Source of the DNA: Bacteroidota bacterium
GTDB lineage: Bacteria > Bacteroidota > Bacteroidia > Bacteroidales > JACABE01
DNA: 34,652 nt
Direction of reading: 5' to 3'
Assembly (NCBI GenBank): GCA_013377005.1
Contig: JACABE010000019.1
Span: forward strand, 40,297-74,948
In this document: in pieces, positions 1-34,652 of the stretch
How positions within the stretch are numbered: the stretch's first letter is position 1
How the letters are laid out: each line of letters opens with the position of its first letter
The notes under the pieces: model-generated
Seen by the model: only the letters and a program-made list of their open reading frames with translations
What the model was told of the DNA's origin: nothing
The model's database searches: none
Program-made: the position numbers and the translations under genes

Positions 1-88
1 CAATAAACTTTTTATAAATTTACTTGTTTATATGGTTGAAATTTAAAATAATTCAATAAAAACATTTAAATATAAATTATTAAATATT

Positions 89-718
89 ATGGTATTAGTT
101 GGTAAAAAAGCACCTATTTTTAGTGCTGATGCAGTGATTAACGGAGGCGAATTTGTAGAAAATTTTTCATTAGAACAATTTATTGGTAAAAAACATGTGG
201 TATTTTTCTTTTACCCATTGGATTTTACTTTTGTTTGCCCAACCGAAATCCTTGCATTTCAAGAAAAATTAGCAGAATTTGAAAAACGAAATGTAGCAGT
301 TGTTGGCTGCTCTATTGATTCAAAATTCTCACATTGGGCTTGGTTAAATACCGAACTTAAAAATGGTGGTATCAAAGGCGTTAAATTCCCATTGGTTTCT
401 GACTTATCAAAAACTATTTCTCAGAATTTTGATGTGTTGGCTGGAGATTTTGACTATAACGAAGAAGGCGAAAGCATGTTTGTTGGCGCTCCTGTAGCAT
501 ATAGAGGTTTATTCTTGATTGACAAACAAGGGGTTGTTCAACATCAGTTAGTAAACAACTTGCCTTTAGGCAGAAGCATTGACGAAGCTATCCGTATGGT
601 TGATGCATTACAATATTTTGAGGAAAACGGCGAAGTTTGTCCTGCCAATTGGCATAAAGGCGAAACCGCTATGAAAGCAACACACGAGGGTGTTTCAGAA
701 TACCTTTCGAAAAAATAA
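89..718 (+). CDS. 2-Cys peroxiredoxin (AhpC/Prx1 type)
   Basis: Thiol peroxidase that reduces hydrogen peroxide and organic peroxides in the cytoplasm. The 209-residue protein has the peroxidatic cysteine C50 in FTFVCPTE and the resolving cysteine C184 in GEVCPANW, with the usual spacing and full length of typical 2-Cys peroxiredoxins. In this family C50 is oxidised to a sulfenic acid and forms an intersubunit disulfide with C184, which thioredoxin or AhpF reduces. No reductase gene is adjacent, so the electron donor must be elsewhere. The gene stands alone: an 11-bp hairpin with a T-run follows it and mutS2 then has its own promoter box. The start ATG has no visible Shine-Dalgarno sequence, as is normal in Bacteroidota. 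Family assignment is firm; the preferred substrate cannot be read from the sequence. Confidence 0.95.
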   Translation: MVLVGKKAPIFSADAVINGGEFVENFSLEQFIGKKHVVFFFYPLDFTFVCPTEILAFQEKLAEFEKRNVAVVGCSIDSKFSHWAWLNTELKNGGIKGVKFPLVSDLSKTISQNFDVLAGDFDYNEEGESMFVGAPVAYRGLFLIDKQGVVQHQLVNNLPLGRSIDEAIRMVDALQYFEENGEVCPANWHKGETAMKATHEGVSEYLSKK

Positions 719-744
719 GTTTTTTTCATTATTTTTTGTTTTCC

Positions 745-782
745 AACTGCAAGCGATTGATTTCGTTTGCAGTTTTTTTTTT
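745..782 (+). terminator. Intrinsic terminator after peroxiredoxin
   Basis: Arms at 745-755 and 764-774 pair over 11 bp with one G-U pair, loop of 8, followed by a run of about ten T. It separates the peroxiredoxin gene from mutS2. Confidence 0.85.
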
Positions 783-827
783 ATAAAAACGAAGCATTAG
801 CTTCCGTCATTATTTCCTTCAAATTCC

Positions 828-835
828 TATCTTTG
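828..835 (+). promoter_or_regulatory. TAnnTTTG promoter box for mutS2
   Basis: TATCTTTG matches the Bacteroidetes -7 consensus exactly. Transcription would begin around 841-843, only some 8 nt before the TTG start of mutS2, so the leader is very short. Confidence 0.6.
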
Positions 836-849
836 CAAAAAAAACCACA

Positions 850-3276
850 TTGAATTATCCGGCTAACATAGAACAAAAAATTGGATTCGATAGCATTCGT
901 CAACTTATTATCAATGAATGCATCAGTATGATGGGTCACCGTCAGATTGAAAAAATAAGCTGTAAGTATAATTATGCCGAAATAAATACCCTACTGAATC
1001 AAACCGAAGAATTCCGTCAGATTCTTTTATTTGACAATTACTTCCCTTCTCAGGATTATTTTGATTTGACAACTGTAATTGACAGTATCAGAATCATTGG
1101 CACTTTTATTGAAATTCAATCTCTTATTGAATTACGCTTATCAGTTGCAACAATACTTAATTGCATCAAATTTCTTCGTCCTGTTGATGAAGAAATTAAA
1201 TATCCTGAGCTAAATAAACTGGCTGATAATGTTCATTTAAATGAAATTATTATCATAGCTATCGAACGTATTTTGGATGAAAAAGGAATTATAAAAGATG
1301 ATGCTTCAGATAATTTACGAAAAATAAGAAAAGATTTAAAAATAAAAACTGCAAATGCAGAGAAAAAACTCAACCAAACACTCTCAATTGCAAAAAAAGA
1401 AGGTTGGACTGGTGAGGATGTATCCGTTACTATAAGAAACGGGAGGGCTGTTATACCTGTGAGTGCTACCAATAAAAGGAAAATTAAAGGATTTGTTCAC
1501 GATGCTTCTGCTACCGGTCAAACATATTACATAGAACCTGAAGAAGTTTTTGAATTAAATAATGACATCAGAGAATTAGAAAATGACGAACGCCTTGAAA
1601 TAGTAAAAATTCTTACCGAATTCACTGATTTCCTGCGTCCTTTTAGTTACGACTTAAAAAATGCCTACTACTTTTTAGCCCAAATGGATGGCATCAGAGC
1701 AAAAGCTAAATTTGCCATCAAAATTGAAGGAATTAAACCGCTTTTAAATAATAGCGCAACAATGGAATGGTACGAAGCTAAACATCCCCTCCTCTATTTG
1801 TCGCACAAAGCTCAGAAAAAAATTATAGAGCCACTGAATATTAAACTTGACAATCAACACAGGATACTAATTATTTCAGGGCCCAATGCCGGTGGTAAAT
1901 CCGTTTGTTTGAAAACTGTAGGTTTATTACAATATATGCTGCAATGTGGCTTATTGGTTCCTATGAAACATACTTCAGAAACTGGCATTTTCAATAACTT
2001 ATTTATTGACATAGGCGATGAACAATCCATAGAAAACGATTTGAGTACTTATAGTTCTCATTTACTGAATATGAAAACTTTAGCAGCCAATGCAACACCC
2101 GAAACATTATTTCTCATTGATGAATTTGGTACCGGTACCGAACCTCAATTGGGTGGAGCCATTGCCGAAGCCATACTCGAAGAACTTAATGCTAAAAAAG
2201 CTTTTGGAGTTGTTACCACACATTATTCTAATCTAAAGTTAATGGCCGATTCCAACAACGGAATTGTGAATGGAGCCATGCTGTATGATACAGGGAAAAT
2301 GCAGCCTTTGTACAAATTAAAAATAGGCAAGCCCGGTAGTTCATTTGCATTTGAAATTGCCAAAAATATAGGATTACAACAGCACATTCTCGACAAAGCC
2401 ATGCAAAAATCAGGAAAATCTCACCTTGATTTTGAACAGCAATTACAGCAACTGGAAGTTGATAAAGAAGAAATAAGCAGAAAACAGCAGGAACTTAAAG
2501 TAGCGGATGAATTTCTTTCAGAAATGATTGATAAATACCGCAATCTGAACGAAAAGCTTGACAATACCAAAGGTATTATCGTAAAAAAAGCAAAAGAAGA
2601 TGCCAAAGAACTGATCAATCAAACCAATAGAATTATTGAGAATGCGGTAAGGATGATTAAGGAAAGCAATGCAGATAAAGATATTACGCGAGAAGCAAGG
2701 GAAAGCATTCAGCATTTCGAAGAAAGAATTGAAAAACATGACTACTCCCTTAAAAAACAAAAACCAAAGCGGGATGCTGGTTTAAAAAAAGAAATTGACA
2801 ACTCTCCTATTTTCATTGGCGATTATGTTAGAATTATTGGTATGCAAACAGTGGGCGAAGTTGAATTTATTAAAAACGATAAGGTTTTAGTACTGGCAAA
2901 TTCTATTCGGGTTACCCTGCCACTGAATCAACTGGAAAAAGTTTCAAAAAAAGAAGCGTTGCAAAAGACCAAAGCTCCCAAAAGTAATACTTATGGTAAC
3001 GTAATGAAGGATATTTCAGATAAAGCCAGTAAATTTAATCCTTCCATTGATATCAGGGGCAAAAGAGCGGATGAAGCAATTTCTTTGGTTAAACACCTTG
3101 TTGATGAAGCCATTTTACTGAGCGTTTACGAACTCACCATACTGCATGGCAAGGGAAATGGTATTTTACGACATGTTATCCGCGAATATCTGAGAGGCAT
3201 AAGCGAAATAAAGAGTTTTAAAGACGAACACATCGAACGTGGCGGCGATGGAATTACATTGGTTAGTTTGAAATAA
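850..3276 (+). CDS. mutS2: Endonuclease MutS2 (MutS core + Smr domain)
   Basis: MutS2 is a MutS paralogue without the mismatch-binding domain. It is reported to suppress homologous recombination and, in some bacteria, to act on collided ribosomes. The 808-residue protein shows the ABC-type ATPase Walker A GPNAGGKS at residues 344-351, a Walker B region LFLIDEFGTGTEP, a long charged coiled-coil segment, and a C-terminal Smr domain (about 734-808) with DIRGKR and the HGKG motif at 766-769. The start is a TTG, chosen because it sits just below an exact TAnnTTTG box and gives the family N-terminus. Its last 14 codons, stop included, are repeated downstream of the next gene (3678-3719), which suggests that something inserted at this 3' end. 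Function is by family; which biological role dominates here is unknown. Confidence 0.95.
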   Translation: MNYPANIEQKIGFDSIRQLIINECISMMGHRQIEKISCKYNYAEINTLLNQTEEFRQILLFDNYFPSQDYFDLTTVIDSIRIIGTFIEIQSLIELRLSVATILNCIKFLRPVDEEIKYPELNKLADNVHLNEIIIIAIERILDEKGIIKDDASDNLRKIRKDLKIKTANAEKKLNQTLSIAKKEGWTGEDVSVTIRNGRAVIPVSATNKRKIKGFVHDASATGQTYYIEPEEVFELNNDIRELENDERLEIVKILTEFTDFLRPFSYDLKNAYYFLAQMDGIRAKAKFAIKIEGIKPLLNNSATMEWYEAKHPLLYLSHKAQKKIIEPLNIKLDNQHRILIISGPNAGGKSVCLKTVGLLQYMLQCGLLVPMKHTSETGIFNNLFIDIGDEQSIENDLSTYSSHLLNMKTLAANATPETLFLIDEFGTGTEPQLGGAIAEAILEELNAKKAFGVVTTHYSNLKLMADSNNGIVNGAMLYDTGKMQPLYKLKIGKPGSSFAFEIAKNIGLQQHILDKAMQKSGKSHLDFEQQLQQLEVDKEEISRKQQELKVADEFLSEMIDKYRNLNEKLDNTKGIIVKKAKEDAKELINQTNRIIENAVRMIKESNADKDITREARESIQHFEERIEKHDYSLKKQKPKRDAGLKKEIDNSPIFIGDYVRIIGMQTVGEVEFIKNDKVLVLANSIRVTLPLNQLEKVSKKEALQKTKAPKSNTYGNVMKDISDKASKFNPSIDIRGKRADEAISLVKHLVDEAILLSVYELTILHGKGNGILRHVIREYLRGISEIKSFKDEHIERGGDGITLVSLK
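3235..3276 (+). repeat. Direct repeat copy 1 (3' end of mutS2)
   Basis: Last 42 bp of mutS2 including its stop codon. It matches 3678-3719 at 38 of 42 positions by eye. This is the copy that is part of the intact gene. Confidence 0.85.
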
Positions 3277-3313
3277 AATTTACTATAAAAGTAAATAAAA
3301 GATAAATTCATAT

Positions 3314-3321
3314 TATTTTTG
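3314..3321 (+). promoter_or_regulatory. TAnnTTTG box immediately before higA
   Basis: TATTTTTG ends 4 nt before the ATG at 3326. If used, transcription would start at or next to the start codon, giving a leaderless message. The match could be chance in this AT-rich spacer. Confidence 0.4.
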
Positions 3322-3325
3322 TATT

Positions 3326-3673
3326 ATGAATAAAATAATTGATGCCAACGAATTAATACCTGCAAAAGCTACTCATCCCGGTATTTTGATAAAAGATGAA
3401 ATAGAATGTATTGGTATAACACAAAAGGAATTAGCGTTAAAGCTAGGGATTGCACCCAATATTGTAAATGAATTAATTAAAGGAAAGCGAAATATAACAG
3501 CAGCTTTAGCTATTAAATTAGAAGAAATATTAAAAATTGATGCCCAATACTGGATGCAGTTACAAGCACAATATGAAATACAAACGATAAAAATCAGACA
3601 AAAAAACGAAATTAACAAACTTACTATTTCCGATAAAATTAAACGCAAATTATTAAACAATGCGGCTATGTAG
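3326..3673 (+). CDS. HigA-type XRE antitoxin, apparently without a toxin partner
   Basis: DNA-binding antitoxin of the HigA (VapI-like) family. The 115-residue protein opens with the typical HPGILIKDEIECIGITQ stretch and then carries a lambda-repressor-like helix-turn-helix (KELALKLGI to NELIKGKRNIT). This is followed by the family's KLEEILKIDAQYWMQLQAQYE helix region. HigA normally neutralises the RelE-like HigB ribonuclease encoded just upstream and represses the pair. Here no HigB is present: mutS2 ends 49 bp upstream, and nothing toxin-like follows. The gene and its spacers lie exactly between two copies of the mutS2 3' end, so it probably arrived as a small insertion. It may be a solitary antitoxin or a plain regulator. 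Family call is strong; the solitary role is inferred from context. Confidence 0.9.
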   Translation: MNKIIDANELIPAKATHPGILIKDEIECIGITQKELALKLGIAPNIVNELIKGKRNITAALAIKLEEILKIDAQYWMQLQAQYEIQTIKIRQKNEINKLTISDKIKRKLLNNAAM

Positions 3674-3677
3674 CAAT

Positions 3678-3719
3678 GAATGTGGTGGCGATGGAATTAC
3701 ATTGGTTAGTTTGAAGTAG
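3678..3719 (+). repeat. Direct repeat copy 2: displaced remnant of the mutS2 3' end
   Basis: Encodes E-C-G-G-D-G-I-T-L-V-S-L-K-stop, against E-R-G-G-D-G-I-T-L-V-S-L-K-stop in mutS2. Differences are CGT to TGT, GGC to GGT, AAA to AAG and TAA to TAG, so three of four leave the reading unchanged. That pattern looks like a diverged mutS2 allele rather than a recent slippage product. It is followed by the terminator at 3781, which may once have served mutS2. Confidence 0.85.
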
Positions 3720-3780
3720 GAGATTATTTAGGCAAGATGCCGTTTATATAACATCTTAGCGCGACGCTACGATGAACAGG

Positions 3781-3809
3781 GCCTTTCAGAAATGGAAGGC
3801 TTTTTTTTT
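3781..3809 (+). terminator. Intrinsic terminator
   Basis: GCCTTTC at 3781-3787 and GGAAGGC at 3794-3800 pair over 7 bp with one G-U pair, followed by nine T. It closes the mutS2-higA segment. Confidence 0.8.
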
Positions 3810-3845
3810 AATAAAATAATGCACGACATCTCTTGGCTTAGCTAA

Positions 3846-3875
3846 CCTATATTTTTGCTAAAAATTAAATATAGG
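3846..3875 (+). promoter_or_regulatory. Inverted repeat containing a promoter box upstream of the 76-aa gene
   Basis: CCTATATTT (3846-3854) and AAATATAGG (3867-3875) are perfect 9-bp inverted arms around a 12-bp centre. A TATTTTTG box (3850-3857), matching TAnnTTTG, lies in the left arm. A protein bound to this palindrome would cover the promoter, so it is a good operator candidate for the gene at 3923. Confidence 0.5.
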
Positions 3876-3922
3876 GAAGCTGAAAACTTTTTAGAGTAAG
3901 CAAAATTTAATAAACATATTTT

Positions 3923-4153
3923 ATGTCACAAATAATTAGCAGAGGAAAGGAATTAATCCGGATTAACCCAGTCAACAACAAAATTGAATATTCAACCAAT
4001 GAAGGAAGAAGTTGGTTAAACAGATATTCAAGTTCTTTGTGCGGAGATTTTTTAGATTTGACCGATAATGGAAAAGAAATCTTAGCAACAACATCAAAAG
4101 GATTTTATTACTCCCCAAATGATGGAAGAAGTTGGTATAAAAGAAGTTTATAG
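3923..4153 (+). CDS. Small protein with two Asp-box (BNR-like) repeats
   Basis: I do not recognise a characterised family. The 76-residue protein has no signal peptide or membrane segment. It contains two similar segments, YSTNEGRSWLNR and YSPNDGRSWYKR, about 45 residues apart. Each matches the Asp-box pattern S-x-(N/D)-x-G-x-S-W seen in BNR/sialidase-type beta-propellers. Two boxes would make only a fraction of a propeller, so it either oligomerises or is a small beta-hairpin protein. It is preceded by an inverted repeat overlapping a promoter box and followed after 65 bp by another unassigned gene, so the two may share a transcript. The repeats make a coding role likely; the function is unknown. 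Confidence 0.7.
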   Translation: MSQIISRGKELIRINPVNNKIEYSTNEGRSWLNRYSSSLCGDFLDLTDNGKEILATTSKGFYYSPNDGRSWYKRSL

Positions 4154-4218
4154 GTACATAAGCTATTTAAAATTAGTCGTTTAACAGTCTGTTATAGTCT
4201 TACTTAAAAACTAAAAAG

Positions 4219-4917
4219 ATGATTAAAAATTGGGAAAAATTCTATTCTGAAATTCAAAAGCTTTCATTAGCTGATTTAGAAATTAAAATTAAGGCGTATT
4301 ATGAAGAATTTAAAAGAAGTTCTTCATACGAGGATGAACGCTTAAGCATCTGTTTGTCACAACGAAAATACCTGATAAACGAAAATTTTCATTTTACACC
4401 CAATGCTGTCCGACATATCGAAAGGGTGAACCGTTTATTACTGGAAAGTACAGCTAAGGTAATTGAACGAACAAATCTGCTTTATAAGCAAATGGCAGAA
4501 CTCAAATCAAATAATGATGATTTCCTGACTGAATTTTCAGTTGATGGCACTGTATCTGTTGATTATATCGATGAAGCATCCGTACTGATTTTTAAAGAAG
4601 ATGAAAATAATGGGCAATCGGATTATGTGGCGATGGCAGATGTATTGGATTTTACACAAATTGCCTTTGAATATTTGGTTTCATTCAGACTTTGGTCAGA
4701 AAGTTATGCAATTGATAAACAAATTACAGATGATTCTTTGGAATATAATTGGAACCAGGATATACTGAATGTCTATAAACTAGGAAGTATTAATTTTTTT
4801 TGCAAGGCTTCACATATACTTTTCACGGATACCAACTATTCAATATCTGATATTATCCGAATCAGGAATATTTCTAACGAAGTAATAGTTACACATAAAA
4901 ATTTAACTCATGAATGA
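4219..4917 (+). CDS. Hypothetical protein, 232 aa, accessory region
   Basis: I do not recognise this protein. It appears soluble and acidic, with an alpha-helical N-terminal half rich in charged residues (roughly 1-100, including KLSLADLEIKIKAYYEEFKR). A more mixed second half includes VDYIDEASVLIFKEDENN and a C-terminal IIRIRNISNEVIV. There is no signal peptide, membrane helix, Walker motif or metal-binding cluster. Its stop lies 8 bp inside the following gene (start 4910), which implies translational coupling and a shared role with the YD-repeat-like protein. The codon pattern is clean over the full length. Position between a HigA antitoxin and DUF262 nucleases suggests an accessory or defence function, but that is context only. 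Confidence 0.8.
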   Translation: MIKNWEKFYSEIQKLSLADLEIKIKAYYEEFKRSSSYEDERLSICLSQRKYLINENFHFTPNAVRHIERVNRLLLESTAKVIERTNLLYKQMAELKSNNDDFLTEFSVDGTVSVDYIDEASVLIFKEDENNGQSDYVAMADVLDFTQIAFEYLVSFRLWSESYAIDKQITDDSLEYNWNQDILNVYKLGSINFFCKASHILFTDTNYSISDIIRIRNISNEVIVTHKNLTHE

Positions 4918-5551
4918 TAATTATATTCTTATCGAAACCAGACTATTCGAGAATGGAAGGATGCGAATAAAAAGAAAATTAAACGCAACAGGAGAATGGG
5001 ATGAGCAAACCTTTTCAACAGAATTAAATAAAAAGCAAGAAGCTAAAGAAGAACCTTTTACTTTTAAAAATAAAACGATCATTAGCTTTCAAAAAGGAAG
5101 TTATTGTATTAAAGACAAATACGATGCTTTAGGCAGAGTTGTTATTATGAAAGTTTACGAACATAATAAATTAACTAATTATACAGAATTTAAGTATAAT
5201 AGTCCTTATACAAAGACAAAGTGTGATCAATATGTATCTTATGAATGCCCAAGAAAAATACAATATAGTAAGAAAATTAGCTATAATCCTAACGGAGAAA
5301 TAATACAAGAAACCTGCTTTTATCCTAAGGGTGAAATAGCCTGGTATGCTAATCGTAATTATAATAAACAAGGACAACTTACTGAAGTTTCGACTTATAA
5401 CAATATGGATATTTTGATATACAAAAAAATCGACACTTACAATAATGGAGAAATTATTAAAAAGGAAAAATTTATTCATAAAGATTTTTTCCATAAATGG
5501 GAACCAGGTAATGGTGGAAATTTAGATTTTTGCCTTGACACAAACAGATAA
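4910..5551 (+). CDS. YD/MORN-like repeat protein, 213 aa
   Basis: No characterised family recognised. The protein has several short repeats of the form Y-(D/N)-x-x-G-(R/E/Q) followed by beta-strand-like residues: KYDALGRVVIM, SYNPNGEIIQE, NYNKQGQLTEV and TYNNGEIIKKE. This pattern resembles YD repeats of Rhs-type proteins and the YwqK-like antitoxin repeats, and predicts a small beta-sheet ribbon. There is no export signal. It overlaps the upstream 232-aa gene by 8 bp and is probably translated with it. Repeat proteins of this kind often act as immunity or antitoxin partners, so the two genes could form a toxin-immunity-like pair; this is a guess from architecture. Coding status is secure, function is not. 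Confidence 0.75.
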   Translation: MNDNYILIETRLFENGRMRIKRKLNATGEWDEQTFSTELNKKQEAKEEPFTFKNKTIISFQKGSYCIKDKYDALGRVVIMKVYEHNKLTNYTEFKYNSPYTKTKCDQYVSYECPRKIQYSKKISYNPNGEIIQETCFYPKGEIAWYANRNYNKQGQLTEVSTYNNMDILIYKKIDTYNNGEIIKKEKFIHKDFFHKWEPGNGGNLDFCLDTNR

Positions 5552-5599
5552 CTAATCAAATTTAAATTTCATAGATAACATACATATTAGGAATTTAAA

Positions 5600-5607
5600 T
5601 ATCTTTG
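5600..5607 (+). promoter_or_regulatory. TAnnTTTG promoter box upstream of the exonuclease remnant
   Basis: TATCTTTG matches the consensus and lies about 30 bp before the ATG at 5639. With the gene below it destroyed, this promoter may now drive the DUF262 genes starting at 5796, which have no obvious box closer. Confidence 0.4.
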
Positions 5608-5638
5608 ATGATTCATTAATATGAATTCATAATATAAC

Positions 5639-5764
5639 ATGGACAGCTTTACAGCAATTGATTTTGAAACCGCTCTACTAGATGGAACGGTTTAATAAGA
5701 CCTGAAAGATGAAGTAGATAAGGCATGGGAAAAATTATATTTATTGAAGAAAATCGAAATATAA
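5639..5764 (+). pseudogene. Remnant of a DnaQ-like 3'-5' exonuclease gene
   Basis: The ATG at 5639 opens MDSFTAIDFETA, the N-terminus and first catalytic motif (D-x-E) of DEDD exonucleases of the DNA polymerase III epsilon type that are common in Bacteroidota. The frame then runs LLDGTV into two consecutive stops (5693-5698). The same frame continues open to 5764 with DLKDEVDKAWEKLYLLKK, which looks coding but has no exonuclease motifs that I recognise. The remainder of the exonuclease, normally about 170 residues or more, is missing. The simplest reading is a gene reduced by deletion to its head joined to an unrelated tail. Confidence 0.6.
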
Positions 5765-5795
5765 ACAACTTATTATTTAACTAAAAAACAGAAAT

Positions 5796-7136
5796 ATGAC
5801 TGAGAATGTGATACTTGAAACAAAAACACTTCGTGAAATATTTAAAATAAGAAAGGATGATTTAGAAGAGAAACACTTAAATTTGCCAATCTCTATTCCC
5901 GATTATCAAAGAATATATTGTTGGACTGAGAATAATGTCCACAAACTATTGGATGATATTGTCGAAAGTGCTGATAAGACCTATCCCTATCATTTAGGGA
6001 GTTTGATTTTACACAAAACAAACAGAGATATTAAAGTAGACGAGCAGAACTTTAAAAAAGAGGATGTTTATGCTATAGTTGATGGACAGCAAAGATTGGT
6101 TACTCTTACTTTGTTACTTTTACAAATAAAAGATGATATTTCTGTGCCACTTCTTAATGAGAAATTTGAGTCCACAGAAGCTCAAGCATATATTGCCTAC
6201 AACAAAACATTAATTCAAAATTATGTTGACAAAAATAAAGATAAGATTAAAGTTGATAATTTATTAGACAAACTTCAATTCAGTGTTTTGATTATCAATG
6301 ATGGTTCATTGGATTTGGCTTATACTTTCTTTTCCAATCAAAATTCGAGAGGTAAATCGCTTACAGACTATGATTTATTAAAAGCTCACCATTTGAGATT
6401 TATTCCTATTGAAAAACAGGCAATTCATTTAGCTGAACGCTGGGATAATGTTGTGTTGAATTCTGGTAATGATGCCAGCGATAAAGAATTAGGGCGAACA
6501 ATTGGAATCTATTTGTTCCGATTGCGCAAATGGATGAGAAAAAAACAATGGAGTGATGATCAAAAATTCAAGGTAAAAACAGAGTTTGAAGCTGCTATAA
6601 CCATTCCAGATGTTCCACCTTTCGGTGAAAAGTTTCATTTCTACGAATCAATACAAGGAGGGGCTCATTTCTTTGCTTACGCAGATCACTATATTTATAA
6701 ATTTAGAAATTTCGTGAAAACACATGAATATAACACTCTAAATGTGTTGAACAGCGAATCACATTGGTGGTATAAAGATGCAATTGAAACGCTCTTGTTT
6801 GCTTATTATCTGAAGTTTGGTACAATCTATCTGAGCGAAGCTTTATACTGCATTGAACGAATAATTTCAGAGCACAGATATGGTTCGGGGCGCTCAAGTC
6901 TTCGTGCAGTCTTAGAACACGCAAACAATTCTGAAATTGTGATGATGATTGACCAAGCCACTTCACCAACTTTTTTCTTAGCAGAGGCTTTAAATATAAT
7001 CAAAAAAAACTCAAAAAAAGAGCTCCAAGGAATACAAGTCCGATATAATAATTATGTTATAGAAATCCAAAAACAGTTAAAACAAACAATGTGTGTTGAT
7101 AGTATTATTAAATTCAGTAACGAAAAAGCAAAATAG
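5796..7136 (+). CDS. DUF262 protein (GmrSD-like N-terminal ParB-fold domain), first of a pair
   Basis: DUF262 proteins have a ParB/sulfiredoxin-like fold; in GmrS-type and SspE-type systems this domain hydrolyses nucleotides and controls a DUF1524 nuclease that attacks modified phage DNA. The 446-residue protein has the family signs in order: IPDYQR at 34-39 followed by W43, HLGSLIL at 66-72, the key VDGQQR at 95-100, and NSRGKSLTDYDLLKAHHLR at 183-201. The C-terminal half is helical and lacks the E-H-x-x-P and G-N-L motifs of DUF1524, so it carries no nuclease domain of its own. The next gene starts 2 bp after its stop and does have that domain, so the two probably form one complex or regulate each other. 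Defence function is inferred from family; the target is unknown. Confidence 0.88.
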   Translation: MTENVILETKTLREIFKIRKDDLEEKHLNLPISIPDYQRIYCWTENNVHKLLDDIVESADKTYPYHLGSLILHKTNRDIKVDEQNFKKEDVYAIVDGQQRLVTLTLLLLQIKDDISVPLLNEKFESTEAQAYIAYNKTLIQNYVDKNKDKIKVDNLLDKLQFSVLIINDGSLDLAYTFFSNQNSRGKSLTDYDLLKAHHLRFIPIEKQAIHLAERWDNVVLNSGNDASDKELGRTIGIYLFRLRKWMRKKQWSDDQKFKVKTEFEAAITIPDVPPFGEKFHFYESIQGGAHFFAYADHYIYKFRNFVKTHEYNTLNVLNSESHWWYKDAIETLLFAYYLKFGTIYLSEALYCIERIISEHRYGSGRSSLRAVLEHANNSEIVMMIDQATSPTFFLAEALNIIKKNSKKELQGIQVRYNNYVIEIQKQLKQTMCVDSIIKFSNEKAK

Positions 7137-7138
7137 AA

Positions 7139-8968
7139 ATGGAAAAAAGAAATACGCCCGCAACAATAGCAGCAAGCCAAAATACATTTTCTATCCCATT
7201 GTACCAACGATTGTTCGAATGGGAGAAAGTACAGATTACACAACTTTTAAAAGATTTATACGTTGGATTTAATCAAAAACCGAATGAACCATATTATATT
7301 GGTATGTTAACTGCTCACAATAATGACTTAGTGGATGGTCAGCAACGATTTACAGTACTTATTTTAATGGCAATTGTATTCAAATGGGATGAATTTTTAG
7401 GAATAAAGACTGATGATAAAATTGAAAAAGAGAATATAAAAATCAGGTTGTCATTTTTTGCAAGAGAAAAGGACAGGAATTACCTTTTGCAAAAAATAAA
7501 AGGTGAGATTACAACTGATTATAAGAATTCCAAAATGGAAACTGGAATAAAATATATTACAGATTTTGTTGATAAGTTGGATAATAAAAATGAATTTATT
7601 AAATATGTATACGAAAATCTGACATTCTTTATTTCTGAACTTCCTGATAAGTATGAGTCTCAAGATTTGAATAAGTATTTCGAGGCGATGAATGCAACTG
7701 GTAAGGGTTTGGAAAATCATGAAATTCTGAAAGTGAATTTATTAAAAGATGTATCTCCAGATAATCAAGTTCTTTATACAAAAATATGGAATGTTGTTTC
7801 TGATATGGATAAACAACTTATAAGACCAAAGTATGTAAATAAAATTCAAGAGGATAAAAGCACGTTAGGTCATCGACAAATGGCTGCATTGCAATATATT
7901 ACAAATACACAAGAATTATTTAAAAACTGTAATAGTTCAAATTCATCTTATGAAATATCTACTGAATTCAAATCAATAAAGGAAATTACAGCAATTTCAA
8001 TTCCACCAAAAGAAAGCTACCGTTCAATAGGTGAAAAGGCAATTCTTAATTTTCCTGAGTTTCTATTGCAAGTTTTACGATTGCAAATAGGAGAAGAAAA
8101 ACAAAGAGAAATACCAAATTTCTTTAATGTTCACAAATTACAGGAAACATTTGTATGTCTTAAAAGAGATACTGCAAGCGTTGAATTATTTTTCCAAAAC
8201 CTCTTGAAATATAGAATTCTTTTCGATTATTTTATCATAAGAGTCAGCAATAAAAACGATAATACAACCAATTATACTTTGTCTTACAAGGAGGACGATA
8301 ATGATACTTTGGATAGGGAAAAACTGATTAAATATCAATCAATGCTTTATGTAAGTACTTCATCGAATATCTGGTTATCACAAGTGCTAAGTTTTCTTGA
8401 AACAAATCCAACAGAAGTTACCATTTTATCACTTTACAATAATTTAGTTAATTTTGACAATGAAAGACATAGCAAAGAAACTGAATTATCACTCAAATAT
8501 GGAGATATCGACCGTTATTGGTTCTGGCGGCTGGATTACTATTTGTGGAAAGCTGAAAGTGAGAAGCCTAAAGACGAACAGAATAAAGCGATAATAGATT
8601 ATTCGTTCAAAGCCAATAGGTCAATTGAACATTTACATCCTCAAACAAGTACAACGCCTTGGGATAATAAGGATCTTAACAGTTTCGGTAATTTAGCAAT
8701 GATTTCCCCAGAATTTAATTCTACTCAGAGTAATGATGATGAAAGACTGAAATTTGCGAGAATTGAAACCCAAATCGGTGGAAAAAACTTATTGGAAAGT
8801 ATAAAGATGCTTTTAATGTACACTAAAGGAGAAGGAAAAGTATGGTCAATAGAACTTGCTGATATACATGAAAATGAAATGATAGATATTTTAATTAATT
8901 CTTTTGATGATAAATATGCAAAAATTAAAGAGACATTAGAAAGCTGCAAAAAACAAAAAACGAGTTAA
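7139..8968 (+). CDS. DUF262-DUF1524 protein (GmrSD-like HNH-type nuclease), second of a pair
   Basis: This 609-residue protein has both halves of a GmrSD-type enzyme. The N-terminal DUF262 part includes FSIPLYQRLFEWE (17-29), VDGQQRF at 65-71 and NATGKGLENHEILK at 185-198. The C-terminal DUF1524 part contains IEHLHPQT beginning at residue 496 (H498, H500), then FGNLAMIS with N518, and N527, the His and Asn residues expected of the HNH-type active site. GmrSD is a type IV restriction enzyme that cuts glucosylated hydroxymethylcytosine DNA; related SspE acts with phosphorothioation. No modification genes lie in this window, which favours a modified-DNA-targeting or stand-alone role. It starts 2 bp after the upstream DUF262 gene and ends in a strong terminator, so the two form a bicistron. 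Confidence 0.9.
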   Translation: MEKRNTPATIAASQNTFSIPLYQRLFEWEKVQITQLLKDLYVGFNQKPNEPYYIGMLTAHNNDLVDGQQRFTVLILMAIVFKWDEFLGIKTDDKIEKENIKIRLSFFAREKDRNYLLQKIKGEITTDYKNSKMETGIKYITDFVDKLDNKNEFIKYVYENLTFFISELPDKYESQDLNKYFEAMNATGKGLENHEILKVNLLKDVSPDNQVLYTKIWNVVSDMDKQLIRPKYVNKIQEDKSTLGHRQMAALQYITNTQELFKNCNSSNSSYEISTEFKSIKEITAISIPPKESYRSIGEKAILNFPEFLLQVLRLQIGEEKQREIPNFFNVHKLQETFVCLKRDTASVELFFQNLLKYRILFDYFIIRVSNKNDNTTNYTLSYKEDDNDTLDREKLIKYQSMLYVSTSSNIWLSQVLSFLETNPTEVTILSLYNNLVNFDNERHSKETELSLKYGDIDRYWFWRLDYYLWKAESEKPKDEQNKAIIDYSFKANRSIEHLHPQTSTTPWDNKDLNSFGNLAMISPEFNSTQSNDDERLKFARIETQIGGKNLLESIKMLLMYTKGEGKVWSIELADIHENEMIDILINSFDDKYAKIKETLESCKKQKTS

Positions 8969-9000
8969 CTTTAAAAATGAATTAAAAATAATCATAAAAG

Positions 9001-9025
9001 GCCGATAGAGATTTTATCGGCTTTT
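9001..9025 (+). terminator. Intrinsic terminator of the DUF262 operon
   Basis: GCCGATA (9001-9007) and TATCGGC (9015-9021) form a perfect 7-bp stem with a 7-nt loop, followed by TTTT. Confidence 0.8.
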
Positions 9026-9068
9026 CTAATTTAATACAACCACGACACCCTTTGTCTTACCACCGCCC

Positions 9069-9076
9069 TAACTTTG
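9069..9076 (+). promoter_or_regulatory. TAnnTTTG promoter box for the DnaB-like ATPase
   Basis: TAACTTTG, an exact consensus match, ends 16 bp before the ATG at 9093. It lies just past the preceding terminator, so this gene is an independent unit. Confidence 0.55.
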
Positions 9077-9092
9077 CATAAAAAACAAAGAA

Positions 9093-9782
9093 ATGGAAAC
9101 TTTAAATAGAAAAAGAATTGAAAGCGGTATTATTATTAATGATCATAACATTTCATTTGAAGAAGGAAAAATTTCAATAATAAGTGGAAGACCAAATACA
9201 GGGAAGACTTGTTTAATGATTGAAATAGCAAAGAATATGCTTAAAGCGCAAATTCCGGTTACAATTTTTTCATTAGCACTTGGAAATCAAGAAATGTTTG
9301 GTGCATATTCATCATTACAAAAATATGGCGAAATTAATAATACTGTTTTTGAAATAAAAGGTGATTTCGAATCTGATAATGCTTGTTACTCATATGGTAT
9401 TATTGATTTTCATTATTGGCTTCCGTCAAATCTTTCTATTGAAAATATCATTAATGAAATTATATATTCTATAAGTCGAAACAGAACAAAAGTTTTTTTT
9501 ATTGACTATTTTCAGTTTGTGAAATTTGATAATAGAAATAAATATGAATTACTTAGAACATTAATTAAAGAGTTAAACATTATTTTAATTTGTTTATGCA
9601 TTAATGAAATTGACTGTCATGATTTCCTTAAAAACAGAAAAAGCACTGCTGTAACTGAATTTATACTTGAAAATGCATATTATTTAGATACAATAATAAA
9701 TCTCAATGGTGATAAAGAAACATACGTAAGCTTAACTGCTTATCAAAACGGTGAATTTATAGGAAGGATAAAGCATCATTAA
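9093..9782 (+). CDS. Stand-alone DnaB/RecA-like ATPase, 229 aa
   Basis: The protein resembles only the C-terminal ATPase domain of the replicative helicase DnaB. It has Walker A GRPNTGKT at 32-39, a DnaB-like strand PVTIFSLAL at 55-63 (in DnaB this is the FSLEM region), and Walker B VFFIDYFQ at 134-141. The N-terminal DnaG-interaction domain of DnaB is missing, and at 229 residues it is about half the length of the full helicase. The glutamate normally present in the FSLEM segment is not conserved (SLALG). It may be a mobile-element or phage-type ATPase, or an accessory RecA-fold protein. It has its own promoter and no partner gene in the same direction except the broken WYL gene. The ATPase fold is confident; helicase activity is not. 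Confidence 0.75.
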   Translation: METLNRKRIESGIIINDHNISFEEGKISIISGRPNTGKTCLMIEIAKNMLKAQIPVTIFSLALGNQEMFGAYSSLQKYGEINNTVFEIKGDFESDNACYSYGIIDFHYWLPSNLSIENIINEIIYSISRNRTKVFFIDYFQFVKFDNRNKYELLRTLIKELNIILICLCINEIDCHDFLKNRKSTAVTEFILENAYYLDTIINLNGDKETYVSLTAYQNGEFIGRIKHH

Positions 9783-9945
9783 AATTATTGAAAGAAGAAG
9801 GAATTAAGCAGTTCAATAATGATTATAAAGAAAAAGAAAAATCATTGAAATGTTGTTAATATCCGTAATATTATTGACTTTTGCAATGAAGAACAATTAT
9901 CAAAATCGAATAATGTAAAAATCGGGTAAACAAAAAATTAAGCTT

Positions 9946-10842
9946 ATGTCAAAAAGAGAAGCCATTTCACGCTACAATCTGATTATTAAAAAACTTAGAA
10001 AACACCCAAGTACTTTTAAGGAAATAGAAGATTATCTTTCTTTGGAGTCTGATATGCAAGCATACAATTTCAATGTTTCAAAACGAACTTTTCAAAGAGA
10101 CCTAGAAGATATACGTTCAATTTATAATATTGACATTCAGTATAACAATTCACAGAAACATTATTTTATTGATAATGATGATCAACCTGATGTGAATGAA
10201 AGAATATTAGAAGCTTTTGATACTTTTAATGCGTTGAATATTACAGACAGATTATCAGATTATATTCATTTTGAAAAACGAAGACCCCAGGGAACAGAAA
10301 ATCTTTATGGTTTACTTCATGCTATAAAGAATCGGTTACAGATTAAATTTACTTATCAGAAATATTGGGAAGATGAAATAAGTGAACGTCTTGTAGAACC
10401 TTATGCATTAAAGGAATTTAAAAACAGATGGTATGTTTTGGCATTTGATATAAAAGATAATCAGGTTAAAAGTTTTGCTTTGGATAGGCTTAGCGAACTT
10501 GAAATATAAAAAAAACATTTTCAATATCCTGTTGACTTTAATGTAACCGATCACTATAAGTATTGTTTTGGAATTATCAGTCCTAACGGATTAGAAGCTG
10601 AAGAAATAATTTTATCATTTGATTCCTATCAGGGAAAGTATATTAAATCATTACCATTACATGAAACACAAAAGATTTTAATTGATAATGAAAATGAATT
10701 ACAGATTAGATTAAAGTTATGTATCACTTTTGATTTTGTCATGGAAATACTGTCTTATGGTGAAACAGTGAAAGTAATACAACCTGAATCATTAATAAAT
10801 GAAATCCAAGCAGTTCTTCAAAATGCGTTGAATCTTTATTAA
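9946..10842 (+). pseudogene. WYL-domain transcriptional regulator interrupted by an in-frame stop
   Basis: WYL regulators have an N-terminal winged helix-turn-helix and a WYL ligand-binding domain, and often control defence loci. Residues 1-60 here match the helix-turn-helix (KREAISRYNLIIKKL onward), and the WYL core follows (LVEPYALKEFKNRWYVLAFD). The frame hits TAA at 10507-10509 after LDRLSELEI. It then continues open in the same frame to 10842 with a typical family C-terminus, including KHFQYPVDFNVTDHYKYCF and IQPESLINEIQAVLQ. Read through, the protein would be 298 residues, a normal length for the family. A single nonsense change is therefore the likely cause. The 187-residue product might still bind DNA; sequencing error at one base is the alternative. 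Confidence 0.8.
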
Positions 10843-11019
10843 AACGCCGATGAACGGATAAAAATGAAAATATCTGCTGATTTATTCTCGTTAAAAAACA
10901 ATAACCCCATTTTCTTATTTGTTGAAAAAATGCAACAAAAAATTAACTTCATTAACAATGAATGATAGCATTTCAGTAAATATGTTCAATCAACGAAGTT
11001 GCATTTGTATCTTTAATAA
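10843..11019 (+). other. Gene-free spacer between the WYL gene and the 21-bp arrays
   Basis: No frame or RNA gene is supportable. The first bases (AACGCCGATGAACGGATAAA) resemble the CGCGGAT-type intergenic element at 13649. The rest is AT-rich sequence without repeats or hairpins that I could recognise. Confidence 0.5.
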
Positions 11020-11040
11020 AATCTATTTGCACTAAAAACA

Positions 11041-11124
11041 TTCGATTTCCGAGCTAAAACATTGGATGCCGAAGCTAAAAGCTGCGGTATCTGAGCTAAT
11101 CACCTCTGCTTATCAGCTTTCTGC
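11041..11124 (+). repeat. 21-bp periodic repeat, array A (4 units)
   Basis: The word GCTA (GCTT in the last unit) recurs at 11053, 11074, 11095 and 11116, exactly 21 bp apart. It lies within units sharing a CCGAGCTAAAA-like core. Units are degenerate outside the core. Stops occur in the + frames, so it is not a coding repeat on that strand. Confidence 0.75.
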
Positions 11125-11190
11125 TGATTAGTGGTTATAAATGTTACAATAATTATTACATTGAAAATCTTGTTTTATTAATAACGAAGA

Positions 11191-11442
11191 TGGTAAACTT
11201 TGTGCAGGATGTGTGTTACTAAGTAAAATATGTCCGTTACTAAGTAAAACATATCCGTTACTCTATGCAACATATGTTTTTCTTTGTGAAACATGTCCGT
11301 TACTAAGTGCAGGATGTATTTTATTGAGTATAACACATTGCTATCTTTGTGCGGGATGTTGCTTGCTTAGGAAGCAACATTGCTTACTTTATACAACATA
11401 TCCGGTGCTAAGTAACGGAGGTTGGTTTCTTTGTAAGCTTGG
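11191..11442 (+). repeat. 21-bp tandem repeat, array B (12 units, no indels)
   Basis: Twelve consecutive 21-bp units begin at 11191, 11212, 11233 and so on to 11422 without any insertion or deletion. The dinucleotide GT falls at unit positions 12-13 in nine of twelve units. Two core types occur, TTACTAAGT and TTTCTTTGT-like. Units are strongly diverged, so the fixed register must be old or maintained. One frame is open across the array and would give a seven-residue repeat (CPLLSKT, YPLLYAT and so on), but it begins only with a GTG and is leucine/cysteine-rich. I treat that frame as a by-product. Twenty-one bp is two turns of B-DNA. Confidence 0.8.
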
Positions 11443-11472
11443 TGTTTTACAACGACTATTATTTATTTTTTT

Positions 11473-11480
11473 TATCTTTG
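11473..11480 (+). promoter_or_regulatory. TAnnTTTG promoter box for aguB
   Basis: TATCTTTG lies 17 bp before the ATG at 11497 and 30 bp beyond the last 21-bp unit, so the array sits directly upstream of this promoter. Confidence 0.55.
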
Positions 11481-11496
11481 CAACGAAAAATCGTAT

Positions 11497-12390
11497 GTGC
11501 ATATAAATTTTATCATCGTGGAAAACAAAAAAGTAAAAGTTGGATTAATACAAATGACTTGTACTAAAAACAAACAAGCCAATATCATTAAAGCAACAGA
11601 AAAAATAAAGCAGGCAGCCTCAGAGGGTGCTCAAATCATTTGCTTACAGGAATTGTTTGCATCGCTTTATTTCTGTGATGTGGAAGACTATGATAACTTT
11701 GCTTTGGCTGAAGCTATTCCCGGAAAAACCACAGATGATTTTTCGAAACTGGCAAAAGAATTGAATGTAGTCATCATTGCTTCTTTGTTCGAAAAACGTG
11801 CTGAAGGATTGTATCACAATACGGTGGCTGTGCTGGATGCTGATGGCAGCTATTTAGGAAAATATCGGAAAAACCATATCCCTGACGACCCCGCTTATTA
11901 CGAAAAGTTTTACTTTACACCCGGCGATTTAGGCTATAAAGTTTTTAAAACTAAATATGCAAACATAGGCACGTTAATCTGTTGGGATCAATGGTATCCC
12001 GAAGCTGCACGCATTACAGCATTGATGGGTGCCGAAATTATTTTTTACCCAACGGCTATTGGTTGGGCAACTTCGCAAACTTCAGAAGTTAACAATGAAC
12101 AATACAATGCATGGCAAACCATACAACGCAGCCATGCCATAGCCAATGGAATACATGTAGTAAGTGTAAATCGTACCGGACAAGAAGGCGAAATGAATTT
12201 CTGGGGTGGTTCATTCATCAGCAATCCTTTTGGGACTTTGCTTTACGAAGCAAGCCACCAAAACGAAGAAATACATGTTCAGGAATTAAATCTAACCAAA
12301 ACCAACGAATACCGTATTCACTGGCCCTTTTTAAGAGATCGAAGAATAGATACTTATGCACCTATTACCGAAAGATTTATTGACGAATAG
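11497..12390 (+). CDS. aguB: N-carbamoylputrescine amidase
   Basis: Cytoplasmic nitrilase-superfamily enzyme that hydrolyses N-carbamoylputrescine to putrescine, CO2 and ammonia, the last step of the agmatine route to polyamines. The Glu-Lys-Cys triad is visible: E in CLQELFAS, K in KYRKNHIPDD, and C in LICWDQWYPEAAR. The product is about 290-297 residues, the usual length. The start is uncertain: ATG at 11497 gives seven extra residues, while GTG at 11518 gives a start closer to the family norm. Both lie just below the TATCTTTG box. Agmatine deiminase (aguA) follows 142 bp downstream in the same direction and supplies the substrate, which strengthens the specific assignment over other carbon-nitrogen hydrolases. 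Confidence 0.92.
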   Translation: MHINFIIVENKKVKVGLIQMTCTKNKQANIIKATEKIKQAASEGAQIICLQELFASLYFCDVEDYDNFALAEAIPGKTTDDFSKLAKELNVVIIASLFEKRAEGLYHNTVAVLDADGSYLGKYRKNHIPDDPAYYEKFYFTPGDLGYKVFKTKYANIGTLICWDQWYPEAARITALMGAEIIFYPTAIGWATSQTSEVNNEQYNAWQTIQRSHAIANGIHVVSVNRTGQEGEMNFWGGSFISNPFGTLLYEASHQNEEIHVQELNLTKTNEYRIHWPFLRDRRIDTYAPITERFIDE

Positions 12391-12399
12391 TAATGATAG

Positions 12400-12445
12400 A
12401 AGTCGGAAGACTGAAGACCGAAGTTGGAAGACAGAAGACAGAAAA
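12400..12445 (+). repeat. GGAAGAC-type short-period repeat between aguB and aguA
   Basis: Short degenerate repeats of the form GAAGTCGGAAGACTGAAGAC, in steps of about 7 bp, directly after the aguB stop. No gene or terminator is visible. Similar low-complexity tracts are frequent between Bacteroidota genes. Confidence 0.6.
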
Positions 12446-12532
12446 AGTAGTTTGTGAAGAATTTTTAAAACAAAAGTGAAAAGAAAAAATACTGCATAGC
12501 TACTTTACGAACTTTAAAAACTTAAAACCTTT

Positions 12533-13588
12533 ATGAACGCTATAAACTTGCAAACTCCCCGAAAAATGGGTTACCGATTTCCTGCTGAATGGGAAAAACA
12601 CATGGCCACATGGTTAAGTTATCCGCACAACGAAAACTCTTGGCCCGGCAGAATACAACATATTTATCCTGCTTACCATCAATTTATAAAAGAATTAAGC
12701 TATGGCGAAATTGTAAACATTAATGTTAATGATCAGCTAATGCTTAATCATGTTAAAGAACAGCTTACAATCTATGGTGTAAATCTGGACAATATTCGTT
12801 TTTTTATTCATCCAACCAACGACGCATGGTGTCGCGATCATGGTCCTGCATTTTTAGTAAATCCAAATGCTAAAGATAAAAAAATTATTGTCAACTGGGA
12901 ATACAATGCCTGGGGGAATAAATATCCTTATGACTTAGATAATAAAATACCTCAATTGATAGCCGATAAGTTGCAACTACCTGTTGTCAATCCAGGCATT
13001 ATAATGGAAGGCGGTTCCGTTGATTTTAACGGCAAAGGTAGTTTAATTACAACCAAAGCCTGTTTGTTGAACGAGAATCGCAATCCACACTTAAACCAAT
13101 CGCAAATAGAAAATTATCTTTACGAATATTATGGTGTTGAGCAAATTATATGGCTCAATGAAGGTGTTGATGGAGATGATACCAATGGTCATGTAGATGA
13201 TCTCACCCGATTTGTGAATGAAGACACCGTAGTTACAGTAATGGAAAGCAATAAAAATGATTTGAATTATGCACCTTTGCTCGAAAATTACAACGAATTA
13301 AAAAAACAAAGACTTCCTAATGGAAAGCAATTAAATATTATTGAACTTCCCATGCCAGAGCCATTGCTGATTGAAGACCAGCGCGTACCCTGTTCCTATG
13401 CTAATTTTTACATTGCTAATAGTGCAGTAATTGTTCCTATTTTCAACTGCAAAACAGACGATATTGCCCTGAATATATTATCAGATTGTTTTCCACACAA
13501 AAAAGTTATTGGAATTGATTCAACTGAAATTATTTGGGGATTGGGTAGTTTTCATTGCCTTAGCCAGCAGGAACCTGAAGTTATATAG
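12533..13588 (+). CDS. aguA: Agmatine deiminase
   Basis: Hydrolyses agmatine to N-carbamoylputrescine and ammonia; its product is the substrate of AguB encoded just upstream. The 351-residue protein shows the guanidino-modifying enzyme landmarks: WCRDHGPAFLVN, IMEGGSVDFNGKGSLITT, DDTNGHVDDLTRF, and the catalytic cysteine C342 in GSFHCLSQQEP close to the C-terminus. Full length for the family (about 340-370). Together aguB and aguA make a two-step putrescine module; the arginine decarboxylase that would provide agmatine is not in the window. The 142-bp gap holds a short repeat tract but no terminator, so co-transcription is plausible. No signal peptide; cytoplasmic. Confidence 0.95.
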   Translation: MNAINLQTPRKMGYRFPAEWEKHMATWLSYPHNENSWPGRIQHIYPAYHQFIKELSYGEIVNINVNDQLMLNHVKEQLTIYGVNLDNIRFFIHPTNDAWCRDHGPAFLVNPNAKDKKIIVNWEYNAWGNKYPYDLDNKIPQLIADKLQLPVVNPGIIMEGGSVDFNGKGSLITTKACLLNENRNPHLNQSQIENYLYEYYGVEQIIWLNEGVDGDDTNGHVDDLTRFVNEDTVVTVMESNKNDLNYAPLLENYNELKKQRLPNGKQLNIIELPMPEPLLIEDQRVPCSYANFYIANSAVIVPIFNCKTDDIALNILSDCFPHKKVIGIDSTEIIWGLGSFHCLSQQEPEVI

Positions 13589-13648
13589 AAAAACTATTTG
13601 GCATTAAATTTGTTAAATAAAAAATCAGATAAATTTTTATAATTTTAG

Positions 13649-13726
13649 AACGCGGATGACGCAAATCCCTAAAGGGAAACACGGATAAAACCGATTTTAT
13701 GGAGCTATTACACAGTAATCCGCGTT
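13649..13726 (+). repeat. Imperfect palindromic intergenic element with CGCGGAT arms
   Basis: AACGCGGAT at 13649-13657 and its exact complement ATCCGCGTT at 13718-13726 enclose a 60-bp centre with CACGGATAAAACCGAT and CCCTAAAGGG. It is locally GC-richer than the flanks. It resembles the tract just after the WYL gene (10843) and may be a dispersed intergenic repeat. Confidence 0.55.
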
Positions 13727-13785
13727 GCAAATAAAGTTTAAAATATTAGTATATAAATTTCAATAAACTATTAAATTAAAGAATA

Positions 13786-14196
13786 ATGAAAAAAAACATC
13801 ATTGCACAATTTGTAATTATTTTAGCACTTGTGGCTTTCAGCGGAAAAACATATAGTCAAAAAGCAGAGAAAGCTGCTGAAGAAAAAGTAAAAATTATCA
13901 CCGATCAGGAATTTGACAAAACCATCAAAAAAGGAATTACCTTGATTGATTTCTGGGCAACCTGGTGTGGTCCTTGTCGTCGTCAGGCTCCGATTGTTGA
14001 GGAGATTGCCAACGAAGTAAGCAAAAAAATAAAAATAGGCAAATTAGATATTGATAAAAACAAAATTGCTGCTAGCACTTATAGTGTAAGAAATATTCCT
14101 ACTTTAATTATATTTAAAGATGGAAAAGAAGTTAAGCGTATGGTTGGATTACAAGACAAACAAACAATTCTTAACGAATTGAACGCCATAAAATAA
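13786..14196 (+). CDS. Exported thioredoxin-fold protein
   Basis: The 136-residue protein begins with a signal peptide (MKKNIIAQFVIILALVAFSG, likely cleaved near YSQK) and continues as a single thioredoxin domain. The redox site is W60-C61-G62-P63-C64 in FWATWCGPCRRQAP, and the cis-proline is in NIPTLIIF. It should act in the periplasm as a disulfide reductase or electron carrier; no DsbD or TlpA-type partner lies alongside. The gene is preceded by a palindromic intergenic element and followed by a strong hairpin terminator, so it forms its own unit. Fold and export are confident; the physiological partner is unknown. Confidence 0.92.
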   Translation: MKKNIIAQFVIILALVAFSGKTYSQKAEKAAEEKVKIITDQEFDKTIKKGITLIDFWATWCGPCRRQAPIVEEIANEVSKKIKIGKLDIDKNKIAASTYSVRNIPTLIIFKDGKEVKRMVGLQDKQTILNELNAIK

Positions 14197-14215
14197 TTAT
14201 CAGAAACAAAATCTT

Positions 14216-14249
14216 AAAAGCATGTTGTAAACAACAGCATGCTTTTTTT
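14216..14249 (+). terminator. Intrinsic terminator after the thioredoxin gene
   Basis: AAAAGCATG (14216-14224) pairs with CATGCTTTT (14238-14246). An inner TTGT/ACAA helix lies beyond a 3-nt bulge, and a T-run follows. Confidence 0.8.
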
Positions 14250-14257
14250 ATATACTT

Positions 14258-14494
14258 ATGGAAGAAAAAAAAGGAAATATGTATCAGAAATTGAGAAAAT
14301 TCTTTTCCACTCAGGCAATTATTGGCATAGTCATAGGTATAATTGCGGGCTATCTTTATTATTTAAAAGTAGGATGCACTTCAGGCACTTGTCCCATCAC
14401 TTCCAGTCCTTGGATGAGTATGCTATGGGGAAGTGTAATTGGGTATTTATTGGGCGATATGTTTACTAAGAAAAAACCTAAAGAAGATAAATAG
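14258..14494 (+). CDS. Small membrane protein, DUF6132-like
   Basis: A 78-residue protein with two hydrophobic segments (IIGIVIGIIAGYLYYLKV and WMSMLWGSVIGYLLGDMF) joined by a loop GCTSGTCPITSSP that contains two cysteines four residues apart. The C-terminus is lysine-rich, as expected for a cytoplasmic tail. The loop and GYLLGD ending match what I recall of DUF6132 proteins, often found near sulfur, thioredoxin or heavy-metal genes; no activity is known to me. The ATG at 14258 follows the thioredoxin terminator by 9 bp. Two overlapping frames are open here; this one has the membrane pattern and conserved motif, so I chose it. Confidence 0.75.
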   Translation: MEEKKGNMYQKLRKFFSTQAIIGIVIGIIAGYLYYLKVGCTSGTCPITSSPWMSMLWGSVIGYLLGDMFTKKKPKEDK

Positions 14495-14498
14495 CTTT

Positions 14499-14810
14499 TT
14501 AATGCTTCATAATCTTATATACTAAGATTTTCAAATCAGCTTCTCCCGTATTTTCCCAAGAACGATTGCTCCCGGTTTTAACAGAAATACTGCAATTTGC
14601 AGATAAATTAAATACTTCATCTTCTAGTAATAATTTCCCGCTACCTTCTAAAACGTAAAATATTACATCAAAAGGATTGTCATGTTTTTCAAGTATTTCT
14701 CCTTTTCTCAGCGTTAAATGAATCAATTCGGCTTGCTCATTGGCAAACATAATCCGACCCTCAATCTTAAAAGGAACTTTAGGTGCATTCTCTAAATTAA
14801 TTATTTTCAT
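14499..14810 (-). CDS. Small cupin-domain protein (a)
   Basis: A 103-residue single-domain cupin. The second half has the beta-barrel pattern VIFYVLEGSGKLLLEDEVF followed by NLSANCSISVKTGSNRSWENTG. The first cupin motif is degenerate: only one histidine is present at KHDNPFDVIFYVLEGSG, and the usual G-x5-H-x-H is not seen. Metal binding is therefore uncertain. It is the last gene on the minus strand after the Hcp cluster, 168 bp from a second small cupin that shares the NPFDVIFYVLEG/APFDAMVQVVEG design. Paired small cupins next to Hcp and YgbA suggest a role in the same stress response, but that is inference. Confidence 0.8.
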   Translation of the reverse strand: MKIINLENAPKVPFKIEGRIMFANEQAELIHLTLRKGEILEKHDNPFDVIFYVLEGSGKLLLEDEVFNLSANCSISVKTGSNRSWENTGEADLKILVYKIMKH

Positions 14811-14925
14811 ATTGAATGATGTGGTGATTTAATGATATGCTGATATGGTGATTTAGAAAGAATAAATTGTGGCTATCTATTTTAGTCACTTATTCAAAAT
14901 TAATAAATAGCGTATTTCTTTTTAA

Positions 14926-14970
14926 CTCTAAGTACTCTAAGTATTTTAAGTACTTTAGGCACTAAAATTA
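14926..14970 (+). repeat. 9-bp period repeat tract (CTCTAAGTA), copy 1
   Basis: Units CTCTAAGTA, CTCTAAGTA, TTTTAAGTA and CTTTAGGCA follow one another at exact 9-bp steps from 14926, in the spacer between the two cupin genes. Just upstream (14818-14860) is another short-period tract (GATATGCTGATATGGTGATT). No gene in this 168-bp gap. Confidence 0.7.
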
Positions 14971-14978
14971 CTATTACA

Positions 14979-15314
14979 TTAGATACTTTCCTTTATCATC
15001 GTTAGCAGCATTTTAAATTTTTCTACAGCATAAACTGCGTGGGTAATATTGGCAGGCATAATAATGCTTTCACCTGCGTTAACTGTAAATGGAACTTTAT
15101 TAATAATGATTTCCGCTTTGCCTTCCACTACCTGAACCATAGCATCAAATGGAGCAGTATGTTCACTGAGCGATTGTCCTTTGTCGAATGCAAACAAAGA
15201 CACATTGCCAGTTTTCTTTTCGATAATTCTTTTGCTTACAATTCCATTTTCGGAATAATCTACTTCTTTGTAGAAACTAAAAACCTTTGCGGTTTCAAAT
15301 GATTTATTTTCCAT
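14979..15314 (-). CDS. Small cupin-domain protein (b)
   Basis: A 111-residue cupin. The first motif contains S-L-S-E-H-T-A-P-F-D-A and is followed by VQVVEGKAEIII. The second motif PFTVNAGESIIMPANITHAVYA keeps the P-x-H-A pattern, so a metal site is more likely here than in the neighbouring cupin. The N-terminus (KVFSFYKEVDYSENGIVSKRIIEK) is typical of Bacteroidota cupins found with nitrosative-stress or metal genes. A 59-residue BFD-like gene lies 36 bp upstream on the same strand, so the two are likely co-transcribed. Function unknown; possibly a small-molecule or metal sensor or enzyme. Confidence 0.85.
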   Translation of the reverse strand: MENKSFETAKVFSFYKEVDYSENGIVSKRIIEKKTGNVSLFAFDKGQSLSEHTAPFDAMVQVVEGKAEIIINKVPFTVNAGESIIMPANITHAVYAVEKFKMLLTMIKESI

Positions 15315-15350
15315 GGTATTATTATTTAAGTATATTGTTTATTAAGCTAT

Positions 15351-15530
15351 TTAGCTATTATTAACTTCTTTTATTATCGCTTCAATTTCATCACAGCAAG
15401 CCCCACAAATCGTTCCTGCTGTAGTTTCATTCTGAACTTCTTCTAAAGTTGTCAGTCCTTTTTCTAAAATAGTTTTAACTATCGTGCTTTTATTGATATT
15501 GTTGCAAGTGCAAACTTCGTAATCTTCCAT
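15351..15530 (-). CDS. BFD-like [2Fe-2S]-binding protein, 59 aa
   Basis: Short gene read on the minus strand, from ATG at 15530 to TAA at 15351. The 59-residue protein begins MEDYEVCTCNNI and later has the segment GTICGACCDEIEAII. The C-x-C near the N-terminus and C-x-x-C 33 residues later are the four ligands of the bacterioferritin-associated ferredoxin (BFD-like) fold. Such domains occur alone or fused in nitrite reductases and NO-related enzymes. Here it would be a small electron carrier or Fe-S sensor for the Hcp cluster. It sits between the YgbA-family gene and cupin (b), all on the same strand. Length and cysteine spacing fit the family well. Confidence 0.85.
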   Translation of the reverse strand: MEDYEVCTCNNINKSTIVKTILEKGLTTLEEVQNETTAGTICGACCDEIEAIIKEVNNS

Positions 15531-15598
15531 TTTTTAAATTTATTTTTAATTATTATGAGTTATAAAGCATTGAATGAATGATGTCTTTTTATTTCAGA

Positions 15599-15645
15599 CT
15601 CTCAAAATACTCTAAGTACTTTAAGTACTCCAAGTACTTTTAACT
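15599..15645 (+). repeat. 9-bp period repeat tract (CTCTAAGTA), copy 2
   Basis: CTCTAAGTA (15610), CTTTAAGTA (15619), CTCCAAGTA (15628) and CTTTTAAC (15637) follow in 9-bp steps just beyond and slightly into the 3' end of the YgbA-family gene. It matches the tract at 14926 in unit and orientation. Confidence 0.7.
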
Positions 15646-15942
15646 CATCAAATGCCTTATGGCCAGTATTGGGTGTGTAAATATCATTCTTGGTCCTGAG
15701 AATCGCATTACTTCTTTTATTCTTTCTCTATATTCAGGTTTATAACAGTGAGTCACACATTTCTGACATGCAGGCTTCATTTCTTTATACTTACATTTAT
15801 CGGTTCTTAATAAAGCATAGTCAATTAAATTTTTACAATCTTCGCAAACAGCTTTGCCACCATGATTTGCTTTGCAGTAAATCTCTATCATCGCTTTAAC
15901 AGTGGCTTTTTCAGATTCTATTTTCTTACTAATCATTAGCAT
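15640..15942 (-). CDS. YgbA-like protein (nitrous-oxide-stimulated promoter family)
   Basis: A 100-residue cytoplasmic protein rich in cysteine: C29, C43, C46 in CKANHGGKAVCEDC, then CKYKEMKPACQKCVTHCY, and the C-terminal MRFSGPRMIFTHPILAIRH that is diagnostic of this family. In E. coli the homologue ygbA belongs to the NsrR regulon and is induced by nitric oxide; its biochemical role is not well defined. The cysteine pattern suggests metal or Fe-S binding. The gene begins 58 bp after the hcp stop, beyond a strong terminator hairpin. A near-consensus box (TATCTTTA, minus strand, about 15953-15946) lies just ahead of the start, so it may have its own promoter. Confidence 0.9.
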   Translation of the reverse strand: MLMISKKIESEKATVKAMIEIYCKANHGGKAVCEDCKNLIDYALLRTDKCKYKEMKPACQKCVTHCYKPEYRERIKEVMRFSGPRMIFTHPILAIRHLMS

Positions 15943-15956
15943 GTAAAGATAAGAAA

Positions 15957-15989
15957 AAACATGACAGGTTTCGAAAACCTGTCATGTTT
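15957..15989 (-). terminator. Terminator after hcp (15-bp hairpin)
   Basis: Arms 15957-15971 and 15975-15989 are perfectly complementary around a 3-nt loop (CGA). On the minus strand the hairpin is followed by TTTTTT, so it ends transcription of the Rrf2-ferredoxin-hcp unit before the YgbA-family gene. Confidence 0.85.
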
Positions 15990-15999
15990 AAAGTTATTA

Positions 16000-17649
16000 C
16001 TAATTCAAAAACAATTTCATGTCTTCATCCACTGTACCAATTCCTGCAATACCAAAAGTATCAATCAGAACTTTAGCTACATTTGGAGATAAAAATCCCG
16101 GTAAACTGGGTCCTAAATGAATATTCTTAACTCCTAACGACAATAATGCCAATAAAACGATAACGGCTTTTTGTTCGTACCATGCAATGTTATAAGCAAT
16201 AGGCAAATCATTAATATCATTCAATTCAAATATTTCTTTCAATTTCAAAGCAATAACTGCTAAAGAATAAGAATCGTTACATTGTCCTGCATCCAAAACG
16301 CGTGGAATTCCACCAATATCACCCAAAGGTAATTTATTGTAACGGTATTTTGCACAACCAGCTGTTAGAATGATAGTATCTTTTGGCAATTGTTCAGCAA
16401 ACTCAGTATAGTAACTACGATCTTTCATACGACCATCACAACCAGCCATTACAAAGAATTTTTTAATAGCACCTGATTTAACAGCTGCTACAACTTTATC
16501 AGCCAAAGCAAAAACCTGAGCATGAGCAAAACCACCAATAATTTCACCGGTTTCTATTTCAGTAGGCGAGGTGCATTTTTTTGCATGTTCTATGATTTCA
16601 GAAAAATCTTTTTGTCCGCCATTAACTCGTGCAGGAATATGTTTGAACCCTGCAAAACCAGCAGCTCCGGTTGTATAAACTTTATCTGCATAAGTAGAAT
16701 TTACTGGAGGAGGAACAATACAATTAGTAGTAAATAAGATAGGGCCATTGAAAGTAGCAAATTCTTCTTTTTGTTTCCACCATGCATTGCCATAATTTCC
16801 TATAAAATGTTTGTACTTTTTGAAAGCAGGGTAGTAGTTTGCAGGTAACATTTCACTGTGTGTATAAACATCAATACCAGTTCCTTCTGTTTGTTTCAGC
16901 AATTCTTCCATATCTTTCAAATCGTGACCGCTGATTAAAATGCCCGGTTTATCGCTTACACCTATATTTACCTTAGTAATTTCAGGATTACCATAAGCAG
17001 TAGTATTTGCTTTGTCTAGTAATGCCATAGCAGTAACACCAAATTTTCCGCATTCCATTACCAAACCTACCAATTCATCGGCAGTGTGTTCAGTAATAGA
17101 GGCTATCAGTGCTTTTTGCATAAAGGCATATAATTCTGGATCTTCCATACCTAAGTTATAAGCATGTTCAGCATAAGCAGCCATTCCTTTATTTCCATAA
17201 GTTAACAGTTCTCTTAAAGATCTTACATCTTCATTTTCAGTAGCCAAAACACCTACTTTTAATGCTTTAGCATCAAATTCTTCTTCGGTATCTGCAAACC
17301 AGATTGCAGATTCATGCAATTGAGTCGGCATTTTGATACCTGCATCATCTACAGTTTTTTTCATCATTTCTCTGATTGCCAACGCTTTTTTTATTCTTAC
17401 GATAAAAGTACTTCTATCGAAATTAGCATTGGTAATAGTTGTAAACAATGATTCCATTACAAAATGATTAACCTCAGCATTTTCTATACCTGCTTTGCGA
17501 GCTTCGGTAGTAAAAACTGAAATTCCTTTTAATGTGAACAACAATAAATCCTGCAAATTTGCAACATCCTCTGTTTTTCCACATACGCCTTTAATAGTAC
17601 AACCAGTACCTTTAGCGGTTTCCTGACATTGATAACAAAACATACTCAT
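16000..17649 (-). CDS. hcp: Hydroxylamine reductase / hybrid cluster protein
   Basis: Reduces hydroxylamine to ammonia in vitro and is linked to nitric oxide removal and protein S-nitrosylation in anaerobes. The 549-residue protein starts [10 protein letters not shown]; cysteines C5, C8, C17 and C23 bind the N-terminal cubane cluster. The hybrid-cluster ligands lie in [47 protein letters not shown] and further on. Length matches the 550-residue class found in strict anaerobes. The iron-sulfur protein encoded 114 bp upstream probably donates electrons (HCR-like), and an Rrf2 regulator heads the set. A strong hairpin follows the stop. Cytoplasmic. Confidence 0.97.
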
Positions 17650-17740
17650 TTTTTAATTTTTTTAATGATTAATTTTTATTTTATTGATTTACTTTGGATC
17701 TCAATTTATCAGACCAAAGCTCGATTTCTTTATTTCTATA

Positions 17741-17759
17741 CTTTAAAAACTCAAGGCAC
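17741..17759 (+). repeat. 9-bp period repeat tract, short copy 3
   Basis: CTTTAAAAA and CTCAAGGCA at 9-bp spacing, in the gap between hcp and the ferredoxin-like gene. Weaker than the tracts at 14926 and 15599 but similar in unit and orientation. Confidence 0.4.
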
Positions 17760-17763
17760 TATT

Positions 17764-18627
17764 TTACACCCAATCTTCTGAAATGATTTCACCTTGAATA
17801 CTAACCACCACTGCTTTAATTGGAATTTTTCTAGCAGAAGCCTGAACTGCCATTTTTGCAATCTGCAACAATCCTCCACAACAAGGAACTTCCATCATAA
17901 TCACACTTAAAGTATTGATTTTAGATTCATCTATCATTGCAGATAATTTTTCGATATAACTTTCTTTGCCTGAATCTAATTTTGGACAAGCAATCGCCAG
18001 TGTTTTTCCTTTAAGAAAATGATTGTGGAAATTCCCGAACGAAAAAGCCACGCAATCAGCAGCCAAAACTACATTGGCATTTTTGAAATAGCCTGCCATT
18101 GGGTTTAATAAGTGCAATTGCACAGGCCATTGGCTCAATTGTGAAGGAACTTCTTCATTTAATGCTACTGTTGCGCAGTTTTGCTTAGGTTTGCTGAAAT
18201 CCATTTCTTGAGATCCCGGACATCCGCAACCTTTGTGTTGATGTTCTGTATTCATTTTATTTATTGCTAATGTTGATAAATCTATATTTAAATTATTTTG
18301 CTTGATATATTCTAAGCCCTGATTGAAATAAACCATCTCGTTATGATCTTTCAGATGATTTAAATGAGCAAGTACGGTTGAAGTTCCTTTAGGTGAAATA
18401 CGCTCCATCACAGCAATTTCATCATAAGCTTCAGCTTCACGTTCTATTAGTTCAATAGCACCAACAGGACATTCGCCAATACATGCTCCTAAACCATCAC
18501 AAAACAAATCGCTGATCATTCGGGCTTTACCATCAATTAGTTGCAATGCTCCCTCGTGACATCCTGTAACACATTCACCACAACCATTGCATAATTCTTC
18601 ATCTATTTTAATTATCGTTCGTTTCAT
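17764..18627 (-). CDS. Fe-S protein with 4Fe-4S ferredoxin domain, likely redox partner of Hcp
   Basis: A 287-residue cytoplasmic protein. Residues 13-23 carry a complete cluster motif (CNGCGECVTGC). A second site (about 43-55) reads C-D-G-L-G-A-C-I-G-E-C-P, where the usual second cysteine is leucine, so it has three cysteines and may hold a 3Fe-4S or altered cluster. A further KGCGCPGSQ motif lies near residue 135. The C-terminal half (about 160-287) contains ACPKLDSGKESY and VPCCGGLLQIA, also with cysteines. This arrangement is repeatedly found next to hcp. The gene ends 114 bp before hcp and begins 11 bp after the Rrf2 gene, so they form one transcript. Electron-donor role is inferred from this context. 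Confidence 0.88.
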   Translation of the reverse strand: MKRTIIKIDEELCNGCGECVTGCHEGALQLIDGKARMISDLFCDGLGACIGECPVGAIELIEREAEAYDEIAVMERISPKGTSTVLAHLNHLKDHNEMVYFNQGLEYIKQNNLNIDLSTLAINKMNTEHQHKGCGCPGSQEMDFSKPKQNCATVALNEEVPSQLSQWPVQLHLLNPMAGYFKNANVVLAADCVAFSFGNFHNHFLKGKTLAIACPKLDSGKESYIEKLSAMIDESKINTLSVIMMEVPCCGGLLQIAKMAVQASARKIPIKAVVVSIQGEIISEDWV

Positions 18628-18638
18628 TTTTGTATTTA

Positions 18639-19037
18639 TTAGATTAAATCAGATATTTTTGTATTCTTTAAATAGGTTTTAAACTCGTTTGTGAATTTGC
18701 TGGCTAATCCACCGAATATACAATCTTTAAAAGGGCATAATTGGCAGTTCCCCATGCAACTTATATCTTCTATGCTACCTTCTACCATCTCAAATAAATC
18801 AAGCAAACAAATTTCGCTGGGTAATTTATTTAAAATAAATCCACCTTTCGGGCCTCTATCAGAAGATAAATAACCAAACTTGGTAAGTTGTTGCATAACT
18901 TTTGCCAGATGATTTCGCGACACATTAGTAGAAACTGCCAACTCAGTTGCATTAAGTTTTACTTTACTTTTAGCAATGGCAACTACGCTGTGTATTGCGA
19001 TTGATGCAGCTTCTGATATGTTTATTATTTTACTCAA
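18639..19037 (-). CDS. Rrf2-family regulator (NsrR/IscR-like) of the hcp cluster
   Basis: Winged helix regulator with the Rrf2 recognition region SRNHLAKVMQQL (residues 40-51) and the wing segment RGPKGGFILN (61-70). Cysteines C94, C98, C101 and C106 in the dimer-side loop (SCMGNCQLCPFKDC) are candidates for Fe-S cluster ligands; three are standard for NsrR/IscR-type sensors and C98 is extra. Loss of the cluster on contact with nitric oxide would derepress the operon. It is the first gene of the minus-strand cluster with the iron-sulfur protein 11 bp downstream, so autoregulation is likely. A closely similar paralogue is at 30763. Family assignment is firm; the NO signal is inferred from the hcp neighbourhood. 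Confidence 0.93.
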   Translation of the reverse strand: MSKIINISEAASIAIHSVVAIAKSKVKLNATELAVSTNVSRNHLAKVMQQLTKFGYLSSDRGPKGGFILNKLPSEICLLDLFEMVEGSIEDISCMGNCQLCPFKDCIFGGLASKFTNEFKTYLKNTKISDLI

Positions 19038-19056
19038 TTTGTTTATTTATATTTCG

Positions 19057-19077
19057 GTATTTGAATACGCAAATATA
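19057..19077 (-). promoter_or_regulatory. Promoter box plus palindrome ahead of the Rrf2-hcp operon
   Basis: On the minus strand TATATTTG (19077-19070) matches TAnnTTTG. Right below it is the palindrome GTATTTGAATAC (19057-19068), overlapping the predicted transcription start. This is a natural place for an Rrf2 operator. Confidence 0.5.
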
Positions 19078-19143
19078 CAATCAAAAATAAATACAAACCA
19101 AATTTATTTTCACTTATTTTGTTAAATAATTTTAAACAATTGA

Positions 19144-19162
19144 ATTTGTATTATTTACAAAT
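19144..19162. promoter_or_regulatory. Inverted repeats in the divergent Rrf2 / flavin reductase spacer
   Basis: ATTTGTA (19144-19150) and TACAAAT (19156-19162) are perfect 7-bp arms with a 5-bp centre. Two other inverted repeats lie in the same 260-bp gap: 9-bp AT-only arms at 19084-19092 and 19102-19110, and TTTAAT/ATTAAA at 19245-19258. All are AT-rich, so some may be chance. No gene is in the gap. Confidence 0.35.
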
Positions 19163-19297
19163 AAATATTTTCATAGAAAGACATAACTTTTAAATCAGTT
19201 ATTTTTAATTAAGCTAAAATTTAAATTTTTAAATAATTGAAGGCTTTAATCCATTAAATAATATTAAACTTGCAAAAAATAAAAGTATACAAAATAA

Positions 19298-19900
19298 ATG
19301 GAGAAAATTAACTGGAAACCAGGTACTATGCTTTATCCCCTACCAGCAATAATGGTAAGTTGTGGAGCTACTGAAGAAGAATTTAACATCATCACAATTG
19401 CCTGGACAGGAACTATTTGTTCCAATCCCCCAATGTGTTATATTTCAGTTCAACCCAAACGACACTCCTATGAAATCATTAAAAGAAATATGGATTTCGT
19501 TATTAACTTAACTACCGAAGAACTTGCTTTTGCCACCGATTGGTGTGGGGTAAAATCAGGCAGAGACATGAATAAATTTAATGAAATGAAACTAACACCA
19601 ACCAAAGCACAATTGGTAAAATCTCCTTTAATTGGTGAATCTCCGGTTAATATTGAATGCGTAGTAAAGGAAATCAAATCATTAGGTTCACACGATATGT
19701 TTATAGCAGAAGTAGTTGCTATAAATGTTGATCCTAAATTTCTTAATCCCGAAACACAAGCATTTGATATGGAAAAAGCCAAGCTAATATGTTATTCGCA
19801 TGGAAAATATTTTAACGTTGGCAATTTTTTGGGTGGTTTTGGTTTTTCAGTAATGAAACCTAAAACCAAAAAGAAAAAGAGAATACTTAAAAAGACTTGA
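19298..19900 (+). CDS. Flavin reductase-like FMN-binding protein
   Basis: A 200-residue cytoplasmic protein of the flavin reductase-like split-barrel family. Landmarks: PLPAIMVSCG near the N-terminus, the ITIAWTGTICSNPPMCYISVQPKRHS segment that forms the flavin site, INLTTEELAFATDWCGVKSGRDMNKF, and the C-terminal NVGNFLGGFGFSVMKP. Relatives bind FMN and reduce free flavin or accept electrons from NAD(P)H, and some act with rubredoxin or nitroreductases. It is divergent from the Rrf2-hcp operon with a shared 260-bp regulatory gap, so it may be part of the same redox or nitrosative response. The lysine-rich C-terminal tail (KTKKKKR) is unusual but not frameshifted. Confidence 0.88.
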   Translation: MEKINWKPGTMLYPLPAIMVSCGATEEEFNIITIAWTGTICSNPPMCYISVQPKRHSYEIIKRNMDFVINLTTEELAFATDWCGVKSGRDMNKFNEMKLTPTKAQLVKSPLIGESPVNIECVVKEIKSLGSHDMFIAEVVAINVDPKFLNPETQAFDMEKAKLICYSHGKYFNVGNFLGGFGFSVMKPKTKKKKRILKKT

Positions 19901-20077
19901 TGCTTTTCTAATTAAATTATTAGAAATATTCAAATATTTTTTCTCTTTGTATTTTAATAGAATTTCCCTGTAAATACGATACACACAAAATCCATTATAA
20001 ATTTGATTTATAATACTTTAACGACCAAAAAAAGCAATCTATAAATAATAGTAATTGATAATTTGAATATTTAATCT

Positions 20078-20085
20078 TATCTTTG
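20078..20085 (+). promoter_or_regulatory. TTG-N20-TATCTTTG promoter
   Basis: TATCTTTG at 20078-20085 with TTG at 20055-20057 gives the usual Bacteroidetes -33/-7 layout, 24 bp ahead of the ATG at 20109. Confidence 0.55.
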
Positions 20086-20108
20086 TTCCAAATAAAAAAA
20101 AGAAAATC

Positions 20109-20483
20109 ATGAAACCAATTAAAATTTTAATCACATGTATAGTGATGCTAACGATTAGTTTACCTTCATATTCAACTTTTGCTCAAGCGAAAAAGAAAGC
20201 AAGTATTGTTGAATTTAACGTCAAAGTAAATTTTCAGGATGTGAAAGGTAAAGAATTAATAGAAAAAGAAATAAAAAAAGAAGCTGGTGTTTCCAGCGTA
20301 TTTGTCAATTTATCAACTAAATTGGTTACTATTAACTTTGATGGAAATACAACCGATCGAGAAAAAATAATCTCTGCTATAGAAAAGATTGGATTCACAA
20401 CCAACCTTTCATCCAAAGACAAAAAACCAATTAAAGCTTGTTCACAGGATGCTGAGAAAAAAAGTTCAGAATCTAAAAAATAG
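20109..20483 (+). CDS. Secreted HMA-like domain protein lacking the metal-binding cysteines
   Basis: A 124-residue protein with a signal peptide (to about TFAQA, residue 27) and one ferredoxin-like beta-alpha-beta-beta-alpha-beta domain of the heavy-metal-associated type. Recognisable parts are VEFNVKVNFQDVKGKELIEKEI, VSSVFVNLSTKLVTINFDGN and EKIISAIEKIGFTTN. The usual C-x-x-C is absent: the loop reads VNFQDVKGKEL. The only mature cysteine is in a C-terminal lysine/serine-rich tail (KACSQDAEKKSSESKK). A classic copper or mercury chaperone role is therefore unlikely. It sits alone with its own promoter and a strong terminator. The fold is clear by pattern, the function is not. Confidence 0.82.
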   Translation: MKPIKILITCIVMLTISLPSYSTFAQAKKKASIVEFNVKVNFQDVKGKELIEKEIKKEAGVSSVFVNLSTKLVTINFDGNTTDREKIISAIEKIGFTTNLSSKDKKPIKACSQDAEKKSSESKK

Positions 20484-20494
20484 TTATTCCTCTG

Positions 20495-20526
20495 AAAACG
20501 AATATCCAAAAGATATTCGTTTTTTT
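20495..20526 (+). terminator. Intrinsic terminator after the HMA-like gene
   Basis: Perfect 12-bp arms 20495-20506 and 20512-20523 around CAAAA, ending in a T-run. Confidence 0.85.
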
Positions 20527-20561
20527 ATGCTTTTTTCTTTCATTATCTGATAGGAATTTAA

Positions 20562-20569
20562 TACTTTTG
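20562..20569 (+). promoter_or_regulatory. TAnnTTTG promoter box for ackA
   Basis: TACTTTTG, 37 bp before the ackA ATG. Confidence 0.5.
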
Positions 20570-20606
20570 AAAAATAATAATTTAACCCTCATACAATTTC
20601 AACACC

Positions 20607-21815
20607 ATGAAAATCTTAGTTTTAAATTGCGGCAGTTCTTCAATAAAATACCAATTGATCGATATGTCGAACAATGCAGATTTATTAGCAAAAGGACTAT
20701 TAGAGAGAATCGGTATGGAAAATGCCGAATTCAGTCATCAAGCAAAAAATAAAGATAAATTTAAACTTACGAAAAATGTACCCGATCATCAGGTAGGCAT
20801 CAATCTTATTTTAAGCACATTAAAAGATCCTGTTCATGGTGTTATTAAAGATGAAAATGAAATATTTGCTGTTGGTCACAGAGTTGCACATGGTGGTGAA
20901 AACTTCAAGACTAGTGTTCGTGTAAACGACTCAGTTAAAAAAGATATTGAAAAATGTATTGAGTTGGCACCGCTTCACAATCCTGCAAACTTAAAAGGAA
21001 TAACCTCAATAGATGCTATTTTACCAAAGGTTCCTCAAGTGGCAGTTTTTGATACTTCATTCCACCAAAGCATGGAACCACATGCTTATTTGTATGGTAT
21101 TCCTTATGAATATTACGAAAAATATCGTATTCGCAGATATGGTTTCCATGGAACCAGTCATAAATTTGTGGCACAAAAAGCTTGTGATATTTTAGGGTTA
21201 AACATTGAAAATATAAATATTATTACCTGTCACCTTGGCAATGGTGCTTCTGTAGCTGCTATCAAAAAAGGGAAATCTGTAGATACTTCTATGGGATTTA
21301 CACCTATCGAAGGTTTATTGATGGGAACCCGCTGTGGTGATATTGATTTGGGCATTACGCTTTTCTTAGCTGAAAAAGAAGATTTAAGCATGAAAGAAAC
21401 CAATGATCTTTTCAACAAGAAAAGTGGTATGTTAGGTGTTTCAGGCGTTTCATTCGATATGAGAGATATTGAAAATGCTGCCGAAAAAGGAAATGAAAGA
21501 GCCCAAATAGCCCTGGATATGTACGATTACAGAGTTAAAAAATATATTGGCGCTTATGCTGCAGCAATGGGTGGTGTTGACCTTGTTATTTTTACTGGTG
21601 GAATTGGCGAAAATGCTTGTGTAACCAGAAAAGGTATATGTAAAGACATGGAATTCCTAGGTATTGATTTTGATGAAGTAAAAAACAAAGGTTTAAGAGG
21701 TGTTGACGCAGTTATCACAAAAGAAAACTCAAAAGTAAAAGTAATGATAGTAACTACCAATGAAGAATTAGTTATTGCTACTGATACTTATAATATTGTT
21801 TGTTGCACAAATTAA
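20607..21815 (+). CDS. ackA: Acetate kinase
   Basis: Converts acetyl phosphate and ADP to acetate and ATP, the ATP-yielding end of fermentation. The 402-residue protein begins MKILVLNCGSSSIKYQL, the phosphate-binding motif of the ASKHA kinases. It contains GHRVAHGGE, the second motif RRYGFHGTSHKFV, CHLGNGASVAAI, and ETNDLFNKKSGMLGVSG. The ATP-binding FTGGIGENA near residue 325 is also present. Full length and intact. In many bacteria pta (phosphotransacetylase) is adjacent; here it is not, and ackA has its own promoter and a strong terminator, so pta lies elsewhere. Its presence suits a fermentative anaerobe. Confidence 0.98.
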   Translation: MKILVLNCGSSSIKYQLIDMSNNADLLAKGLLERIGMENAEFSHQAKNKDKFKLTKNVPDHQVGINLILSTLKDPVHGVIKDENEIFAVGHRVAHGGENFKTSVRVNDSVKKDIEKCIELAPLHNPANLKGITSIDAILPKVPQVAVFDTSFHQSMEPHAYLYGIPYEYYEKYRIRRYGFHGTSHKFVAQKACDILGLNIENINIITCHLGNGASVAAIKKGKSVDTSMGFTPIEGLLMGTRCGDIDLGITLFLAEKEDLSMKETNDLFNKKSGMLGVSGVSFDMRDIENAAEKGNERAQIALDMYDYRVKKYIGAYAAAMGGVDLVIFTGGIGENACVTRKGICKDMEFLGIDFDEVKNKGLRGVDAVITKENSKVKVMIVTTNEELVIATDTYNIVCCTN

Positions 21816-21840
21816 TTAATTTGTTGCATTTATAAAAAAA

Positions 21841-21879
21841 GTGAAATACTTCTTTGTAAAGAAGTATTTCACTTTTTTT
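21841..21879 (+). terminator. Intrinsic terminator after ackA
   Basis: Perfect 15-bp arms (21841-21855 and 21858-21872) with a 2-nt centre, flanked by A- and T-runs. It could work in both directions. Confidence 0.9.
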
Positions 21880-21929
21880 ATGTTTTTAAGAGAATTTTTG
21901 TATTTTAGTTGTCTGAATTACTTTTAAAA

Positions 21930-24044
21930 ATGAACTGGAAACAATACCCCTTTGTTAAAATTTTACTTCCATTCAGCATTGGGATTATAGCGGCTATGAA
22001 TATTCCTGATTCAAGTTCAATTCCGTTTATTTGGATTGCATTTCTTTTCAGCATAACAACAATAAGCATATTTCTTAGCAATCGTTTTGCCAGCTATAAA
22101 TACAGATGGCTACCCGGTTCTTTAATCACTTTATTTTTATTTACTTCAGGTTTTTCATTGTGTATCATTCACAACGAAAGCAATCAATCTCTGCATTTCA
22201 ACAAACTAGTGTCCAATAATGGTTTATATATAGTAAAAGTAACAGAGCCTGCCGAAATAAAAACTAATTCAGTAAAAGCTATTGTACAAGTTACCCAATC
22301 GATGCAACAAAATAAATGGGAAAACTGCAATGGTAACATGGTAATCTATTTTCAAAACGATAGCATTTCGCGTAGTTTGCAATATGGCGATTTGCTGCTT
22401 ATTAATTCAATACCTAACGAAATAAAACCTCCGCAAAACCCTTCAGAATTTGATTATAAACGATATCTTGCCAATAAAAACGTATTTCACCAAAGTTATT
22501 TGAAGCATGATAAATGGATAAAATTATCTTCCGGAAATGGCAATCCGCTGAAAGCTTTTGCTACTTCGCTCCGAGATAAGCTATTGCATATTTTTGAGGA
22601 AAATAATGTTACAGGGCAGGAATATGCTGTAACTTCTGCCATTCTGTTGGGACAAACCGATAAAATTGACCCTGAGCTTATCAAAGAATATTCCGGAAGT
22701 GGTGCTATACATGTGTTATCAGTTTCGGGTATGCATGTAGGTTTGATATTTATATCGCTTTCTTTATTATTGTCGTTTTTGGATAAAATTAAGCATGGCA
22801 AACTTGCCAAAGCCTTGCTCATGCTTTTTGCAATATGGTTTTATGCTATGCTTACAGGTATGTCGCCTTCGGTGATAAGAGCTGCTGCAATGATTTCGTT
22901 TATCATTATCGGGAAAAGCCTGCGTAGAGATGCTGATACGCTTAATATATTGCTTGCTTCGGCTTTTTTTATTCTTGTTTTTAATCCTTTTCTGATTGCT
23001 GACGTTGGCTTTCAGCTTTCTTATCTAGCTGTTGGAGGCATTGTTTTAATAAATGATGCAATTACGAAGCTATTTGCTCCCAAAAATTATTTGCTTGATA
23101 AACTTTGGCAAACCACAGCTGTTTCGCTTTCGGCTCAGTTGATTACAACTCCTTTGTCGATATTATATTTTCATCAGTTTCCTAATTATTTTTTGCTGAC
23201 GAATGTGGTGGTGTTTATTTTTGCCGGTGTGGTTATGTATGCAGGTATTTTTGTGATATTGGTTTCGTTTATTCCTTATGTTTCTACTATTTCGGCTAAA
23301 ATATTGGTATATCTGGTAATGGGTATGAACAAAAGCATTGGTTTTATCGAAGGTTTGCCTTATTCTGTGAGTAGAGGCATTGATATTAATCTACTGGAAA
23401 CCGTATTGATTTACATCATTATTTTTGCATTGATGCTGTTGTATTTCAAAAAAGCAAAGCATTATGCTTTTATTGCTTTAACATCGCTATTCATGCTGTT
23501 TACTTCTTTTACGTTTAAATCGTATCAGCATGCACGGCAACAGAAATTTATTGTGTACGCTGTCCCCAAAACTTCGGCTTACGAATTTATTAATGGCAGC
23601 AAACAGGTAATTATTACTGATAGTAGTTTGGCAAAAGATGCAAATAAATTTGGGTTTCATATTCAGAACAATCATACTAAATGCGGAATTACAACTCAAT
23701 GCTTTGCTAACCTAACAGAGAATTTCAACAGCGAAGATTTATTGCTGATCAAACAGCAGGAGTTTATCCAGTTTATGAACCGGAGGATGGCTTTTGTGAG
23801 CAAATGGCAGCGAAATAGCTGCATGGCTGTTAGAATAAAGCTGGATTATCTGATTCTTTCAAAAAACGTAAAACTTAGTATTTCGGATGTTTTAAAGGTG
23901 TTTGATGCTAAAGTTATCATTTTCGATTCGTCAAACTCGGAGTGGAAAGCCAATAAATGGGAAACGGAATGTACAATGCTGCATCAGCCGTTTTACAATG
24001 TGTTGAAAAATGGGGCGTTTGTGGAAGAGTTGGAAGAAGGGTAA
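21930..24044 (+). CDS. comEC: ComEC/Rec2-type DNA uptake channel protein
   Basis: Integral membrane protein that forms the inner-membrane channel for transforming DNA. About 700 residues. The N-terminal hydrophobic segments are followed by an OB-like extracytoplasmic region (roughly 75-200, with NPSEFDYKRYLANKN). The competence core includes GSGAIHVLSVSGMHVGLIF and AMLTGMSPSVIRAAAMISF and has many membrane spans. The C-terminal domain (after about 530) does not show the H-x-H-x-D-H metallo-beta-lactamase motif of longer ComEC proteins, so nuclease activity is doubtful. I prefer ATG at 21930; a TTG at 21909 would add seven residues. Competence itself cannot be inferred from this gene alone. 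Confidence 0.93.
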   Translation: MNWKQYPFVKILLPFSIGIIAAMNIPDSSSIPFIWIAFLFSITTISIFLSNRFASYKYRWLPGSLITLFLFTSGFSLCIIHNESNQSLHFNKLVSNNGLYIVKVTEPAEIKTNSVKAIVQVTQSMQQNKWENCNGNMVIYFQNDSISRSLQYGDLLLINSIPNEIKPPQNPSEFDYKRYLANKNVFHQSYLKHDKWIKLSSGNGNPLKAFATSLRDKLLHIFEENNVTGQEYAVTSAILLGQTDKIDPELIKEYSGSGAIHVLSVSGMHVGLIFISLSLLLSFLDKIKHGKLAKALLMLFAIWFYAMLTGMSPSVIRAAAMISFIIIGKSLRRDADTLNILLASAFFILVFNPFLIADVGFQLSYLAVGGIVLINDAITKLFAPKNYLLDKLWQTTAVSLSAQLITTPLSILYFHQFPNYFLLTNVVVFIFAGVVMYAGIFVILVSFIPYVSTISAKILVYLVMGMNKSIGFIEGLPYSVSRGIDINLLETVLIYIIIFALMLLYFKKAKHYAFIALTSLFMLFTSFTFKSYQHARQQKFIVYAVPKTSAYEFINGSKQVIITDSSLAKDANKFGFHIQNNHTKCGITTQCFANLTENFNSEDLLLIKQQEFIQFMNRRMAFVSKWQRNSCMAVRIKLDYLILSKNVKLSISDVLKVFDAKVIIFDSSNSEWKANKWETECTMLHQPFYNVLKNGAFVEELEEG

Positions 24045-24108
24045 AGTAGGAAGGTTAAAGTAGAAAGTGAGGGTAGCGGGTTTTTATTGGTTTTTGAGGG
24101 AAATACAT

Positions 24109-24116
24109 TATATTTG
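24109..24116 (+). promoter_or_regulatory. TAnnTTTG promoter box for the 167-aa gene
   Basis: TATATTTG, exact consensus, 67 bp before the ATG at 24184. Confidence 0.45.
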
Positions 24117-24183
24117 CGGTGAATTTATACATCTAAAATATTTTAAAAAGTACATATAAAGTTAGCAGTAAATTAAGCAAGAT

Positions 24184-24687
24184 ATGAAAAAAGATTTGGT
24201 TGGTAAATTTCTTACCTTTACTTTAAATGGTGAAAAGAAGAATATAAGTGGTGTTGTTTTGTCATATAATAATGATTGGACCTTAATTAAACAGTGTAAT
24301 GACTATTTAATTGACGGATATGTGGTTTTAAGAAATGACACTTATTTAAACTATATTCAGGGTGAGTATGAACTCAGAGCAATGAAAATACTAACACTTA
24401 AAAAATATGATTACAAAAACGAACCTGTTATTCCTATTTCAAATCTTGACAATATTATAGAATACATTTCAAAAAAGCACTTTCTATTTTCCCTTGATGT
24501 CAAGGACGGAGATGCTTTTGATGTGGTGAAATTCAGAAACAAAATAAACGGAAAATATAATCTTGACGAACTTATGCCAAATGGAAATTTTCGAGATTTA
24601 CTATGCTTTTCAAAAACAGTTTTTAGAGTAATAAGGTTTGACACCGACTACATGAATTCTCTTAAATTAATTACAAATTTCGATTAA
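24184..24687 (+). CDS. Hypothetical protein, 167 aa
   Basis: Not recognised. The first 60 residues form a beta-rich stretch (GKFLTFTLNGEKKNISGVVLSY, then DGYVVLRNDTYLNYIQGEYELRA). This would suit a small SH3-like or Sm-like barrel. The second half is more helical. No signal peptide, membrane segment, cysteine cluster or nucleotide-binding motif is present. The gene has its own promoter box and stands between comEC and a convergent NlpC/P60 gene, with a 230-bp downstream spacer that shows no terminator or gene. It may be an accessory or immunity-type protein; this is only an impression from size and isolation. Confidence 0.7.
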   Translation: MKKDLVGKFLTFTLNGEKKNISGVVLSYNNDWTLIKQCNDYLIDGYVVLRNDTYLNYIQGEYELRAMKILTLKKYDYKNEPVIPISNLDNIIEYISKKHFLFSLDVKDGDAFDVVKFRNKINGKYNLDELMPNGNFRDLLCFSKTVFRVIRFDTDYMNSLKLITNFD

Positions 24688-24917
24688 AAAAATCTGCTGT
24701 TAACAACACCTTGCTCCAAGCAATGTATTATTTTAAAAGATAAAACACCAAAAAACATTCTTATTTAGCATACCCCCTCCCTTATAACCTCCATCTTCTT
24801 TATCTGTAACTCGGGTTTTTTAATCAAAAATAAGTTTTCTTCATCATTTGCATATCAGGCAAAGGCAGAAATACAAAAAGCAGCGTCGGCAGGCCTTATT
24901 AATTCTTACTCTGCCAG

Positions 24918-25691
24918 CTACACCATTTTTTTAATCAATCTCAGTTGGTGGGTGTATTTTTGCAGTTCATCATTATAAATTCCCTGATGATCAATAGTAT
25001 CAATACGAACATTACCCGAAGCATGTATAATTTTGTTTGCATCATATAGCATGCCCACATGAACAATATCGCCTTCAGGATTATCAAAAAACAACAAATC
25101 ACCGGATTCTGCTTCAGCCAAAAAACTAAGCGTTTCGCCTAAAATAGCTTGCTGAGATGCATCTCTGGGCAAACTATAACCGGCTAATTTATATACCATT
25201 TGAGTAAATCCCGAACAATCAATACCAAAATGGGTACGTCCGCCCCACAAATAAGGAGAACCTAAATATTTTTCGGCATATTTAATAATAGTTTCTTTTT
25301 CGGGAACAGGCTCTAAATAATGTCCATTAAACGTATAAATTTCATCAGCAAAATTAAATTGGTTAGCTGAAGAAATAGAAATTGTACTTCCCATTAATAA
25401 AGCAAACGTATTTCCGGTAGACTTTTCAGTAACTGACGAAAGCAAATCGCTGATCAAAACTTTAGGCTTTGCATTTATTGAATCAATTTCCGATTTATCA
25501 AAAGCAAGATATTGTCGATGTTGAATCCAGCCAATATAACTATCGTAATGCAATTGTACCTGAACCCAGGAGCCTTCTTGCTTCAATATATCAAAGGTTT
25601 CACCAAATAACAATTGAGTAATCATCTCTGAAGTGTGATCCGCCAATTTACGAACGGGAATTAAATTTAAATTGCATATACCAGATTGCAT
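24918..25691 (-). CDS. SH3-domain NlpC/P60 cell-wall peptidase
   Basis: C40-family cysteine peptidase that cleaves within peptidoglycan stem peptides. The 257-residue protein has an N-terminal bacterial SH3-like region (ICNLNLIPVRKLADHTSEM, then FDILKQEGSWVQVQ). The catalytic domain follows, with the nucleophile in FGIDCSGFTQMVY, GDLLFFDNPEGDIVHVGML, and the histidine in KIIHASGNVRID. No obvious signal peptide is visible in the ATG-initiated frame, which is common for this group and leaves the site of action open. It is transcribed towards the 167-aa gene and divergently from rfaE1 with a 276-bp gap. Confidence 0.93.
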   Translation of the reverse strand: MQSGICNLNLIPVRKLADHTSEMITQLLFGETFDILKQEGSWVQVQLHYDSYIGWIQHRQYLAFDKSEIDSINAKPKVLISDLLSSVTEKSTGNTFALLMGSTISISSANQFNFADEIYTFNGHYLEPVPEKETIIKYAEKYLGSPYLWGGRTHFGIDCSGFTQMVYKLAGYSLPRDASQQAILGETLSFLAEAESGDLLFFDNPEGDIVHVGMLYDANKIIHASGNVRIDTIDHQGIYNDELQKYTHQLRLIKKMV

Positions 25692-25871
25692 ATTGAAGTT
25701 TTATTAAGTTGTAGCCTACTCAAATTTTAATTATTGCATCAAAATTACAAAGATTGCGTCAATAAATGAAGAAAAAAACAGATTGTTTTATGAGTTACAA
25801 ATAGGTGGTTAATAAAAGAAGTATAAAACCAATTATATATCTGAAAAACAAACTGTAATCTACTCATAAAA

Positions 25872-25903
25872 AATTCTATTTTTCAAAATCAATTCTATTT
25901 TTC
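25872..25903 (+). repeat. Two 13-bp direct repeats in the nlpC / rfaE1 spacer
   Basis: AATTCTATTTTTC occurs at 25872-25884 and 25891-25903, 19 bp apart start to start. It lies within the 276-bp gene-free divergent gap and about 35 bp upstream of the rfaE1 promoter box. Could be a regulator site, or chance in AT-rich DNA. Confidence 0.4.
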
Positions 25904-25936
25904 TGTAATAAAACAAGGTAGTTTAAAATATTTTTA

Positions 25937-25944
25937 TACTTTTG
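25937..25944 (+). promoter_or_regulatory. TAnnTTTG promoter box for rfaE1
   Basis: TACTTTTG, 23 bp before the ATG at 25968; likely promoter for rfaE1 and, by short spacing, ubiE and porT. Confidence 0.55.
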
Positions 25945-25967
25945 CTCTTTAACTTAAACTTTAAAAA

Positions 25968-26981
25968 ATGCTTTCAAACATTAATTTTGAAAATTTATCC
26001 AAATCATTTAATTCAGTAAAAGTATTGATAATTGGCGATGTGATGCTCGATTCCTATTTATGGGGAAAAGTCGACAGAATTTCGCCAGAAGCACCAGTTC
26101 CTGTTGTTGTTGTTAATAATCGCGAAAACAGATTGGGAGGTGCTGCCAATTGTGCATTAAATGTTCAGGCATTGGGAGCCGAACCTATTCTTTGTTCGGT
26201 TATAGGCGACGATATTAAAGGAGCCGAGTTTATTGACTTGTTGCACGATAATAAAATCTCTGATATTGGCATTTTGCGAAGCAAAAACAGAATTACAACC
26301 ACTAAATTCAGAATTATTGGCAATAACGCTCAAATGCTTAGAGTTGATGAAGAAATAACTGACAATTTAAATGATTCTGACAATGAAATTTTTATAAATT
26401 TAATTCAAAAAATAATTGCTACAAACAAAATTGGTAGTGTTATTTTTCAGGATTATGATAAAGGTGTAATTACCTCAACTTTAATTGAAAAACTAATTCC
26501 AATTTTCAATGAACTCAACATACCTATAGCCGTTGATCCTAAGAAAAGGAATTTCCATTTATATAAAAATGTAAGTCTATTCAAACCCAATCTAAAAGAA
26601 TTAAAAGAAGGTTTAAAATTAGAATTTGATGTAGAATCGATAACAGAACTTTCTGCTGCTGTAAATCTTTTATTGGAAAAGCATAACGTAAGAATTGCAC
26701 TTACAACATTATCAGAAAAAGGTATTTACTTAAGCTGCAATTCACGCGACAGAGGCAGAATAAATGAAATTATTCCTGCACACATTCGCACTATAGCTGA
26801 TGTTTCTGGTGCCGGAGATACTGTAATCAGCACAGCAGCTATTTGTCTGGCTTTGGATATGAAGGCTTATGATATAGCTTTTATATCTAATTTAGCAGGA
26901 GGATTGGTATGCGAAGAACTTGGCGTAGTGCCAATTGATAAAAAGCAATTATTTGCTGAACTAAAATCATTAAAGCAATAA
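25968..26981 (+). CDS. rfaE1: D-glycero-beta-D-manno-heptose-7-phosphate kinase (PfkB family)
   Basis: Phosphorylates heptose 7-phosphate at C1 in the ADP-heptose pathway for lipopolysaccharide core. It corresponds to the N-terminal half of HldE in enterics; the nucleotidyltransferase half is not fused here, as is common in Bacteroidota. The 337-residue protein has GDVMLDSYLWGKVDRISPEA, with the PEAPVP heptokinase signature, and GGAANCALNVQALGAEP. The catalytic anion-hole motif DVSGAGDTVIST lies near residue 280. The ubiE gene starts 8 bp after its stop, so the two are co-transcribed. The signature PEAPVP segment favours heptose kinase over other sugar kinases. Confidence 0.92.
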   Translation: MLSNINFENLSKSFNSVKVLIIGDVMLDSYLWGKVDRISPEAPVPVVVVNNRENRLGGAANCALNVQALGAEPILCSVIGDDIKGAEFIDLLHDNKISDIGILRSKNRITTTKFRIIGNNAQMLRVDEEITDNLNDSDNEIFINLIQKIIATNKIGSVIFQDYDKGVITSTLIEKLIPIFNELNIPIAVDPKKRNFHLYKNVSLFKPNLKELKEGLKLEFDVESITELSAAVNLLLEKHNVRIALTTLSEKGIYLSCNSRDRGRINEIIPAHIRTIADVSGAGDTVISTAAICLALDMKAYDIAFISNLAGGLVCEELGVVPIDKKQLFAELKSLKQ

Positions 26982-26989
26982 TTATTCAA

Positions 26990-27709
26990 TTGAAAGATTT
27001 AGAAAATTTTGTAAACACAGGAAAAAAGGAATATGTAAGAAATATGTTCAATAGCATAGCAAACCGTTATGACTTTTTGAACCACTTTTTATCCATGAAC
27101 ATTGATTATTTATGGCGTAAAAAAGTAATTTCAATATTAAAACCTTATCATCCTGAATCAATATTAGATGTTGCCACAGGAACGGCAGATCTTGCTATAC
27201 AAGCTACCACTCTTAAACCTAATCAAATTATCGGAATTGATATTTCGGAAGAAATGCTGAAAATTGGACAAGAGAAAATAGTTGATAAAAATAAAGATTC
27301 TATCATTCAATTAGTTAATGCTGATGCTGAAAATATACCATTCGAAAACGATTGTTTCGATGCTTGCATGGTTGCTTTTGGGGTTAGAAATTTTGAAGAT
27401 CTAAAACAAGGTTTAACCGAAATGCACAGAGTGTTAAAACCAAACGGAAAAGTAGTTATACTTGAGTTTTCAAAACCGACACAATTTCCTATAAAACAAT
27501 TATATGGATTTTATTTCAAGAGAATATTACCATTTGTTGGTAAATTAGTTTCAAAAAACAATAATGCCTATATGTATCTTCCTGATTCTGTGAGCAAATT
27601 TCCAGAAAGAGAGAATTTTATAATACTATTAAAAGAAATTGGATTTAAAGAATTGCAAGTTAATTTGTTAACATTTGGAATTGCGAGTATATATTCTGGT
27701 ACAAAATAA
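26990..27709 (+). CDS. ubiE: Demethylmenaquinone methyltransferase (UbiE/MenG)
   Basis: SAM-dependent C-methyltransferase for the last step of menaquinone synthesis. The 239-residue protein contains RNMFNSIANRYDFLNHFLSM, the SAM-binding motif I DVATGTADLAI, motif II GIDISEEMLKIG, and the UbiE signature VAFGVRNFEDLKQGL. The start is a TTG at 26990, chosen because no ATG occurs before the conserved KKEYVRNMF segment and it lies 8 bp after rfaE1. A porT-like gene follows by 45 bp; ubiE-porT adjacency recurs in Bacteroidota. It implies menaquinone-dependent respiration. Confidence 0.94.
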   Translation: MKDLENFVNTGKKEYVRNMFNSIANRYDFLNHFLSMNIDYLWRKKVISILKPYHPESILDVATGTADLAIQATTLKPNQIIGIDISEEMLKIGQEKIVDKNKDSIIQLVNADAENIPFENDCFDACMVAFGVRNFEDLKQGLTEMHRVLKPNGKVVILEFSKPTQFPIKQLYGFYFKRILPFVGKLVSKNNNAYMYLPDSVSKFPERENFIILLKEIGFKELQVNLLTFGIASIYSGTK

Positions 27710-27754
27710 AACATTACTTATTTCGTTATTGCAATTTACAAAAAAAATTAAAAC

Positions 27755-28477
27755 ATGGGATTTCTAAAAAAAGCGATTTATATCATTGTATTATTAATTT
27801 GCTGTATAGCTTATACACAAGTTAATGCACAACGTGTTCGTATCCCAAATAACAGAAACTATGATTTAAAATCTTATCATTTTGGCTTTTTGCTGGGTCT
27901 TAATCAAATGAATTTTGTTGTCAAACCTATTGAAAGTTTACGCCCACTTGATACTCTTTATGGCATTGAATCTACACCCAAAATGGGTTTTAACATTGGA
28001 ATTGTTGCCGATTTGCGCTTAAATGAATACATGAATCTTCGCTTTATTCCATCTTTATCTTTTGGAGAAAGATCTCTTAATTATTTTGTCAAATTTAATA
28101 ACCTTATTATTTCCAGTGTTGAGAAAAAAGTTGAATCAACGTATATAGAATTCCCGCTAGAATTAAAGCTACGCTCTCAACGTATGACAAATGTAAGAGC
28201 TTATGTGCTAGGTGGTGCAAAATATTGCTTAGATTTAGCTTCACAGGCAAAGAAAAAATCAGAGGATGATCAAATTGTTATTAAGCTTAAAAGATCAGAT
28301 GTATTACTTGAAATTGGCGTTGGATTCGACTTTTATCTGGTTTATTTTAAATTAGGTACAGAGCTTAAAATGTCTTATGGAATTACTGATTTATTGATTC
28401 GCGAAAACAATTTATATACCGATGGTATCCAAAGACTTAATTCAAAAATGTTTCAATTTTCACTTACCTTTGAATAA
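27755..28477 (+). CDS. porT: PorT-like outer-membrane beta-barrel protein (type IX secretion)
   Basis: A 240-residue exported protein: signal peptide MGFLKKAIYIIVLLICC to about VNAQ (25), then an eight-strand-type beta-barrel pattern ending in an aromatic residue-rich strand (MFQFSLTFE). The strand-rich segments KSYHFGFLLGLNQMNFVV, GFNIGIVADLRLNEYMNLRF and LLEIGVGFDFYLVYFKLG match PorT-family proteins. Position right after ubiE supports porT rather than a generic OmpA-like barrel. PorT is needed for type IX secretion and gliding in relatives. No other type IX genes are within the window. Outer membrane. Confidence 0.85.
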   Translation: MGFLKKAIYIIVLLICCIAYTQVNAQRVRIPNNRNYDLKSYHFGFLLGLNQMNFVVKPIESLRPLDTLYGIESTPKMGFNIGIVADLRLNEYMNLRFIPSLSFGERSLNYFVKFNNLIISSVEKKVESTYIEFPLELKLRSQRMTNVRAYVLGGAKYCLDLASQAKKKSEDDQIVIKLKRSDVLLEIGVGFDFYLVYFKLGTELKMSYGITDLLIRENNLYTDGIQRLNSKMFQFSLTFE

Positions 28478-28610
28478 ATCATTTCATAAAGTTGAGAGTT
28501 TATAAAGTTTATAATGAAAATTAAAACTTTATTTAATTTTTCAAGCTCAATTTTTATTACCCAAATTTTCACTTTATGAACTTTTTAAATTTACAAACTT
28601 TCAGCTTATT

Positions 28611-30161
28611 ATGATAAAAGAAATCGAAATAGCACTATTACCTGAACAGGTAAACATATATAATTCGTTAGAAAAAGCAGTGGCACAAGCCATTAGAATT
28701 CCCAGAGAAAAAATAAACTTTATTAGCATTCTTAAACGTTCTATTGATGCCCGAAAAGCTAAAGTATTAATTCGTTTAAAGGTAAAAGTTTATACTCTAG
28801 AGTCGCATCCAACCGAAGAAATAAGCAGTGAGAATAAATATAAATATGTCCAAAATGCTGATCCAATAATAATCGTTGGTTCAGGACCTGCTGGATTATT
28901 TGCAGCCTTAAGACTTTTAGAATTAGGACTTAAGCCTATCATAATTGAAAGAGGAAAAGATATCCACTTAAGAAAATATGATATTGCCGATTTAAATCGT
29001 GAACAAAAAGTAAATCCCGATTCAAATTATTGTTTTGGTGAAGGCGGTGCAGGCACTTATTCTGACGGCAAATTATATACCCGTTCAACAAAAAGAGGCG
29101 ACTTAAATGACATATTGCAGAAGTTGGTTTCACATGGAGCTTCTTGTGATATTCTAATTGATGCTCATCCACATATTGGTACCGATAAATTACCATCAAT
29201 TATTTCAAATATCAGAGAAACTATAATAAACCATGGTGGTGAATTTTATTTTGAGAGAAAAATAGTTGATTTTCTTATAAAAGATAGTAATATCAAAGGT
29301 GTAATCGACCAGTCAGGTAGTATTTACGAAGGAAAATCAGTAATACTTGCTACAGGTCATTCAGCCAGAGATATCTATGAACTATTGAACTCAAAGGAAA
29401 TTCTTATTGAAGCTAAACCATTTGCGCTAGGTATTAGAATAGAGCATCCTCAACAAATTATTGATTCTATACAATACCATAGCAAGTCAAGGGGGCAGTT
29501 TTTACCTGCAGCTACCTATCAATTAGTCACGCAAGTAGAAGGAAAAGGTGTATTTTCATTCTGTATGTGTCCAGGAGGAATTATAGTTCCAGCAGCCACA
29601 GAAGAAGGACAAATTGTTGTAAATGGCATGTCTAATTCACGAAGAAATTCACCTTATGCCAATGCAGGAATGGTTGTTTCAGTTGAACTATCAGATTTGC
29701 AAGCTTACCAATCCCATGGAGCATTAGCAGGATTGAAATTTCAGGAAGATATAGAAAAAGCTGCTTTCAATGTATCAGGCAACGGACAAATTGCCCCAGC
29801 ACAAAGAATGACAGATTTTATTAATTCAAAAGTCTCTGCTAATCTTAATTCATCATCCTATGTTCCGGGTTTAGTTTCAGCATCAGTTCACGAAATTTTA
29901 CCTTCCTTTATAGCTAAAAGATTACAACAAGCTTTTGTGGTATTTGATGATAAAATGAAGGGCTATTTAACTCAAGAAGCTAATATTGTCGGTGTTGAAT
30001 CCCGCACTTCATCTCCTGTAAGAATTCCTCGTAATCCCGAAACATTGCAACACATTCAAATTAAAAATCTTTATCCTTGTGGAGAAGGAGCAGGTTATGC
30101 AGGGGGAATTATTTCATCAGCTTTAGATGGAGTAGCTGTTGCTGAAAAAATCAGAAAATAA
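28611..30161 (+). CDS. FAD-dependent dehydrogenase (uncharacterised, COG2509 type)
   Basis: A 516-residue flavoprotein. After an N-terminal about 85-residue domain, the dinucleotide-binding motif IIVGSGPAGLFAALRLLE lies near residues 85-102. It is followed by GEGGAGTYSDGKLYTR, the family hallmark, and the second FAD contact segment SVILATGHSARDIYELL. The C-terminal NLYPCGEGAGYAGGIISSALDG closes the FAD site. These proteins are widespread and their substrate is not established. The 134-bp spacer before it contains phased AAACTTT-type repeats rather than a gene. The frame is intact and full length. Confidence 0.9.
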   Translation: MIKEIEIALLPEQVNIYNSLEKAVAQAIRIPREKINFISILKRSIDARKAKVLIRLKVKVYTLESHPTEEISSENKYKYVQNADPIIIVGSGPAGLFAALRLLELGLKPIIIERGKDIHLRKYDIADLNREQKVNPDSNYCFGEGGAGTYSDGKLYTRSTKRGDLNDILQKLVSHGASCDILIDAHPHIGTDKLPSIISNIRETIINHGGEFYFERKIVDFLIKDSNIKGVIDQSGSIYEGKSVILATGHSARDIYELLNSKEILIEAKPFALGIRIEHPQQIIDSIQYHSKSRGQFLPAATYQLVTQVEGKGVFSFCMCPGGIIVPAATEEGQIVVNGMSNSRRNSPYANAGMVVSVELSDLQAYQSHGALAGLKFQEDIEKAAFNVSGNGQIAPAQRMTDFINSKVSANLNSSSYVPGLVSASVHEILPSFIAKRLQQAFVVFDDKMKGYLTQEANIVGVESRTSSPVRIPRNPETLQHIQIKNLYPCGEGAGYAGGIISSALDGVAVAEKIRK

Positions 30162-30236
30162 AAATTATTGTATATATCTATAAATCAAATTTTAATAAAA
30201 ATATTTATTGTTTTTAAAGAAAAATACAAAAAAATG

Positions 30237-30267
30237 TTTGTAGATATAAAAAAATATTCTAATTTTG
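30237..30267 (+). promoter_or_regulatory. Strong promoter TTTG-N19-TAATTTTG for tRNA-Glu and rpsT
   Basis: TTTG at 30237-30240, a 19-bp spacer, then TAATTTTG at 30260-30267: the full Bacteroidetes -33/-7 layout. It is the best promoter in the window, and suits a tRNA and a ribosomal gene. Confidence 0.75.
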
Positions 30268-30291
30268 CACTCCCAAATTAATGGAAAACAT

Positions 30292-30366
30292 GGTCCGTTC
30301 GTCTAGCTGGCCCAGGACGCTAGGTTTTCATCCTAGAAATCAGGGGTTCGAATCCCCTACGGACTA
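30292..30366 (+). tRNA. tRNA-Glu (anticodon TTC)
   Basis: Acceptor arms GGTCCGT (30292-30298) and ACGGACT (30359-30365) pair with one G-U. The anticodon stem CTAGG/CCTAG encloses the loop TTTTCAT with anticodon TTC. The T-arm has GGTTCGAATCCCC. CCA is not encoded. Located 27 bp upstream of rpsT and downstream of a strong promoter, so co-transcription is likely. Confidence 0.93.
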
Positions 30367-30393
30367 CTTTATTTAATAATAAAAACAAAAAAA

Positions 30394-30645
30394 ATGGCTA
30401 ATCATAAATCAGCATTAAAACGCATCAGATCAAATGAAACTAAAAGAATTCATAATAGATATTATGCTAAAACTATGCGTAATGCTTTAAAAGCATTTAG
30501 AGAATTAACTGATAAAGCTGTTGTTGCTGAAAAATTACCAGTAATGGTTTCATTAATTGATAAAGTAGCTCAAAAATCTATTATTCACAAAAATAAAGCG
30601 AGTAACTTAAAGTCTAAATTGATGAGAAAATTTAATCACATGTAA
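30394..30645 (+). CDS. rpsT: 30S ribosomal protein S20
   Basis: Binds 16S rRNA in the small subunit. The 83-residue protein begins MANHKSALKRIRSNETKRIHN, matching S20 exactly in pattern, and ends with KNKASNLKSKLMRKFNHM. Highly basic, helical, full length. It follows the tRNA-Glu gene closely and is closed by a hairpin with a long T-run. Confidence 0.97.
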   Translation: MANHKSALKRIRSNETKRIHNRYYAKTMRNALKAFRELTDKAVVAEKLPVMVSLIDKVAQKSIIHKNKASNLKSKLMRKFNHM

Positions 30646-30666
30646 GATTTTATTATATGATATTTT

Positions 30667-30700
30667 AAAAAGGCTTCTGACAAAGAAGCCTTTTTTTTTA
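30667..30700 (+). terminator. Intrinsic terminator after rpsT
   Basis: AGGCTTC (30671-30677) and GAAGCCT (30685-30691) pair, extended by A/T pairs, with a T-run of nine. Confidence 0.88.
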
Positions 30701-30762
30701 TCTAAATATTAAATTGATTTTATTTGAAATAATCTTAATTTTACACATTAAATATTAATATA

Positions 30763-31161
30763 ATGGCTAGAGTAATACAATTATCTGAAGCTGCTTCTTT
30801 GGCAATTCATGCAATGATTTTAATTGGAAGATCTGAACAAATAATAAATGTAAATAAGATTGCAGAAATTACAGGTTCATCCAGAAATCATCTTGCTAAA
30901 GTTATGCAAAGATTGGTTAAAGATAATTATGTAAAATCTACCCGTGGCCCTTCAGGAGGATTTATTTTGAACAGAAAACCTGCAGAAATCACATTGCTGG
31001 ATATTTATCAATCCCTCGAAGGAGCTATAACTAATACTGGTTGTCCGATAAATCACACTGTTTGTCCTTTCGATAAATGTCTTATGGGAGGAATTATTAG
31101 TAAACTATCAGATGAATTTAAAAATTATCTTGAAAACCAAACGCTTGAAAGTTATTTGTGA
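30763..31161 (+). CDS. Rrf2-family regulator, paralogue of the hcp-cluster regulator
   Basis: A 132-residue protein, the same length as the Rrf2 protein encoded at 18639-19037 and clearly its paralogue. It shares SEAAS-AIH at the start, SRNHLAKVMQRL (40-51), RGPSGGFILN (61-70) and CPF-x-x-C at 101-106. Cysteines C94, C101 and C106 are present; the extra C98 of the paralogue is His here. The three-cysteine set is compatible with an Fe-S cluster sensor. An MbnP-like lipoprotein gene starts 30 bp downstream, so the regulator may control copper or redox-related export functions. The signal is unknown. Confidence 0.92.
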   Translation: MARVIQLSEAASLAIHAMILIGRSEQIINVNKIAEITGSSRNHLAKVMQRLVKDNYVKSTRGPSGGFILNRKPAEITLLDIYQSLEGAITNTGCPINHTVCPFDKCLMGGIISKLSDEFKNYLENQTLESYL

Positions 31162-31191
31162 ATGAATTTAGATATACAAAGCTAGTATTGA

Positions 31192-32004
31192 ATGAAAAAT
31201 AAATTATTTATTTGCATTTTAGTTTTAATAATATTTTCTAATTGTAAAAAAGAGAATACACCTGAAACTCAAAATCCTGCTATTGAGACAGGTAAACTCA
31301 AAATTGAGTTCACTCATACCGTTGAAAATCAAACATTACAGCTTAATTCTAATATTTATGTAAACGAAGCAGGAAATCATTATCAGCTTACTGATTTAAT
31401 GTATTTTATTTCTGACGTAAAACTACGTCCTCGTAATGGAGTAGTTTTTCCTATTGATGATCTTACTGCAATCCATTATGTTGATGTAAAAATACTATCT
31501 ACACTAACATGGAATATTTATGACCCTATCCCTAGTGGCATTTATGATTCTATTTCATTTATTTTCGGCTTAAATGAACAAAAAAATCAATCTAATACTT
31601 TTGTAAATCCACCTGAATCAAACATGGCTTGGCCAGATATATTAGGTGGAGGTTATCATTATATGATGATGAATGGGAAATGGGTAGATTTACAAGGTAC
31701 ATTAAAGCCTTTTAATTTTCATCTTGGAATAGGACAAATATATACAGATACCATCAATTATGATGTTAATACTATTACAAGCTTTGTTCAAAACTATTTT
31801 AAAGTAACATTACCATTGTCGGCTTTACAAATTAATAAAGACAATACAACTACAATTAAACTGAATATGGCTATTGACAGTTGGTTTAAAACTCCACACA
31901 ATTGGGATTTTAACAACTGGGGCGGTAATGTAATGCAAAATCAGCATGCACTGCAAACTATTAAAGAAAACGGATTTGACATATTTAGTATTGAGAATAG
32001 GTAA
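31192..32004 (+). CDS. MbnP-like lipoprotein
   Basis: A 270-residue exported lipoprotein: hydrophobic start MKNKLFICILVLIIFSNCKK with a lipid-attachment cysteine at about residue 18. The beta-sandwich pattern matches the MbnP family: LKIEFTHTVENQTLQLNSN, YQLTDLMYFISDVKL, SGIYDSISFIFGLNE, the WPDILGGGYHYMMMNGKWVD segment and FNFHLGIGQ. Family members near methanobactin loci bind copper and are usually paired with MbnH, a di-haem cytochrome peroxidase; no such gene follows here. Its close spacing (30 bp) to the Rrf2 gene suggests one transcript. Likely attached to the periplasmic face or surface. Function by family only. Confidence 0.82.
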   Translation: MKNKLFICILVLIIFSNCKKENTPETQNPAIETGKLKIEFTHTVENQTLQLNSNIYVNEAGNHYQLTDLMYFISDVKLRPRNGVVFPIDDLTAIHYVDVKILSTLTWNIYDPIPSGIYDSISFIFGLNEQKNQSNTFVNPPESNMAWPDILGGGYHYMMMNGKWVDLQGTLKPFNFHLGIGQIYTDTINYDVNTITSFVQNYFKVTLPLSALQINKDNTTTIKLNMAIDSWFKTPHNWDFNNWGGNVMQNQHALQTIKENGFDIFSIENR

Positions 32005-32022
32005 ACTTAAATTTTTTACAAA

Positions 32023-32274
32023 TTAAGATAAGTCTATTTTCAAAGATTTATTATTGTTATCAATGGCTTCATAAGAAACTACATACTTGAAGTTAATTTT
32101 TCTGAAGAAACATTTACAACTCTCTGACCTGTAAATCTAGTAACTTTAATCTAAGCTACTTTTTCCATCCATTGCATTACTTCCAAACTATGTTTTAAGT
32201 GCGTTTAAAACACCTGGAATTATCACTTTAAATTGACGTGTTTTGGATTTAGTAATTCTTTCTTCAATATTCAT
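32023..32274 (-). pseudogene. Decayed gene of unknown family
   Basis: On the minus strand the ATG at 32274 opens MNIEERITKSKTRQFKVI and IPGVLNALKT, then a stop. Coding character continues in another frame as MQWMEKVA, stop, IKVTRFTGQRVVNVSSEK. It then shifts again to INFKYVVSYEAIDNNNKSLK, ending at TAA 32023. Two stops and two frame changes over 84 codons mark a pseudogene. I do not recognise the original family. Apart from this, the 344-bp gap before the DUF134 gene holds only its promoter region. Confidence 0.5.
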
Positions 32275-32310
32275 ATTTTTTTTCAAATTTAATGCTATTT
32301 ATTTGTTTTA

Positions 32311-32333
32311 TGAACGTGAGTTCATTACTTTTG
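32311..32333 (+). promoter_or_regulatory. Palindrome and promoter box of the DUF134 operon
   Basis: ATGAACgtgaGTTCAT (32310-32325, 6-bp arms) directly abuts TACTTTTG (32326-32333), an exact TAnnTTTG. A dimeric regulator bound here would block or assist the polymerase. The first gene encodes a DNA-binding-type protein, so autoregulation is possible. Confidence 0.6.
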
Positions 32334-32348
32334 CAAAAAATATTTTAT

Positions 32349-32762
32349 ATGCCACGCCCATTCAAAAGTCGTAAAATTTGCAATCCACCCATGATGAATG
32401 GCTTTAAACCATTCGGGATGCATTTTTGTGAAGATGGAAGTGTGAATTTACAATTTGATGAATATGAAAGTTTTAAATTGGTAAACTACGAAGGTTTATC
32501 TCAGGATATTGCTGCAAAAAAAATGGATGTTTCGAGACCAACATTTACAAGAGTATACAACAATGCCTTGAAAAAAATCGCCAAAGCTTTTGTTGAATGT
32601 CAATCCATAGAAATTGAAGGTGGCAATATAGCATTTGAAAAAGAATGGTATAAATGCAAAAAATGTTTTAAACTTATAGAAGGAATTGAAAATCATAAAA
32701 AGTGCCTAAATTGCACAACTTATAATAATAATGAATTAACAAATTTAAATCAAACAAAATGA
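32349..32762 (+). CDS. DUF134 DNA-binding protein
   Basis: A 137-residue protein starting MPRPFKSRKICNPP, the standard DUF134 beginning, so I use ATG 32349 rather than the upstream in-frame ATG at 32292. That upstream start would place the promoter inside the coding sequence. A sigma-like helix-turn-helix (NYEGLSQDIAAKKMDVSRPTFTRVYNNALKK) follows. The C-terminal part carries a four-cysteine zinc-ribbon-like motif, YKCKKC and KKCLNC. DUF134 genes are repeatedly found beside NifX/NifB-like genes, as here. The stop overlaps the next start by 4 bp (ATGA). Probably the regulator of this operon through the palindrome at 32310. Confidence 0.9.
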   Translation: MPRPFKSRKICNPPMMNGFKPFGMHFCEDGSVNLQFDEYESFKLVNYEGLSQDIAAKKMDVSRPTFTRVYNNALKKIAKAFVECQSIEIEGGNIAFEKEWYKCKKCFKLIEGIENHKKCLNCTTYNNNELTNLNQTK

Positions 32763-33940
32763 ATACCGAAAAATCAGGTTTCAACACCAAATTAATCCAT
32801 GCTGGAGAAATTGATGACCAATTTGGTTCAGCAACAATACCAATTTATCAAACCTCAACTTTTGCATTTAAAAGTGCTGAAGATGGCGCAAAATGTTTTG
32901 CAGGTGAAAGCAACGGATATATTTATACCCGTATAGGTAATCCTACTATAGATGCATTAGAACGCCAGATTGCAACGTTGGAAAACGGGTTTGGTGGCAT
33001 TGCTGTAAGTTCAGGTATGGCTGCCGTAAATGTTATTTATCAAGCATTATTGGCTTCGGGTGACCACATGGTAAGTACCGATGCTGTTTATGGCCCTTCC
33101 AGAGCTATTATGGAAAACCATTACGTTAAATATGGTGTTGAAAGTACTTATATCAATACCACCGATGCAAGTCAGATTGAAAAAGCTTTTAAACCCAATA
33201 CTAAAGTTTTATTTATTGAAACACCAGCCAATCCTACCATGGATATTAGCGATATTAAGGCTTGTGCAGAAATAGCTCACAAACATGGTGCGTTGTTGGT
33301 AATTGACAATACTTTTTGCAGTCCTTATTTGCAAATGCCATTGGATTTAGGTGCTGATATCGTATTTCACTCAATGACAAAATTCATCAACGGACACGCT
33401 GATATTGTAGCTGGTATTGTAATTGCAAAAGAAGAAACTATTTACAAAAAACTTCGTGCAATGATGATAAGCTTGGGTTGCAATATGGATCCTCATCAGG
33501 CATTTATGGTATTAAGAGGTGTTAAAACCCTTGGAATTCGTATTGACAGAGCATCAGAAAATGCGGATAAAATAGCTGAATTCTTAGAAAATCATCCTAA
33601 GGTAGCCTGGATAAAATATCCCGGATTAAAATCGCATCCACAATATGAATTAGGCAAACGTCAAATGACAGGGAATGGTTCCATGATTAGTTTTGGTTTG
33701 AAAGATGGTTTTGAAGGTGCTAAAAAATTAATGGATAACGTTCATTTAGCATTATTGGCTGTTTCTTTGGGTGGAGTAGAAACATTAATACAACATCCTG
33801 CTTCGATGACTCATTCAAAAGTAAGCAAAGAAGGTAAATTAAAAGCTGGAATTACTGATGATTTAATCAGGTTTGCTGTAGGAATTGAAGATGCAAATGA
33901 TATTATTGAAGATTTAAGACAAGGGTTAGAAAAAGTATAA
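32759..33940 (+). CDS. Cys/Met-metabolism PLP enzyme, probably methionine gamma-lyase or cystathionine gamma-lyase/synthase
   Basis: A 393-residue PLP-dependent trans-sulfuration enzyme. Markers: FNTKLIHAGEIDDQFGS, TSTFAFKSAEDGAKCFAGE, YTRIGNPTIDALERQIA, AVSSGMAAVNVI, and the catalytic lysine K208 in FHSMTKFINGHADIVAG. The C-terminal LGGVETLIQHPASMTHS is also family-typical. The subgroups differ in a few active-site residues that I cannot separate by eye; SLGG-VETLIQHPA and overall length are shared by gamma-lyases and synthases. It overlaps the DUF134 gene by 4 bp and precedes a NifX-like gene by 20 bp. A lyase releasing sulfide would fit a link to Fe-S cofactors. Confidence 0.93.
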   Translation: MNTEKSGFNTKLIHAGEIDDQFGSATIPIYQTSTFAFKSAEDGAKCFAGESNGYIYTRIGNPTIDALERQIATLENGFGGIAVSSGMAAVNVIYQALLASGDHMVSTDAVYGPSRAIMENHYVKYGVESTYINTTDASQIEKAFKPNTKVLFIETPANPTMDISDIKACAEIAHKHGALLVIDNTFCSPYLQMPLDLGADIVFHSMTKFINGHADIVAGIVIAKEETIYKKLRAMMISLGCNMDPHQAFMVLRGVKTLGIRIDRASENADKIAEFLENHPKVAWIKYPGLKSHPQYELGKRQMTGNGSMISFGLKDGFEGAKKLMDNVHLALLAVSLGGVETLIQHPASMTHSKVSKEGKLKAGITDDLIRFAVGIEDANDIIEDLRQGLEKV

Positions 33941-33960
33941 TCACTTTCTGAAAAAACAAA

Positions 33961-34329
33961 ATGAAAATAGCAATTCCAACAAAAGGACACATTGTGGACG
34001 ATCATTTCGGACATTGTGAAATGTATTCAATTTTTACTATTAATGAAGGTAAAATTACTAATACAGAATTACTACCTTCACCACAAGGTTGTGGATGCAA
34101 ATCGAATATTTCTTCGATATTAAAAGAAAAAGGTATCAGCATTATGTTAGCTGGCAATATGGGTGAAGGTGCCATGAATGTGTTAAACATGCAGGGTATT
34201 GAAGTGATAAGAGGTTGTTCAGGTGATACAAGTTTGGTTATTGATGCTTATATTAAAGGTATTATTACCGATTCTGGCATTGGTTGCAACCATCATGGAA
34301 ATGGTGGAGAACATCAATGTAATCAATAA
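33961..34329 (+). CDS. NifX/NifB-type dinitrogenase iron-molybdenum cofactor-binding domain protein
   Basis: A 122-residue protein of the NifX/VnfX-like family, which bind iron-sulfur or Fe-Mo cofactor precursors; many members occur without nitrogenase. Landmarks: MKIAIPTKGHIVDDHFGHCEM, SPQGCGCKSNISSILKEKGI, MLAGNMGEGAMNVLNMQGIEV and RGCSGDTSLVIDAYIKG. The C-terminus is rich in His and Cys (CNHHGNGGEHQCNQ), a likely metal-binding tail. It closes the DUF134-PLP lyase operon and is followed by a strong terminator. No nif genes are in the window, so a nitrogenase role is unlikely; Fe-S or sulfur handling is the more likely context. Confidence 0.93.
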   Translation: MKIAIPTKGHIVDDHFGHCEMYSIFTINEGKITNTELLPSPQGCGCKSNISSILKEKGISIMLAGNMGEGAMNVLNMQGIEVIRGCSGDTSLVIDAYIKGIITDSGIGCNHHGNGGEHQCNQ

Positions 34330-34350
34330 ATATTATCTTCCCTTTTTTTA

Positions 34351-34392
34351 AGAAAAGCCGTCTCAATTAATGATAAAGCGGCTTTTCTTTTC
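34351..34392 (+). terminator. Terminator of the DUF134 operon
   Basis: Perfect 10-bp arms 34351-34360 and 34379-34388 around an 18-nt loop, flanked by T-runs on both sides, so it may also act in reverse. Confidence 0.82.
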
Positions 34393-34457
34393 GGATTATC
34401 TTATCCCATAACAATCTGGCTAAATAAGTTATTCTTGTTTTTTTAATAATTGCAGGA

Positions 34458-34529
34458 TGACTACTTGAAAATACAAATAGTCGGATAGTTTGTTGTATTA
34501 TGACTACTTATAAATGCAAGTAGTTGTTT
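34458..34529. repeat. Two related hairpin repeats near the right end
   Basis: Copies at 34458-34485 and 34501-34528, 43 bp apart, share ATGACTACTT and then AAAT-x-CAA-x-TAGT. Each folds as a hairpin: GACTACTTG/CAAATAGTC with one mismatch, and ACTACTT (34503)/AAGTAGT (34518) perfect. The remaining 34530-34652 contains no gene that I can see. These could be operator sites of a gene beyond the window. Confidence 0.55.
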
Positions 34530-34652
34530 CATAAAAAAATAATTGAGTTGGGCAAAATCCGAACTTGTCAATTGATAGTATTTAGGTTTTTTACATCGTA
34601 TATTTCCTCTATAAATAGAATTAACAAAAGTCTTCAATTGAGTTTTTTTTGA

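Follow-up and report, generated by a model that had tools for sequence, protein, structure and literature searches.

Degenerate 21-bp repeat arrays ahead of aguB in a Bacteroidales genome as possible orphans of a gene-paired class of intergenic phased arrays

In centromere-like iteron arrays, phased sites stand in tandem next to the gene of the small partition protein that binds them, and type III toxin-antitoxin loci carry a repeat array upstream of the toxin gene, with a conserved folded RNA unit and a ribonuclease as the toxin. In Porphyromonas gingivalis, the BrickBuilt and PgRS/464 elements are minisatellites of 22, 23 and 41 nt, and the 23- and 41-nt repeats are, in the portions of the paper drawn on here, presented as one repeated sequence inside MITEs (PMC4596501). 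Intergenic heptamer direct repeats, e.g. TAACTGA, have been described in Bacteroidetes and other groups, and the sections used here give their function as unknown (PMC4679880). A survey of periodic repeats ranked heptamers first in abundance among intergenic tandem repeats, and the passages of it consulted make no mention of the arrays described below (PMC6344855). No description of gene-paired 21-bp arrays was found among the titles and abstract openings that text searches of one open-access library gave; on these and on the protein-family libraries searched, which fall short of a full survey, the pairing is taken to be undescribed. Here we report on two 21-bp arrays and on the large and apparently undescribed class that they brought to light.

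The window, i.e. the whole stretch of DNA analyzed, comprises 34,652 nucleotides of a 3.69-Mb genome in 92 contigs (G000). The features that matter for the following are:

850 to 3276, plus strand: mutS2, left neighbor of the insert, with the Pfam domains MutS_V, Smr and MSSS
3273 to 11463, plus strand: insert of about 8.2 kb between mutS2 and aguB, absent in genomes G001 and G002, with the arrays as its right end
11041 to 11124, no strand assigned: array 1, four degenerate 21-bp units, GCTA in three of the four
11125 to 11190, no strand assigned: AT-rich spacer separating array 1 and array 2, as read from the sequence
11191 to 11442, no strand assigned: array 2, twelve degenerate 21-bp units without indel, consensus TCGGTTACTTTGTAAAACATG
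11213 to 11506, plus strand: 97-codon open frame over array 2, starting at GTG and running into aguB, judged not to be a gene
11497 to 12390, plus strand: aguB-like gene, right neighbor of array 2, with orthologs in G001, G002 and G004 that have no array

The gap between mutS2 and aguB measures about 100 bp in G001 and G002, which belong to the same genus, as compared to about 8.2 kb in the window, and homology to the insert-free G001 picks up again at 11464. With the start of aguB at 11497, the arrays are confirmed to lie between an accessory slot and aguB, as an earlier note on this sequence had put it. The genes of the insert encode an HTH protein, two GmrSD-type proteins, a DnaB-like ATPase and a WYL protein, a content that gives it the look of a defense island. 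A link of the array to aguB itself is not supported, since aguB in G001, G002 and G004 follows closely behind mutS2 (by homology for the first two, by reading for the third) without an upstream array, and aguB is consequently not the array's partner. In G003, the region ahead of aguB holds a gene of the protein family called A below together with its array, and no homology to mutS2 was found there.

Some further observations concern the surroundings only. The two GmrSD-type genes differ from one another and stand in tandem (5796-7136 and 7139-8968). The WYL gene (9946-10842) stops at 10509, the sequence downstream resembling its continuation, and is possibly truncated. Between aguB and a PAD_porph (agmatine-deiminase-like) gene there is a heptamer array, AGAAGAC, of period 7 (12398-12443), which belongs to a 7-bp class common in these genomes. 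Finally, 9-bp tandem repeats with the near-identical units ACTCTAAGT and TACTCTAAG are situated at 14925-14954 and 15608-15638, about 680 bp apart.

Identity at lag 21 within array 2 is 0.545, as compared to 0.274 (sd 0.029) in 1000 dinucleotide shuffles, where no lag from 1 to 69 gave more than 0.407 in any of the shuffles; at lags 42 and 63 it is 0.562 and 0.571, respectively. Each of the 12 units loses fit to the consensus when shifted from offset 0 to -1 or +1, and both measures thereby bear out the twelve indel-free units reported for 11191-11442. The units are nevertheless divergent, with a mean pairwise identity of 0.54 (range 0.29-0.81); T fills two columns in 12 of 12 units, with three further columns at 11 of 12. 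For array 1, lag-21 identity is 0.540 as compared to 0.246 (sd 0.054), a value reached in none of 5000 mononucleotide shuffles. The period-21 autocorrelation peak that the earlier note had named as a check is thus present above shuffled sequence in both arrays. The note's four units at 11041-11124 stand as far as the period is concerned, but the GCTA core occurs in only three of them, the fourth having GCTT. As array 2 starts 150 bp after the start of array 1, the arrays differ in register. Across the whole window, examined in 126-base windows at lags 5-59, the top value is that of lag 21 at the array site. The view that the region is not CRISPR-like also holds, as there is no constant repeat with unrelated spacers; the units follow each other head to tail, with similarity graded over the whole unit. 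A test for palindromes within units gave a mixed outcome, with 13 of 64 arrays at p<=0.05 and the window array not among them.

Used as a DNA query against its own genome, the window array matched only itself at E<=0.001, and a sequence model had no match below E 0.05 in the rest of that genome. With the array region as BLAST query, plasmids returned a single short chance match and phages returned none. The model of array 2 did retrieve arrays of the same period and different units in G003 and G004.

In 800 kb of the own genome (two sets of stretches, not selected for arrays), we found 13 arrays outside long frames, each with a private unit. Six have a period of 21 bp (L146, L163, L240, L242, L243 and L255) and seven one of 41-43 bp (L153, two in L154, L161, L239, L241 and L254). 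There, every array that scores 0.69 or more and has a unit above 10 bp falls into these two period classes, the one exception being a 63-bp repeat within a frame (L240); an 87-bp array follows with a score of 0.68. Tandem Repeats Finder, applied to 0.80 Mb of five genomes (a sample partly selected for hits), agreed with the array scan in the main: units above 16 bp cluster at 21, 41-43, 63 and 84 bp, these 21- to 84-bp classes show 0-5% indels, and the outliers are one each of 23, 24 and 27 bp. Over 51 arrays from many genomes, mean excess identity is 0.363 at lag 21, as compared to 0.022 at lag 20 and 0.012 at lag 22, a sharp peak with nothing at 10 or 11, and arrays of the 42-bp type also have a weaker peak at 21. 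Arrays of 20, 22, 43 and 44 bp do occur, so phasing is not exact in all of them.

The single-contig genome G198 is far denser in arrays than the own genome, with about nine in 120 kb of other stretches (L338-L343), counted without filtering for coding repeats. Extrapolation from the stretches read would put the own genome at some 60 arrays and G198 at a few hundred. Twenty genomes of other families, on the other hand, yielded in 339 kb only two 63-bp hits near these periods, both coding-like by eye, and a looser threshold added weak, AT-rich lag-21 hits. Eighty named aguB loci gave two 21-bp hits (L083 and L086), again coding-like, and one 42-bp hit (L113), apparently made of 7-bp repeats, along with many arrays of 7 and 8 bp. 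Two G003 arrays, L052 and L053, have a unit sequence and about 100 bp of right flank in common by eye; at least one of them was thus copied along with its surroundings.

The starting point for the protein side was an array adjoining a 159-aa gene in L163 of the own genome. Five homologs of its product were read in G001, G003 and G004, and an array adjoins all five, while the pyrB loci of G001-G004, taken as a control, have none in four. Three protein families were followed in 393 genomes of the order: family A (about 160 aa) is found in 42, family B in at least 53 and family C in 13 of these. The members of A, B and C that were searched against Pfam and NCBIfam gave only weak matches, apart from one B protein that ends in carboxypeptidase-regulatory-like and related domains, and none of those searched matched a DNA-binding domain. 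Family A has no convincing relative among solved structures (best E 0.21), homology between A and B is not detectable, and no family relatives were found in viral contigs (A and B), phages (A) or plasmids (A, B and C). From a reading of their sequences, all three families appear helical. Elsewhere, a B gene of the own genome (L240, 13720-14409) is broken by a stop and still has its upstream array, and a 21-bp array in L183 (8433-8680) is located upstream of a gene whose product, with a peptidoglycan-binding domain, may represent a fourth partner family.

Each family has its preferred side. An array was called when it scored at least 0.60 within 700 bp of the gene. For family A, 40 of 101 matches (the best ones from about 29 genomes and all from G198) and one G003 locus were read; for B, 36 loci, among the matches listed, and the gene of L341, come upon by chance; for C, 20 of 37 listed. 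The array is downstream in 27 of 41 A loci and upstream in four. For B it is upstream in 25 of 36 loci (25 of 37 when the array-free L341 gene is included) and downstream in two, and for C upstream in 14 of 20 and downstream in two. These counts retain the near-duplicate loci L281/L282, L286/L287, L301/L308 and L306/L310; subtraction of the four discovery loci leaves 26/40, 23/35 and 13/19 for A, B and C, respectively. At the same threshold, an array on the main side is missing in 14/41, 12/37 and 6/20 loci, some of which lie at contig ends. Among 400 control genes of 150-350 aa, from which A, B or C genes had not been purged, 9 have an array upstream and 23 downstream. By set, the upstream and downstream figures are 7/258 and 14/258 in the own genome, 2/44 and 8/44 in G198, and 0/98 and 1/98 in the twenty genomes of other families. 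With a looser threshold of 0.55, A arrays are downstream in 26 of 33 loci (one of them 966 bp off), only elsewhere in three and absent in four, and B arrays upstream in 23 of 30, only downstream in two and absent in five.

The period also depends on the family. The 14 upstream C arrays have 42 bp (7), 43 bp (6) or 85 bp (1), and the 25 B arrays 21 bp (20), 42 bp (4) or 62 bp (1). Of the 27 A arrays, 17 have a period of 21, 22, 63 or 64 bp, eight one of 41, 42 or 44 bp and two one of 84 bp. Within G198, an array accompanies seven of eight further A loci (in two only upstream) and five of six further B genes, always upstream in the latter, the sixth being L341; in both families the units differ by eye.

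The alternative that survives best, although we think it unlikely and would give it about one chance in four, is that the arrays are functionless mutational by-products. Local duplication, favoring steps of two or four helical turns, would then leave minisatellites near often-exchanged genes. Indeed, units are locally homogenized and their sequence differs at nearly every locus read, the majority of own-genome arrays are orphans with no A, B or C gene adjoining, and L269 and L272, of one genus and with 75% DNA identity over about 1 kb, have unrelated array consensus sequences. Free slippage does not, however, lead one to expect a preferred side and a family-dependent period, nor a constant number of units between species pairs. 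Across about 1110 bp of array, the members of three related pairs are separated by 51 substitutions and by no small indel; the flanking DNA shows 38 gap events and 441 substitutions, a rate from which about four gap events would be expected in the arrays. In one of these arrays (L308), about 1 kb of extra DNA at about 2327-3330 splits the array relative to L301, the two being otherwise 95-96% identical there, and for its second piece blastn places two compensating one-base gaps that are absent from the other alignment. Together with the lag-21 peak of the 51 arrays, the missing small indels lend indirect support to the earlier note's equation of 21 bp with two helical turns.

A motif common to A arrays is equally unexpected from free slippage. 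Across genera these arrays share a degenerate motif, roughly tTcngAangnCaantTtgtan, with an information content of 5.39 as compared to 3.48 (sd 0.17) over 20 arrays; when each array was left out in turn, 12 of 20 fitted at p<=0.05 and 11 of 20 at p<=0.03. The motif is absent from B arrays (mean z -0.1 for 27 of them), and it is misfitted by the A array of the own genome (p 0.61), while two of nine orphans score z 2.4-2.6. Arrays of family C also share a motif (z 5.0 for seven arrays of 43 bp and z 3.9 for nine of 42 bp), and those of B have almost none in common (z 2.5). These fits used one array per locus, at the stated period only, and left out L282, L308 and L310.

Rather less probable is a transcribed repeat RNA that acts with the adjoining protein, as in a type III toxin-antitoxin pair. 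Such an RNA would suit an array at a preferred position beside a protein gene, with B and C arrays upstream, but A arrays sit on the opposite side. Some 42-bp arrays look rich in hairpins, and two of them covary strongly (L154, z 5.6, and L176, z 7.1, against a null that ignores block structure); among the arrays covered by this covariation scan, several of the 42-bp type, these two included, and a few B arrays were high, and most 21-bp arrays were near zero. On account of that null, a count with slid partners was added, in which compensatory changes come out somewhat above the slid controls; the difference is clearest in A arrays, with 0.106 of variant cells as compared to 0.049-0.066. Predicted pairs are, however, broken by most unit variants, namely 404 of 559 (72%) in 42-bp-type arrays, 409 of 550 (74%) in B, 253 of 358 (71%) in A and 59 of 97 (61%) in orphans. 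In addition, Rfam identified only a tRNA in the window, and two A members and one B member searched gave no match in PADLOC.

We hold it to be very improbable that the arrays are MITE-like elements with internal minisatellites, of the BrickBuilt and PgRS kind. The repeat lengths are similar to the 23 and 41 nt given for P. gingivalis in the parts of the source used (PMC4596501), a transposase-looking gene adjoins one 41-bp array (L154, by eye), and two G003 arrays have the common flank mentioned above. Units and flanks, however, vary by locus here, while the P. gingivalis elements, as far as that source was drawn on, repeat one sequence between inverted ends. A BrickBuilt-type MITE does not fit the window, where the repeat does not recur in its own genome and terminal inverted repeats are absent around both arrays: five inverted pairs were found in 10850-11560 and none encloses the two arrays, one 15-base pair (80%) bracketing array 1 with its second arm inside array 2.

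Least credible of all, and close to negligible, are protein-coding heptapeptide repeats, for although a period of 21 equals seven codons and 32 of 46 21-bp arrays have at least one open frame (23.1 expected from column permutation), the other 14 have no open frame among the six, and frame is not kept at periods of 41, 43, 22 and 44 bp, which makes coding unlikely as a general rule. Many of the arrays are accordingly non-coding. In the window, the eight best units of the array are open in two frames, at least one open frame having a chance probability of 0.53 by column permutation, and the possibility raised earlier that the frame over array 2 is a real protein was not borne out, given its GTG start and its run into aguB.

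With coding unlikely, folded RNA and free slippage disfavored and an A motif that extends across genera, we prefer to see the arrays as a platform of duplex DNA. Duplex DNA is probably the acting form, and it would probably serve as a protein platform on one face of the helix. Each unit would be a variant of one site, presented on the same face every two turns, and an oligomerizing protein, either the cognate family member or a common partner, would coat the array and thereby control or mark the adjoining gene. Intrinsic curvature, which the earlier note had put forward, is not supported as an explanation: the window array has no unusual 10.5-bp phasing of AA/TT (p 0.625), and A-tract phasing is not general among 50 other arrays, five of which reach p<=0.05. 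The earlier note's interpretation is borne out in part, and the protein coating that it offered beside curvature is possible.

Where, then, do the window arrays belong? They share with the class the 21-bp repeat and the intergenic position, and they have no A, B or C gene adjoining. The search of window frames of at least 60 codons yielded no A or B gene at E<=0.001, and frames of 60-350 codons matched none of the three families at E<=1. In the comparison set, the arrays nearest to array 2 are from G003, and some of these stand upstream of a B gene or next to a B remnant. For array 1, most of the best matches come from family A, although it fits the motif of that family only marginally (p 0.09), and a comparison with the family A array upstream of G003 aguB gave only a 13-base match (E 0.05). 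The A gene and array ahead of aguB in G003 make it plausible that G000 has lost a module. The window arrays are best read as orphans, and that they are orphans of a class of gene-paired, intergenic phased arrays, acting as a same-face platform on duplex DNA, is a tentative reading to which we give a little less than an even chance. The window copy would have come with the mutS2-aguB insert or stayed behind after the loss of its own gene; alternatively, it would serve a shared factor.

More generally, the findings suggest a new two-part chromosomal element, composed of a protein gene and a private phased array, in which the family sets the side and biases the length of the repeat, and from which orphans are left over or served in trans; we find this possible, with belief and doubt nearly in balance and doubt slightly ahead. 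As part of the same joint reading, and with the same slight leaning towards doubt, such elements may have multiplied and diversified within genomes, keeping to 21 bp mostly in B and more often than not in A, and in C exclusively to 42/43 bp or its double. Taken by itself, the window copy is only moderately interesting. Its importance lies in the class that it exposed, whose tie to particular protein families is not visible from the window sequence alone. Should the pairing prove functional, repeats between genes that are commonly set aside as minisatellites would be parts of a gene-linked system, and three nameless protein families would gain a testable partner. The class also offers a direct test of why tandem repeats in bacteria have two and four helical turns as their preferred lengths.

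Compared with known systems, the arrays resemble those of type III toxin-antitoxin loci in being locus-specific tandem repeats beside the gene of a small protein, at a position that is the usual one for B and C and not for A, where the array is downstream; they differ in their far more divergent units and in showing few signs of conserved pairing. With iteron arrays they share phased tandem sites beside a protein gene, a likeness that may be taken as a functional analogy only, as no partition context was seen, the units are strongly divergent and there are many arrays per chromosome. Like the heptamers, they are intergenic direct repeats, but the heptamers, in the sections of that report used here, have 7-bp units, one common sequence and no named protein partner (PMC4679880), and the 7- and 8-bp arrays of the present genomes form a separate class. 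The closest match in dimensions is with BrickBuilt and PgRS, which in the portions consulted have repeats of 22-23 and 41 nt, a Bacteroidetes host and many copies per genome, BrickBuilt being intergenic as well (PMC4596501). While those elements have one repeat sequence and inverted ends, the present arrays have private units, and many of them stand beside a particular protein family.
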